From NCBI GenBank assembly GCA_937871435.1, contig CALMQM010000013.1, positions 1-64,000 on the forward strand: 64,000 bases of DNA, in the 5' to 3' direction. Source of the DNA: an uncultured Bacteroidota bacterium (GTDB lineage: Bacteria > Bacteroidota > Bacteroidia > AKYH767-A > 2013-40CM-41-45). This document shows positions 1-64,000 of the stretch, in pieces (position 1 is the first letter of the stretch; every line of letters begins with the position of its first letter). A model generated the notes under the pieces. It was not told where the DNA came from, ran no database searches, and was given only the letters and a program-made list of their open reading frames with translations. The translations under genes and the position numbers were made by a program.

Positions 1-148
1 CAACGGTAAAATCATATACCAGGAAAACGGGGCCACCGATGCGCCTTATTTCAGTAAATCACTCAGCACCCACTCTCTTCCCCGCGGAATCTATCTCGTC
101 GTCTTCGAAACCGAAAAAGAAAAGCTGGTTGGAAGATTTTTGAATTGA
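1..148 (+). CDS. C-terminal end of a T9SS-sorted protein (partial)
   Basis: Only the last 48 codons are present, read in frame from base 2 to the TGA at 146-148; the start lies left of the window. The residues NGKIIYQENG, the strand LPRGIYLVVFE and the ending KLVGRFLN match the last beta strands of the type A sorting domain that directs proteins through the type IX secretion system to the cell surface. The cargo domain is not visible, so the function of the whole protein cannot be given. Confidence 0.7.
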   Translation, partial: NGKIIYQENGATDAPYFSKSLSTHSLPRGIYLVVFETEKEKLVGRFLN

Positions 149-178
149 AGACTGTTGACTGAAGATTGTATTACATCT

Positions 179-245
179 TACCTGGTACCTAATACCTAAT
201 ACCTAATACCTAGTACCTAATACCTAATACCTAATACCTGGTACC
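179..245. repeat. Heptamer tandem repeat TACCTRR, nine units
   Basis: Nine contiguous 7-bp units fill 179-241, followed by a partial TACC. The unit order is TACCTGG, three TACCTAA, TACCTAG, three TACCTAA, TACCTGG, so the array is symmetric around the central TACCTAG unit. The outer units create GGTACC palindromes at both ends. Degenerate reverse-complement units (ATTAGGTCCTAG) follow at about 250-261. It lies between the stop of the partial gene and the promoter of the next gene; no function is assigned. Confidence 0.9.
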
Positions 246-310
246 AAGCATTAGGTCCTAGCTACGCCACAAAGAGCAGGATTTGACATACGACACATTC
301 CGGACATCAT

Positions 311-318
311 TAAATTTG
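311..318 (+). promoter_or_regulatory. Bacteroidota -7 element TAAATTTG
   Basis: TAAATTTG fits the TAnnTTTG -7 consensus and lies 18 bases before the ATG at 337. The nearest upstream TTG (283-285) is 25 bases away, longer than the usual spacing, so only the -7 box is called. Confidence 0.4.
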
Positions 319-336
319 TCAGGATAATTTCCGAAG

Positions 337-1761
337 ATGAAAAACAGAACAACTCTGCTCAGAATTCCGCTTGTTGGAAGTCTGCTGTGCATACTTTCAA
401 CAGGTTTTGCTCAAAGTATTTCGGCTACACTTGATTCCGCGCTCGACAGAACACTGGACAGCATGCATCTCGTGTTGAACAACAAATCCCTCAATGCGGC
501 ACTTCAGATGCCCAACAACTACAACTGGAAACATGCTACAGGTATTTCATCCATCAATCCTCCACGAAATGTAACCACGGATGATGTGTATCTCATTGGA
601 AGCGTTACCAAAACGATAACAGCGGCGTGTATCCTGCAACTTGCCGATCAGCACATACTCAACCTGGATGATAGTTTGTACCAATGGACGGATACAATTC
701 AATACATCAATCCCAACATCACTATCCGTCAACTGCTGCGTCACGAAAGCGGGCTCTATGATGCGCTCACCAATCCGCAATGTTTCCCCACTTTGCAAAA
801 CGATCCGGATTCTATCTGGGATGCAAAAGATCTCATCACTACTTTCATTCAGCCGCCATTGGCTCAACCCGGCACAACCTGGAAATATTGTAACACCAAT
901 TATTTCCTTCTCGGGATGATTATCCGTCGCGCAACAGGTTACATGTTTTACATGGAACTTCGCAACAGATTTTTTATTCCGCTCGGATGGAATTCCATCG
1001 CCACACCATCCTGGGAAACTGTCAGCTCACCGGTTGCGCACGCATGGATGGATATCACCGGCGATGGCGTAACTGACGACGCGCATTCTTTTTACTATAA
1101 TCTTCTCTCGCTGAACTCTGCCGGAGGCGCTGCAGGCTGTTATTATTCCAACGCGGCAGATTTGTCGAAATGGATGCGCACCTATATGCGGGGAGATCTT
1201 CTGTCGCCAGCCATGATGGCGGAAGCTCAAACTACCGTGACTGCTCCCGGACTCGGCAGCGTTACCTACGGACTTGGACTCATGCGAAAATTTTTCCTCG
1301 GATACGAAGCCTACGGACACGGTGGCGACTTAACCTACTCCGCGAGCTCCTGGTATTTCCCGGATTTTGACATCAGTATTTCTGTTCTCAACAATGAATC
1401 AACAGTCAATTCCTGGGGACTTATCCCGGTAGTGACGGCATTGTTGCAAACCTATCTCAACTGGAATCTTGTGAACGGAGTAGCGGAACATCAGACTCAC
1501 ACTTCATCATATTCCGTTTTCCCTAATCCGTTTGCAGAATCTTTCGAACTGACATTTGCAACAAAAAATCCTGCGACAAAAATTCGTGCGGAACTCGTCA
1601 ATCTTCTGGGAGAAAAAATGTGTACACAGAATTATTATTCATCCGCAATCGGCACCGGAACTATTCCATTTTCAACAACAGGTAGTCTGCCACATGGATT
1701 GTATTTTTTGAATGTGTATGAAAATGAAAGCCTGGTCGAAACCTTAAAGATTGTTAAATAA
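337..1761 (+). CDS. Serine beta-lactamase-like hydrolase with T9SS sorting domain
   Basis: A 474-residue exported protein of the class C beta-lactamase/D-Ala-D-Ala carboxypeptidase fold. A signal peptide covers about residues 1-26. The catalytic set is complete: SVTK (S89, K92; the SxxK nucleophile motif), YCN (Y184, N186) and HGG (328-330) in place of KTG. HGG is common in the esterase/peptidase branch, so true beta-lactamase activity should not be assumed. Residues from about 392 (YSVFPNPF) to the end form a T9SS type A sorting domain, predicting delivery to the cell surface. The ATG at 337 is supported by the -7 box just upstream. The gene appears monocistronic. The substrate is unknown; peptides or esters are both plausible. 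Confidence 0.85.
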   Translation: MKNRTTLLRIPLVGSLLCILSTGFAQSISATLDSALDRTLDSMHLVLNNKSLNAALQMPNNYNWKHATGISSINPPRNVTTDDVYLIGSVTKTITAACILQLADQHILNLDDSLYQWTDTIQYINPNITIRQLLRHESGLYDALTNPQCFPTLQNDPDSIWDAKDLITTFIQPPLAQPGTTWKYCNTNYFLLGMIIRRATGYMFYMELRNRFFIPLGWNSIATPSWETVSSPVAHAWMDITGDGVTDDAHSFYYNLLSLNSAGGAAGCYYSNAADLSKWMRTYMRGDLLSPAMMAEAQTTVTAPGLGSVTYGLGLMRKFFLGYEAYGHGGDLTYSASSWYFPDFDISISVLNNESTVNSWGLIPVVTALLQTYLNWNLVNGVAEHQTHTSSYSVFPNPFAESFELTFATKNPATKIRAELVNLLGEKMCTQNYYSSAIGTGTIPFSTTGSLPHGLYFLNVYENESLVETLKIVK

Positions 1762-1834
1762 ATTCTGTTTACAAGGCGCTGACATTTTGGTGTGTTGAAA
1801 TCGGATATATTTACCTGATCCGATTTCTTTCGCC

Positions 1835-2740
1835 ATGGAAAATGTCTTCACCGTGAACAGCAGCAGCGACTGGGCTTTGCCCAGGATGAGTTGTCTGATC
1901 AACTTTTCGACTCTGAGCGAATTGTATTGTGTAGCGCCATTCCGGAGCTTTTCTGTTAAATATGTCTGTCGCGGAACAGAAAAATACCATGTGAATGGAA
2001 ATAAGTATACCGTTGAAGACGGACAGTATTTGCTGGCCAATCATTTCTCTGAAGGATTTGTTGAAATTGACAACACTGTAAGAGGTATTTGTATTGACGT
2101 AGCACCGGACGTACTCAGTGAAGTTGTTGCCAGTTACAGAAGACCCGATACTTTCATCGCTGATCCGGGACTCGATACCTTTTTTAATTCCCCTGATTTT
2201 CTTGAAAACAAATTCCGCGGAAGCGATACCCATACAGGCAGATGGCTGCATTCACTCGACCTTCGAATGCTTCGTGAAGATTCTCTCGCCATCCGCTTCA
2301 GCCGGGAGTTTTATTTTACGCTTGCCGAACATTTGCTCGCCGATCATATTCCGGTCTACAAAGAGTTGCAGTCGATCAAAGGCGTAAAGCGAACGACGCG
2401 AAAAGAATTATACCGGAAAGTGTCTATGGGAAAAGAATACATCGACTCTGCCTATCTGCAAAACATTCACGTCGCAGACATTGCCTCAAAATGCAATTTA
2501 TCGGAATACCATTTTTACAGAACATTTAAATCCGCATTCGGGATCAGTCCTCACCAATACATAATTCAAAAGCGACTTGCCTTTGGAAGTACATTGCTCA
2601 CTGAGGAAAAAATGAGTGTAAGTGAAGCCGCCTATGCTTCCGGTTATGCTGATGCTTTCGCGTTTAGCAAATCATTCAAAAAACAGTATGGTCACAGTCC
2701 GGTTGTGCTGACACAAAGAAAAAATGCCACGGAGAATTAA
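1835..2740 (+). CDS. AraC family transcriptional regulator
   Basis: 301 residues. The C-terminal ~95 residues hold the double helix-turn-helix of AraC/XylS proteins: IHVADIASKCNLSEYHFYRTFK is the first HTH, and SVSEAAYASGYADAFAFSKS the second, followed by the typical GHSP. The N-terminal ~190 residues are a cupin-like sensing region with VEDGQYLLAN; the ligand is unknown. It ends 20 bp before the convergent GlxA-like gene, so the two regulators are read towards each other. A weak -7-like TATATTTA lies about 25 bases before the ATG. No obvious target operon is adjacent. Confidence 0.85.
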   Translation: MENVFTVNSSSDWALPRMSCLINFSTLSELYCVAPFRSFSVKYVCRGTEKYHVNGNKYTVEDGQYLLANHFSEGFVEIDNTVRGICIDVAPDVLSEVVASYRRPDTFIADPGLDTFFNSPDFLENKFRGSDTHTGRWLHSLDLRMLREDSLAIRFSREFYFTLAEHLLADHIPVYKELQSIKGVKRTTRKELYRKVSMGKEYIDSAYLQNIHVADIASKCNLSEYHFYRTFKSAFGISPHQYIIQKRLAFGSTLLTEEKMSVSEAAYASGYADAFAFSKSFKKQYGHSPVVLTQRKNATEN

Positions 2741-2760
2741 ATTTCTTCAATCAACTCAAC

Positions 2761-3729
2761 TCACTCTTTGTTGTATTTGTTCCGGTATTCAACCGGAGTT
2801 AAGCCGGTTATTTTTTTAAACACATCACGGAACGCTTTGGTATCTGTATAGCCAACATCATACATCACTTCGTTGATATTCTTCCGACTTGATTCAAATG
2901 TTCTTTTCGCGGCTTCTATTTTTACACGTTGAATGTATTCCACCACTGTATTGTTCGTTGCCTTTTTAAATCGGCGTTCAAAACTTCTTCTTCCTATTGC
3001 CACATGTTCAGCCAACTGGTCCAGGGAAATTTTTTCCTGATAATTCACTTCAATAAAATCCTGCGCCTTAATAATCTGCTCATCGCGGTGATTTCGCTGC
3101 CCGTTGAACATCATGAATTTTGACTGGCTGTCACGGTCAATATCTATCGCGAAAAATTTGGAAGCAAGAATCGCGGTTTCGCGGTTGGTATATTTTTCAA
3201 CGAGGTACAGCAACAGGTTCCAATACGAATTCGCGCCACCACTCGAGTAAATTCTGTTTTCATCGGAGATAATACTCCCGTCCACCAGCTCCACATCAGG
3301 AAACATTTCCCTGAAATCATTCGCGAAGAGCCAGTGTGTGGAACATTTTTTTCCACTTAATAATCCGGTTGATGCCATCAGGAAAGCACCCACACACAAA
3401 GAAGCGATTTCAGCTCCGTTCTTATGTTGTTGTAGAATCCATGGGATAAATTCCCGATTCAGTTCCACCGCTTTTTTCAAATCTCCACTGAGCGAGGGAA
3501 TAAAAATCAGATCCGATTTTTTCGCTTCATGCAATAAAAGATCCGGATGGACGGTAACCAAACCGTTCATCAGAGACACGTCTTTTTTTAAACCAACCAG
3601 TTGTACTTTGAATAAAGGTTCTTTTCCCGCGGAGGTCAAGAATTCATTTACTGCCGTAAACATATAACGAGGATCCGCTATCGCTTCCATTACGGACGTC
3701 TCCAGAACCAGGATAGAAACAGTTTTCAT
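2761..3729 (-). CDS. GlxA-like regulator: DJ-1/PfpI domain fused to AraC HTH
   Basis: 322 residues. Residues ~1-190 form a DJ-1/PfpI (class I glutamine amidotransferase-like) domain with the nucleophile elbow SLCVGAF (C112). Residues ~220-320 form an AraC-type double HTH (ISLDQLAEHVAIGRRSFERR, then INEVMYDVGYTDTKAFRDVF). In this family the N-terminal domain is a ligand sensor rather than a peptidase. The gene diverges from the SRPBCC-VOC-DoxX-DHFR gene group at 3863, which is its likeliest target (inference from position). Its own promoter places the -7 box only 4 bases before the ATG; see the promoter entry at 3734-3763. Confidence 0.88.
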   Translation of the reverse strand: MKTVSILVLETSVMEAIADPRYMFTAVNEFLTSAGKEPLFKVQLVGLKKDVSLMNGLVTVHPDLLLHEAKKSDLIFIPSLSGDLKKAVELNREFIPWILQQHKNGAEIASLCVGAFLMASTGLLSGKKCSTHWLFANDFREMFPDVELVDGSIISDENRIYSSGGANSYWNLLLYLVEKYTNRETAILASKFFAIDIDRDSQSKFMMFNGQRNHRDEQIIKAQDFIEVNYQEKISLDQLAEHVAIGRRSFERRFKKATNNTVVEYIQRVKIEAAKRTFESSRKNINEVMYDVGYTDTKAFRDVFKKITGLTPVEYRNKYNKE

Positions 3730-3733
3730 ATTA

Positions 3734-3763
3734 CAAATATAGCCAGGCTCTTGTCGTAATCAA
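3734..3763 (-). promoter_or_regulatory. Promoter of the GlxA-like gene, predicted leaderless
   Basis: On the minus strand, TTG (complement of 3761-3763), 19 bases, then TATATTTG (complement of 3734-3741) match the Bacteroidota -33/-7 consensus exactly. The ATG begins 4 bases after the -7 box, so transcription would start at or next to the start codon. Confidence 0.6.
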
Positions 3764-3862
3764 CCCCAAAATTGACATTTCTACCACTCACTCCATTCCT
3801 TATCTTGCCGCATCTTTGTACCGTTCAATTGTAATACCTCTAAACCTCCAAAAAATAGAAAA

Positions 3863-4291
3863 ATGAACACGACTAAAACACAAATGATCACAGTTGAAGC
3901 TCTGATAAACGCTCCGGTAGAAAAAGTATGGAAATTCTGGACACAACCTGAACACATTACACAATGGTGCAATGCATCCGACGACTGGCACGCTCCACGT
4001 GCGGAGAACGATGTCAGAACCGGCGGCAAATTCACGACCCGCATGGAAGCAAAAGATGGAAGTATGGGATTTGACTTCGGCGGAATTTATGACGATGTGA
4101 AACTGAATGAGAAGATTGATTACACGATGGGAGACGGAAGAAAAGTTCACATCACCTTTATTCCGGATGGAAACAGCACAAAAGTTCTCGAAAGTTTTGA
4201 TCCTGAGTCGATGAATCCACACGAGATGCAACGCAACGGATGGCAGGCAATCCTGAACAATTTCAAAAAATACACCGAGACCAGAGGCTAA
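3863..4291 (+). CDS. SRPBCC (AHSA1/START-like) family protein
   Basis: 142 residues, the normal length for a single SRPBCC domain. It opens with ITVEALINAPVEKVWKFWT, the typical first strand and helix, then QWCNASDDWHAPRAENDVRTGG, and ends in a long C-terminal helix that closes the hydrophobic cavity (MQRNGWQAILNNFKKYTE). The family binds hydrophobic ligands; no specific substrate can be named. It is the first gene of a close + strand group (gaps of 12, 33 and 26 bp to the VOC, DoxX and DHFR-like genes), probably one transcript, facing away from the GlxA-like regulator. Confidence 0.85.
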   Translation: MNTTKTQMITVEALINAPVEKVWKFWTQPEHITQWCNASDDWHAPRAENDVRTGGKFTTRMEAKDGSMGFDFGGIYDDVKLNEKIDYTMGDGRKVHITFIPDGNSTKVLESFDPESMNPHEMQRNGWQAILNNFKKYTETRG

Positions 4292-4303
4292 TAAATTAAG
4301 CCT

Positions 4304-4747
4304 ATGATCAGGAATCAAAGTCTCACATCTTTCATTGTACCTTATCTTACCTTCAATGGAAATTGCCGGGAGGCGATGACTTTTTATCACGCATGCCTGG
4401 GAGGAGAGTTGGTTTTTCAGACAGTCGGCGATTCTCCGCTCTCGGAAAAAATGCCTCATGCCATGAAACATGTCATCCTGCATTCTTCCCTTCATTCCGG
4501 AAATCTTATCATTATGGCCAGCGACATGGTCGACGAAAAAGGCCTGCGAAAAGGGAATGCGGTTTCACTCATGCTCACATGTGGAAGCGAAGAAGATTTG
4601 CATCGTTGTTATTACTTATTATCAAATGGAGGTACGAAGGATCATCCTCCCGAACAAACTTTCAGGGGAAATATATTCGGAGACCTCACGGACAAATTTG
4701 GAAATCATTGGCTGCTGAATTGTTCGCAAACTAAAGCCATTATCTGA
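4304..4747 (+). CDS. VOC family protein, PhnB-like
   Basis: 147 residues of the glyoxalase/bleomycin-resistance (vicinal oxygen chelate) fold, PhnB-like branch. Visible markers are IVPYLTFNGNCREAMTFYH at the start, KHVILHSSLHSGNLIIMASD in the middle and FGDLTDKFGNHWLLN at the end. Despite the name, PhnB is not needed for phosphonate use, and the substrate of this group is unknown. It is the second gene of the SRPBCC-VOC-DoxX-DHFR set, 12 bp behind the SRPBCC gene. Confidence 0.85.
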   Translation: MIRNQSLTSFIVPYLTFNGNCREAMTFYHACLGGELVFQTVGDSPLSEKMPHAMKHVILHSSLHSGNLIIMASDMVDEKGLRKGNAVSLMLTCGSEEDLHRCYYLLSNGGTKDHPPEQTFRGNIFGDLTDKFGNHWLLNCSQTKAII

Positions 4748-4780
4748 TATCTGTTTACACAAACCACAACACTCTCATTT

Positions 4781-5170
4781 ATGAAAAAAACAAAAATATT
4801 CTATTGGATTACAACAGTACTCTTCGGTGGATTTATGATTTTCTCCGCGATCCCTGATGTTATTAGCAGTCCGGATGCTGTAAACCTGATACACGATCAG
4901 CTTGGTTATCCCTTGTATTTTGTTCCGTTCATCGGAATCGTAAAATTGATTGGAGCAGTAGTACTTTTCATTCCGGGCATTCCACGTCTGAAAGAATGGG
5001 CTTTTGCCGGTCTGATTTTCGATCTCGTCGGAGCATTGTATTCATTGTTATGTATAGGTGGCGGAGTACAAGCCGGAGTTTTTATGTCAATAATTATTCT
5101 GGTTGGATTGGCTGCATATTATTTTCATCACAAAATGATCAATGAAAAAAAACCGGTTTCGGCTTCCTGA
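4781..5170 (+). CDS. DoxX family membrane protein
   Basis: 129 residues with four predicted membrane segments (about 7-24, 47-64, 72-92 and 97-114), as in the DoxX/DUF417-like group. LGYPLYFVPFIGIVKLIGA is characteristic. DoxX-like proteins are small inner membrane proteins linked in some bacteria to quinone or thiosulfate chemistry and to stress; the role here is not established. It sits inside the gene set that begins at 3863. Confidence 0.78.
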   Translation: MKKTKIFYWITTVLFGGFMIFSAIPDVISSPDAVNLIHDQLGYPLYFVPFIGIVKLIGAVVLFIPGIPRLKEWAFAGLIFDLVGALYSLLCIGGGVQAGVFMSIIILVGLAAYYFHHKMINEKKPVSAS

Positions 5171-5196
5171 CAAATTCTTGACACAGAAAAATTCTC

Positions 5197-5751
5197 ATGA
5201 GAAAACTGAGCTCTTACACATTCATCACACTCAATGGAATGTACAAAGCCGAAGGCGACGACATCAGTTGGCATAAACACGAGCAGGAAGAAGCTGACAT
5301 GTCAGAAAGAATGTTGAAATTAAACAACACATTAATCTTCGGAAGAGTGACTTACGAAATGATGGCCTACTATTGGCCATCAGCGATGGCACAGACAAGC
5401 AATCCTGTTGTGGCGAAAGGAATGAACGACGCGGAAAAAATTGTTATTTCCAAAAAGTTGAAGAAAGCCGAATGGAACAACAGCAGGATTATTCATACTG
5501 ATATGGTAGATGAAATACGTAAGCTGAAAAAGACGAATGGAAATGACCTCACCATTCTCGGCAGCGGAAGCATTGTGAATCAGCTTGCAGAAGCCGGACT
5601 CATTGATGAATTCCAATTCCTGATTGATCCGATAATTTTGAGCAAAGGAACTCCGCTTTTTCAGGGAATAAAACGTCAGTTGAATTTAAATCTTATCGGG
5701 AGCAATGTGTATAAAAGCGGAGCGGTGTTTCTTGCGTATTCCGCTTTATGA
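5197..5751 (+). CDS. Dihydrofolate reductase family protein (RibD C-terminal-like)
   Basis: 184 residues of the DHFR/RibD_C fold. Visible elements are the N-terminal strand SSYTFITLNGM, the segment NTLIFGRVTYEMM and the nucleotide-binding turn LTILGSGSIVNQLAEAGLIDEF, followed by DPIILSKGTPLF. This branch is NAD(P)H-dependent in characterised relatives but is not the housekeeping folate enzyme. It is the last gene of the tight set starting at 3863; a 155-bp gap separates it from the next SRPBCC gene. Confidence 0.85.
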   Translation: MRKLSSYTFITLNGMYKAEGDDISWHKHEQEEADMSERMLKLNNTLIFGRVTYEMMAYYWPSAMAQTSNPVVAKGMNDAEKIVISKKLKKAEWNNSRIIHTDMVDEIRKLKKTNGNDLTILGSGSIVNQLAEAGLIDEFQFLIDPIILSKGTPLFQGIKRQLNLNLIGSNVYKSGAVFLAYSAL

Positions 5752-5906
5752 TTAATGCAGACAAATCTGTAGTTTGAATGAATTAATTTCTCCTCCCAAA
5801 GAATCTCTCCAGAATCATTAACAAGAATTAACAAAGGAAAGGAGTTTCTGACACTTCCATGTTCCAAATGCTTCAATAATTTCTGAGTTGAGGCGTTTAT
5901 AAGAAT

Positions 5907-6338
5907 ATGAAAAAGAACTTCACGACAAAGTTGTCGATACGACTGCATGCCGCTCCTGCTTATGTGTGGGAAGCTTTGACAAACCCGTTGCTCATAGAGA
6001 AATATTTATTCGCCACTGATGTACACACTGACTGGCGCGAAGGAAATTCCATTTCTTTATCCGGAGAATACGAAGGAAAAATATTTAACGACCAGGGAGT
6101 ACTTCAGAAAGTGGAAGAGAGAAAATTGTTGAAGTACACCTATTTTCGTTCGCTGATTGGAAAGGTAAAAGAAATCCAAGACTACGTAACGCTCACATAC
6201 AAACTTTCCCGGAAAAACAATGTGACTGTCCTTACGCTTGTGCAGGAAGATCACAAATCTCTTCGGGCAAAACAACAGAACTCGCAAAACTGGAAAATGG
6301 CTTTGCGCAGATTGAAAGCTGTGCTGGAAGAAAATTGA
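5907..6338 (+). CDS. SRPBCC family protein
   Basis: 143 residues. TTKLSIRLHAAPAYVWEALT at the N terminus, DWREGNSISLSGEYEGK in the middle and the closing helix NWKMALRRLKAVLEEN mark an AHSA1-like SRPBCC domain. It resembles the protein at 36938 (same DWxEGNSI/DWEAGSRI segment) more than the one at 3863, so the two are probably paralogues. No ligand can be inferred. It is separated by 155 bp from the gene before it and may have its own promoter, although none is clear. Confidence 0.82.
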   Translation: MKKNFTTKLSIRLHAAPAYVWEALTNPLLIEKYLFATDVHTDWREGNSISLSGEYEGKIFNDQGVLQKVEERKLLKYTYFRSLIGKVKEIQDYVTLTYKLSRKNNVTVLTLVQEDHKSLRAKQQNSQNWKMALRRLKAVLEEN

Positions 6339-6469
6339 ATATTCATAATTGCTCAACTATTTCTTAAAAACATTTTCTAAGCCACGGAAATATAGTTGGC
6401 ATTCCGGGGCTATTTAAATTATCCGAAAAAACACTCTTTCATTATTTGACCACATTGAAATGCTTCGCC

Positions 6470-6522
6470 GATATTGGCAACAAAAAAGTTGTGGCTCTAT
6501 AAAGAATGAAGCCGCCAATATC
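6470..6522. promoter_or_regulatory. Spaced inverted repeat GATATTGGC / GCCAATATC
   Basis: Perfect 9-bp arms at 6470-6478 and 6514-6522 are separated by 35 bp and lie just upstream of the -7 box at 6542. It could be a pair of operator half-sites or a hairpin; the evidence is only the symmetry. Confidence 0.25.
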
Positions 6523-6541
6523 TGAACTGATAAAATATGGC

Positions 6542-6549
6542 TATATTTG
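6542..6549 (+). promoter_or_regulatory. -7 element TATATTTG upstream of the barrel protein
   Basis: Exact match to TAnnTTTG, 25 bases before the ATG at 6575. No TTG is visible at the -33 position. It supports the ATG at 6575 over the in-frame ATG at 6506, which lies upstream of this box. Confidence 0.45.
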
Positions 6550-6574
6550 TTCATCAGGAATAAATTGCAGCCAG

Positions 6575-7243
6575 ATGAAATCGATTTCGAACACAGCGAT
6601 TTGGGTTTTCTTTCTTATTTGTTCTTTAACTGTAATGACGGTCAATTCGCAAACGCCGAAAGGCAAAGGAACTTTCATTTTTAAAATTGCTCCACTGAGT
6701 TTTACCGACGAGGTTTCATTTCGCTCCACACAATTCGCAATTGAATATTTTCTTTCTCCCAAATACAGTTTGGAAGCAAGCTACGGACAGGTATACGGCA
6801 AAGAATACCTGACCAATTCTTCCGCAAGCGGTTTCAAGAGTAAGCTCGAGTTCAGGAAATACAATCATTCTGAAAAGGAAAAGAAATACTACAGCTATTT
6901 CGCGGGAAATATTTTTTTTAATAATCTCGATTATGAAACGCGCGGTCAGTTTATGAATAGCACGGATTCTACGGATATTTATGAAGAGAATTATTTCGTC
7001 CGGAAGAAAAGTTTTGGTATAAATGTGAAATATGGATTTGAACTCACCGTGTTGAAGCATTTCATCCTGGATGTTTATGGTGGTCTTGGATTGCGAATCA
7101 AAGATGTTAAGCAAACAGGACGCATTCGTCCGGAAGATGAGTATTACAGCATCGACCCTAATTCAAGAGAGATCCGGGACCGCGCAGGAAATTATGGTGT
7201 TCCGGATCTGTCACTTGGTTTCAAGGTTGGTTATATGTTTTAA
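6575..7243 (+). CDS. Outer membrane beta-barrel protein, unknown role
   Basis: 222 residues from the ATG at 6575, chosen because it opens a good signal peptide (basic start, hydrophobic core IWVFFLICSLTVM, cleavage near NSQ) and follows a -7 box; the in-frame ATG at 6506 would bury it. The mature part has alternating hydrophobic strands (YSLEASYGQVYGKEY, KSFGINVKYGFELTV, FILDVYGGLGLRI, PDLSLGFKVGYMF) and ends in phenylalanine, the usual sign of a BAM-assembled barrel. It resembles DUF3575-type small barrels. The function is unknown. Confidence 0.72.
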   Translation: MKSISNTAIWVFFLICSLTVMTVNSQTPKGKGTFIFKIAPLSFTDEVSFRSTQFAIEYFLSPKYSLEASYGQVYGKEYLTNSSASGFKSKLEFRKYNHSEKEKKYYSYFAGNIFFNNLDYETRGQFMNSTDSTDIYEENYFVRKKSFGINVKYGFELTVLKHFILDVYGGLGLRIKDVKQTGRIRPEDEYYSIDPNSREIRDRAGNYGVPDLSLGFKVGYMF

Positions 7244-7311
7244 AGAAAAACCGTGTGGTTATGTTGCTCTCATCTTTTTCAATTTTCATCTGATCACATC
7301 CTGAAATCGAA

Positions 7312-8007
7312 ATGCAAATCAGCGGGAAAGCGGTAACAGTATTTTGTTGTGTAGCTGCAGCTATTCAGATTGCTTATTCCTATTTCGAACAACAAAACAG
7401 AAGTCCGAAACAATCTGTAGAAATAACAGAAACAACGAAACAATTTTCTGCTGCATTATCAACCGATCAGTTGCGAAGTGGTGATATCATTTTTCAAACA
7501 TCCATGTCGCCGCAAAGTACTGCCATCGAGCTTGCCACAAATTCCGAACTGAGCCATTGTGGTATTCTTTTTCAAACAGGAAAATCTTATTCAGTACTGG
7601 AAGCCGGAGCAACTGTACGGCAAACGTCTCTCGAGACTTGGGTTAAGCGCGGAAGAGACGGACGATATATTGTGAAGCGTGTTGCAGGATTATCGGATGA
7701 AAAATCAAAGGCGTTGATCAAAGAACTGATGAATTTGAATATCCGGTTTCTCGGGAAAAAGTATGATGCTAAATTCAGTTGGACTGACGATGAAATGTAT
7801 TGTTCCGAATTGGTTTGGAAAATGTACCATCTTATAGGAGTAGATTTAGGGAAACTGCAGTTATTAGAAGATTTTGATCTTAGTTCTGAGCCCGTGAAGA
7901 AAATTTTAGCGGAAAGATATGGACAGCAGATTCCGATGAAGGATACGGTGATTTCGCCCGTCAGCATTTTCAATTCAGATAAATTATTCACAGTATATAC
8001 CCGTTGA
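7312..8007 (+). CDS. YiiX-like permuted papain-fold hydrolase
   Basis: 231 residues. After a hydrophobic N-terminal signal or anchor (about 5-24), the sequence follows the YiiX/YebB (DUF830) permuted NlpC/P60 pattern: LRSGDIIFQT, then ELSHCGILF with the likely catalytic H82, and DDEMYCSELVWKMY with the catalytic C164 and an adjacent glutamate. The order H before C is the circular permutation typical of the family. Characterised relatives act as hydrolases or acyltransferases on lipids or peptides; the substrate here is unknown. It lies 68 bp after the barrel protein and may share its transcript. Confidence 0.83.
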   Translation: MQISGKAVTVFCCVAAAIQIAYSYFEQQNRSPKQSVEITETTKQFSAALSTDQLRSGDIIFQTSMSPQSTAIELATNSELSHCGILFQTGKSYSVLEAGATVRQTSLETWVKRGRDGRYIVKRVAGLSDEKSKALIKELMNLNIRFLGKKYDAKFSWTDDEMYCSELVWKMYHLIGVDLGKLQLLEDFDLSSEPVKKILAERYGQQIPMKDTVISPVSIFNSDKLFTVYTR

Positions 8008-8140
8008 TATATACCACAACTGAAACGGGGATAAAATAATCCGGATTCCGGTTAATTTACTTCCTTGCATCCTTTGTTTATTCTTTAAAAAAGGATAAAA
8101 AACGCGGATAGAACGGATTGTTCACTGTAATCAAAGATCA

Positions 8141-8174
8141 TTGCTTAATTTCTGAATCAGAATTCTTAATTTTG
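8141..8174 (+). promoter_or_regulatory. Probable promoter of the AraC gene at 8196
   Basis: TTG at 8141-8143 and TAATTTTG at 8167-8174 are 23 bases apart, slightly long. The -7 box ends 21 bases before the ATG at 8196, which argues for that start codon. Confidence 0.4.
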
Positions 8175-8195
8175 TCGACCCTCATTCTTTTCTTC

Positions 8196-9056
8196 ATGTA
8201 TAACTTTTACGATGTTGTCATTACCCAGCCACAAAAATACAGGCAGCTTTCCTGTGATGAATCGCTGGTAGCGGAATTTAATTGCCCGCTGGAGAACAGG
8301 ATGCAGGATCTCTGGTCGCATCACAACTATTTTGTGTATGTATTGGATGGAAAAAAAATCTGGCATACACCAACAGGTTCATACGAATTGGTGAAAGACA
8401 GTTGTGTCTTTGTACGAAAGGGTGCGAGCCTGGTTGAACAGTTTTTTGATGCTCAATTTTGTGTGATCCTGTTTTTTGTTTCGGATGAATTTATTTGTGA
8501 AACAATGAAGCAGGCGGGTACTCGCCCGCGCGTAGAGAAAGCTGCATATTCGCCAATAATTGTAATTGAAAACAATCCAACGCTGGCGGGCTTTTTCCAT
8601 AGCATCATTCCGTACTTTTCACAGTTTCCGATGCCGGATAAATCTTTGTTGGAATTAAAATTCAAAGAGCTCCTGTTGAATGTTTCCGGAAATCCGGCGA
8701 ACCGGGAAGCGATGGCTTATTTTTGCGCGCTCATCAATGAACCTTCCGCTGTTTCATTGGAGAGAATTATGGAAGACAATTTCTGTTACAATCTGAGTCT
8801 GGAACAATATGCTCAATTGTGTAACAGGAGTTTGTCGGCTTTCAAACGGGATTTTAGCAAAGTGTTTAATACCACTCCGGGAAAATGGATTGCTACGAGA
8901 AGACTTGAGCATGCAAATATGCTCCTGCGCAGTTCGGAGAAATCAGTCGGAGAGGTGGCATTTGAAAGCGGGTTTGAAAATCTTTCGCATTTCAGCAAAT
9001 CTTTCCGTCAGCATTTTGGTGTTACACCGGCTTCTGTGAAAATGGCGGAAGGGTAA
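8196..9056 (+). CDS. AraC family transcriptional regulator
   Basis: 286 residues from the ATG at 8196; a TTG further upstream in frame is less likely because it precedes the -7 box. The C-terminal 95 residues carry the AraC double HTH: SLEQYAQLCNRSLSAFKRDF and SVGEVAFESGFENLSHFSKS, with FGVTPAS closing. The N-terminal part is cupin-like, with GSYELVKDSCVFVRKGAS. The next gene on the same strand is a SAM methyltransferase 103 bp away with its own -7 box; a regulatory link is possible but not shown. Confidence 0.85.
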   Translation: MYNFYDVVITQPQKYRQLSCDESLVAEFNCPLENRMQDLWSHHNYFVYVLDGKKIWHTPTGSYELVKDSCVFVRKGASLVEQFFDAQFCVILFFVSDEFICETMKQAGTRPRVEKAAYSPIIVIENNPTLAGFFHSIIPYFSQFPMPDKSLLELKFKELLLNVSGNPANREAMAYFCALINEPSAVSLERIMEDNFCYNLSLEQYAQLCNRSLSAFKRDFSKVFNTTPGKWIATRRLEHANMLLRSSEKSVGEVAFESGFENLSHFSKSFRQHFGVTPASVKMAEG

Positions 9057-9124
9057 AAATATTTCTGGACGTTTCAGCACAATAACTGAACCTATAAGAA
9101 AAACATCGCCAGGAGGGGACCCGC

Positions 9125-9132
9125 TACATTTG
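9125..9132 (+). promoter_or_regulatory. -7 element TACATTTG
   Basis: Matches TAnnTTTG, 27 bases before the ATG at 9160. No TTG is seen at the expected -33 position, so this may be a regulated or weak promoter. Confidence 0.4.
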
Positions 9133-9159
9133 TCGGCATAAATTTTAAAACTCTCAATC

Positions 9160-9975
9160 ATGATCCAAGAAACAAGTATTGCTTTTTCAGGAAGCATCCC
9201 TATGAACTATGAAAAGTACCTCGGACCACTTTTCTTTGAACCTTTTGCTAAAAACATTTCTAACCGCGTCAAGGAACTTCAGCCTTCTTCCGTTCTTGAA
9301 CTTGCCTGCGGTACAGGCAGACTGACAAAGTATTTGCCTTTTGCAATTTCTCCGGGAGGAAGAATCGTTGCCACGGATATCAATCCGGCTATGCTTGAAT
9401 ATGCGAAGCATTCTTTGCGTGACCTGGAAGGTATTGACTGGAAAGTGGTAGACGCGGTGGAGTTGCCGTTCAGAGACAGTTGCTTTGATGTGGTGGTGAT
9501 ACAATTCGGTGTTATGTTTTTCTCGGATCGTCACCAGGCATTCACCGAAGCGTTGCGTGTATTGAAACCCGGAGGTACATTGATTTTCGCTTCCTGGGAT
9601 CAGCTGCGAAATAATCCTGTCGCTCGTGTGACGGACGAATTGGTTACGCGTTATTTTCCGATGGACACTCCTGGATTTTATAAAATTCCATTCTCGTATT
9701 TTAATGAGCACAAGATTCACGAAGAGCTGGATGAGGCACTGTTTCACAATGTGAGTATTGAGTTGCTCAAGCTGTATGGTGAAAGCAAAACTGCAGGGGA
9801 AGCAGCCATGGGTCTGTTGCAGGGATCTCCGATACATACAGCCATTGTTGAAAGAAACGCAAGTGTGTTGCCGGTGATGATTGAACAATTGACGGAAGAA
9901 ATCGCCTCACTGTTTGGAAAGAAAAATCTGAGCATTCCGATTCAGGCACTGGTGACAACAGCCAGGAAAAAATAA
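9160..9975 (+). CDS. Class I SAM-dependent methyltransferase
   Basis: 271 residues. Motif I is VLELACGTGRLTKYL (about residues 46-60), with the acidic residue at the end of strand 2 in IVATDINPAML and motif IV in FDVVVIQFGVMFF. The post-motif ALRVLKPGGTLIFASWD is typical of the UbiE/COQ5-like group. The acceptor substrate cannot be told. It stands alone between an AraC regulator and a second methyltransferase, which is a different subfamily rather than a recent duplicate. Confidence 0.88.
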   Translation: MIQETSIAFSGSIPMNYEKYLGPLFFEPFAKNISNRVKELQPSSVLELACGTGRLTKYLPFAISPGGRIVATDINPAMLEYAKHSLRDLEGIDWKVVDAVELPFRDSCFDVVVIQFGVMFFSDRHQAFTEALRVLKPGGTLIFASWDQLRNNPVARVTDELVTRYFPMDTPGFYKIPFSYFNEHKIHEELDEALFHNVSIELLKLYGESKTAGEAAMGLLQGSPIHTAIVERNASVLPVMIEQLTEEIASLFGKKNLSIPIQALVTTARKK

Positions 9976-10232
9976 GTGTTACCATTCCTCAATATTAATA
10001 CGAATAAAGAACGGTATATTCCGCAGGGATTTCGGTTCAGTTATTTCGTAAACTGAAGTATGATTGGTATAGTAGGATTTTCATCCGACAGTTTCCAATT
10101 TGTGGATGCTGCAATTGCGGAGGTATAGGTAATTTCATCCGGTATTGGGAAAGATGCTAAGGAATTAGTATTTTTATTTTTTTCAATAACGGATGAAATT
10201 ATTTTTATTTGAATTATCCTAAACACTCGCTG

Positions 10233-10973
10233 ATGAAAAATGTTTTTTCTATTCAACCGGAACAGTATGCGGCATATCGACCTGCTTATCCGGCTGAATT
10301 GCTCGATTATATTCTTTCCTCAGTGAAAGAACGAAGAACGGTTTGGGATTGTGGCACCGGTACTGGTCAGATAGCGATACAGCTTGCTCCGTATTTTGAG
10401 AGAGTGTTTGCTTCAGACATCAGTGAAGCGCAGTTGAGCAAAGCAAAGGCTGATGAAAAAGTTGAATACAGCATGCAGGCTGCCGAGAATACGGATTATC
10501 CCGATGATATTTTCGATTTGATCGTAGTAGCACAAGCAATTCACTGGTTTGATTTTGATTTGTTCTATGATGAAGTGAATCGTGTGTTGCGCGATAACGG
10601 AGTTTTTGCAGTCATTGGTTACGACCGTCCGGTAGTGAGCCCGGAGATCGACAGGATCATTTCAGATTTCTATACCCGTATTGTGGGCCCGTTCTGGGAT
10701 CCGGAAAGAAAGTATATTGATGAACAATATAAAACGATTCCTTTTCCATTTACTGAATCATTGGTTCCTGAATTTAAGAATAGCCTGCAATGGGATCTGG
10801 AACATTTTATTGGTTACCTTAAAACCTGGTCTGCAGTAAAGCACTACGAAAAAGCGAATGGAGTGAACCCGGTGGATGTTCTGCTCCCACAACTCAGTGC
10901 ATACTGGAATGACGCGGAGGAAAAAAAAATTGACTTTCCTATTTTGTTAAGAGTAGGAAGGAAGCAGGAATAA
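10233..10973 (+). CDS. Class I SAM-dependent methyltransferase
   Basis: 246 residues from the ATG at 10233; an in-frame TTG 24 bases upstream is the only alternative. It opens with FSIQPEQYAAYRPAYPAELL, the hallmark of the small-molecule methyltransferase group related to trans-aconitate and UbiE-like enzymes. Motif I is VWDCGTGTGQIAIQL, and FDLIVVAQAIHWFDFD is the post-II segment with the characteristic HWFD. The substrate is unknown. The 257 bp before it hold no supported gene. Confidence 0.88.
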   Translation: MKNVFSIQPEQYAAYRPAYPAELLDYILSSVKERRTVWDCGTGTGQIAIQLAPYFERVFASDISEAQLSKAKADEKVEYSMQAAENTDYPDDIFDLIVVAQAIHWFDFDLFYDEVNRVLRDNGVFAVIGYDRPVVSPEIDRIISDFYTRIVGPFWDPERKYIDEQYKTIPFPFTESLVPEFKNSLQWDLEHFIGYLKTWSAVKHYEKANGVNPVDVLLPQLSAYWNDAEEKKIDFPILLRVGRKQE

Positions 10974-11187
10974 GAAATCTGGGAAAATTAGTTTCAAAGA
11001 TCTCCGTTCGACAGAAATCAGAAGTACCGACATCACAGCAGTACACTATTTTGCCATTTATTTTATCCGGAAATCAAATCGGATCTTTTGAGTTGGCTTA
11101 GTTTTTTTCCTCATTTTCAAGCCTCCTGACTTTTTTTTCATTTTCCGAAATCTGACAAGCCCATAAATTCCGTAGGTGTTTTTGTTA

Positions 11188-11211
11188 TGTGAAGACCGGC
11201 CGGCTTCGCAC
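11188..11211. promoter_or_regulatory. Imperfect GC-rich palindrome before the DUF4331 operon
   Basis: A palindrome centred on CCGGCCGG (core GAAGACCGGCCGGCTTC at 11191-11207) lies in an otherwise A/T-rich leader, 36 bases before the ATG at 11247. The arms extend to TGTG/CGCACA with one unpaired stretch. It could be an operator or a 5' hairpin for the operon. Confidence 0.35.
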
Positions 11212-11246
11212 AGCCTCGATCAAATTACCCCATAAAATTTACACAA

Positions 11247-13325
11247 ATGAAAAAATCTACCAAACGTGTTATGAAAATGGCATTCATAGGTACTGCTTTG
11301 ATTGCCGCAGGTATCACAGGTTTCCGGACTTATCGACTTCAGGCTTCCAGTCACCGCGAAGCCCCGCTTATCGCCAATGATCCGGTTGCAGACAATACAG
11401 ACTTATATGTATTTCGCAGTCCGGATGATACCAATTCCGTTACTATTCTTTCCAATTATGTACCGGCAGAATTGCCACAAGGCGGACCGAATTATTTTTC
11501 TTTCGGAGAAAATGTTCGTTACGAAGTGCATATTAAAAACAACCCGGCCACACCTGGTGATGACATTACATATCGTTTCACTTTTACAAAAGTCAATCAG
11601 GACCCGACCACTTTTTTCAACATTCGTCTAGGACAAGAAAATCTGAAGACGACCTATACAGCTGAGAAAAGTATTGCTGGTGGCGCTTTCACAACTATTG
11701 TAAGCAATGGTATCGTTCCTCCCGCGAACATTGGTCCGCGTTCTATCACCGGTGGAGCCGGTTTAAATGCTCCGGACTATGAAACCTTGTTCAATGCCGC
11801 TGTCACGACAGCAAGTACAGGCGAAACGATTTACTGCGGACCGGCAGATGATCCTTTCTTCGTGGACCTCGGTGGTATTTTTGATCTTGGACAAACACGC
11901 GCCGGAGGTACCGGTGTAGATGCGCCGAAGGATGGATTGAAATGCAAAAATGTACATGTGATTGCGATCAAAGCACCGATTAGTGCTCTTCAAAAAGACA
12001 ACAAAGATGTAACACAGGCAACCAACATTCTTGACCCGGAATTTGTAATCGGTGTGTGGGCATCTGCAAGTCGTCCACAATTGCGAACTCTCAACGGCGA
12101 CGGAACAGAAACACATTCCGGAAACTGGGTGCAGGTTTCGCGTCTCGGGATGCCACTAACCAACGAAGCAGTGATTCCAATTGGCATGAAAGATTTTTGG
12201 AATTCACTCACTCCATATCAGGACAGCACTTATTTCGACGATTACTTCTGTAATCCGGAATTGGGCCTGTACATGGATGACAACTTATTCGGTGGAGCTG
12301 TTCCTGCAATGAGTGCTTTGCGTATTCAACATGCATCCCCGACACTTTTAGGGAATGTCGATTTTGGTAATACTCACGATGGTTTGTATGTGCTTTACGG
12401 AAATGCGGCAACAACAGGAACGGCATTGGACACTGCTATCTTCGGAAAATATTTATTGCGTCAGGGCAAACCACGTTCTGCCGACTTGCTTCCGATTTTC
12501 TACACAGGTGTACCGAACCTTGCCCCCTATCAACTGGCCACAGGAAAAACAGCGGGTAATCCGCTTACTGCGGGAAAACCATTCATCAACAACTTCCTCC
12601 CGACTTTTGGTGATATGTTACGTCTGAATATGGCCGTGCCTGTAACAGACCGCACATCTCCTGATTTCAGTTCAGAAGGTATTATCAATGCCGCTGTCCT
12701 TGGCTTAACTGATCCTCGCTTCAATACGAATACCAATCTTGAATTTATTCCGAACATGGATGGTTTCCCGAATGGTCGTCGTCTGGAAGATGATGTTACA
12801 CGGATTGAATTGCAGGCAGTAAGTGGTGCTGCTCTTGCAGCAGTAGGCTTATGGTACGATGATTACGTTATAGGCAACAGCCCTCTCACTCCGAAATTAC
12901 TCGGTGTTTTGGGATACACAACCGGTATCGAGCAAAATGACACCAACTTCCGCACATCATTTCCATATGTACAATTACCCTGGAGCGGTTACGATCTGTG
13001 CACTGGTGGTTACGTGCTTACGGCAATAGATCCAAATGGAACACTCAATGTCGGAGCTCCGGATCTGTTGATGACAAGTTATCCGAACCCAACCAGTGAG
13101 GTGATGAATATCCGTTACCGTGTTGGCGGGAAAATGAGAGTGACAATTAAAATTTTTGACGCAACAGGAAAAATCGTTTCAGTACCGGTAAACAATGAAA
13201 TGAAAGATCCCGGAACTTTTGAAGTGAAATGGTCAACAGGAAAGAATGCCGCAGGAGTATACTATGCGACACTATCCAACAATGATCAGACTGTGCAATC
13301 GCTTAAATTGAGTGTGGTTAAATAA
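11247..13325 (+). CDS. DUF4331 domain protein with T9SS sorting domain
   Basis: 692 residues. After an N-terminal signal-anchor-like segment (about 9-27) comes SSHREAPLIANDPVADNTDL, the diagnostic opening of DUF4331, a family of exported proteins of unknown function. The domain runs to about residue 590; YPNPTSEVMNIRYRV (about 612-626) starts a type A sorting domain ending in GVYYATLSNND. The protein is therefore predicted to pass through the T9SS to the surface. It heads a four-gene operon (gaps 60, 26 and 20 bp) with a TPR protein, a HupE/UreJ-like membrane protein and a TonB receptor, suggesting a shared role in uptake (inference). A hairpin after its stop may reduce read-through. Confidence 0.88.
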   Translation: MKKSTKRVMKMAFIGTALIAAGITGFRTYRLQASSHREAPLIANDPVADNTDLYVFRSPDDTNSVTILSNYVPAELPQGGPNYFSFGENVRYEVHIKNNPATPGDDITYRFTFTKVNQDPTTFFNIRLGQENLKTTYTAEKSIAGGAFTTIVSNGIVPPANIGPRSITGGAGLNAPDYETLFNAAVTTASTGETIYCGPADDPFFVDLGGIFDLGQTRAGGTGVDAPKDGLKCKNVHVIAIKAPISALQKDNKDVTQATNILDPEFVIGVWASASRPQLRTLNGDGTETHSGNWVQVSRLGMPLTNEAVIPIGMKDFWNSLTPYQDSTYFDDYFCNPELGLYMDDNLFGGAVPAMSALRIQHASPTLLGNVDFGNTHDGLYVLYGNAATTGTALDTAIFGKYLLRQGKPRSADLLPIFYTGVPNLAPYQLATGKTAGNPLTAGKPFINNFLPTFGDMLRLNMAVPVTDRTSPDFSSEGIINAAVLGLTDPRFNTNTNLEFIPNMDGFPNGRRLEDDVTRIELQAVSGAALAAVGLWYDDYVIGNSPLTPKLLGVLGYTTGIEQNDTNFRTSFPYVQLPWSGYDLCTGGYVLTAIDPNGTLNVGAPDLLMTSYPNPTSEVMNIRYRVGGKMRVTIKIFDATGKIVSVPVNNEMKDPGTFEVKWSTGKNAAGVYYATLSNNDQTVQSLKLSVVK

Positions 13326-13335
13326 TGATGGTTGA

Positions 13336-13367
13336 AAACGGCGGGGCTCTGTAAAGCTCCGTCGTTT
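13336..13367 (+). terminator. Intra-operon hairpin after the DUF4331 gene
   Basis: AAACGGCGGGGCT (13336-13348) pairs with AGCTCCGTCGTTT (13355-13367) over 13 positions, two of them G-U, around a 6-base loop, followed by ATTTTAAAA. The T-run is weak, so it is more likely a partial terminator or mRNA stabiliser that sets expression of the first gene above the rest. Confidence 0.55.
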
Positions 13368-13385
13368 ATTTTAAAATCCAATCAC

Positions 13386-14711
13386 ATGAAAAGGAAAATA
13401 ACCTACACAAGTCTGCTTATATTTTGCTCTGCACTTCTTGCATTGATTTTTCGTTACCGGACACCGGAACAAATTGTACCGTTGAAATTGAGAAATGGCG
13501 AATTGTCTCTCTCAACAGAATGGGCCGGAACTCAACAAGCCATCGATAACATGCTGCTTGTATTAGCGGATCATCCGGAAGATCAGAAGACACGATTAAA
13601 ACTTGCGTATGCATACATACAAGAGGGTCGAATCACAGGTGATCACGCTTACTATGATTCTGCCACATTAGAACTTCTTGATGATCTGCTCAACAAAGAA
13701 CCCAACAACGCCGAAGCATTGTGTGCAAAAGCAACAGTATTACTTTCTCAGCATCATTTTACCGAAGCAATTGCTCCGGGAGAAAAAGCAAGGGAATTAA
13801 ATCCTTATCTCGTTTCGGCATATGGAGTCCTTACAGATGCAAATCTTGAATTAGGCAATTATCAAAAAGCAATTCGCTATGCCGATACTATGGTGAGTAT
13901 CCGTCCGGATATAAGATCCTATTCACGGATCTCTTACCTGAGAGAAATTCACGGTGATATAAATGGGGCAATTGACGCGATGAAAATGGCAGTGGAAGCC
14001 GGTTATCCCGGATTAGAACAAACAGAATGGTGTCGTGTTCAACTCGGACATTTGTATGAAAGTTCAGGAGACTTGTTTCAAGCGCAAAATTGTTATAAAA
14101 ATTCCGTTTACAACCGACCAACGTTTGCTTTCGCGTATGCGGGACTTGGGAGAATAGAAAAAGCAAAAAACAATTATTTCGCCGCGCAAAAATATTTTGA
14201 ACAAGCCATACAACTTATTCCGGATGCTTCCTTTTATCACGAACTCACGGATTTATTTCGAATCAGCAACCGGCAGGATGCAGCCGCGCGATGTGCTGAA
14301 AAAGAACTGGAATGTCTTGCAGGATCTGGAGGTGATGAAAGCGCTAAAGTACACGGTCATTATGCCGACAAAGAATTGGCGCTCGTTTATCTTGACTTGT
14401 ATGATTACAGTCGTGCTTTGCAGCATGCAATAATCGAATACAACCGTCGTCCGGAAAACATTGAAGTAAATCAAACACTTGCCTGGGTGTATTTCAAAAT
14501 GGGAAATTATGTTGAAGCAAACAGGTATATCAATAAAGCATTGGCCACAAATTGCGTACAACCTGTATTAATGTATCAGGCAGGATTGATTAAAAAGAGA
14601 ACCGGAGAAAATATTGAAGGAGAAAAACTGATAAGAGCGTCACTCACTATGAATCCGTTTTTGAGTCCATCATTACTCTGGGAGGATAAAATACTTCTTG
14701 CAAATAAATAG
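13386..14711 (+). CDS. TPR repeat protein of the DUF4331 operon
   Basis: 441 residues from the ATG at 13386 (an in-frame TTG at 13332 would put the start before the hairpin and is rejected). A membrane-anchor or signal segment covers about residues 5-23. The rest is built of tetratricopeptide repeats, for example NAEALCAKATVLLSQHHFTE, FAFAYAGLGRIEKAKNNYFA and NQTLAWVYFKMGNYVEANRY. TPR proteins act as scaffolds; this one probably faces the periplasm and may bring operon partners together (inference). It is followed 26 bp later by the HupE/UreJ-like gene. Confidence 0.85.
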   Translation: MKRKITYTSLLIFCSALLALIFRYRTPEQIVPLKLRNGELSLSTEWAGTQQAIDNMLLVLADHPEDQKTRLKLAYAYIQEGRITGDHAYYDSATLELLDDLLNKEPNNAEALCAKATVLLSQHHFTEAIAPGEKARELNPYLVSAYGVLTDANLELGNYQKAIRYADTMVSIRPDIRSYSRISYLREIHGDINGAIDAMKMAVEAGYPGLEQTEWCRVQLGHLYESSGDLFQAQNCYKNSVYNRPTFAFAYAGLGRIEKAKNNYFAAQKYFEQAIQLIPDASFYHELTDLFRISNRQDAAARCAEKELECLAGSGGDESAKVHGHYADKELALVYLDLYDYSRALQHAIIEYNRRPENIEVNQTLAWVYFKMGNYVEANRYINKALATNCVQPVLMYQAGLIKKRTGENIEGEKLIRASLTMNPFLSPSLLWEDKILLANK

Positions 14712-14737
14712 AAGCACCCTAAACAGAACAGCTGAAC

Positions 14738-15412
14738 ATGAAATATTTTATTCACCATCGGAATACATTCTCATGCCTGTTCGTTACGCTCCTTTTAACC
14801 GTTGCATTCACCGCTGTTGATGCGCACGCAATCAGCGCCGACCTTGAAAATCTATCCCGCACGCAAATCGGCTGGACATATTTTAGTCTTGGCTTCACAC
14901 ATATTTTACCCAAGGGCTACGATCATGTGCTGTTTATTCTTGGTTTGTTTTTATTGAGTCCGAAACTCACTGATATTCTTTGGCAGGCTACAACATTTAC
15001 CATTGCACATACACTCACTTTGGGTTTGGCAATGACAGGAATTATTCATCCCATTAGTGGAATCATTGAACCGCTCATCGCGATTTCAATTGTTTTCGTA
15101 GGAATAGAAAATGTATTATTGAAAGAACTCAGGTGGTGGAGAATAGGTATCGTCTTTTGTTTTGGATTACTGCATGGTTGTGGTTTCGCAGGCGCTTTGC
15201 AAGAAATTGGATTACCGCAAAGTGGTTTTGCTTTCGCGCTCCTGTCATTTAATATTGGAGTAGAACTTGGACAGATTGTAATTATTCTGCTTGCATATAT
15301 GCTATGTGTAAAACACTTTTCAGAAAAAGTCTGGTATCGCGCAAGAATAGTTGAACCGGTTTCTTTGGGAATAGCTGTCATCGCAACATTTTGGGCAATT
15401 GAAAGAATGTAA
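14738..15412 (+). CDS. HupE/UreJ family membrane protein
   Basis: 224 residues. It has a signal-like first segment, then about six membrane helices with the conserved residues of the HupE/UreJ_2 family: FTHILPKGYDHVLFILGL (H55, D62, H63), FTIAHTLTLGLA (H91), FGLLHGCGFAGAL (H146) and FNIGVELGQ (E176). HupE and UreJ proteins are linked to nickel or cobalt transport in hydrogenase and urease loci; no hydrogenase or urease gene is in this window. The position between a TPR protein and a histidine-rich TonB receptor fits a metal-uptake role at the inner membrane (inference). An alternative is an assembly or folding role without transport. Confidence 0.85.
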   Translation: MKYFIHHRNTFSCLFVTLLLTVAFTAVDAHAISADLENLSRTQIGWTYFSLGFTHILPKGYDHVLFILGLFLLSPKLTDILWQATTFTIAHTLTLGLAMTGIIHPISGIIEPLIAISIVFVGIENVLLKELRWWRIGIVFCFGLLHGCGFAGALQEIGLPQSGFAFALLSFNIGVELGQIVIILLAYMLCVKHFSEKVWYRARIVEPVSLGIAVIATFWAIERM

Positions 15413-15432
15413 CTGAAATAAATAGTTCAAAG

Positions 15433-17700
15433 ATGAAAAAATATATACGTACCCTCCTCATATTCCTTCTGGCACTTTTAATGAACTGTTATGTACATGC
15501 GGTTAGTGCATTCAGATATTTTGGCCATGTAACAGACAACGAAACACACCAGGCGATAGTCGGTGCTGTGGTTTCGTTGAACAATGGAACATATTTTGCT
15601 CCTACAGATCAGTTTGGACGATTCGAAATAAAAAACCTGCCACCATCAGATTATTCAGTAAAAATATCCTGTCTGGGTTTTGTATCACTTGTTGACAGTA
15701 TAAAAATCGATCAGGATCACGAAGTATCCATTTCACTGAATGCGGCAACTGTTTCACTTTCTGAAATCACTGTTGCACGGGGAAAAGGACTGACACAATC
15801 GCTCAATGTTTCAGATATTGATTTAGCACTACGTCCGGTTGCCTCTTCGCAGGATTTTTTGCGTTTGGTTCCCGGATTGTTCATTGCGCAGCATGCCGGC
15901 GGAGGAAAAGCGGAACAAATATTTTTGCGTGGATTCGACTGTGATCATGGAACCGACTTTTATATATCCGTGGATGGAATGCCGGTAAACATGGTGTCGC
16001 ATGCGCATGGACAAGGCTATGCTGATTTTCATTTTGTCATTCCGGAAACCATTGATCGGCTGCGAGTATACAAAGGCCCGTACACTACGAAATTCGGCGA
16101 CTTCTCCACCGCAGGTACCGGAGAGTTTTTTACAAAAAATACATTGAAGAAAAATGAACTGAAAGCAGAAGCAGGGTTTTTTGATACATATAGATTGTAT
16201 ACAGGAATCAATCTTCTAAAAGAAAAACATCTGCTTTCCAAAGAACAGGAAAATGCATTCATCGCCGCAGAATACGTATTCACAAACTCATATTTTGATC
16301 ATAAACAGAACTTTGGTCGTTATAATTTATTTGGAAAATATTCAGGTTGGCTGAATAAAAAACAATTCTTCTCTTTCGATGCATCTACTTTTTCCGCTCA
16401 ATGGGATGCTTCCGGACAAATCCCGGAACGCCTTATTGAAAACGGGCAGATCAGCCGATATGGGAGTGTGGATCCTTCTGAAGGAGGAAAAACCAGTCGT
16501 ACAAATGTGAATACAAGCCTTAGCAGTATTCTGAGGAATGACTACACGATAAGAAATCAGATTTATTATGTAAAATATGACTTCGATTTATTTTCAAACT
16601 TTACTTTTTTTCTGAATGATCCGGTTCATGGTGACGAAATTCATCAGCACGATGATCGGAATATTATCGGATACAAAGGAACGATAGACAAAAATTACAG
16701 TCTTGGAAAAGTTCCTCTTGAAACACAATTTGGAATCGGTTCAAGAACCGATCATTCGGTGCTTGCGCTCATGCATTCCGAAAAAAGGGTGACGCTGGAT
16801 ACAATAGTTTCCGGAATTATGCAGGAACATAACCTGAACGCTTATTGGAATTCGGTCGCGCAGCTCAGCAGTCACTGGAGTATGGAAAGCGGTGTTCGGT
16901 TTGATTATTTTCAATTCCATTTCAAAGATGATCGTGGAACTGATTATTCAGGGACAAAATCAATTGCACGTGTTAGTCCAAAACTCAATTTGGATTATGT
17001 TGTAAATTCTTCTCTCCGATTTTTTATTCATTCAGGAATTGGATTTCATTCAAATGACGCAAGAGCTGTTGTGCTTAACCGGGTTAAAAATACCTTACCC
17101 AAAGCCATCGGTTATGAAGCGGGATCAGAGTTTGCTTTTTCCAAACGCTTTCTGGTGAATATCGCTTTATGGAGTCTGCACCTGGAAAGTGAACTTGTAT
17201 ATGTCGGAGACGAAGGGACTGTAGAAACAAATTATCCGACGCAACGGTACGGAACAGACTTTAGCATCCGGGCAGAAATTTCATCGCGGGTGTTTGCAGA
17301 TGTCGATATAAATATTTCTCAGGGAAAACTTATCGGCGCCCCGTTGAATGCCAATGAAATTCCATTGTCTCCCCGTCTTACCAGTACTGGCGGAATCACC
17401 TACAAGAAAGATCAGGGAATAAATTTTAGTCTTCGTTACAGAACAATTGATTCACGTCCGGCCAATGAAACCAATACAGTTGTTGCAAAAGGATACTTTT
17501 TACTGGATGCTGTATCGCAATACAAATGGACAAAGTGGACCATTGGCCTGACGATTGAAAATATCATGAACACAAAATGGAACCAGGCACAGTTTGATAC
17601 AGAGAGCAGACTGGCTAATGAAATGAATTCTGTTTCCGAATTGCACTTCACTCCCGGAACTCCGGTATTTGTAAAGGGAAGCCTTAGTTATTTATTCTGA
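15433..17700 (+). CDS. TonB-dependent receptor with histidine-rich plug
   Basis: 755 residues. After the signal peptide (about 1-26), a carboxypeptidase-regulatory-like domain covers about 27-105 (YFGHVTDNETHQAIVGAVVS). The plug covers about 110-240, and the rest is a 22-strand-type barrel ending in SLSYLF with a C-terminal phenylalanine. The plug holds the family-specific run FDCDHGTDFYISVDGMPVN, then SHAHGQGYADFHF, giving H154, H172, H190, H192 and H200 in 50 residues. Such a cluster suggests binding of a metal ion or metal complex (inference). It is the last gene of the operon, 20 bp after the HupE-like gene. Confidence 0.9.
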   Translation: MKKYIRTLLIFLLALLMNCYVHAVSAFRYFGHVTDNETHQAIVGAVVSLNNGTYFAPTDQFGRFEIKNLPPSDYSVKISCLGFVSLVDSIKIDQDHEVSISLNAATVSLSEITVARGKGLTQSLNVSDIDLALRPVASSQDFLRLVPGLFIAQHAGGGKAEQIFLRGFDCDHGTDFYISVDGMPVNMVSHAHGQGYADFHFVIPETIDRLRVYKGPYTTKFGDFSTAGTGEFFTKNTLKKNELKAEAGFFDTYRLYTGINLLKEKHLLSKEQENAFIAAEYVFTNSYFDHKQNFGRYNLFGKYSGWLNKKQFFSFDASTFSAQWDASGQIPERLIENGQISRYGSVDPSEGGKTSRTNVNTSLSSILRNDYTIRNQIYYVKYDFDLFSNFTFFLNDPVHGDEIHQHDDRNIIGYKGTIDKNYSLGKVPLETQFGIGSRTDHSVLALMHSEKRVTLDTIVSGIMQEHNLNAYWNSVAQLSSHWSMESGVRFDYFQFHFKDDRGTDYSGTKSIARVSPKLNLDYVVNSSLRFFIHSGIGFHSNDARAVVLNRVKNTLPKAIGYEAGSEFAFSKRFLVNIALWSLHLESELVYVGDEGTVETNYPTQRYGTDFSIRAEISSRVFADVDINISQGKLIGAPLNANEIPLSPRLTSTGGITYKKDQGINFSLRYRTIDSRPANETNTVVAKGYFLLDAVSQYKWTKWTIGLTIENIMNTKWNQAQFDTESRLANEMNSVSELHFTPGTPVFVKGSLSYLF

Positions 17701-17953
17701 TAAACAAGTTTATCGATAAATATTCCGCCACAAACAATTCTTCACGTTAGCTCTGGCAAAACAGTTTGTGATCGATATATTCCCCGAAGTATATTGTTGA
17801 ATGTTCAGCTCTGCAAAGTCCCCTCACGATATTGCCTGCACAAAATGATTCCTCCAAGCGCGTGTACTTTTCACCCGTCACTTCTTTTTTTCATGATTAA
17901 GTTCCTGAAAATCGCCTTTGTATCCGAAAAATTATATTTTTACAGCAGAAAAT

Positions 17954-18466
17954 ATGCGATTGAAAGGCCTCGTATCCATTCTGCTTCTTTTTGTTCTCTT
18001 TCTTCAGGCGGGAGGCCTGATCATTTTACATCAATACCGGCAATGTAACACCCAGCAGGAATTGCTGCTTCTGCAAAACAATTCAGTAGCAGGTTTTGAA
18101 AAACTGATTCTCAGCATTCCTGAATTTAACCGGTGCAGAATCAGTAATTCGGAAATGAAATACAATGGTAAATTGTATGATTACAAAACCGTCCGCATTT
18201 ACGGGAATACTGTTGAACTTTCTGTACTCAATGACAGCGCGGAAGAGGGAATCCTCGAAATGATGGCGGCCATGTCCGGTGCTGATGAGAAGGAACAAAG
18301 TAATATTCCTCCCCAACTCCAAAAACTACTCACGCTGAATTACCTTGCTTCATCACAACAACATTTTATTCTGAATAGCGAACAGCACACTGTTTACCAG
18401 ACGTTGAGTGAACAAACAACTATCTGTTTTTCTGAAATTTCCTCTCCGCCTCCGGAACTTTTCTGA
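17954..18466 (+). CDS. Small exported or membrane-anchored protein, unknown
   Basis: 170 residues from the ATG at 17954; an in-frame TTG at 17918 would add 12 poorly hydrophobic residues before the signal. The N terminus MRLKGLVSILLLFVLFLQAG is a signal or anchor. The rest has no recognised domain; it is mainly polar, with three cysteines (including NRCRIS and TTICFSE) and a proline-rich end SSPPPELF. It lies 91 bp before a TonB receptor and is probably co-transcribed, so it may be an accessory of that receptor. No function is claimed. Confidence 0.65.
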   Translation: MRLKGLVSILLLFVLFLQAGGLIILHQYRQCNTQQELLLLQNNSVAGFEKLILSIPEFNRCRISNSEMKYNGKLYDYKTVRIYGNTVELSVLNDSAEEGILEMMAAMSGADEKEQSNIPPQLQKLLTLNYLASSQQHFILNSEQHTVYQTLSEQTTICFSEISSPPPELF

Positions 18467-18557
18467 CTCTGCGATTTCCTGAATTGAATTCGAAGACCGG
18501 AGCATAACGCTTCGCTGTACTTCCTGTTTTTCTATTTATTCCTAACACAAAATTCCA

Positions 18558-20774
18558 ATGAAAAAAAATCAGTTGGCGATCCTTGCATTGCTGATCACAC
18601 TAACATCCCCTTCATTTGCACAAAACACTACCCCCGATTCAACAAAAAATATTTCTCTTAACGAAGTCACCATCAGTGCGAACAAAACAGGAGAATCCAA
18701 ACGCGATGTCGCGCAACAGGTACAGATTTTGAACGCGACTCAAATCGCAGACCTCCACGCTTTGTCAACAGCCGATGTGATCGCGAACACCGGAAATATT
18801 TCCGTCCAAAAAAGTCAGCTTGGTGGCGGCAGTCCGGTCCTTCGCGGTTTTGAAGCCAACCGGATTTTGCTCGTGATTGACGGTGTGCGCATGAACAATA
18901 TCATCTACCGCGCGGGACATTTGCAAAACATCGTAACTATCGACAACAGCTCACTCGACAGAATCGAAATTCTGTATGGTCCTGCTTCCACGATGTACGG
19001 CAGCGATGCACTTGGTGGCGTCATTCATCTCTACACACGTAAACCGGCTTTTTCTTCAGAGAGTGGAAAGAGTAATCTGAAAGTTAACGCGTTCACACAT
19101 TATGGAATGGGAAATGATGATTGGGTCGGCCATTTCGATTTTAATATCGGAGGAAAAAAACTCGCGTCTCTCACGTCATTCACCTACACCGTATTCGATG
19201 ATTCAAGAGGAGGAGAAAATCAAAATCCATATTATGGTGCTTCCTTCGGAGAAAGGCCTTATTATGTGGAACGCATCAACGGCAAAGACTCGCTGGTGAA
19301 AAACAGCGACAGGTATTTACAGGTACAGAGCGGATATTCTCAGTATGATATCACACAGAAATTCGCCTATCGTCAAAATGATCATTTGGTCCACGGATTA
19401 AATATTCAGTATTCCAACTCAAGTAATGTTCCCCGCTATGACCGTCTCACTGATCCGGGCGGTAGCGGATTGCGTTACGCGGAATGGTATTACGGTCCGC
19501 AAACCCGACTGTTGGGAGCATACGACATGCAGTTCAACAATGCTTCTGCAAAATTCCAGGATGTGCACATTGGTTTGAATTTGCAGAACATCGAAGAAAG
19601 TCGTCACACCCGCCGTTTCAACAACGATCATTTACAACACAGAGTGGAAAAAGTAAATGTAATCGGATTCAATGCCGATTTCAAAAGAACCGCGAACAAA
19701 CACACTCTGCGTTTTGGTCTGGATGCGCAATACAACACGCTCAAGTCAACAGCGACGGAAGAGAATATAGTCGATGGTTCGGAAACGCCACTGGATACGC
19801 GTTATCCTGACGGAGATAATTCCATGACTAATGCGGCAGTATATTTTTCTCACACCTGGAAAATCAACAATACTGTGTCGCTTACTGATGGCATCCGTGT
19901 CGGAATGATTTCTCTGCATTCCACGATCAAGGATTCTTCATTCTTCCATTTGCCTTTCACCAAAGCGGATCAGAGTAACCTTGTATATTCCGGTAGTGTC
20001 GGACTTATTCATACACCATCCGACGATCTGAAATTATCTTTGCTACTGTCTACAGGATTTCGTGCTCCGAATATGGATGATCTGAGCAAAGTATTTGAAT
20101 CCGCTCCGGGCGCGGTGATTGTACCGAACGAAGATCTGAAACCGGAGAAAACCATCAATACAGAAATCGGCATCACTAAAATTTACAATGGAAAAACCAG
20201 TTGGGAAAATGCGATTTACTATACGCAATTTACAGATGCGATTGTAACAGATGTATTTCAATTCAATGGTCAGGATTCTATTTTGTACGATGGCAGCATG
20301 AGTCGTGTGTTCGCGAATCAGAATAAAGGCAAAGCATTCATCTATGGATTTTCTTCCGGCATCAGTTCTCAATGCAGCGAGCATTTGCGGATGAGTATCA
20401 ACCTGAATTATACTTACGGCCGCATTAAAACAGATTCATCCGATTTTCCGCTCGATCATATTCCACCTATAGTCGGAAGATTTCAGTTGCATTACGAATA
20501 CAACAAATTCAGCTCTGATTTTTTTATCAATTACAATGGCTGGAAGAAGATGAAGGATTATTATCCGAACGGAGAAGACAATGAACAATATGCAACTCCC
20601 GACGGGATGCCGGCATGGTACACACTTAATTTCCATGCAGGTTATAAAGTACATCGATTGCTGACTGTGCAAGCCGGTGTCGACAATATTTTTGATACAC
20701 AATACAGAACATTTGCCAGCGGTATCAATGGCCCGGGTCGAAACCTGTTCCTTTCATTGCGTTTCCATTATTAA
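18558..20774 (+). CDS. TonB-dependent receptor, haem/haemoglobin receptor-like
   Basis: 738 residues. Signal peptide about 1-21; no N-terminal carboxypeptidase-like domain, unlike the receptor at 15433. The plug contains SPVLRGFEANRILLVIDGVR and RIEILYGPASTMYGSDALGG, the classic plug box. In the barrel, at about residue 500, TGFRAPNMDDL followed by VPNEDLKPEKT recalls the FRAP and NPNL motifs of haem/haemoglobin receptors (HmuR/HemR type). The protein ends in LSLRFHY. The ligand is most likely haem or a siderophore-like complex, but the motif match is not perfect. A strong terminator follows the stop. Confidence 0.88.
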   Translation: MKKNQLAILALLITLTSPSFAQNTTPDSTKNISLNEVTISANKTGESKRDVAQQVQILNATQIADLHALSTADVIANTGNISVQKSQLGGGSPVLRGFEANRILLVIDGVRMNNIIYRAGHLQNIVTIDNSSLDRIEILYGPASTMYGSDALGGVIHLYTRKPAFSSESGKSNLKVNAFTHYGMGNDDWVGHFDFNIGGKKLASLTSFTYTVFDDSRGGENQNPYYGASFGERPYYVERINGKDSLVKNSDRYLQVQSGYSQYDITQKFAYRQNDHLVHGLNIQYSNSSNVPRYDRLTDPGGSGLRYAEWYYGPQTRLLGAYDMQFNNASAKFQDVHIGLNLQNIEESRHTRRFNNDHLQHRVEKVNVIGFNADFKRTANKHTLRFGLDAQYNTLKSTATEENIVDGSETPLDTRYPDGDNSMTNAAVYFSHTWKINNTVSLTDGIRVGMISLHSTIKDSSFFHLPFTKADQSNLVYSGSVGLIHTPSDDLKLSLLLSTGFRAPNMDDLSKVFESAPGAVIVPNEDLKPEKTINTEIGITKIYNGKTSWENAIYYTQFTDAIVTDVFQFNGQDSILYDGSMSRVFANQNKGKAFIYGFSSGISSQCSEHLRMSINLNYTYGRIKTDSSDFPLDHIPPIVGRFQLHYEYNKFSSDFFINYNGWKKMKDYYPNGEDNEQYATPDGMPAWYTLNFHAGYKVHRLLTVQAGVDNIFDTQYRTFASGINGPGRNLFLSLRFHY

Positions 20775-20796
20775 GAAAGGCTTCCGGTTTTTTTTG

Positions 20797-20829
20797 GCGG
20801 GCCGGTGAATTTTACCGGCCCGCTTTTTT
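20797..20829 (+). terminator. Strong intrinsic terminator
   Basis: GCGGGCCGGT (20797-20806) and ACCGGCCCGC (20814-20823) form a perfect 10-bp GC-rich stem with a 7-base loop and a six-T tail. It closes the TonB receptor transcript that ends at 20774. Confidence 0.95.
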
Positions 20830-20876
20830 GTTGACATTTATGACAATGCCATTATTTAATATGGCAATTATTTATG

Positions 20877-20907
20877 TTGATCATGAAACAACATTCAGGT
20901 ATATTTG
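20877..20907 (+). promoter_or_regulatory. Promoter TTG-N20-TATATTTG
   Basis: TTG at 20877-20879, a 20-base spacer and TATATTTG at 20900-20907 match the Bacteroidota consensus. It lies directly after the terminator and 48 bases before the ATG at 20956, and would drive the following membrane-protein genes. Confidence 0.65.
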
Positions 20908-20955
20908 AAATCTCATGATTGTTTCATCATTCCCTGCTTTATCAGATTTCCTGTT

Positions 20956-21489
20956 ATGAACAAAAACGAATTCGAAAATAAGAGCCTTGTCTATATTATT
21001 CTGATTGGTTATGTATTTAATTTTTTATTCACCATCATCGGATATGTCTTCTGTCAAAATTCACCCGCGGAATTACTGAACTATCAATTGGCGAATGCAT
21101 TTGCGATTTCCGCTTCGGTGATGGCTGCACGATATACAGGACTGAGAGCACAGCACGTCGCGGCATCTGCCTATATACTTTTCGGAATTACACACGGAAT
21201 TTCATTGGCTACGTTAAGCAAGGCCGGAATCAATGCCGACAGAGGAATCACAATGGTAATCCCGATGATTCCGGCATTTATTTTTATGTTCTGGTGCAAT
21301 CTCTATCCGCAGTGGTTGCGTTTGCTCGGACTCATTCCGGCTGCATTATTCGCGCTGGTATATGTACGCGTACAATCCGGATTGCCATATTTCGGATGGG
21401 AACTATCCACAGGATACGCTGCACTTCAAATTACAGAAGTTTTGTGGGGAATTTATTTATTTATGGACTGGAAAAAACAAAGGAATTGA
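20956..21489 (+). CDS. Integral membrane protein, unknown family
   Basis: 177 residues from the ATG at 20956; an upstream in-frame TTG lies inside the -7 box and is rejected. About five membrane segments are visible (roughly 12-31, 45-63, 68-88, 97-114 and 123-141), with a charged C-terminal DWKKQRN. No domain is recognised. It is the first gene after a strong terminator and consensus promoter, followed 45 bp later by a DUF4386 protein, and the pair may form a small membrane operon with the DUF1801 gene. Confidence 0.7.
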   Translation: MNKNEFENKSLVYIILIGYVFNFLFTIIGYVFCQNSPAELLNYQLANAFAISASVMAARYTGLRAQHVAASAYILFGITHGISLATLSKAGINADRGITMVIPMIPAFIFMFWCNLYPQWLRLLGLIPAALFALVYVRVQSGLPYFGWELSTGYAALQITEVLWGIYLFMDWKKQRN

Positions 21490-21534
21490 TATTTCGGAGA
21501 AGAAGGGCAAATAAATATTTTAAAGCTTCATTCT

Positions 21535-22227
21535 ATGCATACAAACAAATTGATTGGAATTTTTTTCATTGTCGGAGCAATAGCTCTCTTCATTCCTTAT
21601 ACGGTACTCACCATAATTTTTGAATACCCGATGATCCTTCGTCAGGATACGTCTGCCATTTTGATAAAATTTCATGAATGCGGAAATACGTTGATCTGGA
21701 CATGGTTTTGCTTTGCTGTCACCGGAATTCCCTTGTTGCCGGCTTATATTCTGAGCGGACAGCAGCTTGAAAAATACAGTGCATGGATCAGAGTCGCGAC
21801 AAACATCGGTGTGATCGGATTAATTGTTCAGATGATTGGTTTGTTACGCTGGACATTTGTAGTTCCTGTTCTGGCAAATGCATTTGTTTCCGCGACGGAT
21901 GAAGCAACAAAATCCGCCGCCATTATTGCATTCAAAACGATTCACCAATACGGCGGAGTGGTATTGGGCGAACATCTTGGACAACTCTTTACAATCACCT
22001 GGACAGTCATCATTTCTCTGGTTTGTTCCGGAAATAAATTTTTTCCTTCATGGGTTGGCACATTGGGATTGATCAGCTCGGCGATTTATTTGTGTGCACA
22101 AGCGGAGCTGTTTCAGACAGTCATTCCCGGATTTCCGGTATGGGGAATGGCAGGATTTATCGGCAGCACTTTGTGGTTGATCTGGTTGCTGATTATTGGT
22201 ATCTTGTTCATGAAAAAGAAAGGTTAA
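21535..22227 (+). CDS. DUF4386-like membrane protein
   Basis: 230 residues with about six membrane helices. The pattern of IGIFFIVGAIALFIPYTVL, then SAWIRVATNIGVIGLIVQMI and FPSWVGTLGLISSAIYLC, resembles DUF4386 proteins, whose function is unknown. The short charged tail FMKKKG suggests a cytoplasmic C terminus. It lies 45 bp after one membrane-protein gene and 58 bp before a DUF1801 gene. Confidence 0.68.
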   Translation: MHTNKLIGIFFIVGAIALFIPYTVLTIIFEYPMILRQDTSAILIKFHECGNTLIWTWFCFAVTGIPLLPAYILSGQQLEKYSAWIRVATNIGVIGLIVQMIGLLRWTFVVPVLANAFVSATDEATKSAAIIAFKTIHQYGGVVLGEHLGQLFTITWTVIISLVCSGNKFFPSWVGTLGLISSAIYLCAQAELFQTVIPGFPVWGMAGFIGSTLWLIWLLIIGILFMKKKG

Positions 22228-22285
22228 AGGATAAACGGAGAAATTCCGGATTCTACTATTTTATTACTTCAGGCAGGAATTCCCA

Positions 22286-22699
22286 ATGGCCAAATTAGCG
22301 GACCTCAAAACGAAAGCAAACACTCTGAGTGTGGACGATTTCCTTGCGGGATTGAAAGATGAACAAAAAAGGAAAGACAGTCTGATTATACTTAAACTCA
22401 TGCAAAAAGTGAGCAAGGAAAAACCCGTCATGTGGGGAAGTTCGCTCATTGGTTTTGGAAAAAAAATTTATGAGAGTCCGGCTTCCGGAAGAAAAGTGGA
22501 ATGGTTTAAACTTGGCTTTTCTCCGAGAAAAACGAATTTTTCAATTTATGTTTTTCTGAATGATAAATTGCATAGCGCATCATTGAAAAAATTGGGAAAA
22601 CACAAAACCGGAGTTGGATGTTTGTATATTAATAAACTGGAAGACATAGATGTCAAAGTACTTGAGGACATGATGCGAGCAACGTATGCGGTTCAATAG
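22286..22699 (+). CDS. DUF1801 domain protein
   Basis: 137 residues, a single DUF1801 domain. Markers are KKDSLIILKLM-like spacing (KRKDSLIILKLMQKVSKEKP), PVMWGSSLIGFG, the ARG/LYS-rich SPRKTNFSIYVFLN and LGKHKTGVGCLYINKLEDID. The family (YdhG/YjhX-like) is cytosolic and of unknown biochemical role; structural relatives resemble frataxin-like or nucleic-acid-associated folds. A close paralogue lies at 30605 with the same MWGSxxxGFG and GKHKxGxGCxY blocks, so the window carries two copies of this family about 8 kb apart. Confidence 0.85.
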   Translation: MAKLADLKTKANTLSVDDFLAGLKDEQKRKDSLIILKLMQKVSKEKPVMWGSSLIGFGKKIYESPASGRKVEWFKLGFSPRKTNFSIYVFLNDKLHSASLKKLGKHKTGVGCLYINKLEDIDVKVLEDMMRATYAVQ

Positions 22700-22918
22700 A
22701 TTTGAATGCAATAGGACTGTTAAATTTTTATCAGGAGAGTAGTTATACATGTTTAATTTATAGTTTTAGTTTGGCAAATGCGGATTTATAATTTGGCCGA
22801 ATTATAGTTTTTGTTTGAGATGGAAAGCTTATTCAGCGGAGTGTGAATATACCAGTGAATTATATTTTTAATTTGTGTTCAGACTATTCGAATCTCTAAC
22901 TCAATAAAGACATACATT

Positions 22919-23509
22919 ATGAAACGAATTTTTCTTCCAATCGTGATAGGACAATTAATTCTGTGTTTCTGTTCAAATTCATATGCACAATGTGAGGGTA
23001 ACCCTAAGCACATCGGATGGCTAAGCAAAATGCTAAGAATACAATTTACAATTATGGAACCAGCCGGGATTACGTACACATCCAAACCAAGTAGTATTTA
23101 TGAAGTTCCGTTTGGATTTATTGCATTTGCGAGTTTTGTCAAAGCGGATAACCGGCCATATTTTTATGTCTGGACCAGCAAGGACCATTTTAAAGAGTCA
23201 ACTGATTTTAAAAAAGGCGACCAGATAATTTTTTATTTATCAAATGGAAATAAAATTGAATCTACTTGTTTGAGTGACTATAATGGAATTAAAGGACAGA
23301 CAATAAGTTTTTATGAATTGCAAAAAAGCGACCTTGACCAGTTATCAAAAATTGCACTTGACTCTATTTACATGCAAAGCCACTTGAGACTTACTGAAAA
23401 GTCGGATCCCGAAAAGGTGGAGGACAAACCCATCATACTGAGAAAATTTTCAAAAAACAATATTGAGAACATGCAGGAATGGGCCGCGTGTTTATTGAAA
23501 AAATTATAG
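22919..23509 (+). CDS. Secreted protein of unknown function
   Basis: 196 residues with a signal peptide (MKRIFLPIVIGQLILCFCSN, cleavage near SYAQ). The mature part is mixed alpha/beta with no recognised domain; segments such as PFGFIAFASFVKADNRPYFY and GDQIIFYLSNGNKIES suggest beta structure. The flanks (220 bp before, 153 bp after) are A/T-rich without clear promoter or terminator. Codon use looks more A/T-rich than neighbouring enzymes, so later acquisition is possible but unproven. Confidence 0.65.
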   Translation: MKRIFLPIVIGQLILCFCSNSYAQCEGNPKHIGWLSKMLRIQFTIMEPAGITYTSKPSSIYEVPFGFIAFASFVKADNRPYFYVWTSKDHFKESTDFKKGDQIIFYLSNGNKIESTCLSDYNGIKGQTISFYELQKSDLDQLSKIALDSIYMQSHLRLTEKSDPEKVEDKPIILRKFSKNNIENMQEWAACLLKKL

Positions 23510-23662
23510 TACAACACTCATATAAAATTTCATGAATTGGTTAATTTTTACATCCAGGTTGTTACTTCAACGGCAAGTGTCAAATATTTGCTAAATTGTT
23601 CACAACTAATGCCGGAAAAAAATACGTTTAAGCTAAAATAATCATACAAAAAAAAGATACCC

Positions 23663-24331
23663 ATGGCACTTCGATTAAATGACACAGCACCGGACTTTAC
23701 TGCTGACACAACACAAGGAAAAATTCATTTCCACGAATGGATTGGCGATGGCTGGGCAATGCTTTTCTCGCATCCCAAAGATTTTACTCCTGTGTGCACA
23801 ACTGAACTTGGTTATATGGCCAGGATCGCACCGGAATTTGCAAAACGGAATTGCAAAATTATCGGACTGAGTGTAGATCCGGTTGATAGCCACCTGAAAT
23901 GGGAAAAGGACATTGAAGAAACACAAGGAGCGGCCGTTAGTTATCCTATGATTGGCGATCCTACTCTGGCAATCGCGAAATTGTACGATATGCTTCCTGC
24001 GGATGAAGCATCTTCTTCTGAAGGAAGGACAGCAGTAAACAACCAGACAGTTCGTTCCGTTTTTGTTATAGGTCCGGATAAAAAAATCAAATTGCAGCTT
24101 ACGTATCCGATGACTACAGGAAGGAATTTCAATGAAATTCTGCGTGTGCTCGATTCCATGCAACTCACTGCGGCGCACAAAGTAGCTACCCCGGCCAATT
24201 GGCAGAATGGAGAAGATGTAATAATTGTTACATCAGTATCCGATGCGGAAGCAAAAGAAAAATATCCTCAAGGATGGAAAGCGGTGAAACCCTATCTTCG
24301 GTTGATTCCTCAGCCCGGAAAAATTGGATGA
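23663..24331 (+). CDS. 1-Cys peroxiredoxin (Prx6-type)
   Basis: 222 residues, the normal Prx6 length. The active site is HPKDFTPVCTTELGYMA, with the peroxidatic cysteine at C45 and the conserved T and P before it. GLSVDPVDSHLKWEKDI and RSVFVIGPDKKIKLQLTYP are typical, and the long C-terminal arm (ANWQNGEDVIIVTSVSDAEA, then GWKAVKPYLR) marks the Prx6 branch. No resolving cysteine is seen, which fits a 1-Cys mechanism. It reduces hydrogen and organic peroxides in the cytosol. It is monocistronic. Confidence 0.93.
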   Translation: MALRLNDTAPDFTADTTQGKIHFHEWIGDGWAMLFSHPKDFTPVCTTELGYMARIAPEFAKRNCKIIGLSVDPVDSHLKWEKDIEETQGAAVSYPMIGDPTLAIAKLYDMLPADEASSSEGRTAVNNQTVRSVFVIGPDKKIKLQLTYPMTTGRNFNEILRVLDSMQLTAAHKVATPANWQNGEDVIIVTSVSDAEAKEKYPQGWKAVKPYLRLIPQPGKIG

Positions 24332-24471
24332 TGTTTTATTCCGGAATATTGATCTAGTTCTTTGCACATTCTATACATTCCGTCAAAAAAACATATTACC
24401 TAACCCGGTTTGCGGATAAGGATATCCGGCATCACTTGCTCGTCTCTCCATTGCGAACGATCACTTAGTCT

Positions 24472-25671
24472 ATGCTTTACATTGCAGGCATTAGTCTTGC
24501 CTTCTTTCTCAGTTTTTTATTGATTAGTAAAAAGAACAAATCCTTCGCGGATAAAATTCTTTTTGTATGGCTATTGGTGATTGGAACGCACCTTGGATTT
24601 TTTTACCTTTCTTTCACCGGTCGTTTGTATGAGTATCCATTTCTGATCGGGTTGCAATTTCCTTTTCCATTATTGCACGGACCGTTTTTGTATTTGTATG
24701 CTGCGGCTATTACAAACAGATTACCCAAACAGCGATCCTTGATCTGGATTCATTTTATTCCTGTTGTGATCGTTTATCTCTGGCTGATTCCGTTTATGAG
24801 CATGCCGGCGGAAGAAAAGATTTCTATTTTTCAAAGTAAGGGAAAGGGTCACGAAACCTTTCTGCTTCTTTTACTTGTATCCATCATTGTTTCGGGTTTT
24901 GGATATATCGTATGGACGCGCAGTATTTTGAAAAAACACAAACGAACGATTCTGAATCAATTCAGCAACACGGATAAAATCAACCTCGACTGGCTTAATT
25001 ACCTGATGTATTGCATCGCGATCATCTGGATTATAGTATTAAGTGGAAATGATGAATTTACATTTACAGCATCCGTATTTTTTATCGGCTTTATCGGATA
25101 CTTCGGAATCAAACAGGTCGGAATTTTTACGCAACAGCAACAATTTACTGTCCGTGACAATGGCGACACGGTTTCGTTGAACAACAATGAAAATTTTTCT
25201 GCAAATGAAGGAATGGGAATCCCGGAAAGTATTACTGAAGGAGGGTCCATTGAAGAAACATTTGACAAATCGTCCGGAGGAAGACGTAAGTATTCGAAAT
25301 CCGGACTGAGCAGCGAAGCAGCTAATGATTTGCATCAAAAACTCCGGCATTTAGTCAATATAGATAAGGTGTACAAGGACAGTGAGCTGACTCTGACCGA
25401 GCTTGCCAAAAAGTTGAACACTCATCCGAATTATTTATCGCAGATTATCAACGACAGGGAGGGAAAGAATTTTTATGATTTTATCAATACACTGAGAACA
25501 GAAGAATTTAAACGTTTGATTTCAAATCCGGGAAATCAAAAGTTCACACTTTTAGGACTTGCGAATGAATGTGGATTTAATTCCAAGTCTTCTTTTAACA
25601 AATATTTTAGAAAAACGACAGGACAATCCCCTTCAGAATATCTTGAACAATTAGGAGTAAAAGACGTCTGA
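24472..25671 (+). CDS. Membrane-bound AraC-type regulator (7TM-HTH)
   Basis: 399 residues. The N-terminal half (about 1-215) has six or seven hydrophobic segments, for example LYIAGISLAFFLSFLLI, ILFVWLLVIGTHLGFFYL and FPLLHGPFLYLYAAAI. A polar linker of about 70 residues (IPESITEGGSIEETFDKSS) leads to an AraC double HTH from about residue 285 (LTLTELAKKLNTHPNYLSQI, then KFTLLGLANECGFNSKSSFN). This is a one-piece membrane sensor-regulator, a design common in Bacteroidota. Signal and targets are unknown. The next + strand genes are a hydrolase lipoprotein and a barrel protein. Confidence 0.85.
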   Translation: MLYIAGISLAFFLSFLLISKKNKSFADKILFVWLLVIGTHLGFFYLSFTGRLYEYPFLIGLQFPFPLLHGPFLYLYAAAITNRLPKQRSLIWIHFIPVVIVYLWLIPFMSMPAEEKISIFQSKGKGHETFLLLLLVSIIVSGFGYIVWTRSILKKHKRTILNQFSNTDKINLDWLNYLMYCIAIIWIIVLSGNDEFTFTASVFFIGFIGYFGIKQVGIFTQQQQFTVRDNGDTVSLNNNENFSANEGMGIPESITEGGSIEETFDKSSGGRRKYSKSGLSSEAANDLHQKLRHLVNIDKVYKDSELTLTELAKKLNTHPNYLSQIINDREGKNFYDFINTLRTEEFKRLISNPGNQKFTLLGLANECGFNSKSSFNKYFRKTTGQSPSEYLEQLGVKDV

Positions 25672-25818
25672 TTTTTTTTCATCCTCAAAATTCCCCCAAA
25701 AACAAAGAATCATTTGAGAACTCGTACTTCCCTGTAAGGAAGGACGCCGAACTTGTAAGCCGGGGCGATGCGCCATGTGCTTGTCTTCATTTTTGCAGAA
25801 AAATTTAAACACAGCAAA

Positions 25819-26802
25819 ATGAAAACAAGAATCAAATTAGTAAGCATGGCATTGCTCGCAGGATCATTCCTTGCAAGCTGCGAAAAGGAACTCACACCAA
25901 AGGATTTAGTTCCGAAAACAGTAGATGAAGACTCGTCTCTTCCATCAATTTATATCAGTGACACGCATTTGCATTCGGAAAGCTACGGCAATCCTGACAG
26001 TGCAATGATAGTAGTACTGCATGGAGGTCCGGGAGTTGATTATCGTTCACTACTGAACGCCAAAGACCTGGCCAATGAAGGTTATTTCGTTGTCTTTTAC
26101 GATCAACGGAATACAGGTTTGTCGAGACGGCACCCCAAGAGCTCACTGCACATTCAACAAACGATCGATGATCTCTCGGCAGTGATTCAACATTACAAAA
26201 GATCAGCGAATCAGAAAGTGTTTTTACTGGGACATTCCTGGGGAGCAATGTTGGCGACGGAATACATTAACACATATCCGACGCAGATTGCAGGAGTGGT
26301 GCTGGCTGAACCGGGAGGATTTACCTGGGAACAAACAAAAGCGTATGTACAGAAGTCAAGACAATCAAATGTTCTTGGCGAAACAGTGAATGACGCGACA
26401 TATACAGATCAGTTTATCAATTCAGATGAAAATGATCATGAGTTGGCGGATTACAAACTCGCAATTCTCTCTGCGAGTGGTTATGCTCCGGGAAATACGC
26501 AGGGGAATGCGGGATCTTATCCATTCTGGCGTTTCGGTTCAGCAATCTTCAACAAGATGAATGAAGATGCCGCGAAGGACGGATTTGATTTCACACAAAA
26601 TCTGCATCAGTACACAACACCTGTTTTATTTGTCTACAGCGAATTGAATACTTCTTATGGAGAACAACATGCCAGAGAAGTGGCGGCAGCTTATCCAAAT
26701 GTGCACCTTGAAATGGTGCGCGGAACCGGACATGAAATCGTGTATTTCGCTTGGAATAATTTTCGTCCGATGGTATTAAACTATTTCAACAACTTAAAAT
26801 AA
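25819..26802 (+). CDS. Alpha/beta hydrolase lipoprotein (proline iminopeptidase-like)
   Basis: 327 residues from the ATG at 25819, chosen because it gives a lipoprotein signal with lipobox LASC (C21); the ATG at 25768 would add 17 residues ahead of it. The oxyanion segment VLHGGPG, the segment FYDQRNTGLS and the nucleophile elbow GHSWGA (S140) match S33-type proline iminopeptidases; the histidine is in GTGHEI near the end. The acidic member of the triad is less clear (VYSELN is where an aspartate is usual). The product should be membrane-anchored outside the cytoplasm. It lies 7 bp before the barrel gene and is co-transcribed with it. Confidence 0.85.
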   Translation: MKTRIKLVSMALLAGSFLASCEKELTPKDLVPKTVDEDSSLPSIYISDTHLHSESYGNPDSAMIVVLHGGPGVDYRSLLNAKDLANEGYFVVFYDQRNTGLSRRHPKSSLHIQQTIDDLSAVIQHYKRSANQKVFLLGHSWGAMLATEYINTYPTQIAGVVLAEPGGFTWEQTKAYVQKSRQSNVLGETVNDATYTDQFINSDENDHELADYKLAILSASGYAPGNTQGNAGSYPFWRFGSAIFNKMNEDAAKDGFDFTQNLHQYTTPVLFVYSELNTSYGEQHAREVAAAYPNVHLEMVRGTGHEIVYFAWNNFRPMVLNYFNNLK

Positions 26803-26809
26803 ATCAAAC

Positions 26810-27478
26810 ATGAAAAAATTCATCTTCATCATTTGTGCGATTGCACTTTCATTATTTATCAAATCATCTTCCGCTCAAAATATAAATTGGAGAAATCTCC
26901 CGGATGAACAAGCGCGGTTTGTAAATCTGAATGTAGGCTGGGACTTTGGTTCCACTATAGGAATCGGATACGGCACGAAACTGAAAACAAAATTACCGGT
27001 TGTATTGAATACAGAATTCTCATTACCTCTTGGAAAAAATCTTTTGGATGATTTTAAAGTGAAAGTAGGTGGACAAACAGAATTATTCAGACTGGGAAAT
27101 TTTTCCGGGACCTTGAAAATAGCAGGAGTATTCAGACGCTATGAAAATAATTTTACAAGAATGCTGAATTTTGGCAGTGAATTTTCAGGTGAAATTGGAT
27201 ATTACAAACAAGGCTGGTATGCGGCCGGAGAATTTGGTTTCGATAAAGCGATAGCGACACATATTAAGAGCAGTCCTGAAACAAAAGAATATATGCCAAC
27301 TTCCCTGAACGGATGGTATGTACCAACCGGAGGTAACTTTTTTTACGGAATACAGACAGGTGTATCAGTTAAAAAGAACGACTTCAGTGTAAGGCTTGGA
27401 AAATTGAAAACCCAGGATTTCAAATCGTCACCGATGATTCCTTTTTATTTACAAATAGGAGTCAAGAGAAGGTTTTAA
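26810..27478 (+). CDS. Outer membrane beta-barrel protein, unknown
   Basis: 222 residues. The signal peptide ends near SSSAQ at about residue 23. The mature chain alternates amphipathic strands (FVNLNVGWDFGSTIGIGYGT, GTLKIAGVFRRYENN, FYGIQTGVSVKKNDFSVRLG) and ends in FYLQIGVKRRF with a terminal phenylalanine, as BAM substrates do. No family is recognised. It follows the hydrolase lipoprotein by 7 bp, so the two probably act in the same envelope process. Confidence 0.68.
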   Translation: MKKFIFIICAIALSLFIKSSSAQNINWRNLPDEQARFVNLNVGWDFGSTIGIGYGTKLKTKLPVVLNTEFSLPLGKNLLDDFKVKVGGQTELFRLGNFSGTLKIAGVFRRYENNFTRMLNFGSEFSGEIGYYKQGWYAAGEFGFDKAIATHIKSSPETKEYMPTSLNGWYVPTGGNFFYGIQTGVSVKKNDFSVRLGKLKTQDFKSSPMIPFYLQIGVKRRF

Positions 27479-27557
27479 GTTGGGTAGGTTAAATATCGTT
27501 TCAAACTTTTCAATTCTTTGAACCCTTAGAATTTTTAATTTTCCATTAAAACAACAA

Positions 27558-27586
27558 TTGTTCAATATGAGATTCGATTATATTTG
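27558..27586 (+). promoter_or_regulatory. Promoter TTG-N18-TATATTTG
   Basis: TTG at 27558-27560 and TATATTTG at 27579-27586 fit the Bacteroidota consensus. The next gene starts at 27727, leaving a leader of about 135 bases. Confidence 0.5.
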
Positions 27587-27726
27587 TTCAAGCCTAACAT
27601 CATTGAAGGATACAAATCAAGTCAATGTTGAGAAAGATGATCCAAAAAAGGATAACAAGAAAGCACTGATTCGAAATAAATAATAACAACAAGCCATTCT
27701 CACACAATATTATTAAATACAGAAAA

Positions 27727-28497
27727 ATGATTTCATTACCCACACCTAAATTAGGAGAAGTCACAGCCATTACAATCACAACACCGGATCTGGAATTGTC
27801 CGCGGCATTTTATAAAAAGCTTGGTTTTCAGGAATTGTTCCGAAGTGATTTTCCGTTTCCGCTGATACAAATCTCAGATGGTGCATTGTTAATGATGCTA
27901 CGTCAGGATAAAAAACCTTATATCGCATTGACCTATTATTCAAAAGAAATTGAAAGAGTAGTAGATGAATTGAAGAAAGAAATGATCAATGTGCAGGAGA
28001 TGCCTACACCGAACAACATGGTTCGTCGTTATCTTTTTCAGTCGCCGGACGGATTAACAATTTCCATCGTCAGTTTTGTTGATGGATTTACTCAACCTCC
28101 CGGCCCTACGATGCTCACAATGCCGCAGGAGGATTACATGAAGCCGGAAAAGTATGTAAATAAAACCTGTGGAATGTTCGGAGAATTCGCGCATCCTGTG
28201 AAAAATCTTGATGCATCCGTTTCCTTTTGGGAAAAACTGGGATTTAAAACTCTTTCCAAATTCAGTTCACCCTACCCCTGGGCGATAGCATCCGATGGAC
28301 TTGCTGTTGTTGGCTTGCATCAAACCAATCATTTTGAACATCCGGCGATTACTTATTTTGCAAAAGACATGCAAGATAAAATTGCTGCATTGCGGGAGCA
28401 GGGAATTACGGAAATCACCGATACAAAAGCGAATTCAAACATTACATTGAAGAGTCCGGAAGGCCAACACATCAACCTCTTCAAACTTGGCATGTGA
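27727..28497 (+). CDS. Two-domain VOC family protein
   Basis: 256 residues made of two glyoxalase-fold modules. The first starts at VTAITITTPDLELSAAFYKK, the second at GEFAHPVKNLDASVSFWEKL. Each ends in a strand carrying an acidic residue (LTISIVSFVDG and INLFKLGM) that may or may not bind metal. Tandem VOC proteins include dioxygenases and resistance proteins, but the usual two-His-one-Glu metal set is not complete here, so the activity is uncertain. A consensus promoter lies 140 bp upstream, and the hydrolase at 28581 follows 83 bp later. Confidence 0.83.
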   Translation: MISLPTPKLGEVTAITITTPDLELSAAFYKKLGFQELFRSDFPFPLIQISDGALLMMLRQDKKPYIALTYYSKEIERVVDELKKEMINVQEMPTPNNMVRRYLFQSPDGLTISIVSFVDGFTQPPGPTMLTMPQEDYMKPEKYVNKTCGMFGEFAHPVKNLDASVSFWEKLGFKTLSKFSSPYPWAIASDGLAVVGLHQTNHFEHPAITYFAKDMQDKIAALREQGITEITDTKANSNITLKSPEGQHINLFKLGM

Positions 28498-28580
28498 ATA
28501 GATTTCAATGAATCTGATAAAGTTGTATTTTAATGCAACATTTTCAAAAGGAAATTTTAACGGAGGCAATCTTTCAGATT

Positions 28581-29354
28581 ATGAAATCAAAAACCATTAT
28601 TCTTATTCACGGCCTGTTTGTAAACAACACTAGCTGGGCAGAGTGGAAAAAATATTTTGAAACCAAAGGATACCGGGTGTATGCTCCGGCAAATCCCGGA
28701 CATGAAGGAGTACCTTCAGAATTAAGACAAAATATTCATCCGGATCTTGTGAAGACGGGATTCGAAAAAGTGGTGTTCAATATTGTGCAACTGATTGATT
28801 CATTACCTGAAAAACCAATTGTGATCGGGCATTCACTTGCAGGACTTGTTGTACAGAAACTTGTAGAGCTCGGAAAAGTGGAGGCGGGAATAAGTATTGA
28901 TGGCGCTCCGCCTAAAAATATTATTGCCCCTTTTCAAACAGTGAAGATTGTATGGCCGGTAGTGAATTTTATCAAAGGAAACAGTCCGTTCATGGGCAGT
29001 AAAGACTGGTACCATAGAGCCTTCTTCAACAATTATTCTCAGGCAGAGAGTGATGCTTTTTATGAAATCTTCGCAGTTCCCGAAAGCAGAAAAATCGCCC
29101 GCGATACTTTACTGACTTCTTTTGAAAAAATCAACTTCAGCAAATCGCATGTACCATTGTTATTTATTGCCGGAGGGAACGACGCTATTTTTCCGGCTGC
29201 ATTTACTGCTAAAATTGCGCATTCATATACAGATCCCAACAGCAGAGTTGATCTGAAAGTATTTGAAGGCAGAAGTCATTTTATTTGTGCTGAACAAGGA
29301 TGGGAAGAAGTAGTGGAATTTATTTATCAATGGATAAAAAAAGATGGAAACTAA
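28581..29354 (+). CDS. Alpha/beta hydrolase
   Basis: 257 residues from the ATG at 28581; the ATG at 28533 adds 16 residues before the first strand KTIILIHGLFVNN and is less likely. The triad is readable: S85 in GHSLAGLV, aspartate in AGGNDAIFP and histidine in GRSHFICAE. It is a cytosolic esterase/hydrolase-like enzyme without a signal peptide; the substrate is unknown. Its stop codon overlaps the next gene (LtrA-like) by 11 bp, pointing to translational coupling. Confidence 0.86.
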   Translation: MKSKTIILIHGLFVNNTSWAEWKKYFETKGYRVYAPANPGHEGVPSELRQNIHPDLVKTGFEKVVFNIVQLIDSLPEKPIVIGHSLAGLVVQKLVELGKVEAGISIDGAPPKNIIAPFQTVKIVWPVVNFIKGNSPFMGSKDWYHRAFFNNYSQAESDAFYEIFAVPESRKIARDTLLTSFEKINFSKSHVPLLFIAGGNDAIFPAAFTAKIAHSYTDPNSRVDLKVFEGRSHFICAEQGWEEVVEFIYQWIKKDGN

Positions 29355-30549
29355 AAAGACGAATGATCAATATACCTGGTGGGGAGCGCCAAAGAAGTTC
29401 AGCACCGATTTTGAGGAAAGAAAAATCAGCTGGCTGGAGTTGTTCTACGATTTGATTTATGTCATAGCAATTGCCACCATTACTCATCATGTATCGGAGC
29501 ATCTAAATTTTGCCGGTATGCTCGACTTTTTTTATTTGTTCACCATGATTTTTTGGGGATGGCTGAACGGAAGCTTGTATCACGATTTGCACGGAACAAC
29601 CGGACTGCGGACAAAATTGATGACCTTATGGCAAATGATGATTGTAGCGGCTCTTGTTATTACGCTAAACACTTCCATGACAAATTTTATTTTCAACTCT
29701 ACAATAGTTGTAATGATTATGCAGTTTTACATTACCTATTTATGGTGGAGTGTGGGAATCTATGATAAAGCGCATCGTAAATTGAATGCTCCGTATACGG
29801 TTTTGTATTTACTTTCTCTGGCATTAATGTTTGTTTCTTTGTTCGTTGAACAGGAGTATGTAAGGCCGATCTTTTATCTCACGCTTGTGTTGAATTACCT
29901 GCCTCCGTTTATTACACAAACAGTATTAAAGAGAAAAACCATGGAGCTGAATCTTTCTTCCAGCATGACTGAAAGACTCGGTTTGTTTACTATTATTATT
30001 TTCGGTGAAGTGGTGCTGGGAGTGATCAGTGGTACAAAATCATTGAATGAACTGAATGGTATGATCTGGATAAACTTCGGATTGGGTATCGGGATTGTAT
30101 TTTCATTGTGGTGGTTATTTTTCACACTCGTCTCCGATCGGAATTGCAAAAGCGGATTCATTAAAGCAAGCCTTCTTGAAATATTGTATATCCCGACTCT
30201 CCTTGGGCTTGTGCTGCTGGGAGCTGCTTTCCGCAGTGTATTTACAGGAGGAAGTCAGCCGGATCATCATGCAGAAGTAGTGTGTACATTCGGATATTCG
30301 CTCAGTTTATTTCTCCTTGGAGTTAGCGCCTTGCTGGCATTTCTGCAATACCCCAAACATTATATAAAACTGAAAAAGGAAACACAAGGCCTGTTCGTTT
30401 TAACAGCCATCCTGTTTTTTGTTCTCGCGCGGTTGCATTTACAGGTTTCAATTACCTTCTACCTGATACTTATACAAATCATTTTTCTTATTTTGATAGT
30501 AATTCTGAATCTTCGTTGGTACAGATTGTACGTTCGGGAAAAGAAATAA
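29344..30549 (+). CDS. Low temperature requirement A (LtrA)-like membrane protein
   Basis: 401 residues. The cytoplasmic N terminus leads into the LtrA signature KISWLELFYDLIYVIAIATI and then about ten membrane helices. LTERLGLFTIIIFGEVVLG-like (MTERLGLFTIIIFGEVVLGV) is the second conserved block. LtrA was named from a Listeria cold-growth phenotype; its molecular role is not known. The ATG lies inside the end of the hydrolase gene, and the DUF1801 gene follows after 55 bp. Confidence 0.88.
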   Translation: METKKTNDQYTWWGAPKKFSTDFEERKISWLELFYDLIYVIAIATITHHVSEHLNFAGMLDFFYLFTMIFWGWLNGSLYHDLHGTTGLRTKLMTLWQMMIVAALVITLNTSMTNFIFNSTIVVMIMQFYITYLWWSVGIYDKAHRKLNAPYTVLYLLSLALMFVSLFVEQEYVRPIFYLTLVLNYLPPFITQTVLKRKTMELNLSSSMTERLGLFTIIIFGEVVLGVISGTKSLNELNGMIWINFGLGIGIVFSLWWLFFTLVSDRNCKSGFIKASLLEILYIPTLLGLVLLGAAFRSVFTGGSQPDHHAEVVCTFGYSLSLFLLGVSALLAFLQYPKHYIKLKKETQGLFVLTAILFFVLARLHLQVSITFYLILIQIIFLILIVILNLRWYRLYVREKK

Positions 30550-30604
30550 GAACAGCCAGAATTGAAACACAAATAAGAGTGAATGTAACACAGGAAAAAT
30601 CACC

Positions 30605-31024
30605 ATGGCAAAAGCAAATAAAACAACCGAAACGAAAGAAAGCATCGCAGAATTCCTGAAGACAATAAAAGATGAGCGGAAGAAAAAAGATTGTCTGTCC
30701 CTTGTCAATTTGATTTCGAAACATACGAAGATGAAACCAAAGATGTGGGGTTCGGCAATTGTTGGTTTTGGAAGTTATCATTATAAATATGACAGTGGAA
30801 GAGAAGGGGACGCGCCATTGGTTGGATTGAGCCCGCGTGCGAACGCGATTACTTTATATCTCTCGAATGTGAAATCAAAAGCGGATTTGCTGAAGAAGCT
30901 TGGTAAACATAAACTCGGAGGCGGATGTGTGTACGTTCAAAAACTGGAAGACATCAATGAGGATGTTTTGAAAAAACTGGTAGATCATTCTATTGCATAT
31001 TTGAAAGATCTTTATCCGGATTAA
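30605..31024 (+). CDS. DUF1801 domain protein
   Basis: 139 residues with the same blocks as the protein at 22286: KKKDCLSLVNLISKHTKM, PKMWGSAIVGFGSYHYKY, LSPRANAITLYLSN and LGKHKLGGGCVYVQKLEDIN. The tyrosine-rich SYHYKYDSGREGD insertion is typical of the YdhG-like branch. It is cytosolic; the function is unknown. It is the last gene of the hydrolase-LtrA-DUF1801 run and precedes the ArsR promoter region. Confidence 0.87.
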   Translation: MAKANKTTETKESIAEFLKTIKDERKKKDCLSLVNLISKHTKMKPKMWGSAIVGFGSYHYKYDSGREGDAPLVGLSPRANAITLYLSNVKSKADLLKKLGKHKLGGGCVYVQKLEDINEDVLKKLVDHSIAYLKDLYPD

Positions 31025-31163
31025 GTACTGTCTTCCGCAAACCCGACCTTTTTCCACGGGAATTATTGCTCTTATTTGATTCTTTGTAGCGCTATCGTTA
31101 GCTGAAATTTCCACAAACAGTGTTTTTGACCGGAATTATGGGAAAATAAATTTTGTTATACTA

Positions 31164-31194
31164 TTGCGCAATCGATCGTTTGCGTATATATTTG
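31164..31194 (+). promoter_or_regulatory. Promoter of the ArsR-SRPBCC operon
   Basis: TTG at 31164-31166, a 20-base spacer and TATATTTG at 31187-31194 match the Bacteroidota consensus exactly. The inverted repeat at 31168-31209 covers the whole spacer, the -7 box and the start region, so a bound repressor would block RNA polymerase. Confidence 0.68.
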
Positions 31195-31209
31195 CAAACG
31201 ATCGATTGC
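31168..31209. promoter_or_regulatory. Perfect 16-bp inverted repeat, likely ArsR operator
   Basis: GCAATCGATCGTTTGC (31168-31183) and its exact reverse complement GCAAACGATCGATTGC (31194-31209) are separated by 10 bp. Each arm also contains the internal palindrome ATCGAT/CGATCG. The centre-to-centre distance of the arms is 26 bp. The element ends 15 bases before the ATG of the ArsR gene and overlaps its promoter, as expected for an autoregulatory operator. Confidence 0.8.
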
Positions 31210-31224
31210 ACATTAAAACGACCC

Positions 31225-31557
31225 ATGAGAAGAGATGTATTTCAGGCGATAGCTGATCCAACCCGCAGAGCGATTCTGGGTTTGCTTGCATTGCAAGCCA
31301 TGACACCAAACGCTTTGGCCGAGCATTTCAACACCAGTCGCCAGGCTGTTTCGAATCACATCAAAATACTTTCCGAATGCAGTCTTGTGAAACAAGAGCA
31401 GGCAGGACGGGAGATTTATTATCACTTTAATCCAGGTAAAATGAAAGAAGTGGATAACTGGCTGGCGCCATTCAGGAAATTATGGAATTCCCGGTTTGAC
31501 CAGTTGGACGAACTCTTACAATCAGTAGAAACAAAATCTAAAAAAAGAAAGTCATGA
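31225..31557 (+). CDS. ArsR family winged-helix regulator
   Basis: 110 residues from the ATG at 31225; an in-frame TTG at 31153 would start upstream of the promoter and is rejected. The domain is complete: [39 protein letters not shown] as recognition helix region, then [17 protein letters not shown] as wing. No cysteine cluster for arsenite or metal is present, so it belongs to the non-metal SRPBCC-linked ArsR group. The ATGA overlap with the next gene indicates coupled translation. The perfect inverted repeat just upstream is the probable operator. Confidence 0.93.
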
Positions 31558-32048
31558 CAACAAAAATCGAAACAAAGTATGTAGTGGACGCGAGTCAAAA
31601 GAAAATGATTGTTGAGCGGGAATTTGCTGCGCCGGTTTCCCGTGTATGGGCGGCATGGACACAAAAAGATTTGCTTGATAAATGGTGGGCACCTAAACCA
31701 TGGAAAGCTGAAACCAAGTCGATGAATTTCAAAGATGGTGGACATTGGCATTATTCCATGGTTGGTCCGGATGGAACAAGGATGTGGGCGCGTATTGATT
31801 ATTCAAACATAGAAATTGAAAAACGATTTGATGCCCGCGATACATTTTGTGATGAGAACGGAAATGAAAATAATGATTTACCGAAAATGTCCTGGAAGAA
31901 TCTTTTTCAGTCTTCTGCAACAGGTACAAAAGTGGTGATTGAAATTTTATACAAAAGCGAAGCCGACATGAAAACTATTATAGAGATGGGTTTCAAAGAA
32001 GGATTTGCAATGGCGCACGACAACCTCGACGAATTGTTGGCGATGTAG
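31554..32048 (+). CDS. SRPBCC (AHSA1-like) protein paired with ArsR
   Basis: 164 residues. [36 protein letters not shown] and the C-terminal helix [19 protein letters not shown] define an AHSA1-like SRPBCC domain. Pairing of ArsR with this fold by a 4-bp overlap is a frequent arrangement; the SRPBCC protein probably binds or handles the small hydrophobic molecule that relieves ArsR repression (inference). The function is not otherwise known. Confidence 0.88.
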
Positions 32049-32288
32049 TTTTTGCTGATATCGGATATATTCATCCGGAATATATTTCTTCGACTGGCGT
32101 GGAAATATGTTCCGGGTTTTTATTGGTAATGAAATAATCAGCTTTGTAGATTATAGATTCAAATTCCAGGTATAATTCTTACTTTCAGCATCTCGTGTAA
32201 AAACAATGATATTGCAACCGTGCTTTAGAATGATTCCATTGATCTCAGATTAAAAGTGATTAGATAACCATTCTCCAAAACCTCTACC

Positions 32289-32804
32289 ATGAAAAAATTC
32301 TCCCTGCTTATTTTGTTATTGATTTCTTCGTTTGGTTTTGGCTTTGCATTCAGAGCCATGATGGAAAGTAAATCCGATGATGTGAAAGCGTTTAAAAAAG
32401 TTACCGGAATCGGTGGAATATTTTTCAAATGCAAAGATCCGGGGAAACTGAAAGAATGGTATAAAAACAATCTGGGCTTGCAGACCGACAAGTACGGGAC
32501 CAATTTTGTGTGGTATCAGGGTGCGGATTCCACGAAGAAAGGATATACTCAATGGAGTCCATTTGTTGAATCCACGAAATATTTCGGATCAGAAAAGCAG
32601 GATTTCATGATCAATTATCGAGTCGACAATCTGGAAGCATTGATCAGGGAATTTAAGCAAACAGGAGTCGTGATGGTGGACACAATGGAAAGCTACAATT
32701 ATGGTAAATTCATTCACATTTTGGATAACGAAGGAAATAAAGTTGAATTGTGGGAGCCGGTGGATGAAGAATACGGCAAATTTGAAGGCGGGCAAACGAA
32801 ATAA
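32289..32804 (+). CDS. Exported VOC family protein
   Basis: 171 residues. A hydrophobic N terminus (KKFSLLILLLISSFGFGFAF) is a signal peptide or anchor, unusual for the VOC fold, which is normally cytosolic. The domain follows: ITGIGGIFFKCKDPGKLKEW-like start (residues about 38-60), NLGLQTDKYGTNFVW, and the closing strand FIHILDNEGNKVELWEPVD with the glutamate of the metal site. The location is predicted to be periplasmic or membrane-attached. It is monocistronic, and the 240 bp before it hold no gene. Confidence 0.8.
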   Translation: MKKFSLLILLLISSFGFGFAFRAMMESKSDDVKAFKKVTGIGGIFFKCKDPGKLKEWYKNNLGLQTDKYGTNFVWYQGADSTKKGYTQWSPFVESTKYFGSEKQDFMINYRVDNLEALIREFKQTGVVMVDTMESYNYGKFIHILDNEGNKVELWEPVDEEYGKFEGGQTK

Positions 32805-32897
32805 TTCTTGAGTGGCGCCCGATATTTCTTACATTTATTTACTGATTTTTAATGGCATTCGATTCCTTGAATCATTTCTTAATAAATTCAGATCATT

Positions 32898-33752
32898 ATG
32901 AAACATTTGTTATTCATTTTCTTCACATTAATTTTCAGTCAAAGTATTTTTGCGCAAAAAATCAATGATGAAAATGCGTTCTTCAATTTTACTTACAATA
33001 AACAGTGGATCAAGGCACAGAAAGTCGAATCCGTCACTGTGAAAACAATACACCAGAATAAAATTCGTGGCGGCACACATGTATTTTATTTTGATAAGAA
33101 TGGATTGCTTTTGAATGAACTCATTTCAGATTCTTCAGGAAAGAAAATTATGGAATATACATTTAGCTGTAATTCGATGGGGGAACTTGTTCAACGAATT
33201 GAAAAAAATTATGAACTGAATGAATTTGACACAATCGATTTTCTGAAGGAATACAACAATGGTTTGCTCACAAAAGAAACAATTCAGAAGCTGGATGTAC
33301 AGTATGCATATGAATATTCTGAGTCAGGCAAATTAATAAAGACGGAAATTGAATCAATGCAGAAAGGAGAATCGATTTCAAAAAAAATCATCTCCAATGA
33401 ATACGATAATCAGGGAAGAATAACCAGACAAGTTGAAAAGATAGTTGGTGGAGATTCCCAACATCCTGAATCCGTTTTTTCTGACAGATCGATCAGCTAT
33501 GATGCAAATGGAAATCCGGTGGATGAAGTAGAAAAAATATCTCCATCCGGATCATTTATTGAGAATGATGGCAATATTCACTATTCGTATGGGACGTCTG
33601 GTGATTTACAAAGCGTGAACCGTACAAATGGAGCATCAGAAGAGTTCAGGTACGATGATACGGGAAAACTGATCAGCAAACGACATATTATGCCTGCGTC
33701 ATTAAACTCAACTACAATTGAAGACACATATTCTTATACTTTTTACAAATAA
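32898..33752 (+). CDS. Secreted protein with RHS/YD-like repeats
   Basis: 284 residues. Signal peptide about 1-19 ending FAQ. The body contains degenerate YD-type units: EYDNQGRITRQVEK, SYDANGNPVDEV and RYDDTGKLISKRH, plus YFDKNGLLLNELIS and TFSCNSMGELVQ earlier. These are the short beta-hairpin repeats of the RHS/teneurin type, here without a toxin or sorting domain. The protein is probably periplasmic or lipoprotein-free secreted. A small secreted protein follows 20 bp later on the same transcript. Confidence 0.7.
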   Translation: MKHLLFIFFTLIFSQSIFAQKINDENAFFNFTYNKQWIKAQKVESVTVKTIHQNKIRGGTHVFYFDKNGLLLNELISDSSGKKIMEYTFSCNSMGELVQRIEKNYELNEFDTIDFLKEYNNGLLTKETIQKLDVQYAYEYSESGKLIKTEIESMQKGESISKKIISNEYDNQGRITRQVEKIVGGDSQHPESVFSDRSISYDANGNPVDEVEKISPSGSFIENDGNIHYSYGTSGDLQSVNRTNGASEEFRYDDTGKLISKRHIMPASLNSTTIEDTYSYTFYK

Positions 33753-33772
33753 TCTTTCTAAAATAAAACAGC

Positions 33773-34198
33773 ATGAAAAAATTTGTCCCGATTGTTTTTC
33801 TGTTTGCTCTCCTGTTCTCGCATTTCCTGACTGTTGCTCAGGAATCTGTGGCATTGTCTGATTTATACTTGAAGGGAAAATGGAAAGCATCCTGTTCGGT
33901 TGAAGTATTAGATCATGTAACGATTCAAAACTGTGAGTTATGTAAATTCACCATAGACAAACAGGATAAGAGTAAGGCGAGTGTTTCAGAATTTGAAATG
34001 GAATTTGGCGAAGATAGTATTGCCATTTTTAGAGCCGGCAAGGTGCGGGTTATTTCATATAAAAGAGACAAAGACAATCACAGTATCACTTTCAATGATG
34101 GGAATAAGGAATATCATTTTCGCATGTTCCTGGATGATGATAGACGGATTCTGGAAGATGCGGACGGAATGTTGATTGTTCTGAAAAAAGCGGAATGA
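33773..34198 (+). CDS. Small secreted protein, lipocalin-like size, unknown
   Basis: 141 residues. Signal peptide ends near VAQ at about residue 22. The mature part begins LYLKGKWKAS and has a run of short beta strands (CKFTIDKQDKSKASVSEFEM, SIAIFRAGKVRVISY, SITFNDGNKEYHFRMFL, ILEDADGMLIVLKK), which would suit a small beta-barrel, but no family is recognised. Three cysteines (SCSVEV, NCELC) could form disulfides. It follows the YD-repeat gene by 20 bp. Confidence 0.65.
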   Translation: MKKFVPIVFLFALLFSHFLTVAQESVALSDLYLKGKWKASCSVEVLDHVTIQNCELCKFTIDKQDKSKASVSEFEMEFGEDSIAIFRAGKVRVISYKRDKDNHSITFNDGNKEYHFRMFLDDDRRILEDADGMLIVLKKAE

Positions 34199-34265
34199 TT
34201 TTCCCGAAGAAATAAAAGTTTCATGGGAGTAAAATGAATGATTCACTTCCAAAGGAGATAAATTG

Positions 34266-34273
34266 TATTTTTG
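34266..34273 (+). promoter_or_regulatory. -7 element TATTTTTG
   Basis: Matches TAnnTTTG, 30 bases before the ATG at 34304. No TTG at -33. It supports the ATG at 34304 over an in-frame TTG at 34271 that lies inside this box. Confidence 0.4.
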
Positions 34274-34303
34274 TCGCAGGATAATTTACCTGAACAGGGA
34301 GGA

Positions 34304-35197
34304 ATGCTCAAACTGGATATTTTACAAACGAAGAGGTTGACATTGCAACCACTTTCATTGAACGACAGAAAATTTATTTTCGAATTAACAAATACTCCCG
34401 GCTGGAAACGATTTATCGGCGACAGGAAAATTCACAACGAGGAGGATGCCGCGGCATATATTCAACGCATACTTGACAATCCCAATGCAGAGTACTGGAC
34501 TGTTTCTTCGAAGAAAGATTCACGTTCCGTGGGCGTTGTTACAGTTATCAAACGGGATTATCTCGACCACCACGATATTGGTTTCGCATTTCTTCCTGAC
34601 GAAGAGAAGAAAGGATATGCCTATGAAGCAAGTTCCGCGGCGGCAGCGTATTTGTTACACAAATTTTCTTTTTCAGATATTCAGGCAACCACTGTTCCGG
34701 AGAATGAAAAATCCATCGCTTTACTGAAAAAACTTGGATTGGATTTCATAAGGGAGATAGAAGTTGAAAATGAAGTTTTGCACGTATATGGAGCAAGTCG
34801 TGATCAAATTCAACTGAGCCTGTTGACGAATGAATTTTATTCTGTATTTCGTACGAAGAATGGAGAAAAAGCGGATGTAGAGAAACTTACCCGTTTGTGT
34901 GTGAATGAAGTGAGCATTCGCCATAAAACAAAGGATCATTCTGTGTATTTTAGTCTCACAGAATTCATTCGTACACGAAAAGAAATCCTGGAGCGTGGCG
35001 ATTTGACAGAATTTGAAGAACACGAAATCCGGGCGCACACACAGGTGCTTTCCAATATTGCTCAAAGACATTCTCAATATCAAAAATCCGGAGTGAGGTC
35101 GGCAAATGCATTTAGAACAAAGGGAGATAAATTGTTCCAATTTGTCCGTACAGATGATGGCTGGAAAATAAGTTCTGTGTTGTGGGAGGACGAGTAA
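34304..35197 (+). CDS. GNAT acetyltransferase fused to an NTF2-like domain
   Basis: 297 residues from the ATG at 34304, preceded by GGGAGG, one of the few Shine-Dalgarno-like sites here. Residues ~1-165 are a RimJ/RimL-like GNAT domain: LQTKRLTLQPLSLNDRKFIF, IGFAFLPDEEKKGYAYEASS, then VPENEKSIALLKKLGLDFIR. Residues ~175-297 are a separate SnoaL/NTF2-like domain: FYSVFRTKNGEKADVEKLTR, then FEEHEIRAHTQVLSNIAQRH and FVRTDDGWKISSVLWEDE. The first domain should transfer acetyl from acetyl-CoA to an amine; the second could bind the acceptor. The fusion is the unusual point. It begins a run of closely spaced genes. Confidence 0.82.
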   Translation: MLKLDILQTKRLTLQPLSLNDRKFIFELTNTPGWKRFIGDRKIHNEEDAAAYIQRILDNPNAEYWTVSSKKDSRSVGVVTVIKRDYLDHHDIGFAFLPDEEKKGYAYEASSAAAAYLLHKFSFSDIQATTVPENEKSIALLKKLGLDFIREIEVENEVLHVYGASRDQIQLSLLTNEFYSVFRTKNGEKADVEKLTRLCVNEVSIRHKTKDHSVYFSLTEFIRTRKEILERGDLTEFEEHEIRAHTQVLSNIAQRHSQYQKSGVRSANAFRTKGDKLFQFVRTDDGWKISSVLWEDE

Positions 35198-35224
35198 TGA
35201 TTTAATTATATCCGAAAGACTAAG

Positions 35225-35560
35225 ATGCAAGCTCAAACACATCTGCGACTGATCAAACTTTTACATACTTTGATTTGGGTATTTTTTAATATCATCATTT
35301 TTTATCTCGTATATGCTGTATTAGTGAATAAGATTGACAAATGGGTTTGGATTTCCATTGCCTGTATTGTAGGAGAAGGATTGGTATTGTTGATATTTAA
35401 AAGTATTTGTCCGGTTACACTTATGGCACGGAAATATTCGGATTCAACCAAGGCAAATTTTGATATTTATTTACCTGAATGGCTGGCGAAGTATAACAAG
35501 GAAATTTATACAACCATCGTTGTGTTTGCGATTGGCGTATTGATTTACAGATTGCTTTGA
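35225..35560 (+). CDS. Small three-helix membrane protein, unknown
   Basis: 111 residues with three hydrophobic segments (about 10-32, 39-57 and 94-110). Between the second and third is a conserved-looking cytosolic or periplasmic stretch CPVTLMARKYSD and FDIYLPEWLAKYNKEIYT. The CP-[VL]-T block recalls DUF2784-like proteins, but the match is too short to assign. It sits 27 bp after the GNAT fusion gene and 19 bp before a methyltransferase, so all are probably on one transcript. Confidence 0.65.
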   Translation: MQAQTHLRLIKLLHTLIWVFFNIIIFYLVYAVLVNKIDKWVWISIACIVGEGLVLLIFKSICPVTLMARKYSDSTKANFDIYLPEWLAKYNKEIYTTIVVFAIGVLIYRLL

Positions 35561-35579
35561 TAAAATATATTTAAATAAA

Positions 35580-36242
35580 ATGGATGAAGGTGGGAAAGAC
35601 AAAGAATACTCCATAACCATTGCAATGTGGGATCGTGTGGCCCAACAGTATGAGGAGATATTCATGGACCTGGATATGTACAATGCGAGCTATGATGTGT
35701 TCTGCAATGCAGTGAAAGTTTCGCCTGCGAAGATTCTGGAAATAGGATGTGGACCCGGAAATATCGCCAGATATATGTTATCAAAAAGACCGGATTTCAA
35801 ATTAAATCTTTCCGATGTTTCTCCGAACATGCTTCAGTTGGCAAGAAAAAATATTCCGGATGCTGCGTTCATACTTTTGGATGCAAGAAACATTTACCAA
35901 CTGAATGAAAAATTTGATGGAATTGTTTGCGGTTTTTGTATTCCATATCTGTCTATGAAAGATGTTCAGCGGTTTTTTAGCGACATCAATAGGTTGTTCA
36001 ATGATGAAGGTATTTTTTATTTCAGTTTAATTGAAGGAGATCATAGCAGATCAGGATTTGAATCCAGCAGTGACGGGAAGAATAAATCTTTTGTTTATTA
36101 CTATGATGAAAAATTTATCCGGAATGAATTGGATAAATATCAATTTGGCATTCTTGATTTTCAGAAAATAAAATATACGAAAGTCAATTCAGAAGAAATG
36201 CAGCAACTTATTTTTACGGTAAAAAAGAAATCAGTTCATTGA
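35580..36242 (+). CDS. Class I SAM-dependent methyltransferase
   Basis: 220 residues. Motif I is KILEIGCGPGNIARYM (about residues 51-66), and NLSDVSPNMLQLARKN carries the strand-2 acidic residue. The middle part FDGIVCGFCIPYLSMKDVQR is the active-site region, with YFSLIEGDHSRSGFE after it. The acceptor is unknown. It follows the small membrane protein by 19 bp and precedes the OsmC gene by 49 bp. Confidence 0.87.
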   Translation: MDEGGKDKEYSITIAMWDRVAQQYEEIFMDLDMYNASYDVFCNAVKVSPAKILEIGCGPGNIARYMLSKRPDFKLNLSDVSPNMLQLARKNIPDAAFILLDARNIYQLNEKFDGIVCGFCIPYLSMKDVQRFFSDINRLFNDEGIFYFSLIEGDHSRSGFESSSDGKNKSFVYYYDEKFIRNELDKYQFGILDFQKIKYTKVNSEEMQQLIFTVKKKSVH

Positions 36243-36291
36243 GAAGGCGATTCCACTTGACAAAATATTTCACTTTATAAATAAACGCGGC

Positions 36292-36768
36292 ATGAATAAA
36301 GAACATAAATACTCGATCACAACAAAGTGGAACGGCAACAAAGGCACAGGTACCAGCGGCCTGAAAGCGTATGAAAGGAGCCATACAGTAAGCAATGCCG
36401 GAAAACCGGATTTGTTTTTGACCACCGATAATCCGCATGTAGGCGACAAGAGCAAATTGAATCCGGAAGATTTGCTGGTGACAGCTGTGTCGAGTTGTCA
36501 TATGTTGTCTTACCTGTATGTATGCGCGCTGGAGGGAATCGTTGTGACGGACTATGTGGATCATGCATATGGTATCATGCAGGAGCATGAAAGCGGAGGT
36601 GGGCAGTTTGAACACGTAACCTTGTGTCCGGAGGTGATTGTAGCCGAAGAATCAATGATAGAGAAGGCCATTGACCTGCATCACAAAGCGCATGAGATCT
36701 GTTACATTGCCAATTCGGTCAATTTTCCTGTTTATACCAATGCCATTTGCAAAACTACGGATAGGTAA
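36292..36768 (+). CDS. OsmC family peroxidase
   Basis: 158 residues. The peroxidatic cysteine is C69 in LLVTAVSSCHMLSYLY and the second is C137 in HKAHEICYIANS, the two-cysteine pattern of OsmC/Ohr-type enzymes that reduce organic hydroperoxides. ITTKWNGNKGTGTSGLKAYE at the N terminus and SKLNPEDLLV before the active site support the OsmC branch. The enzyme is cytosolic. It is the last gene of the run beginning at 34304. Confidence 0.92.
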   Translation: MNKEHKYSITTKWNGNKGTGTSGLKAYERSHTVSNAGKPDLFLTTDNPHVGDKSKLNPEDLLVTAVSSCHMLSYLYVCALEGIVVTDYVDHAYGIMQEHESGGGQFEHVTLCPEVIVAEESMIEKAIDLHHKAHEICYIANSVNFPVYTNAICKTTDR

Positions 36769-36937
36769 TTTTTCCGGATTCCTTTTTCGCTGCTGTTTTT
36801 TCGCAGGAAATTATCTGTTAAAATACAGTTGCGCAGGAAGTGAAATTTTCTACATTGCATAATTGTTTGATACAGGTATAAGGTGTGTGATTGCTTTCTA
36901 TTCATGAGTAAATATCCAACCCAAAATATATATCACC

Positions 36938-37360
36938 ATGCCACAATCCATTTCCACACTTCTCATCAATGCTCCTAAACATAAAGTTTGGGAGGTAATC
37001 ACCAAACCTGAATTGGTAAAACAATGGCAATACGGGAGTACATTACAAACCGACTGGGAAGCCGGCAGCCGGATAAAATTCAGCACTGAATGGCAGGGCA
37101 AACATTTTGAGCAATGGGGAGTAGTGTTGGAAGTAAAACCCAATGAACTGGCTCGATACAGTTTATTTGCACCCGGACCCGGACTGGAAGACAAGCCGGA
37201 AAATTATTTCATCATGAGTTATGTGCTCATGGAGAAAAACGGGAAGACTATGTTGGAAATTATTCAGGACGATAACCGTCCGCACGCGGTTGAGGAAGAA
37301 GCACAGGGAGAAGACAGTCCTATTTTACAAGCATTGAAGCGACTGGCAGAATCCAATTAG
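36938..37360 (+). CDS. SRPBCC family protein
   Basis: 140 residues. ISTLLINAPKHKVWEVITKP at the N terminus, LQTDWEAGSRIKFSTEWQGK in the middle and the final helix SPILQALKRLAESN define an AHSA1-like SRPBCC domain, most similar in the window to the one at 5907. No partner regulator is adjacent. It has a 169-bp leader after the OsmC gene without a clear promoter. Confidence 0.85.
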   Translation: MPQSISTLLINAPKHKVWEVITKPELVKQWQYGSTLQTDWEAGSRIKFSTEWQGKHFEQWGVVLEVKPNELARYSLFAPGPGLEDKPENYFIMSYVLMEKNGKTMLEIIQDDNRPHAVEEEAQGEDSPILQALKRLAESN

Positions 37361-37735
37361 GGTCGATTCGGGGCAGAATTTTTCGGACATATATATAATA
37401 AAGGAGTGTCGTTTCAATTTTCTCCTGAAAAAGATATTCCTTAAGAATACTATTTGTCGGCCTCCTTATTTACAGGGTAACAGTCAGGAATATATGTTTA
37501 CCCATGTATTTTCTCTCGCTTCGCTTTATTTTACATTGTTTCTCGACAATTAATTATGATTGTATCCTGTTATTTAGCCGGAAATCATACGAAATCACAG
37601 CATTTTCTGAAATTGGAGCTATCCGGGAGATTTTCTGTATTCAAATTTTGAATTGGGAATCGCTTTGTTAAATTTGCTTCCCCACAATTCTGTTAATCAG
37701 TTCAATCCGTTCATTTAACCCTAAAAATTCATTCT
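37361..37735. other. Non-coding leader of the 535-residue protein
   Basis: 375 bp without a supported gene. It is A/T-rich, lacks repeats or RNA-gene-like structures that I can see, and holds the promoter at 37647-37676 and a leader of about 50 bases. No terminator was found after the SRPBCC stop. Confidence 0.6.
37647..37676 (+). promoter_or_regulatory. Promoter TTTG-N18-TAAATTTG
   Basis: TTTG at 37647-37650 and TAAATTTG at 37669-37676 fit the consensus with an 18-base spacer. The ATG at 37736 follows 59 bases later. Confidence 0.55.
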
Positions 37736-39343
37736 ATGAAATTCCGTTCAATGTTGGTACTTGTTGCCTTGTTTGCTTCTTATGTTAGCACGGCGCAGGT
37801 AAAGTTTTCCAAAGAATTTAAAATCACAGTAGGCGAGCCATACAAAGTGGTAGATGCTAAGAGCAAAGAATATTTTGGCGATGGAGAAGGTCACATCGTT
37901 ACAGTAAAAACAGATGGAGAGTTGATCGTTGTTCAACGATTCAATGTCAGTGATGGCAAAGAAATCGGCAGAAAAGAATACAAAGATCAACCGGATAAAA
38001 GCGAGTTGCAAAGTGTATTCAATGTAGGAGGAAAATTGTTCTATATCTATACGGTTGCAAAAAAAGGAGATTTGTTTGATGTCTTCTGCCGCGAAGTGAA
38101 CATGAAACAAGGCAGCATGGAGTCTGCAAAATTATTGTTTACTTCTAAAGGAGATCTTGCCAGAACAGAACCCAAAGAAACTCTGGGCGCCTGGGGTTTA
38201 CAGCGGGGACCATTCCTGACAGTTTACAAGTCATTCGATGATTCCAAAGTCTTGATCAACTACCGTCGGATTCCGTTGATTAAAAGCGATGCGAAAAATA
38301 AAGACATTCTTGGTTTTTATGTTTTTGACAATACAATGAAAAGTATCTGGGGTGATGAAGTAACAATGCCTCACACAGAAAAAGAGATGAACAACCTTGC
38401 ATATACAGTAACAAAGGATGGAACTGCCCGCATGTTGGCATACCTCAATGAAGCGAAATCGTTTGAACTGATCAATATCGCCGCTCCCGGAAAATTAAGC
38501 AATATGAAAGTTGATATTGATGGTAATTTAAAATTTCAGCGGTTTAATGTTAAAGAAGATAATAGTGGAAACCTGGTCTGTACAGGATTCTATGCTAAGG
38601 GAATTGATGTAAAAGTGAGTTGGACAGGAAGCGCTTCATTGAGTTGGAACATTGATGGATTAAAAATATTCAAAATGGACTCTCAGGGAAAAGTACTTGA
38701 CAACAAAGATTTCGAATTTCCGATTGCCATGTTGAATCAATTTGAAAGCAAGCGCCAACAGGAGAAGAATGAAAAAAGAGAAGGCGAAGGAAAAGCCGGT
38801 ATTCCGGATCTTGTACTGCGTGATGTAAGTGTGGATGCTGATGGAAACACGATGGTAATTGGAGAGCAACATTATATCCGTACTGAGAGAACAATTAATG
38901 GAACTCAGACGGTATATTTTTATGGTGACATGGTTGCCACAAGAATTGACAAAGACGGAAAATTAATGTGGATGAAAAAACTTCCTAAAGATCAAACAGG
39001 ATACCAGGGAAAAGGGGGAATGGGATTCCGTTTGGTTGTAGGAAAAACGGCAACTTATTTCCTATATCTTGACAACAAGAAAAACGCGGAACTCTCCGTT
39101 GATAAAGCTCCCGCAAAACATTCCGATGGCAAAGGTGGATATTTCTTCGCCTACAAACTTGAAAATGCAACCGGTGATGTATCCAAGCATGTATTGTTTG
39201 ATACCGACGATTTGCAGGGTGAGGAAATCTATCAATTCAACACAGGAAGAATTTTCGAACCTTCTCCGGATATCTTTTTCCTCGAAAGCTACATGAAGAA
39301 AAAGCAGGACAAGATGATTCGTATGGAACTCACCACGAAATAA
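37736..39343 (+). CDS. Secreted protein of unknown function, beta-propeller-like
   Basis: 535 residues. Signal peptide MKFRSMLVLVALFASYVSTA. The mature chain has repeated hydrophobic strand pairs with aspartate/glycine turns such as HIVTVKTDGELIVVQRFN, RDVSVDADGNTMVIGEQHY and ATRIDKDGKLMWMKKLP, which suit a beta-propeller, though no family is recognised. A lysine/glutamate-rich linker (SKRQQEKNEKREGEGKAG) lies near residue 345. There is no sorting domain or lipobox, so it is probably periplasmic. It has its own promoter and terminator. Confidence 0.75.
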   Translation: MKFRSMLVLVALFASYVSTAQVKFSKEFKITVGEPYKVVDAKSKEYFGDGEGHIVTVKTDGELIVVQRFNVSDGKEIGRKEYKDQPDKSELQSVFNVGGKLFYIYTVAKKGDLFDVFCREVNMKQGSMESAKLLFTSKGDLARTEPKETLGAWGLQRGPFLTVYKSFDDSKVLINYRRIPLIKSDAKNKDILGFYVFDNTMKSIWGDEVTMPHTEKEMNNLAYTVTKDGTARMLAYLNEAKSFELINIAAPGKLSNMKVDIDGNLKFQRFNVKEDNSGNLVCTGFYAKGIDVKVSWTGSASLSWNIDGLKIFKMDSQGKVLDNKDFEFPIAMLNQFESKRQQEKNEKREGEGKAGIPDLVLRDVSVDADGNTMVIGEQHYIRTERTINGTQTVYFYGDMVATRIDKDGKLMWMKKLPKDQTGYQGKGGMGFRLVVGKTATYFLYLDNKKNAELSVDKAPAKHSDGKGGYFFAYKLENATGDVSKHVLFDTDDLQGEEIYQFNTGRIFEPSPDIFFLESYMKKKQDKMIRMELTTK

Positions 39344-39363
39344 TTTACAGAAAATTTTGAGAG

Positions 39364-39394
39364 AAAGTCCGGTCATTTTGGCCGGACTTTTTTT
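39364..39394 (+). terminator. Intrinsic terminator
   Basis: AAAGTCCGG (39364-39372) and CCGGACTTT (39382-39390) form a perfect 9-bp stem with a 9-base loop, followed by a T-run through 39394. It ends the transcript of the 535-residue protein. Confidence 0.9.
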
Positions 39395-39881
39395 GTTTGA
39401 AGTTTATACCCATTTGTTGAACTAAATCTTTAGCAACGTTCTTATTTTTAAATTTTAGCATATAAAATAAACGTTACAACATATTTTTTCTGGTCATGAT
39501 AAATAAATTCGAAACTACCCCCTTTGCCTATTTTTCTACCCCCTCATTAAATGGACAAATGTTAAAGTTGAACCTTTAGATATTAAAAACAGTAAATTTT
39601 AAAGGATAAATTTGAATTGATCGGAAATTAGATTCAAAACATATAGATTTGAACGGTGTTATTTTAACATTCAACACTATCGTTTAATTAAACTGTTAAT
39701 TTTTTGCATTTAACTCCCATTGCTATTGAATTTATTTATCAGCGCAATGATTTAGAGAAATAAACTGAGTTGATATATATTGCAACACCTGATTTAATTA
39801 ATTGGGAAATCAGACATTTTAACATTTTAATAGCCGTAATTTTTAAATATTGCGAGGTGTAGTATTCTATTTGATCTTTCA
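39395..39881. other. A/T-rich region before the histidine kinase
   Basis: 487 bp after the terminator with no open frame worth calling. It is visibly poorer in G+C than the flanking genes and holds many A/T runs. No exact TTG/TAnnTTTG promoter was found near the kinase start. It may hold a regulated promoter or binding sites. Confidence 0.55.
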
Positions 39882-42416
39882 ATGAAGCTGACATCAAGAT
39901 ATATTCTGTTTCTGACCGTTTTCGCAGCAGCGCTTTTGGTGCTTGTGTTCACCATTCATTATATCACCTTAAAAAAAAGTGAATGGAATACCGGGATGGT
40001 AACACATACTTACCAGGTCATGAATTCTTCCCGTTCGTTAATAAAAAACATTCTGGATGCGGAAGCATTGGTGAAAGAGTATGTGCTTTCAAAAGATAGT
40101 GCAACATTGAATAATTACAAGTTGGCACAACAAAGGACAGTCAGCCAACTGATAAAACTGAAAGATCTGACTGCCGATAATGTTGTTCAAGAGAGCAGGC
40201 TGGATTCATTGAACAACCTGTCGGTTCAATTGTACGGCCAGCTTGGTGATTATATCCGATATTCAAACGATCCTCAATCCGACCAAAGAATTCTGTTTGC
40301 CACTATCAATACAGAAAAGAAAACGCTGGATCACATTCGTGCGATTTCTTTTTCAATTTTAAAAGAGGAAGAAGAGTTACTTATCAATAGAAATGACGCA
40401 GCAAATGTTTCAGAGCGAAATTCCCTTTATACACTTTTTGCAGGAGGTGCGGTTTCCCTTGGATTATTGTGCTTTCTGTGCATCTTTTTGTATAAGGAAA
40501 ATAAAAAACTCAAAGACGTTGAACAGGAATTATTCATTCGTTCAGAATGGTATACACAAACGCTTGTGAGTTTGGGTGATGGAGTTATTGCAACAGACAA
40601 AAACGGCATCATCACATTAATTAATAAATCCGCTGAAAATATTTCCGGATGGAAAAAAGAGGAAGCGATAGGTATTCACATTGATTATGTGTTTCAGATA
40701 ACCAATGAACGTACAGGAAACAAAGTAATTAATCCGGCGATTGAAGCTATGCAGCGAAACCAGGTGGTACTTCTGGCAAATCATACCATTCTGAAAATGA
40801 GAAACGGGAACACTGTATTTATTGATGACAGTGGTGCTCCTATCCATAATGATAAAGGCGATCTGATTGGAGCGGTATTGGTTTTCCGGGATATTACTGA
40901 AAAGAAAAAAGCGGAAGACGCCTTGCGTGAACTGAACCAGCATCTGGAAAGGAAAGTGGAGGAGAGGACAGCGGAATTGTTAAAGCAGGAAATTCATTAC
41001 AAAGCGACGCTGGATAAAATGCTGGAAGGAATACAGATTATTGGTTATAACTGGCGCTATCTCTATGCTAACGATTCATTGATGGCTCAATTGGGAACGA
41101 CGAAGGAAGAGTTTTTTGGAAAAAATATGCTGGAAGAATATCCCGGAATTGAGAAAACAAAACTCTTTGCTGAACTGGAAGAGTGCATGACAAAACGAAT
41201 TTCAGGATCCATGGAAAATGAATTCGTATTTCCAAGCGGCGAACACCGCTGGTACCAGCTCAGTATTCAGCCTGTGCCGGAAGGATTGTTTGTTTTGTCG
41301 GTGGACATCACGAAGCGCAAAGATGCGGAAATGAAGATTGAGGAAAGCGAAGAAAAATTCCGATCCCTTGTCGAAAATATTACCGATACAATCATCACGC
41401 TCGACACCGAATTCAAAATTCTTTTTGTGAATCATTTGCCGGCAGGTGCTGATTCCTCTTCCTTGCGAGGACAAAGTATATATGGATGGATTAATCCGGA
41501 ATATGTACCGGTTGCAGCTTCCGCATTACAAAATGTCATGAGCTCCGGAACACCGGTGAATTATGAAACATCCGGAACAGGTATTGACGGAGAAACTGTA
41601 TGGTATCTTCATCATGCCGGTCCGGTTTTCACTGAGTCCAAAGTAACAGGTATTGTAATTATAGTGAAAGATATTACCGACAGAAAGAAAGCAGAGCAGA
41701 TCCTGGAACAACAAAACAATCGTCTCATCAAAACCAACACAGAACTCGACAGATTTGTGTACAGTACATCCCATGATTTGCGCGCACCGCTCACATCCTT
41801 ACTCGGTTTAATCAATATCACCGAAGACCATTTACGGGAAGATGATACCGAACAGAAGGAAAGAATTGTGATGATGAAAAAAACTGTTAGCAAACTGGAT
41901 ACTTTCATCGGCGACATATTGAATTACTCCCGAAATGCAAGAACAGATCTTGCCTCCGACACGATTGATTTCAAACAGATAGTACGTGAATGCACGGATC
42001 ATTTGAAATACATGGATGTAACAGGAGATTATTCTTTATCTGTGAATATTAATCAGGAGTCTGAATTTGTAACAGATAAAAGCCGCCTGTTGGTAATCCT
42101 CAGTAATATGATGAGCAACGCGGTGAAGTATCAGGATTCGGGGAAAAAAGACCGAACCGTTGATATCAGTATTCAATCAGATACCCTTCACGCCGAGATT
42201 CGAGTCAGAGATAATGGTATCGGAATTGAAAGCAATGATTTGGATAAAATTTTTGAGATGTTCTACCGGGCCACTAAACATTCCAATGGTTCCGGATTGG
42301 GGATGTATATTGTGAAGGAAACGCTCACCAAACTTAACGGAACGATCAGTGTTGAATCAACACCTGGAGCAGGAACTTGTTTTACAGTGTGCCTGCCCAA
42401 TATGATTCAAGCATAA
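39882..42416 (+). CDS. Hybrid-free sensor histidine kinase with CHASE3-like and PAS domains
   Basis: 844 residues. TM1 about 7-29, a periplasmic CHASE3-like four-helix region 30-182, and TM2 about 183-204. PAS domains cover ~215-345, ~370-480 and ~490-605, each closed by a PAC motif (VFRDITEKKKAE, VDITKRKDAE, VKDITDRKKAE). The phosphoacceptor is H631 in YSTSHDLRAPLTSLLG; the ATPase boxes are N746, DNGIG (777-781) and GSGLG (803-807). It autophosphorylates and passes phosphate to the single-domain regulator 7 bp downstream. The PAS set suggests redox or small-ligand sensing (inference). Confidence 0.92.
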   Translation: MKLTSRYILFLTVFAAALLVLVFTIHYITLKKSEWNTGMVTHTYQVMNSSRSLIKNILDAEALVKEYVLSKDSATLNNYKLAQQRTVSQLIKLKDLTADNVVQESRLDSLNNLSVQLYGQLGDYIRYSNDPQSDQRILFATINTEKKTLDHIRAISFSILKEEEELLINRNDAANVSERNSLYTLFAGGAVSLGLLCFLCIFLYKENKKLKDVEQELFIRSEWYTQTLVSLGDGVIATDKNGIITLINKSAENISGWKKEEAIGIHIDYVFQITNERTGNKVINPAIEAMQRNQVVLLANHTILKMRNGNTVFIDDSGAPIHNDKGDLIGAVLVFRDITEKKKAEDALRELNQHLERKVEERTAELLKQEIHYKATLDKMLEGIQIIGYNWRYLYANDSLMAQLGTTKEEFFGKNMLEEYPGIEKTKLFAELEECMTKRISGSMENEFVFPSGEHRWYQLSIQPVPEGLFVLSVDITKRKDAEMKIEESEEKFRSLVENITDTIITLDTEFKILFVNHLPAGADSSSLRGQSIYGWINPEYVPVAASALQNVMSSGTPVNYETSGTGIDGETVWYLHHAGPVFTESKVTGIVIIVKDITDRKKAEQILEQQNNRLIKTNTELDRFVYSTSHDLRAPLTSLLGLINITEDHLREDDTEQKERIVMMKKTVSKLDTFIGDILNYSRNARTDLASDTIDFKQIVRECTDHLKYMDVTGDYSLSVNINQESEFVTDKSRLLVILSNMMSNAVKYQDSGKKDRTVDISIQSDTLHAEIRVRDNGIGIESNDLDKIFEMFYRATKHSNGSGLGMYIVKETLTKLNGTISVESTPGAGTCFTVCLPNMIQA

Positions 42417-42423
42417 AAGATAC

Positions 42424-42831
42424 ATGATGAGGCTAAGACAAATTTTATTGATTGATGACAATGATATAGATAATTATATCAACCGTCATATTTTAGAAAC
42501 AAACAATGTATGTGATTCCATTGTTACGATGATTTCTGCAATTGATGCACTGGAATATTTAAATCCGATTAAAGATGATCCTGAAAAATTTCCTGAGTTG
42601 ATATTTCTGGATATCAGGATGCCACTAATGGATGGCTTCGGATTTCTGGATGAATTCAGGAATTTTCCGGATGGGATCAAAACTTCCTGTATCATTTACA
42701 TGCTCACCTCCTCACAGGATGGAATGGATATACAAAAAGCGAAGACCTATCCTTTTGTGAAGGAATATTTGAATAAGCCTCTAACACATCAATTGGTGGA
42801 ACAAATTTTCAATTTGCCTCCTGGAGAATAA
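42424..42831 (+). CDS. Single-domain response regulator
   Basis: 135 residues, one receiver domain and no output domain. Acidic pair D11-D12, phosphoacceptor D63 in LIFLDIRMPLMDG, T95 and K118 in YLNKPLT are all present. Such CheY-like proteins act through protein contacts or phosphorelays. The 7-bp gap to the kinase makes the pair certain. It ends 63 bp from the convergent giant surface protein. Confidence 0.93.
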   Translation: MMRLRQILLIDDNDIDNYINRHILETNNVCDSIVTMISAIDALEYLNPIKDDPEKFPELIFLDIRMPLMDGFGFLDEFRNFPDGIKTSCIIYMLTSSQDGMDIQKAKTYPFVKEYLNKPLTHQLVEQIFNLPPGE

Positions 42832-42894
42832 AAAGAGAAAATAAGCGTCAAGAAAATGCGGTTTCAGAACACAAAAATCACCGCCTCTGAAGAA

Positions 42895-45800
42895 TTATTT
42901 TCGAATCAGCTTTTTGCTTTTGCAATTATTTCCGGAAATCGCCCGAACAATATACATTCCACACTCAGGAAGGAATGATGATTCAATAGGGAAAACCACT
43001 TTGGATGCTTCGTCGAAGTGAATTACTTTCGAGAACAATTCTTTGCCGTATACATCCACTATACTTAACTGAACATCCTGTTGCATTCTACAGCTGATCG
43101 CGACATTCACTGATTCGCCATAAGAAGGATTGGGATAAAGTTCAAATGCAAAATCTGTTTCACGATTGTAATGTACACTTACCGGATCGGCATAAGTATA
43201 GTCGCCGTTGAAATCAGTTTGCTTCAACCTGTAGTATGATAATCCGGGAAATGGTTCATAATCCTGAGCCGAGTAGTGAATCATTGATGTGCTGTTTCCG
43301 TTGTGTGCAAGTGAACGTACTTTGCAAACCTCTGTATAGTTTACCGCATCAGTGGATTTTTCAATCGTAAAGTAATCGTTATTTTTCTCTGAAGCTGTTG
43401 TCCAGCTGATGTTTACCTGATCATTTTGCAACACTGCATCAAAGGAAACCAATTCTATTGGCAGAGGAACACCACTTCCTTTTCCGATTGAATGTTGCGA
43501 AAAATTTGTGTATCCGGTTCGTTGCGCATAGCCGCTACCTGAGTTATAAATTCGTCCTGCATTTCCACTCGCAGGAATTGCTGCGGTAGTTTCAAATGTG
43601 GAAAAACTTGCATAGGTAGCTGTTGTTGTTCTTTTTATCGGACAAAAAGTATTGTCGTCTGCGGAACCAAGTGTTGTGTTTTCAACGGAAAGTTGTACTC
43701 CATACGATCCACCTGTTGGCGAGGCATTGGGAGTAAATGTCCACAATACTGTTTCGCCGGCAACTTCACCGACAGTACTGATGATTGGCACTCCACCCTG
43801 TGAAGTGCTGAGCAATGCGTCACTGTTTGGTGCCGACTGAACAAAATCCGAAACGTAGGAATTGATATAAGTTACTCCGGTCAAATTATTATTAAGAATA
43901 GAAGCAAGATGTCTGTCTGTTGCAGATGTTCCATTTGCAATTGGAAATGTATAAGTACTTGTATTGCTCGCAATGTAACGGCGGAGGTTTCCGTTTATAA
44001 ATCCGTTTGTATAAGTAAGATTCGCCGCATTTGTGGAAGTAGTCACCAGATAATTTGCGCCGGTGGATACAACACCATTTTGAAGAGAAAGCGCGTTACT
44101 GACATTCACAGTGAGCGTTCCGCTGAAATTGACACCATTCGTATTGTTGACAGTCAGGTTATAGAAATTAATACTTGTTGCAGCGCTCAGCACATTCGCG
44201 CCGGAACATCCATAGAGAGTAACTGTACTGCTGTTTGGAGTAAATGTTCCACCCTGAGAGAAATTGCCATAGAGATCCAGTGAATTGCTTCCATTTATGG
44301 TCAGCGTTTTTCCTCCATTGATTGTAATTCCATTCGCGATCGCGTTGGTTGTGATAACAGGATTGGTAGTGCCACCATTGATGACGGCTGACTTGTATTT
44401 ATTTGGAACGCCATTACTCCAGTTACTTGCGGTGTTCCAAGCCGTAGTGGATCCAACCCAGTTCGTTGAACTTGTTGAAGGCGTTACCGCGGTAATAATA
44501 TTCGATGAATATGCATTGCTGGAGCAACCTCCCAAATCAGGAGTGACAATACAATTCACTACATCTCCGTTTGCCAATCCGCCGTTCACATAAGTTGTAC
44601 TGTTGCTTCCGACATTTGAACCGTTGAGTACCCATTGGTATGTAGGAGCCGGACCGAGGTTTGTTCCGATAGCAGAGAATGTATCGATAAATCCGTTTCC
44701 AATTTTGACATTGGAAACAGTTGCTCCGGTAGCGTTGGTGGAAACGTCAACATACAATGGTAAGGTAGGAGCGACCGCGCTTGTCATTAGCAAAGTACTG
44801 TTTTTATAATACTTGACTACATTGTTTTCTACCGCAATTTTTAAAATGTCATTTGTTGCATAGGTTCCGTATGTTCCGCGGTTTGTTCCGGATTCATAAA
44901 TCCGGAGAGCTCCGGTGTTGAGCAAATAGAAACAATACTGAATGGATGTATAATTACTATTCACGTCTGATGAACTTAATCCCACCATTCTGTTTTTATT
45001 CGTCTCCGCAACTGTCGTTTGCATGTAACCATTATTGGAAACGGATTGATATGAAAATCCGTTTCCATCCCAGTTGTTATTACTCGTACGTTTTGTTAAG
45101 GTGTTTCCATTAATCGTATTCTTCACACCAGAAGAAGCAATGATCCACACAACATTCACAAGTGATTCTTTGCAGGAAGTAGGTGACGCGGTACCGGTGA
45201 TATAAAATGCGTTCTGAGCAGTCTGATTAATATCACGGATTGTGATGTTGTTAGAAGGAAACGCACTGCTGCTGCAACCACCCAGATCCGGAGTAACCAG
45301 ACAAGTGATTACATCGCCGTTGGCCAGACTTGCATTTGTGTAGGTGGAGGAGTTGGTTCCCACATTCGAACCATTAAGCTGCCATTGATAGGAGGGAGAT
45401 GGTCCGAGATTCGTTCCATAAGCGGAAAACGTACTGATATTTCCGTTTGAGATTCGAACGTCAGAAATCGTTGCTCCGATACCATTCGTACTGGCATCAA
45501 CATACAAAGGCAAAGTTGGAGTTACATTACTGATGTATAGAGCTGTTCCGTTTTTATAATACTTCACTACATTATTCTCGACAGCAATTTTCAATGTGTC
45601 TCCTGTAGTATAAGTACCGAATGCGCCACGACTAGTTCCGCTTTCATAAATCTGTAAAGCGCCGGCATTTGTTGTATAGAAACAATATTGTATAGATGTA
45701 TAATTAGCATTTGCGTCAGTGGAACTCAGACCAATCATTCTTGCTTCGTTCGTTTCTTCCAGGATGGTTTGCATATATCCGTTATTCGACACAGATTGCA

Positions 45801-47550
45801 ATGAAAAACCATTTCCATCCCAAGATCCGTTGCTGGATATTTTTGTAAGAGTGTTTCCGGCAATTTCATTTTTAGCAGAAGATGCTGAAATGGACCATAC
45901 AACATCCTCGAGTGATTCTTTACAAGCACTCACAGCCGGAGTACCTGTGATATAAAATTCGTTTTGTAAAGTCTGATTGATGTCACCAAGAGCGATGGTA
46001 TTCGAAGTGAATGTGCCCAGACTACATCCGCCAAGATCCGGAGTGATCACGCAATTGATCAGATCAGAATTTGGAAGAGACGAGTTGGTGTATGTCGGAC
46101 TGTTGGTTCCCACATTACTTCCGTTTACAGTCCATTGATAGATCGGTGCAGGTCCCATGCCGGTTGCATTGGCCGTGAATGTACCTGTGTTACCATTCGA
46201 GACTTGTACAGCAGTGATTGTAGCTCCGGTTGTACGTGTACACACATCCACATACAATGGAAGTGTGGGAGTCACAGTACTGATATAAATCAGAGTTCCG
46301 TTTTGATAATATTTGACTAATGAATTTTCAACCGAGATTTTCAGGATATCACCTGTAGCGTATGTACCGAATGTTCCCCGGTTAGTACCTGATTCAAGGA
46401 TACTGAGGTTGCCAGTGGCGCCCATTCGAAATGCAAATTGAATACTGGTGTTGTTCACGCCCGCATCAGTATTACTCAGACCAATCAATCGGTCTTTGTT
46501 TACTTCATTCGCAGTGGTGAGCATGTAGCCATTATTGGAAACCGACTGGTAAGAGAATGCATTACCATCCCAGTTTCCATTGCTGGTAATTTTGGTGAGC
46601 GTATTGCCACTGATAGAATTTTTTGCACATGATGCGGAATTCATCCACACAACATCTTCAACTGCTTCTTTACAAGCGCTGGATGCAGGTGTACCGTTGA
46701 TATAAAAAGCATTTAGCAAAGTTGGATCCTGATCCCCGATCACGATAGAGTTGGATGTATAAATCGTGGAAGGAGAACAACCGTCAACATCAGATGTCTG
46801 AACGCAAGTGATGATATCAGCGGCAGTCAGACTTGTGTTGGTATACGAAGAACTATTCGTTCCTACATTGCTGCCGTTTAATTTCCATTGGTAAGATGGA
46901 TTTGTTCCGGCTGCTGTGGAAGTTGCGGTGAACACTCCCACATTTCCGTTACTCACAATCACATTATTCACAGTAGCTCCTACTGCACGTGTACACACAT
47001 CGACATAGAGAGGAAGTGCTGGCGTAAGCAAACTGATATATAATATGATCCCGTTCTGATAATATTTTACAATGTTGTTTTCAACGGAGATTCTCAGTAC
47101 ATCGCCTGTGGAATATGTACCAAATGTACCTTTTGAGGTTCCGCTTTCATATACCTGGAGACTTCCGGTGTTGGTCAGGTGCCATGCAAATTGAATGGTG
47201 TTGAATGAAGAACTCGCGTCTGTTGAACTTAATCCGACAACTCTTTCGCGATTGGTTTCCGCAACAGTTGTTTCCATGTAACCATTGTTCGCGACAGATT
47301 GATATGAAAAACCATTTCCATCCCAGTTCCCATTACTGCTTGCTTTGGTGAGATTGTTTCCGCTAATCGTATTGCGTAGTGATGTACTGGAACCTATCCA
47401 TACAACATCTGTTTTCGCTTCTTTGCAAGCGCTCGAAGCCGAAGTACCTTCAATGTAAAACTCATTGCATTGAGCCTTTGCGGAACCCCATGAAAAAAGC
47501 AATACCAAACTCAGTACTGAATACAAAATATTTACTCTCATTCCGCCCAT
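42895..47550 (-). CDS. Giant T9SS surface protein with four ~250-residue repeats
   Basis: 1551 residues. Signal peptide about 1-26 (ending AKAQ). Four tandem copies begin at residues 29, 280, 530 and 780. Each has an N/A-FYIxGT..CKE start, a jelly-roll-like part (GNGFSYQSVSNNGYM, LPLYVDVCT) and an Ig/PKD-like part ending in YQWxLNGSNVGTN and CxVTPDLGGCS. A glycine/asparagine-rich beta-helix-like region follows (about 1028-1160). The segment VELVSFDAVLQNDQVNISW-like (about 1367-1385) begins a fibronectin-type region, and YPNPSYGESV (1472 on) starts the T9SS sorting domain. The role is probably adhesion or carbohydrate binding (inference). A second ATG lies at 47541. Confidence 0.88.
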   Translation of the reverse strand: MGGMRVNILYSVLSLVLLFSWGSAKAQCNEFYIEGTSASSACKEAKTDVVWIGSSTSLRNTISGNNLTKASSNGNWDGNGFSYQSVANNGYMETTVAETNRERVVGLSSTDASSSFNTIQFAWHLTNTGSLQVYESGTSKGTFGTYSTGDVLRISVENNIVKYYQNGIILYISLLTPALPLYVDVCTRAVGATVNNVIVSNGNVGVFTATSTAAGTNPSYQWKLNGSNVGTNSSSYTNTSLTAADIITCVQTSDVDGCSPSTIYTSNSIVIGDQDPTLLNAFYINGTPASSACKEAVEDVVWMNSASCAKNSISGNTLTKITSNGNWDGNAFSYQSVSNNGYMLTTANEVNKDRLIGLSNTDAGVNNTSIQFAFRMGATGNLSILESGTNRGTFGTYATGDILKISVENSLVKYYQNGTLIYISTVTPTLPLYVDVCTRTTGATITAVQVSNGNTGTFTANATGMGPAPIYQWTVNGSNVGTNSPTYTNSSLPNSDLINCVITPDLGGCSLGTFTSNTIALGDINQTLQNEFYITGTPAVSACKESLEDVVWSISASSAKNEIAGNTLTKISSNGSWDGNGFSLQSVSNNGYMQTILEETNEARMIGLSSTDANANYTSIQYCFYTTNAGALQIYESGTSRGAFGTYTTGDTLKIAVENNVVKYYKNGTALYISNVTPTLPLYVDASTNGIGATISDVRISNGNISTFSAYGTNLGPSPSYQWQLNGSNVGTNSSTYTNASLANGDVITCLVTPDLGGCSSSAFPSNNITIRDINQTAQNAFYITGTASPTSCKESLVNVVWIIASSGVKNTINGNTLTKRTSNNNWDGNGFSYQSVSNNGYMQTTVAETNKNRMVGLSSSDVNSNYTSIQYCFYLLNTGALRIYESGTNRGTYGTYATNDILKIAVENNVVKYYKNSTLLMTSAVAPTLPLYVDVSTNATGATVSNVKIGNGFIDTFSAIGTNLGPAPTYQWVLNGSNVGSNSTTYVNGGLANGDVVNCIVTPDLGGCSSNAYSSNIITAVTPSTSSTNWVGSTTAWNTASNWSNGVPNKYKSAVINGGTTNPVITTNAIANGITINGGKTLTINGSNSLDLYGNFSQGGTFTPNSSTVTLYGCSGANVLSAATSINFYNLTVNNTNGVNFSGTLTVNVSNALSLQNGVVSTGANYLVTTSTNAANLTYTNGFINGNLRRYIASNTSTYTFPIANGTSATDRHLASILNNNLTGVTYINSYVSDFVQSAPNSDALLSTSQGGVPIISTVGEVAGETVLWTFTPNASPTGGSYGVQLSVENTTLGSADDNTFCPIKRTTTATYASFSTFETTAAIPASGNAGRIYNSGSGYAQRTGYTNFSQHSIGKGSGVPLPIELVSFDAVLQNDQVNISWTTASEKNNDYFTIEKSTDAVNYTEVCKVRSLAHNGNSTSMIHYSAQDYEPFPGLSYYRLKQTDFNGDYTYADPVSVHYNRETDFAFELYPNPSYGESVNVAISCRMQQDVQLSIVDVYGKELFSKVIHFDEASKVVFPIESSFLPECGMYIVRAISGNNCKSKKLIRK
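44485..47466 (-). repeat. Four tandem ~750-bp coding repeats
   Basis: Copies on the minus strand are 47466-46714, 46713-45964, 45963-45214 and 45213-44485. The period is 250-251 codons, with many identical blocks across copies (for example the codons for NGYMxTT and LPLYVDV), so copy-number change by recombination is likely. Confidence 0.88.
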
Positions 47551-48187
47551 AATTTTTCTCTAAACAAATTTTTTCTGCTTATGCTAAATATTTATTTGCT
47601 TAAGATTTCCCCTTAAGGCGATGCTTTTAAATCGCATTCACCCAAAATCTTTCTTCGCGCTTCGCGATTAGCCATATTCATACCTCTGATTAAAACGGCC
47701 TTTTTTAGCTTGATTTTGCGGGTCTTCGAACGACATCATTCCTTTTTTGGGAAAATATTCCCATGAAAAGAATTGCATCCGGAATCAGTTGATGAGAAAA
47801 ATCTGAACAGGAACGAGCGATGATAAGCGATGAAAAAAAGGATGATGCAAACAGTTTTATAATGCAAGGAAAAATTTGAACAGGAATACAATGAATTTTT
47901 TGGAAGACAAGTCTGATTAAAAAAATCTCTTTACTTAATTCTATCAATCGCTTAATGAATTCTGTGCTTGAAAAATAAGCAAGGATCTGATTTTGCGGTA
48001 ATGCGAAAGCCTGCAAACAGGCAATTGGCGTGCTTTTTTAGCATATACAAATTGTACTCACAAGCTTCAGAGAAAATATTGTTATATTGGATTCGAATAC
48101 GAAATTCATTGAAGCCAATTTTCTTCAATAAAAAAAGTCATTCAAAAATCTATCAAACAAAGAAAAATTTATTTTAAAATTCGTCTT
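47551..48187. other. Divergent intergenic region
   Basis: 637 bp between the giant surface protein (minus) and the T9SS protein at 48188 (plus). It holds no supported gene. A small hairpin GCCTG-caaa-CAGGC lies at 48009-48022. No exact consensus promoter was found for either gene. A minus-strand open frame across 47705-48016 has no family features. Confidence 0.55.
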
Positions 48188-49141
48188 ATGAAAAAACTCT
48201 TACTCGGAATATGTATTCTTTTATCCGGCTTTTGGGCCAAAGCTGTTGATGTGACTATAGTTGAAAGCCAGAGCGGAAACTTTTGGGCAACACAAGATTC
48301 GGTATGGTACATGGTGGCAACAAGTCTTGGATTTAATGCGACGATAGTACCTCAAAGTGCTTTGGATTCCATTTCAAATTTTGCATCGACTGATGTGTTG
48401 ATTGTTTCATCCGCAACAATCATGTATACCGGGACGAATCACTATCAAACTATTGAACAATATGTATTGAGCGGACGACCGGCTTACATACAGTCAGAAT
48501 ATTCCGGAATTTATCAGGGAAATATTACGTTTGATTCTTTGATGCAGAGACTCGGAGTCAATTTCAGTTGGTCTAATTCCATTACTGGAAATCTCATTCC
48601 AATGAATGTAACAGGAATATTATCTACAACCCCCAATCAGGTCGACACGCTGAACTATTTCAATGCAGGTTATTCCGGAGTCACCACAGATCCAAACCTT
48701 GAAGCATTTCTCGAATTCAACGGAGAGTTTTATGGTTTTTGTTATTCCAGTACTGCAGCGAAATCCGCGACGATCATAACTATCAGCGATGAAGACTGGG
48801 CCTGGCATAATTCTTCTCCGGAATTGATGGAAAATATTTTAGTCAGATTGGCAAATGTAAGTACCACTGTTCGTGGAAATAATTATCCGTCTCATACTTC
48901 ATTGAGTGTTTTTCCAAACCCAATGCAATATTCATCAACATTCGTGTTTCCAAAGGAATTAAAAAACGCAACATTATCCATTTTCAACTCAGCCGGAACA
49001 TTGATGATGAACATAAAAAATATTTCTACTAATTTATATCAATTTGAGAATCTGAATTGGCCGGCTGGAATTTATTCTGTTTGTGTGCAGGAAGACTCAG
49101 GCGAAAGATACTCAACCAGGGTGATTTTACTTCAGAAATAG
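48188..49141 (+). CDS. T9SS-sorted protein, unknown cargo domain
   Basis: 317 residues. Signal peptide about 1-19 (ending WAKA). The cargo domain starts VDVTIVESQSGNFWATQDSV and contains TDVLIVSSATIMYTG and GRPAYIQSEYSGIYQG, a Rossmann-like or ThuA/GATase-like alternation of strands and helices, but no family can be named. LSVFPNPMQYSSTFVF (about 238 on) begins a type A sorting domain ending in GIYSVCVQEDSGER. It is predicted to reach the cell surface or medium. It lies divergent from the giant repeat protein. Confidence 0.78.
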   Translation: MKKLLLGICILLSGFWAKAVDVTIVESQSGNFWATQDSVWYMVATSLGFNATIVPQSALDSISNFASTDVLIVSSATIMYTGTNHYQTIEQYVLSGRPAYIQSEYSGIYQGNITFDSLMQRLGVNFSWSNSITGNLIPMNVTGILSTTPNQVDTLNYFNAGYSGVTTDPNLEAFLEFNGEFYGFCYSSTAAKSATIITISDEDWAWHNSSPELMENILVRLANVSTTVRGNNYPSHTSLSVFPNPMQYSSTFVFPKELKNATLSIFNSAGTLMMNIKNISTNLYQFENLNWPAGIYSVCVQEDSGERYSTRVILLQK

Positions 49142-49244
49142 AGTCAACTCAAAAGCTATGAAATAATAATCCGGATTGTGTAAAACACAAAAGGTTTTAA
49201 TGGAAACGATTAACATGTTAAATAAAAAGATCACATTCAATATC

Positions 49245-49577
49245 ATGAAATATGGTCTTTGTCTGTTTTTCTTTTTGCTGATGACCATTTCATTGTCTGC
49301 TCAACAGAAGAATAATTTAGAAGACACTGCCAACGACACCTTAATCGTGGATGCAGGATGTGGTCAATGTCAGTTTGGAATAAAAAATGTCAAAGGTTGC
49401 GACCTTGCAGTGAGAATGAATGACAAAGTTTATTTTGTTGTTGGCAGCAAGATCGATGATCATGGTGATGCACATGCAGAAGATGGTTTTTGCAATGCCA
49501 TTCGGAAAGCAAAAGTGACGGGAAAAATCAAAGGCCGAAAATTTGTCGCTTCGAGTTTTGTATTACTGCCAGAGTAA
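49245..49577 (+). CDS. DUF6370 family secreted protein
   Basis: 110 residues from the ATG at 49245, which gives a clean signal peptide (MKYGLCLFFFLLMTISLSAQ); ATGs at 49200 and 49215 would place 10-15 residues before it. The mature part has the family blocks DAGCGQCQFGIKNVKGCDLA and GSKIDDHGDAHAEDGFCNAI. Four cysteines and two histidines in these blocks are conserved and suggest a metal or disulfide site (inference). The function is unknown. It is 29 bp upstream of the M28 peptidase. Confidence 0.83.
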   Translation: MKYGLCLFFFLLMTISLSAQQKNNLEDTANDTLIVDAGCGQCQFGIKNVKGCDLAVRMNDKVYFVVGSKIDDHGDAHAEDGFCNAIRKAKVTGKIKGRKFVASSFVLLPE

Positions 49578-49606
49578 ATATACATTGTTGAGAAGAAATT
49601 TCGCTT

Positions 49607-50773
49607 ATGAGATACAGGCATCTTTCCATTTTAATTCTCTGGATTATCCCGGCAACCGGGTTTTCTCAATCACTTGAATTAGGCCGATCATTTGTAGATA
49701 CACTCAGCAGTCAGACTTTTTGGGGGAGAGGCTATACAAAGGATGGAATGCACAGAGCGGCTGTTTTTCTTGAAGGGAAATTCAGAGAATATGGATTGCA
49801 ACCATTAAGCAAGAAAGATTATTTCCAGGAATACTCGTATCCTGTAAATACTTTTCCGGGAAAAATGTCGGTTCAGTTGAATGGTTTGGATTTAATTCCG
49901 GGAAAAGATTTCATTATATCAGCTGAAAGTAGCGGAGCTGTTGCAAGTGGAGAATTAGAACAAGCCGATAGTGTGACATTTATTGATCGAATGAATAAGG
50001 TCATAGTAGCTCTAAGGCCGAAATTAACGATGGATGTCTCGGAAAGAGCTGAAGCATACACCTTGGTTCTTCTCAAGGAAGGAGCGTTGAACAAAGATCC
50101 GTTTAAATATAAAATTGCTGTAGAAAATAAGGAGGTTAAAAAATTTGAAGCGAGAAATATATGTGGGATGGTAAAGGGCAATGCTGTCCCTGATTCATTT
50201 ATATTCATCACAGCTCACTATGATCACCTTGGCGGATTGGGTGCCGATGTATTTTTTCCCGGGGCCAATGACAATGCAAGCGGAGTTTCTCTGCTGATGA
50301 ACCTCGCGCAATATTACGCGAAGCATCCACAGCGTTACAGTATTGGATTTCTCCTGTTTTCAGGTGAAGAAGCCGGGTTAAAAGGATCAGAATATTTTAC
50401 AGAACACCCGACTGTTGATTTGAAGAAAATTCGTTTTCTTACCAACACGGATTTGGCAGGTACAGGTGTGGATGGAATAACAGTCGTAAATGCAAGTGAA
50501 TTCCCTGCAGAATTTGAAATGCTGAAAGAAGTGAATTCGGAAAAGCAATTGTTGAAAGCAATCAATTCTCGCGGCAAAGCTGCTAATAGTGATCATTATT
50601 TTTTTACCGAAAAAGGTGTTCCTTCATTTTTCTTTTATACCCTGGGAGGAATCAGTGCGTATCATGACATCTTTGACCGGAGCGAAACATTGCCGATGAA
50701 CGAGCATGAAGATTTATTTAAGCTGATGCTCGGTTTCAACAGAAAATTAATGGGGATGAACAGTCTTGAATAG
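49607..50773 (+). CDS. M28 family metallopeptidase
   Basis: 388 residues. Signal peptide about 1-20 (ending GFSQ). The zinc site is intact: H204 in ITAHYDHLGG, D222 in PGANDNASG, E254-E255 in FSGEEAGLKGS, D282 in NTDLAGTG and H353 in AYHDIFD. It is a di-zinc aminopeptidase-type enzyme in the periplasm or outside. The region 80-190 is the inserted PA-like portion seen in part of the family. It lies between the DUF6370 gene and the RsmH-like gene (17 bp), so the three are probably one transcript of unlike functions. Confidence 0.92.
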   Translation: MRYRHLSILILWIIPATGFSQSLELGRSFVDTLSSQTFWGRGYTKDGMHRAAVFLEGKFREYGLQPLSKKDYFQEYSYPVNTFPGKMSVQLNGLDLIPGKDFIISAESSGAVASGELEQADSVTFIDRMNKVIVALRPKLTMDVSERAEAYTLVLLKEGALNKDPFKYKIAVENKEVKKFEARNICGMVKGNAVPDSFIFITAHYDHLGGLGADVFFPGANDNASGVSLLMNLAQYYAKHPQRYSIGFLLFSGEEAGLKGSEYFTEHPTVDLKKIRFLTNTDLAGTGVDGITVVNASEFPAEFEMLKEVNSEKQLLKAINSRGKAANSDHYFFTEKGVPSFFFYTLGGISAYHDIFDRSETLPMNEHEDLFKLMLGFNRKLMGMNSLE

Positions 50774-50790
50774 AATTATAATTTTACAGC

Positions 50791-51837
50791 ATGGAAGACG
50801 AAAAGCCAAAGCATGTACGAAGGGTACGATATTCAGGAACACATCCAAAAAATTTTAAGGAGAAATACAAAGAGCAAAATCCTGAATTGTATCCGGAAGA
50901 TATAGCAAAAGTGATGGAACGAGGTCAGACACCTGCCGGGATGCATCGTTCCATTTGTGTGAATGAAATTCTTGAGATTCTGAATCCCCAACCCGGAGAG
51001 ACCGGTTTGGATGCTACACTTGGCTACGGAGGGCATAGTATGGAATTGCTGAAAAAGATTTCGCCCGGAGGAAAACTCTATGCTACAGATGTGGATCCGA
51101 TAGAATTGCCTCGCACAACAGAAAGACTCGCCAAACAAGGGTTTGGAGAAAACATTTTACGCGTAAGAAAAATGAATTTCTCCTCGATTGATTTGATCGT
51201 CTCTGAATCCGGTCCATTGGATTTTGTACTGGCCGATCTCGGACTTTCTTCTATGCAAATCGATAATCCGGAGAGAGGATTTACATTTAAAGTGGACGGT
51301 CCGCTTGATCTTCGTTTGAATCCGAATTCAGGAAAAACTGCCGCAGCCTTACTTAAAACATATAGTCAGGAGGAGATTGAAGAAATTTTACTCATCAATT
51401 CCGACGAACCACATTACGAAGCGATTGCAAGATCAATTTCTGCCAGGATGAAAAAAGGAATCGCGATAGAAACGACTTTTCAATTGAAAGATGCCATAAC
51501 TGATGCATTAGACAGAATGAACATGAACAAAGATGAGATCCGAAAATCCTGTCAGCGTACATTTCAGGCTTTGAGAATAGAAGTGAATGATGAGTTTAAA
51601 GCATTGGAACAATTTCTTGATAAATTGCCCGATGCACTGGCTCAGGGAGGAAGAGTAGCAATTCTGGCATTTCATTCCGGAGAAGACAGAAGAGTAAAAA
51701 AAGCATTTCAGTATTTTTACCGCGAAGGAATATTCAGCGAAATTTCGCCCGAACCGGTCAGAGCATCCGCGCAGGAATGTTTTTCAAATCCCAGAGCCAA
51801 GTCTGCCAAATTGCGTTGGGGAATCAAAGCTAAGTAA
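50791..51837 (+). CDS. rsmH: RsmH-like methyltransferase, divergent paralogue outside dcw
   Basis: 348 residues of the MraW/RsmH fold: AGMHRSICVNEILEIL, then motif I DATLGYGGHSMELLKKI, DVDPIELPRT, LADLGLSSMQIDNPERGFTF, DLRLNPNSGKTA, QRTFQALRIEVNDEF and AILAFHSGEDRRVKKAF. These correspond to the SAM site and catalytic region of the enzyme that N4-methylates C1402 of 16S rRNA. Two oddities: the ~45-residue basic N-terminal extension with RYSGTHPKNFKEKYKEQNPE, and the location next to a peptidase rather than in the mraZ-ftsL-ftsI division cluster. It may be a paralogue with another RNA target. The symbol is given for the family only. Confidence 0.82.
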   Translation: MEDEKPKHVRRVRYSGTHPKNFKEKYKEQNPELYPEDIAKVMERGQTPAGMHRSICVNEILEILNPQPGETGLDATLGYGGHSMELLKKISPGGKLYATDVDPIELPRTTERLAKQGFGENILRVRKMNFSSIDLIVSESGPLDFVLADLGLSSMQIDNPERGFTFKVDGPLDLRLNPNSGKTAAALLKTYSQEEIEEILLINSDEPHYEAIARSISARMKKGIAIETTFQLKDAITDALDRMNMNKDEIRKSCQRTFQALRIEVNDEFKALEQFLDKLPDALAQGGRVAILAFHSGEDRRVKKAFQYFYREGIFSEISPEPVRASAQECFSNPRAKSAKLRWGIKAK

Positions 51838-51937
51838 CATCTGAAATGATAACAGGAGAGCAGAAAATCAAATCGACAGATAATTAAACGATGTATGTCT
51901 TTTGATCATTTATAAAAAACAGCTGAATAAATCACCG

Positions 51938-52513
51938 ATGGAAGAAGTATATATAGAGAATGCAAAATTTGATAAATCAACTCTACAGAATTCTCCTCTT
52001 GCGAAAGGAGAATACGAAAACTGTATGTTCAATGATTGTGATTTCAGCAATGCGGATTTACGGGAGAGAAAATTCAGTGATTGCAAATTTGTGAATTGTA
52101 ACCTGAGTATGGCAAATGTGAATATGGCAGCTTTCAGATCAGTTCAATTCAGTGGATGCAAACTTTTGGGAATACGATTTGATACTTGTAACGGTATTGG
52201 TCTGTCTTTTAGTTTCGAAAATTGCGTGCTGAACAATTCTATTTTCTTTAAAACAAAAATTAAGAAAACGAAATTCTTAGATTGTCAGCTGATTGAGACT
52301 GATTTTTCGGAATGTGATATCAGCGAATCTGTTTTTCAAAATTGTGTTCTCACCGGAGCAACATTTGACAACAGCAATCTGGAGAAGTCAGATTTACGTT
52401 CTGCTGTCAATTTTTCAATAGATCCGGAGCGAAACAAAATCAAAAAAGCAAAATTCTCCAGGAATGGGCTTTCTGGTTTGTTGGACAAATATGCAATTGA
52501 AATATCTGAATAA
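51938..52513 (+). CDS. Pentapeptide-repeat protein
   Basis: 191 residues from the ATG at 51938 (an in-frame TTG at 51902 is unlikely). The sequence is dominated by A[DN]LXX-type pentads: FNDCDFSNADLRERKFSDCK, FVNCNLSMANVNMAAFRSVQ and the C-terminal FDNSNLEKSDLRSAV. This is the right-handed quadrilateral beta helix of the Qnr/MfpA type; known members protect DNA gyrase, but most, as here, have no known function. Many positions carry F/C stacks (DCKF, NCVL). No signal peptide. Confidence 0.87.
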   Translation: MEEVYIENAKFDKSTLQNSPLAKGEYENCMFNDCDFSNADLRERKFSDCKFVNCNLSMANVNMAAFRSVQFSGCKLLGIRFDTCNGIGLSFSFENCVLNNSIFFKTKIKKTKFLDCQLIETDFSECDISESVFQNCVLTGATFDNSNLEKSDLRSAVNFSIDPERNKIKKAKFSRNGLSGLLDKYAIEISE

Positions 52514-52600
52514 ACAGAAGTGAATACTGTATCCATGATCCGAATAGTCAGAACCGGAACGAAAATTTCGAATTTCATCACGAAAATCTATAGTTTCATG

Positions 52601-52608
52601 TAAATTTG
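52601..52608 (+). promoter_or_regulatory. -7 element TAAATTTG
   Basis: Fits TAnnTTTG and lies 46 bases before the ATG of the LytS-like kinase at 52655. No TTG is visible at the -33 position. Confidence 0.4.
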
Positions 52609-52654
52609 GGTTTAAGAAACGGATTCAAATCTATATTGTCCGCAATCTTCCCCC

Positions 52655-53662
52655 ATGCGCATTCTCCGGTTTTTTCTTCTTTGGATCATACTGACACTGC
52701 TTTTTTCACTCTTTAACAGTTCGTTTGTAACGTTGGATATATTGATCCAGGCAGTGAACTCTCTTTTGTATACTTCCGGATTTTATTTTTCATACCATAA
52801 ACTGATTAAAGGATATTTTTATCAGGGGCGCACACTTACTTTTTTTGCGATTTATTTATTGGTGATAGCATGTATGAGTAGTATAAGCATGGTATCCACA
52901 TATCAAATTTATATTCTTCAGGGAAAGAAATTCTTTGTCGCAAATTATTGGAATGAGCCTGTCTTTTTCACTTCCAATTTAGTTTTAATGTTTCTCGTGA
53001 CTTCCTCCTTACTGAGCTTCCGGATTCTGAGAGACAAAATGAAAACACAGGAAGCATTGGAAGATCTGGAGAAAGAAAAAATCAGTGCAGAACTAGGATT
53101 TCTGAAGGCACAAATCAACCCTCACTTCTTATTCAACTCGTTGAACAATATTTTATTTCAGATCGACAAATCCAACAAAGATGCGCGGGAAACGCTTCTG
53201 AAATTTTCGGAAATGCTGCGTTATCAATTGTATGAATGCAGTAGTGATTACATAGAGATTGAAAAAGAGTTGCATTACATCAAAAATTACATCGAAATAC
53301 AAATGTTGAGAAAGACAGACAGGTACAAGTGTACTTTTACAGTCAGCGATTCAGTGAAAAATTTCAGTCTTGCTCCCTTGTTATTAACTCCTTTTATCGA
53401 AAACGCTTTTAAATACATCAGCAATCATTCCAATGGGAAAAATGAAATCAGCATTTCCATGGATTACAAAGAAGGAGAATTTAGTTTTCATATTTGCAAT
53501 GATAAAGACCAAAGCACAGTCATAGAGATTCATGAAAATAAAGGAATAGGTCTGGCAAATGTCAGAAGGAGACTGGACCTTTTGTATCCTGACAAACACA
53601 GTCTTGAAATCCGGAATGAGTCCGGACAATTTTCCGTAGCCATGAAAATGAATATCAACTGA
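52655..53662 (+). CDS. LytS-type sensor histidine kinase
   Basis: 335 residues. Four membrane segments (about 4-22, 30-48, 61-82 and 103-122) and no periplasmic domain. The His_kinase domain follows with the phosphoacceptor H157 in KAQINPHFLFNSLNNI, the LytS family signature, and the ATPase N box LLTPFIENAFKY and G box ENKGIGLANVRRRL. It pairs with the LytTR regulator 7 bp downstream; signals of this group in Bacteroidota are unknown. Confidence 0.93.
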   Translation: MRILRFFLLWIILTLLFSLFNSSFVTLDILIQAVNSLLYTSGFYFSYHKLIKGYFYQGRTLTFFAIYLLVIACMSSISMVSTYQIYILQGKKFFVANYWNEPVFFTSNLVLMFLVTSSLLSFRILRDKMKTQEALEDLEKEKISAELGFLKAQINPHFLFNSLNNILFQIDKSNKDARETLLKFSEMLRYQLYECSSDYIEIEKELHYIKNYIEIQMLRKTDRYKCTFTVSDSVKNFSLAPLLLTPFIENAFKYISNHSNGKNEISISMDYKEGEFSFHICNDKDQSTVIEIHENKGIGLANVRRRLDLLYPDKHSLEIRNESGQFSVAMKMNIN

Positions 53663-53669
53663 TCAGAAG

Positions 53670-54395
53670 ATGAAAAAACTCAACTGCATCATTATCGACG
53701 ATGAACCTTTGGCCTGCAAGGGTCTTTCGGAATATATTGCTGAAGTGGATTCATTGCAACTTCTTGCAATGGTGCACACTCCTTCTGATGCAATTCCATA
53801 TCTGAAAGACACAGACCTGATGTATCTCGATATTAATATGCCAAAGATTTCCGGAATTGAATTTTTACAACAAGTAAAAAACCCGCCGATTACGATCATC
53901 ACAACCGCGTATCAGCAATATGCTTTGCAGGGATTCGAACTGGATGTTCTGGATTATTTGCTCAAACCAATCAGCTTCCCGAGATTTTTGAAGGCAACAA
54001 CAAAAGCCATTGATTATTTTAAGTTGAAAGTTAACGAAAATCAAAACTCAAACGTTCGAGTACAAAGTGATTATTTTTTTGTGAAGAGTAATGGTGTGTT
54101 AGAAAGAATTGTGATGAATGATATTCTTGCAATTGAGGCAATGTCAAATTATATCACATTGCATTGTAATGACAGGAAAATCATCGCTTACCTGACGCTG
54201 AAGCAAATTCTTGAATACCTGCCTTCAGAACAATTTATTAAAGTTCATAAAAGTTATGTTGTGGCTTTGAACAAAATCGAAAAAATTGACCGGGATGAAA
54301 TTATTGCAGGCACCATGCGTATACCTGTTGGAGGAAATTTCAAGGATGATTTAGAGCAACAATTAATTCAGGGAAAAATACTAAGAAGAGAATGA
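53670..54395 (+). CDS. LytTR response regulator
   Basis: 241 residues. Receiver domain about 1-120 with D10-D11, phosphoacceptor D54 in MYLDINMPKISG and K in DYLLKPISF. A LytTR DNA-binding domain covers about 135-235 (FFVKSNGVLERIVMNDILAI, then FIKVHKSYVVALNKI). It binds promoters as a dimer. It forms a two-gene unit with the LytS-like kinase; the Kelch T9SS protein after it is a possible target because it has its own promoter (inference). Confidence 0.94.
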   Translation: MKKLNCIIIDDEPLACKGLSEYIAEVDSLQLLAMVHTPSDAIPYLKDTDLMYLDINMPKISGIEFLQQVKNPPITIITTAYQQYALQGFELDVLDYLLKPISFPRFLKATTKAIDYFKLKVNENQNSNVRVQSDYFFVKSNGVLERIVMNDILAIEAMSNYITLHCNDRKIIAYLTLKQILEYLPSEQFIKVHKSYVVALNKIEKIDRDEIIAGTMRIPVGGNFKDDLEQQLIQGKILRRE

Positions 54396-54510
54396 GATGC
54401 GATTTAATTTCTCTGATTCAATTGCATTGTATCCTCTTTCACTGATCCGCTGCTGCCAATTGGGTTCACAAGCAAGGTTTCATCAAGAAAAGTTCAGGAT
54501 TCGTGTAAAA

Positions 54511-54543
54511 TATTTTTGCTGAATACTGTTTTTGGTAATTTTG
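54511..54543 (+). promoter_or_regulatory. Two overlapping -7 candidates before the Kelch gene
   Basis: TATTTTTG (54511-54518) and TAATTTTG (54536-54543) both fit TAnnTTTG. For the second, TTG at 54516-54518 would serve as -33 with a 17-base spacer. They lie 41 and 16 bases before the ATG at 54560. Confidence 0.4.
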
Positions 54544-54559
54544 ATAAAAATCCCCTGAA

Positions 54560-55798
54560 ATGAAAACAAGATTATCTTTCCTGTTAGTATTGCTCCTGTC
54601 CGCTCTTAACAGTAAGGCGCAATGGGTACAACAGAATTCGCTTCCCGGTTCAAGCAGAAGCAGAGCTGCAGCATTCACGATCGGAACAAAAATTTACGTT
54701 GTCGGCGGTTACAATGTGAATGGCGCTGTTCTGAATGATTTTTGGGAATATGATATTCCTTCTAACACATGGTTGCAGAAAACCAATTTTCCCGGTCAGG
54801 CACGATATGGTGCCACAACATTTGTATTGAATGGCAGAGGTTACATTGCAACAGGTGCGAATGACTTTGGATACCTTGATGATTTATGGGAATTCAATCC
54901 GGCCACTGATTCCTGGGCGCAGCGCGTCGGCTTACCTGTTGGATCGGCGCAGCACGAGAATCAACGGAGAGAAGCCTTTTCTTTTGTCATCGGAAATAAA
55001 GCGTATCTCGGAGGAGGAGACGGATTTGTATTCACTCCGAATTCAACATTCAACTATGCATTTTTTGATTTGTGGGAATACAATCCCAACGGACAAGTAT
55101 GGACGCACAAATCCGATGTTCCGGATTTTTTAGGAAGAAATATGTCGATCGGTGTTTCTCTGTTTGATAAAGCATTTATTGGTCTCGGATGTGATGTAGA
55201 CCAAACTACCAACCGAACATCTTTTTGGGAATACGATCCTGTTTCGGACACATGGATAGCGAAAGCGGATTTTCCTAATAATTTTACAACCGACCCAAGT
55301 GCATTTGTTCTCGATTCTTCCATTTACGTTGTTGGCGGTGTGAACCTGAATCCTGTTAGTGCTAGCAATCAGGTGATGAAATACGATCCGCAATCAGACA
55401 CCTGGACGCCGGAAGCAAATTTTTCCGGAGGAATTGTAGCAGGTGAAATCGCTGTGTCAGCAGGAAGCAGTGCTTTTGTAGGAACAGGATTTACTTCGGC
55501 ATTCAATACGCGGACTGATCTGTGGGAATATACTCCATTGAATACAGGGCTGCATGTAGCCTATGAAAAGAATAAGTTGAAGGTGTTTCCCAATCCGACT
55601 ACGGACAAATTGTTCTTGAGTTCAATGAATGAGGAATACGAAATTGAAGTGTTGGATGCAACAGGGAAAGTTCAGATCATGGAAAAAAATTCACCTCAAT
55701 CTGTATCTGTGAATCATCTAAATGCCGGGGTGTATACAATAAACATTATCGACAGAAACGGAAATATCAGTCATGAACAGTTTGTAAAAATTGACTGA
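54560..55798 (+). CDS. Kelch-repeat protein with T9SS sorting domain
   Basis: 412 residues. Signal peptide about 1-20 (LLLSALNSKAQ). Six Kelch-like blades follow, each with a GG or G pair and a W: GTKIYVVGGYNVNGAVLNDF, GRGYIATGANDFGYLDDLWE, GNKAYLGGGDGFVFTPN and others, closed near residue 325. FPNPTTDKLFLSS (about 345 on) starts a T9SS type A sorting domain ending GVYTINIIDRNG. It is probably displayed on the surface as a binding propeller; the partner is unknown. Confidence 0.88.
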   Translation: MKTRLSFLLVLLLSALNSKAQWVQQNSLPGSSRSRAAAFTIGTKIYVVGGYNVNGAVLNDFWEYDIPSNTWLQKTNFPGQARYGATTFVLNGRGYIATGANDFGYLDDLWEFNPATDSWAQRVGLPVGSAQHENQRREAFSFVIGNKAYLGGGDGFVFTPNSTFNYAFFDLWEYNPNGQVWTHKSDVPDFLGRNMSIGVSLFDKAFIGLGCDVDQTTNRTSFWEYDPVSDTWIAKADFPNNFTTDPSAFVLDSSIYVVGGVNLNPVSASNQVMKYDPQSDTWTPEANFSGGIVAGEIAVSAGSSAFVGTGFTSAFNTRTDLWEYTPLNTGLHVAYEKNKLKVFPNPTTDKLFLSSMNEEYEIEVLDATGKVQIMEKNSPQSVSVNHLNAGVYTINIIDRNGNISHEQFVKID

Positions 55799-55833
55799 TC
55801 AGAACAACTGAAATTTTACTTTACTTCGTTGGT

Positions 55834-55880
55834 AAAGGAATGTGATTACATCAAAATATGATGTGAATTGCATTCCTTTT
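55834..55880 (+). terminator. Long-stem terminator after the Kelch gene
   Basis: About 20 pairs can form between 55834-55853 and 55859-55879, with one bulged G and two G-U pairs, around a 5-base loop; an A/T-rich, T-rich tail follows. The stem is long but A/T-rich, so its strength is uncertain. Confidence 0.7.
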
Positions 55881-55991
55881 ATTATTTTGTAGACGAATAT
55901 TCAGAATGTTTATGCGCGGCATTATCAGCAAAGAATAGATACACTGAGCCCGGCATTCATAAGATTTTGTAAAACCCCAAATACTGAAGCA

Positions 55992-56414
55992 ATGAAAAAT
56001 CCGATTTATCCGTGTCTTTGGTTTGAGCAGCAGGCAAAAGAAGCCGCTACGTATTACTGTTCTGTTTTCAAAAACTCTAAAATTATTTCTGAAAATCCGA
56101 TCGTCGTGATTTTTGAGTTGAATGGAAATAAGTTTATGGCATTGAACGGGAGAACAAAATTTAATTTTACTGAAGCAGTTTCATTTGTTATCGAATGTGA
56201 GGATCAGGCAGAAATTGATCATTACTGGAATGAACTCACCCGTGAAGGAAAAGAAAGTATGTGCGGATGGCTGAAAGATAAATACGGTGTTTCGTGGCAA
56301 GTCGTTCCGGCAATTCTGGGAGAATTAATGAGCGATCCGGAGAAAGGTCCACGTGTAGTGGAAGCATTTATGAAAATGAAAAAATTTGATATCGCAACAC
56401 TCTTAAAAGCCTGA
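55992..56414 (+). CDS. VOC family protein, PhnB/3-demethylubiquinone-like
   Basis: 140 residues. IYPCLWFEQQAKEAATYYCS starts the 3-dmu-9_3-mt (PF06983) subfamily of VOC, followed by MALNGRTKFNFTEAVSFVIE, DHYWNELTREGKESMCGWLK and DKYGVSWQVVP. Despite the family name it lacks methyltransferase motifs; the role is unknown. It ends 6 bp from the convergent small membrane protein. Confidence 0.87.
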   Translation: MKNPIYPCLWFEQQAKEAATYYCSVFKNSKIISENPIVVIFELNGNKFMALNGRTKFNFTEAVSFVIECEDQAEIDHYWNELTREGKESMCGWLKDKYGVSWQVVPAILGELMSDPEKGPRVVEAFMKMKKFDIATLLKA

Positions 56415-56420
56415 AAAACG

Positions 56421-56750
56421 CTATTCAAAGACAAGATACAATCCGATGCAAAGCAAAGAAATCGAAATGGAAGTGACTCCATAGAGTATCCAGTAATACA
56501 AATCCGGAACAGGATTGGTGAGTGAAAGCACACAACTGAGAAAACCCATAAAGGCACCAACAAGGAGAAAGATGAATCCTCTGCTTTGTCTGCGTGCATA
56601 TTTTATCTTTTTAAACTCCCGGATATAAGACTCTATACTTTCAGGTTCATGACCCTGAGCCTGCAGTTCATCCTGAATAGCCTGAGTATTTTTATTCTCC
56701 GAAATCCATTGAAGGATTTGCTCCCGGTTCAATGCGATGAGTGTAGTCAT
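56421..56750 (-). CDS. Small membrane protein, unknown
   Basis: 109 residues from the ATG at 56750 (complement). An ATG at 56828 would add 26 hydrophobic residues and cannot be excluded. A helical, polar N-terminal part (REQILQWISENKNTQAIQDE, SIESYIREFKKIKYARRQSR) is followed by two membrane helices (GFIFLLVGAFMGFLSCVLSL and LYYWILYGVTSISISLLCI). No family is recognised. It is divergent from asnB and convergent with the VOC gene. Confidence 0.62.
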   Translation of the reverse strand: MTTLIALNREQILQWISENKNTQAIQDELQAQGHEPESIESYIREFKKIKYARRQSRGFIFLLVGAFMGFLSCVLSLTNPVPDLYYWILYGVTSISISLLCIGLYLVFE

Positions 56751-56940
56751 TTGAGAAGATATTGCAAGAAGAGGAAGAAGGGGAATACCAATATAGGCAA
56801 ATTCTTTTATTTTACAATACTTAAACATTTACTGTATGATTTCGTAGGATTAAACCGGATTGATCTTTCGACTCTGGCCGGATTTCATTCTGCGAAAAAT
56901 TCTCTTTATCTTTCTGTTCAACCTTTATAATCGAGTTTGT

Positions 56941-58608
56941 ATGTGTGGTATTGTCGCGGTTTTCGAAGTAAAAAATAAGGCTTCTGTTTTGCGTCCCCAG
57001 GTTTTGGATATGTCAAAAAAAATCCGTCACCGGGGGCCCGACTGGTCCGGAATATTCAGTGACGAACATGTACTGATGGCGCATGAACGACTGGCCATTG
57101 TAGATCCACAAAGCGGAGGGCAGCCACTATACAGCGAAGATAAAAATCTGATCCTGGCAGTCAATGGTGAAATATACAATCATCAGGAGCTAAGAAAAGA
57201 ATTGAACGATTATACTTTTTTGACTCATTCAGATTGTGAGGTTATTCTGGCTTTATATAAAAAGAAAGGGATTCATTTTTTGGAAGACCTGAACGGAATT
57301 TATGCGTTTGCACTCTACGACAAAATCAACAATTGTTATTTTATCGCGAGGGATCACATGGGAATTATTCCGCTCTACATGGGTTGGGACACATATGGCA
57401 ATTTCTATGTTGCGTCGGAATTGAAAGCACTGGAAGGTATCTGCAACAAAATTCAGGAGTTTTTGCCGGGACATTATTTGTATAGTAAGAATGGACACGA
57501 ATTGCAAAAATGGTACACCAGAGACTGGATGCAATTTGAAAATGTGAAGGACAACAGTTCCGACATTTCAAATTTGCGGCAATCCCTTGAAGCCGCTGTT
57601 CACCGTCAACTGATGAGTGATGTTCCGTATGGAGTACTTCTTTCCGGAGGATTGGATTCATCTATTATTTCTGCTATCACGAAAAAGTTTGCTCCCAAGC
57701 GCATCGAATCGGATGATACACAGATGGCGTGGTATCCTCAATTGCATTCTTTTGCAGTTGGATTGAAAGGGTCGCCGGATCTCGCAGCTGCGAAGCAAGT
57801 TGCAGCGCATATCGGTTCGGTTCATCATGAAATTAATTTCACTGTACAGGAAGGACTGGACGCGATCAGTGATGTGATTTATCATCTGGAAACGTATGAC
57901 GTGACAACAATACGCGCTTCAACGCCGATGTATTTATTGGCACGAGTGATCAAATCAATGGGCATCAAAATGGTTTTGTCAGGCGAAGGAGCCGATGAAA
58001 TATTTGGCGGCTATTTATATTTTCACAAGGCACCCAATGCACAGGCATTTCATGAAGAAACTGTTCGCAAGCTTAGTAAATTACATTTGTATGATTGTTT
58101 GCGGGCTAACAAGTCTCTTGCAGCATGGGGAATAGAAGGTCGTGTTCCGTTTTTAGACAAAGAATTTATGGATGTCGCGATGCGATTAAATCCAGCGGAG
58201 AAAATGGCAGGCAATGGCAAAATGGAAAAATGGATTCTTCGAAAAGCTTTTGAAGACTATTTGCCGGAAAGTATTGTGTGGAGGCAAAAGGAGCAATTTA
58301 GTGATGGAGTCGGATACAGCTGGATCGATACCTTGAAAGCAGTCGCTGCCGAAAGTGTAACAGACGAGCAATTGGCGAATGCAAAATTTCGTTTCCCGAT
58401 TCATCCACCGATGAGTAAAGAAGAATACAGATACCGGGTAATTTTCAGTCAGCATTTTCCTTCTGACTCAGCAGCCGCATGTGTACCTTCTGTGAAATCT
58501 GTTGCCTGCAGTACACCGGAAGCGCTTGCATGGGATGCCTCTTTTAAAACGATGAATGATCCATCAGGCAGAGCTGTGAAAAGTGTACATAACAGCGGGT
58601 ATAAATGA
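56941..58608 (+). CDS. asnB: Asparagine synthetase B (glutamine-hydrolysing)
   Basis: 555 residues from the ATG at 56941. The start is fixed by MCGIVAVF, because C2 is the N-terminal glutaminase nucleophile after removal of the methionine; an ORF start further upstream is wrong. Glutaminase domain about 1-200 with RHRGPDWSG and NGEIYNHQ; synthetase domain with the PP-loop SGGLDS (235-240) and SGEGADEIFGGYLYFHKAP. It makes asparagine from aspartate, ATP and glutamine in the cytosol. Length is normal for AsnB. A terminator follows. Confidence 0.96.
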   Translation: MCGIVAVFEVKNKASVLRPQVLDMSKKIRHRGPDWSGIFSDEHVLMAHERLAIVDPQSGGQPLYSEDKNLILAVNGEIYNHQELRKELNDYTFLTHSDCEVILALYKKKGIHFLEDLNGIYAFALYDKINNCYFIARDHMGIIPLYMGWDTYGNFYVASELKALEGICNKIQEFLPGHYLYSKNGHELQKWYTRDWMQFENVKDNSSDISNLRQSLEAAVHRQLMSDVPYGVLLSGGLDSSIISAITKKFAPKRIESDDTQMAWYPQLHSFAVGLKGSPDLAAAKQVAAHIGSVHHEINFTVQEGLDAISDVIYHLETYDVTTIRASTPMYLLARVIKSMGIKMVLSGEGADEIFGGYLYFHKAPNAQAFHEETVRKLSKLHLYDCLRANKSLAAWGIEGRVPFLDKEFMDVAMRLNPAEKMAGNGKMEKWILRKAFEDYLPESIVWRQKEQFSDGVGYSWIDTLKAVAAESVTDEQLANAKFRFPIHPPMSKEEYRYRVIFSQHFPSDSAAACVPSVKSVACSTPEALAWDASFKTMNDPSGRAVKSVHNSGYK

Positions 58609-58639
58609 GATTGTACTTTAACAACAATTAACAGTGATA

Positions 58640-58675
58640 GTAAATGAAGTATTTCACTTCATTTACATTTTATTT
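58640..58675 (+). terminator. Intrinsic terminator after asnB
   Basis: GTAAATGAAGT (58640-58650) and ACTTCATTTAC (58656-58666) form a perfect 11-bp stem with a 5-base loop (ATTTC), followed by a T-rich tail ATTTTATTT. Confidence 0.78.
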
Positions 58676-58827
58676 CCGGGAAAATCATTCTTTTTATTTG
58701 CCTGCTGTTGTTCATAATTCCAAAAATATTTGATACCGGTAATTTGTGAATTGAATATTTTTATTGAGTAAATCAAAATCTTCAATTCCTGTTCTGTGAT
58801 TCCACGGACTTTTAATAAACCCAAACT

Positions 58828-59292
58828 ATGATTCGTATTCGTATCCTTATTCTTTGTTACATTATATCTTCATTCTTCGTGCAGGCTCACGCGCAATCGA
58901 ACAGCAAATTCAATAAAGCGCTGGCAGATTCGCTCGGTGCTGATGAATATGGAATGAAAAAATATGTGCTGGTTATTTTAAAAACTGGAGAAGTAACAAT
59001 CACTGATCAGCATGTTAAGGACAGCATTTTTGCAGGACACATGGCTAACATTGTTCGTCTTGCCGGATTGGGGAAGTTGACTGTTGCCGGACCGTTAGAA
59101 AAGAATGATCATAATTACCGGGGAATTTTCATTTTCAATGTAGCAACTGTAGAAGAAGCTCAGAGTTTGGTTCAGACTGATCCGGCAGTAATCTCTAAAG
59201 TATTAGCAGCAGAGATGTATCCCTGGTATGGATCAGCGGCATTGCCTATGTATTTGAAATATCACGATGAAGTGAAATCAAAGGATTTCTAA
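58828..59292 (+). CDS. Exported YciI-like protein
   Basis: 154 residues. The signal peptide ends near VQAHAQ at about residue 23. The rest is a YCII/YciI-like ferredoxin fold: KYVLVILKTGEVTITDQHVK, FAGHMANIVRLAGLGKLTVA, GPLEKNDHNYRGIFIF and VEEAQSLVQTDPAV, with the conserved histidine in GHMAN and aspartate in QTDPA. YciI proteins are normally cytosolic, so export is unusual. The function is unknown. It lies between asnB and the M23 peptidase. Confidence 0.82.
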   Translation: MIRIRILILCYIISSFFVQAHAQSNSKFNKALADSLGADEYGMKKYVLVILKTGEVTITDQHVKDSIFAGHMANIVRLAGLGKLTVAGPLEKNDHNYRGIFIFNVATVEEAQSLVQTDPAVISKVLAAEMYPWYGSAALPMYLKYHDEVKSKDF

Positions 59293-59335
59293 GTGATCTT
59301 TAGCTTTGGGTCAATCCATTTCAAAAAAAACTGAT

Positions 59336-60766
59336 ATGAAAAAGAAATTTCTTGTGTTCATAGCTTTGGTATTTGTAGGTTTTCTTCCTGCTGTGCATGC
59401 GCAAACAGATAGAACGGAACAGGTAATTTATAATACTGAAAATATAAATTCTCCGGGGCATCCTTGTCTGTATCAGTCAGATTATTTTGAGATGGAAAGC
59501 AGATGCAATGCAAATGCTGAAAAAATCGGAGTAGAAAAAATATCTGCTTCACAATCTGTTGTAGCATTGAACTGGCCTCTTCGTGCAGCAAATGGATTTG
59601 ATGTATGCGACTTTTATTATGTAGCCGCCTATGTTGATCAAAATCCTGCAAGCTCGGTTTTTCAGGATTTCAACTGTGGACAAAATACCTATGACGGGCA
59701 TAGAGGAACAGACATTGCAATCGGGCCTTTTCCGTTTTATATGATGGAACACAGCCAGGTAGAAGTAATTGCGGCAGCAGATGGAATTATTGTGGACAAA
59801 CACGATGGTGAGAGCGACAGAAATTGTGTGGGTTCAGGGAGCGGACTTACAGCAAACACGATTGTGTTGCAACACACCGATGGTTCACGAACGATTTACG
59901 CTCACATGAAAACAAATTCTGTGACAACAAAAAATATCGGAGACGCGGTTTCTTCAGGAGAATACCTGGGAGTTGTAGGAAGTTCCGGCAGTTCCGGTGG
60001 TCCACATCTTCATTTTGAAGTATGGTCAGGGAGCAGCATGAGTACACTTGTGGATCCTTTTTCGGGCTCATGCAATTTACTGAATGCAAATTCATGGTGG
60101 GCAACACAAAAGCCATATACTGAAACCGAAGTCATCAAAGCTTCAGTGCACACAACAGACATTTCTTTTCCTCCATGTCCAACCACAGAAATTCCGAATG
60201 AGAGTGACACTTTTTCAATTCCTTTTCAGGGAGTCGGACTGGCGCCGGGTTACGCGAAGTTTTACATTTTCATACGTAATTCAGTAAGCGGCGGGAATGT
60301 GGATTTGAAAATTCTAAACCCCAATGGAAGTACGTTTAATTCATGGTCAGTAACACTTTCTATCACGAGTCGGTTGAGTTATGCCGGCTTTTCAAAATTG
60401 TTGCCGGTCACTCCGGGTTTGTACACTTTCCAGGCAACCTACAATGGGATTACATGTTCGCATGAATTCAGAATTGTATCAGCAAATTCCATTGATGAAA
60501 CAGAGGATGAATGGCAATTTCTTTCGGTAACTCCTAATCCTGTTCTCTCGTTTAGCATGCTGGAATCTATAAAACCGGTATCAGATGCTCAATTATCTGT
60601 CTACAACAGTTATGGTCAGCTTGTAAAAAGAGAATATCACTTGCAGGGACAGCAGTTTGTTTTTTATCCGGCAGAATTGTCAGCAGGGATATACTATTTC
60701 ACGTTGGTGGACAAAGGAAATATTGTTGGACGAAAGAAGGTGATGGTTATGAAAAATGCCAACTAA
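59336..60766 (+). CDS. M23 metallopeptidase with T9SS sorting domain
   Basis: 476 residues from the ATG at 59336 (an in-frame TTG at 59306 is rejected). Signal peptide about 1-22. The LytM/M23 zinc site is complete: H122 and D126 in GHRGTDIAIG, H190 in TIYAHMKTN, and H224 and H226 in GGPHLHFEVW. Two cysteine-rich loops flank it. A beta-sandwich-like region follows (about 275-390), and VTPNPVLSFSML (about 400 on) starts the sorting domain ending GIYYFTLVDKGN. It should cut peptidoglycan or peptide cross-links of other bacteria or act in the envelope; surface delivery suggests the former (inference). Confidence 0.9.
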   Translation: MKKKFLVFIALVFVGFLPAVHAQTDRTEQVIYNTENINSPGHPCLYQSDYFEMESRCNANAEKIGVEKISASQSVVALNWPLRAANGFDVCDFYYVAAYVDQNPASSVFQDFNCGQNTYDGHRGTDIAIGPFPFYMMEHSQVEVIAAADGIIVDKHDGESDRNCVGSGSGLTANTIVLQHTDGSRTIYAHMKTNSVTTKNIGDAVSSGEYLGVVGSSGSSGGPHLHFEVWSGSSMSTLVDPFSGSCNLLNANSWWATQKPYTETEVIKASVHTTDISFPPCPTTEIPNESDTFSIPFQGVGLAPGYAKFYIFIRNSVSGGNVDLKILNPNGSTFNSWSVTLSITSRLSYAGFSKLLPVTPGLYTFQATYNGITCSHEFRIVSANSIDETEDEWQFLSVTPNPVLSFSMLESIKPVSDAQLSVYNSYGQLVKREYHLQGQQFVFYPAELSAGIYYFTLVDKGNIVGRKKVMVMKNAN

Positions 60767-60875
60767 TCTTCTCCTGTTAAATTGTGCATTGTGTTAAGTG
60801 TGATTCAACAGAATATACAAAATGAAATATTCTGTACCTTGCCTGAAATTTAGAATCACTATTTAACAAAATCAG

Positions 60876-61313
60876 ATGGCAAGGACAAGCACATACCTGA
60901 ACTTTCCGCGTTCGACGGAAGAAGCATTTAATTTTTACAAATCAATTTTCGGCGGAGAATTTACTCGTGGAGGCATTGCCCGATTCGGTGATATTCCTGC
61001 AATGGATGGAGCACCTCCAATAGCAGATGCAGACAAAAACCTTGTCATGCATGTGGAGCTTGCAATCACAGGTGGACACATGTTGATGGGAACCGATGCG
61101 CCTGAGTCAATGGGCTTCGCTGTCAACTTTGGGAACAATGTTCACATCAATCTTGAGCCGGATACAAAAGCAGAGACCCGAAAATTGTTTGCTGCCCTAT
61201 CTGCCGGAGGAAAAGTGACAATGGAATTGCAGGATATGTTTTGGGGAGCCTATTTCGGAAGCTGTATCGATAAATATGGGGTGCAGTGGATGTTTAACTG
61301 CGAGGAAAAATGA
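60876..61313 (+). CDS. VOC family protein, PhnB-like
   Basis: 145 residues. TYLNFPRSTEEAFNFYKSIF, GGEFTRGGIARFGDI, then HVELAITGGHMLMGTDAPE and MFWGAYFGSCIDKYGVQWMF match PhnB-like VOC proteins. Its last codons overlap the start of the TPR gene by 4 bp (ATGA), so the two are translated together. The substrate is unknown. Confidence 0.88.
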   Translation: MARTSTYLNFPRSTEEAFNFYKSIFGGEFTRGGIARFGDIPAMDGAPPIADADKNLVMHVELAITGGHMLMGTDAPESMGFAVNFGNNVHINLEPDTKAETRKLFAALSAGGKVTMELQDMFWGAYFGSCIDKYGVQWMFNCEEK

Positions 61314-62128
61314 TCCAACGCAATTTGTTTCGGAATTTCAATTGGTATAGCGCATTATTGTATACCATGATCTTTTCCCCGACAGTTATCATTGCTCAAT
61401 CGGATTCTTTGAAGAAAGATCAGATTAACGTTAGACATGACACCTCTGAATTTCCAAACATCAGAAACAAGATAAAAGATCAAACATTTTTCATTGAACT
61501 TGATCACAATGATTTGAATGCATATATCCGTCGTTCTCTTTTGGAGTATCAGATAGGAGAATATGCGGCGTGTATAAAAGACAACACAGAAATTTTACGT
61601 CTGGTCCCGAATTCAACGGATGCTTATGGTAACAGAGGATTGTCCTATGTGTTTCTTGAAAAATATAAAGAAGCAATAGAAGACTTATCAAAAGCGATTG
61701 AACTTGCTCCGGATAAACCTGTCTGTTATGTCAATCGGGCATTTGCAAAAAGTCAGCAAGGGAATTATCAGGAGGCGATAGATGATCTTGACAAAGCAAT
61801 TGCGCTTGATTCACAATATGCTAAAGCCTATGCAAACCGTGGATTCAATAAAAAGAAACTGGAAAAATACAATGAATCATTACAGGATTTTGATCAGGCA
61901 TTGAAATTAAATCCGGCGTATACAGAAGTGTACATAAACAGAGCTTTTACAAAAGTGAAATTGAAAGATTTTGACGGAGCCATCTCGGATATAAACATGG
62001 CTCGTCAATATTCACCTGGTATGGAGACCGCCGATTTCTATGTTAATCGTGGAAAAATATATGAAGAGAAAGGCGACAAGATAAACGCGGAGAAGGATTT
62101 TAAGAAAGCTTCAGAATTGAATAAGTAA
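61310..62128 (+). CDS. Exported TPR protein
   Basis: 272 residues. Signal or anchor about 10-29 (ALLYTMIFSPTVIIAQ). Six tetratricopeptide repeats follow, among them NAYIRRSLLEYQIGEYAACI, TDAYGNRGLSYVFLEKYKEA, KPVCYVNRAFAKSQQGNYQE and AKAYANRGFNKKKLEKYNES. The 34-residue spacing with Y-N-R-G/A is typical of the TPR_1/Sel1-free group. It is probably a periplasmic scaffold. It overlaps the VOC gene by 4 bp and lies 14 bp before a GNAT gene. Confidence 0.9.
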   Translation: MIQRNLFRNFNWYSALLYTMIFSPTVIIAQSDSLKKDQINVRHDTSEFPNIRNKIKDQTFFIELDHNDLNAYIRRSLLEYQIGEYAACIKDNTEILRLVPNSTDAYGNRGLSYVFLEKYKEAIEDLSKAIELAPDKPVCYVNRAFAKSQQGNYQEAIDDLDKAIALDSQYAKAYANRGFNKKKLEKYNESLQDFDQALKLNPAYTEVYINRAFTKVKLKDFDGAISDINMARQYSPGMETADFYVNRGKIYEEKGDKINAEKDFKKASELNK

Positions 62129-62142
62129 GAATGTGTTAGATC

Positions 62143-62601
62143 ATGTTGAAATTAGTCAGAACCGATTCATCAAATCAGGATTTTCAAAACCTTGTAAAGG
62201 CTCTTGATAGTGAATTGAAACAAAGAGATGGCGAGGAACATACTTTTTTTGCGCAGTTCAACAAAATAGATTTGATTCGCCATGTTGTTGTAGCCTATCA
62301 AAACAATGAAGTTGTAGGATGCGGAGCAATGAAGGAATATACTTCCGGCGCAATGGAAATAAAAAGAATGTTTGTTCCTTTCGAGCAACGTGGAAAAGGT
62401 ATTGCAGGGAATGTTTTGGATGAATTGGAAAAATGGGCTCAAGAACTAGGTTACAGTAAATGTATTCTGGAAACCGGATTGAAACAACCGGAAGCCATCC
62501 GCTTGTACGAAAAAAACAAATACCTTCGTATTGCAAATTACGGTCAGTACGAAAAGGTCAGCAGCAGTGTTTGCTTCGAAAAGATACTTCCAACACGATA
62601 G
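62143..62601 (+). CDS. GNAT family acetyltransferase
   Basis: 152 residues. Strand IRHVVVAYQNNEVVGCGAMK, then the acetyl-CoA loop MFVPFEQRGKGIAGNVLDEL (Q/RxxGxG/A pattern) and GYSKCILETGLKQPEAIRLY with YLRIANYGQY at the end. This is the amino-group acetyltransferase fold; the substrate is unknown. It is 14 bp after the TPR gene and likely co-transcribed. Confidence 0.92.
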   Translation: MLKLVRTDSSNQDFQNLVKALDSELKQRDGEEHTFFAQFNKIDLIRHVVVAYQNNEVVGCGAMKEYTSGAMEIKRMFVPFEQRGKGIAGNVLDELEKWAQELGYSKCILETGLKQPEAIRLYEKNKYLRIANYGQYEKVSSSVCFEKILPTR

Positions 62602-62700
62602 GCAATCATCAGTTTATGAGAACGTGTTGAATTTTAGAAATGAAAAACTTTATTCCATCAGCGTTGCGGAGTACATTCTTTATTTAACAGTTTTTATTTC

Positions 62701-63264
62701 ATGAATCTTCCGCATCCTAAATTAGTTGATTTATTACAAAGAGCATATTCGGCGGAGAAGGCAGCCGCTTTTGCTTATCAGGGTCATGCGGGTTCAATTA
62801 AAGATCCTGTACATAAGAAGCTGGTCAGACAAATTGAAATTGATGAATGGAATCATCGGCAAGAGGTGCTCACTATTATGCAGCAGTATGAGGTTTCTGT
62901 TTCGAAATATTATGAATTCAGATTTCATGTGATAGGAAAATTGATTTCATATTCCTGTTATGTCATCGGATGGTTTATGCCTTACTATTTTGCAGGCCGA
63001 CTGGAAAGCGGAAATGTCTGTGAGTATTTTCGTATGATGCATTATTTTCATGAACTTGGAATCACATCACATGATAAAATACTATATGAGATGGGAATGA
63101 AAGAAAAAGAACACGAAATTTATTTTCTACAAAATATTCAATCCAACAAACTGTTACCAATCTTTGAGAAAGTATTTAATTGGGGGAAAAGCAAAAGTTT
63201 TAATGACATAGATTTGGAGAAGAAATATCCTGTTGAAGAGTCGGATATTTATTGTAAAAAATGA
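62701..63264 (+). CDS. Ferritin-like diiron protein (COQ7-like pattern)
   Basis: 187 residues. Acidic and histidine residues fall at E19, E49-x-x-H52 (EWNH), E102 and E135-x-x-H138 (EKEH). The spacing is close to the diiron site of COQ7/ferritin-like proteins, where E, ExxH, E and ExxH recur. A hydrophobic helix (ISYSCYVIGWFMPYYF) lies between them, as in membrane-bound COQ7. Bacteroidota use menaquinone, so ubiquinone synthesis is not expected and another oxidation or iron-related role is likely. The gene is monocistronic. Confidence 0.75.
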   Translation: MNLPHPKLVDLLQRAYSAEKAAAFAYQGHAGSIKDPVHKKLVRQIEIDEWNHRQEVLTIMQQYEVSVSKYYEFRFHVIGKLISYSCYVIGWFMPYYFAGRLESGNVCEYFRMMHYFHELGITSHDKILYEMGMKEKEHEIYFLQNIQSNKLLPIFEKVFNWGKSKSFNDIDLEKKYPVEESDIYCKK

Positions 63265-63454
63265 AGCACTCATTGAAATACTTTTTTGGGTTTGTAAAAA
63301 AATAAGGGAAAACAAACCAAGGATGATTCTGTGGATACAAAGAATGTAAGATCGCCTAGAGACCAATGAATTTATAAAACTATTTGATTGAAAAAAAATT
63401 GGAAAAGTATTTATAGTCTTATCAAAATAAAACAGGTAAAGAAGAGTTGCTGAA

Positions 63455-63775
63455 ATGGTAAAATCAAATCGTTCAAGAGGTCAAAAGCGTATTTGTAAAA
63501 ACGGACATATATATTATAAAAGCAGTGATTGTCCGGTTTGCCCTCTTTGTGAAAAACTCAAACCAGTAGGAGCTGAATTTTTGATGCTTCTGGCAGCACC
63601 TGCGAGAAGAGCATTGGAAAACGCAGGAATAAAAACATTGAAGCAACTTTCGAAGAAAACTGAAGAGGAGATCCTTTCATTACACGGAATTGGGCCATCG
63701 TCTATACCCATATTAAAAAAGTCATTAAAAGAAGCAGGACTTCAACTAGCAGGTAGAATGCACAACAGAATGTAG
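63455..63775 (+). CDS. Zinc-ribbon protein with RNA polymerase alpha-CTD-like HhH domain
   Basis: 106 residues. The N-terminal 33 residues are basic, with C14, H18, C26, C29 and C32 (KRICKNGHIYY, DCPVCPLCEKL), a likely zinc ribbon. The rest is a helix-hairpin-helix unit like the RNA polymerase alpha C-terminal domain: LAAPARRALENAGIKTLKQL, EEEILSLHGIGPSSIPILKK. It should bind nucleic acid. The function is unknown; it lies alone, 190 bp after the ferritin-like gene. Confidence 0.78.
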   Translation: MVKSNRSRGQKRICKNGHIYYKSSDCPVCPLCEKLKPVGAEFLMLLAAPARRALENAGIKTLKQLSKKTEEEILSLHGIGPSSIPILKKSLKEAGLQLAGRMHNRM

Positions 63776-64000
63776 GCACTCTTTTCTGAAAACGGGATTC
63801 CTGATTTAACCGGGAAAATGCTGTAACGCATGCATTCTTGTTGCAATTCCATTCCGGAATTTTTCTGACCTGCCTGTTAACATTTACTTGTGAAAAAATC
63901 CCGGTTTCAGTGAGTGGAAGGCGCCGAATATTCCTAACCTTTACCAGGCATGAGTCGGTTGCCCCTTTTCGTTCATGCCATTTGATCGAAAATTTCTTTT

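Follow-up and report, generated by a model that had tools for sequence, protein, structure and literature searches.

In a 64,000-nt window (the whole stretch of DNA analysed), four genes encode a DUF4331 protein, a TPR protein, a HupE/UreJ_2 permease and a TonB-dependent receptor (Table 1). We propose that this operon serves metal capture and uptake, with Ni(II) as the most likely metal and Cu(II) as the main alternative, a reading to which we give about an even chance. In this proposal the DUF4331 protein would be a candidate protein metallophore. DUF4331 is found in at least three phyla beside a permease of a metal-transporting family, and a search of the open-access literature found no paper naming DUF4331 or PF14224. 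If the N-terminus of DUF4331 is truly an ATCUN motif, this would be the first function for the family. The initial annotation had described a single-strand run of four genes with gaps of 60, 26 and 20 bp, and the rechecked ORF coordinates match it exactly.

Table 1. Features of the DUF4331-TPR-HupE-TonB operon in the window.
Feature	Position	Strand	Description	Basis
DUF4331 protein	11247..13325	+	692 aa, predicted exported, T9SS cargo	PF14224 2e-128, Por_Secre_tail PF18962 3.5e-9
DUF4331 predicted signal peptide	11247..11345	+	aa 1-33, end L-Q-A	(-3,-1) rule, 88 homologues
Codons S34-S35-H36	11346..11354	+	predicted mature N-terminus Ser-Ser-His (ATCUN-type X-X-His)	His +3, 88/88
DUF4331 T9SS C-terminal sorting domain	13080..13298	+	aa 612-684	Pfam/TIGR04183
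TPR protein	13386..14711	+	441 aa	TPR_2 3e-18
HupE/UreJ_2 permease	14738..15412	+	224 aa	PF13795 3.7e-43
HupE His30 codon	14825..14827	+	predicted mature residue His1	A/S before H, 21/21 leader-bearing homologues
TonB-dependent receptor	15433..17700	+	755 aa, His-rich plug	Plug 2.3e-15, barrel 3.8e-17, CarbopepD_reg_2
TonB plug domain	15808..16119	+	H154/H172/H190/H192/H200	four/five His common to nikR/hoxN-adjacent proteobacterial receptors

A lack of conserved co-occurrence across genomes would have spoken against the metal-uptake reading of the initial annotation. No such lack was seen, and gene order and strand were widely kept. In Bacteroidota the order is DUF4331-(DUF4331)-TPR-(HupE)-TonB. 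Of 80 DUF4331 loci there, 68 have a family-specific TPR homologue next to DUF4331, 44 have this receptor family near it and 31 have HupE within 8-10 kb of it. Because HupE_UreJ_2 is rare (87 of 296 genomes, mostly one copy per several-Mb genome), its proximity to DUF4331 in 31 of the 80 loci is not a matter of chance. HupE was missing in 49 and TonB in 36 of the 80 loci, some of which are incomplete. The order DUF4331-TPR-HupE recurs in Proteobacteria (Marinobacter, Pseudoalteromonas, Lichenicola, Comamonadaceae and Variovorax), and DUF4331-TPR-NicO is found in Actinobacteria (Streptomyces and Embleya). Across the surveyed DUF4331 loci, the median gap from TPR to HupE is -1, the genes overlapping or nearly so. 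In Rhodobacterales, DUF4331 lies in a T2SS cluster with no HupE or TonB nearby.

The DUF4331 protein has the type A C-terminal sorting domain of T9SS cargo (PF18962, TIGR04183 and a structure match), in line with the T9SS export that the initial annotation had predicted. The C-terminal domain of its model resembles the CTDs of PorU (VIA-align Z 11.4) and PorZ (Z 9.4). The fold search with this model, which barely probed the core, returned matches to the T9SS tail only and leaves the core with no assigned fold; a PDB sequence search gave no match to DUF4331. At the other end of the protein, all 88 DUF4331 homologues whose leader could be read have an invariant His at position +3 behind a signal-peptidase-like site (A|Ser-Ser-His) predicted by the (-3,-1) rule. 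Residue -1 is Ala in 83 and Ser in 5 of them, residue -3 is L, A, V, G, S, I or T, and residue -2 is variable. The +3 His is also present in DUF4331 of Rhodobacterales, Pseudoalteromonas, Lichenicola, Marinobacter, Streptomyces, Embleya and Miltoncostaea. A crude leader rule, set up without tuning to the X-X-His motif, found His at +3 in 70 of 106 DUF4331 proteins versus 9 of 298 other exported ORFs. In a parallel Hymenobacter operon, the DUF3500 proteins lack an X-X-His start. Judged from sequence, the predicted mature start of DUF4331 is probably an ATCUN motif, a type of chelator for Cu(II) and Ni(II). This ATCUN-type start is newly noticed in the present analysis.

The permease scores 147.3 bits against the PF13795 profile (curated cut-off 24.5), which places it in the metal-transporting HupE/UreJ_2 family, with Ni or Co transport as a putative activity. 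The conserved H55, H63, H91 and H146 listed in the initial annotation are all present and, together with D62 and E111, invariant in an alignment of 22 operon homologues. Cleavage is predicted at A29|H30, and A|H or S|H occupies this place in all 21 aligned leader-bearing homologues; NicO likewise starts with a predicted His1. A PDB sequence search gave no match to HupE. It has been reported that 'anglerase' domains of HupE/UreJ-2 proteins bind Cu/Ni via His1, and that DUF6702, of a Ni/Co/Cu-binding family, binds Ni(II) at pM affinity (PMC12537917). Like the anglerases Ang-1/Ang-2-HupE/UreJ-2, the permease of the window joins a predicted His1 to a HupE/UreJ-2 membrane domain. Unlike them, it has only a tail of about 18 aa before the membrane domain, which begins at residue 48 of 224, and the separate beta-sandwich Ang domain is absent. 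A HupE that is leaderless and has no His1 usually has a DUF6702 gene next to it, as in three loci, and DUF6702 appears to stand in for the missing leader and His1 in some relatives, a further likeness to the systems of that paper. DUF4331 and TPR go unmentioned there (PMC12537917).

The receptor contains a plug, a TonB-type beta-barrel and a CarboxypepD_reg domain in Pfam, and its AlphaFold model (pLDDT 85.8) has the TBDT fold, with Foldseek matches to FecA/PqqU. Alignment of 36 receptor homologues showed the previously listed plug histidines H154, H172, H190, H192 and H200 to be invariant. Proteobacterial relatives are about 30% identical over most of the length and have in common the barrel residues H539/D542/D491 and most of the plug histidines (H154/H172/H192 conserved at 0.94 and H190 at 0.76), while H200 is specific to Bacteroidota and is Asn in Proteobacteria. 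Of the 13 annotated loci of these relatives, 5 lie near nikR, 5 near hoxN-type transporters, 4 near hydrogenase genes and 2 near cobalamin genes, so that 10 have at least one of these neighbours. These nickel and cobalt gene neighbours support a tie of the receptor family to metal handling. The receptor of the window differs from its NikR/hoxN-linked relatives in the added CarboxypepD_reg domain and H200, and in lying in a genome without detected NikR.

The absence of hydrogenase and urease genes that the initial annotation had pointed out extends to the whole assembly (100% complete), in which no urease or NiFe hydrogenase was detected. The permease thus differs from the HupE/UreJ nickel permeases such as Rhizobium HupE, with which it has in common the Pfam family, H55/D62/H63/H91/H146 and a predicted exported N-terminal His, in the company of DUF4331, TPR and TonB and in the lack of a hydrogenase or urease locus. 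Since ARD, LarA, NikR and CobN were also not detected in the genome, there is no obvious Ni/Co consumer, which counts against our reading of metal uptake. A search for Ni-SOD gave zero matches, with its controls equally silent. Across the surveyed genomes, NiFe hydrogenase had no trustworthy association with DUF4331, and the distribution of CobN did not track with DUF4331. Urease was found in 3 of 9 genomes with a HupE-bearing locus (G033, G072 and G166) versus 7 of 287 others, a weak association because two of the three genomes belong to one genus.

Could the operon instead protect the cell envelope? DUF4331 would then sequester excess Cu(II)/Ni(II) or guard the cell from oxidants that metals generate, and the permease and receptor would serve homeostasis, not nutrition, under SigK/RskA control. 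It is established chemistry that ATCUN sites prefer Cu(II), which they bind most tightly. RskA adjoins DUF4331 in 11 of 80 loci, and ECF sigma factors with RskA-type anti-sigma factors lie beside it in flavobacterial short-form loci, Taibaiella, several Saprospiraceae and Pseudoalteromonas; this pair may be a sign of a stress response and not of starvation. We also count in favour of a defence role that a SigK-like sigma has been discussed for photo-oxidative stress (PMC7074977). However, TonB receptors are importers, the receptor relatives are tied to NikR and to hydrogenase/cobalamin supply, and the operon has no efflux genes. We consider defence unlikely. We judge equally improbable a role of DUF4331 as a secreted metalloenzyme or surface protein whose active centre is the N-terminal site, HupE and TonB only supplying or recovering the metal. 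The invariance of SSHREAP and PNGRRxxDD, which reaches well past the three ATCUN residues, would fit such a centre, as would the Rhodobacterales DUF4331 with a dedicated T2SS and no transporter nearby. On the other hand, in a protein whose core was barely probed, neither an enzyme fold nor a known catalytic motif was found, and DUF4331 is tightly coupled to permeases in three phyla.

A cobalt- or corrinoid-related system is less probable still. In its favour are the receptor relatives near cobalamin genes in Sphingopyxis and Methylorubrum, the B12-dependent MetH encoded in the genome and, as background that we count on its side, the Co branches of HupE/UreJ (PMC2667541). Nickel-specific neighbours nevertheless outnumber cobalt-specific ones, no CobN was found in the genome, and the Rfam scan of the window gave no gathering-threshold match and thus no cobalamin or other riboswitch. 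That the genes are mere neighbours with unrelated functions could be argued from TonB and HupE being facultative members, but this is close to refuted by the DUF4331-TPR-permease order kept across phyla, with overlapping or nearly overlapping genes.

Under our preferred reading of metal capture and uptake, Sec would export DUF4331, and removal of the leader would free the Ser-Ser-His N-terminus as an ATCUN chelator. The T9SS would then carry the protein to the surface, where it may bind a metal or metal complex. The receptor would pass the metal over the outer membrane via its plug histidine cluster, and the permease, with His1 and its membrane histidines, would move it over the inner membrane. 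The initial annotation had suggested such a route from the surface to the inner membrane. Its link to metal gained support from the gene neighbours of the receptor's relatives and from the predicted N-terminal chelating residues of two of the exported proteins; the complete four-protein route is only what we infer, since TonB or HupE is missing in many loci and Rhodobacterales DUF4331 has neither. Secreted haem carriers such as HasA feed a TonB receptor, and the logic proposed here, a secreted protein capturing a nutrient for such a receptor, may be comparable. The likeness meant is one of logic: here the hand-over is hypothetical, and an ATCUN tripeptide at the N-terminus would hold the ligand. 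More tentatively, DUF4331 might be a widespread class of secreted metallophore, leaving through T9SS or T2SS with an exposed Ser-Ser-His or Ala-Asp-His that loads Ni(II)/Cu(II) outside, and in Bacteroidota handing it to the His-plug TonB receptor and the His1 permease. If so, the idea of an N-terminal metal chelator would be widened from His1 to X-X-His, and TonB and HupE systems would gain an exported metal-capture partner.

The TPR protein has a hydrophobic N-terminus and is probably membrane-anchored or exported; it may serve in the periplasm as a docking factor or adaptor. Its gene is taken to start at the ATG at 13386, and a longer alternative from a TTG at 13332 is possible.

The operon proposed in the initial annotation as an uncharacterised metal-uptake system is real and conserved. 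The ORF check placed the four genes at the stated coordinates on one strand, separated by 60, 26 and 20 bp as had been claimed, and family searches identified DUF4331 carrying a type A T9SS tail, TPR, HupE_UreJ_2 and a TonB-dependent receptor with a carboxypeptidase-regulatory-like domain at its N-terminal end. The tail agrees with the earlier reading of DUF4331 as a putative T9SS-exported protein. DUF4331 was present in 38 of 296 evenly sampled Bacteroidota genomes, either as a long protein, frequently in tandem with a second one, or as a pair of short proteins. The expected gene co-occurrence across genomes was found: among 80 DUF4331 loci from named genomes, TPR was present at 68, the receptor family at 44, HupE at 31 and tandem DUF4331 at 49, and in the subset of 48 loci spanning 17 kb or more the numbers were 46 for TPR, 31 for TonB and 19 for HupE. 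The TPR and HupE genes overlap or abut (median gap -1). Because HupE_UreJ_2 occurs in 87 of the 296 genomes, mostly in single copy, its co-occurrence with DUF4331 is far above chance.

Features of the window and related secretion loci
Feature	Position or loci	Content
Operon	11247-17700 (+)	DUF4331, TPR, HupE/UreJ_2 and TonB receptor genes
Directly upstream	9160-10973	two methyltransferase genes
Just downstream	17918-21489	small exported protein, second TonB receptor, membrane protein
Rhodobacterales plasmid loci	L167, L168, L170, L171	DUF4331 inside dedicated type II secretion cluster

The X-X-His start of DUF4331 is the metal evidence new to this analysis. In 88 sequences, the conserved block begins abruptly at a signal-peptidase-like site with Ala (83) or Ser (5) at -1, a small or aliphatic residue at -3 and a variable residue at -2. 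The predicted site is followed by Ser-Ser-His in 86 and Ala-Asp-His in two, with His at +3 in 88/88; since the sequences were gathered by the anchor His-X-Glu/Asp-Ala-Pro, His is there by selection, and what is tested is where the leader lies relative to it. Ten short-form proteins have the same pattern (Ala before, Ala-Asp-His after the site), with cleavage one residue later possible. DUF4331 from Rhodobacterales, gammaproteobacteria and actinobacteria agrees with this start, one Marinovum sequence having Gly before and Ala-Ser-His after the site. With a crude leader rule blind to the motif, His fell at +3 in 70 of 106 DUF4331 versus 9 of 298 among the other exported ORFs. The ATCUN motif, a His in third place from a free amino terminus, is a square-planar chelator of Cu(II) and Ni(II), and the mature DUF4331 start, at its predicted cleavage point, is a candidate ATCUN motif. 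The REAP residues after His are conserved, which means that the segment probably has an additional role such as docking. The AlphaFold model of DUF4331 (pLDDT 78.8) has a beta-rich core and a weak N-terminal segment (residues 27-44 below 50), and its fold-search matches (PorU, PorZ) were confined to the T9SS tail.

The operon HupE likewise has a predicted leader with a final Ala and His directly after it, a pattern kept in all 21 leader-bearing homologues of the alignment (residue -1 being Ala in 20 and Ser in one). HupE of Proteobacteria and NicO of Actinobacteria start the same way. The N-terminal His of HupE/UreJ-2 proteins ('anglerases') was reported in 2025 to bind Cu and Ni, DUF6702 to bind Ni(II) with picomolar affinity, and DUF4198 to adjoin TonB receptors and NikR (PMC12537917). 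A DUF6702 gene precedes the leaderless HupE in each of three DUF4331 loci; a fourth (surveyed locus L048) had no DUF6702 neighbour within the stretch read. The histidines singled out earlier proved invariant, H55, H63, H91 and H146 across 22 operon homologues of HupE and H154, H172, H190, H192 and H200 across 36 of the receptor.

Beyond Bacteroidota, DUF4331-TPR-HupE recurs in Marinobacter, Pseudoalteromonas, Lichenicola, a Comamonadaceae plasmid and Variovorax; Streptomyces and Embleya carry DUF4331-TPR-NicO. Two families with a nickel/metal-transporter annotation thus occupy the permease position. The four Rhodobacterales loci have no permease nearby, and their gene setting suggests that DUF4331 is a T2SS substrate there. 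Taken with the Bacteroidota T9SS tail, this setting points to a DUF4331 function outside the outer membrane.

Proteobacterial relatives of the receptor share about 30% identity across 80-90% of its length. Among 13 annotated loci, the first four chosen partly for organisms known for hydrogenase or methylotrophy and the remaining nine taken down the hit list, 10 had nikR, hoxN, hydrogenase or cobalamin neighbours. The receptor has nikR next to it in Afipia, Methylomagnum, a Comamonadaceae plasmid, Polymorphobacter and Paraburkholderia. Its neighbour is a hoxN-type transporter in Paraburkholderia, Sphingopyxis and two Bradyrhizobium, and in Cupriavidus such a gene lies at a distance of about 4 kb. 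Hydrogenase genes are neighbours in Afipia, Cupriavidus and two Bradyrhizobium, and cobalamin genes in Sphingopyxis and, at greater distance, Methylorubrum. The Indioceanicola, Methylobacterium XJLW and Sphingobium loci had none of these. Plug residues H154, H172 and H192 (each 0.94) and H190 (0.76) are common to the proteobacterial relatives, and the H200 position is Asn in Proteobacteria; in the barrel, the whole receptor set has H539, D542 and D491. On sequence inspection, the H154/H172/H190 motif was absent from the unrelated receptor that lies further downstream in the window. The AlphaFold model (pLDDT 85.8) has an ordinary TonB-dependent receptor fold, nearest to FecA and PqqU.

The operon is thus very probably metal-related. 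Of the proposed uptake route, the metal link is supported by the receptor neighbours and the predicted N-terminal chelator residues; the direction of uptake, the transfer from DUF4331 to the receptor and the role of TPR are steps that we infer. Nickel is favoured by the relatives, not by the needs of the genome itself, in which NikR, CobN, acireductone dioxygenase and LarA were not detected and MetH is present. Neither urease nor NiFe hydrogenase was found in the whole assembly (rated 100% complete); a Ni-SOD search gave no match, its controls being silent too. Copper is a serious alternative. SigK-type regulators adjoin 14 and RskA-type 11 of the 80 DUF4331 loci, and also occur in Pseudoalteromonas, which is compatible with a stress role. 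A TonB receptor with a HupE-type permease is of a known kind; here it comes with an uncharacterised secreted partner, DUF4331.

The second TonB receptor downstream resembles heme/hemoglobin receptors (TIGR01786, TIGR01785), and its genes are probably a separate uptake cluster. In the short-form pairs (surveyed loci L050-L061), the second DUF4331 protein is apparently a lipoprotein, and genes for a SigK-like sigma and an RskA-like anti-sigma factor are often nearby. In many relatives (L073, L077, L101, L102, L136, L142, L148, L149), HupE and TonB are separated by small exported ORFs that contain His and end in a Pro-rich tail (PPP); the window has none of these. On a Hymenobacter plasmid (L067), the receptor family of the operon and a HupE with predicted mature N-terminal His occur with three DUF3500 proteins and a cytochrome c peroxidase in place of DUF4331; DUF3500 is a further uncharacterised family of exported proteins, and its operon a parallel one.
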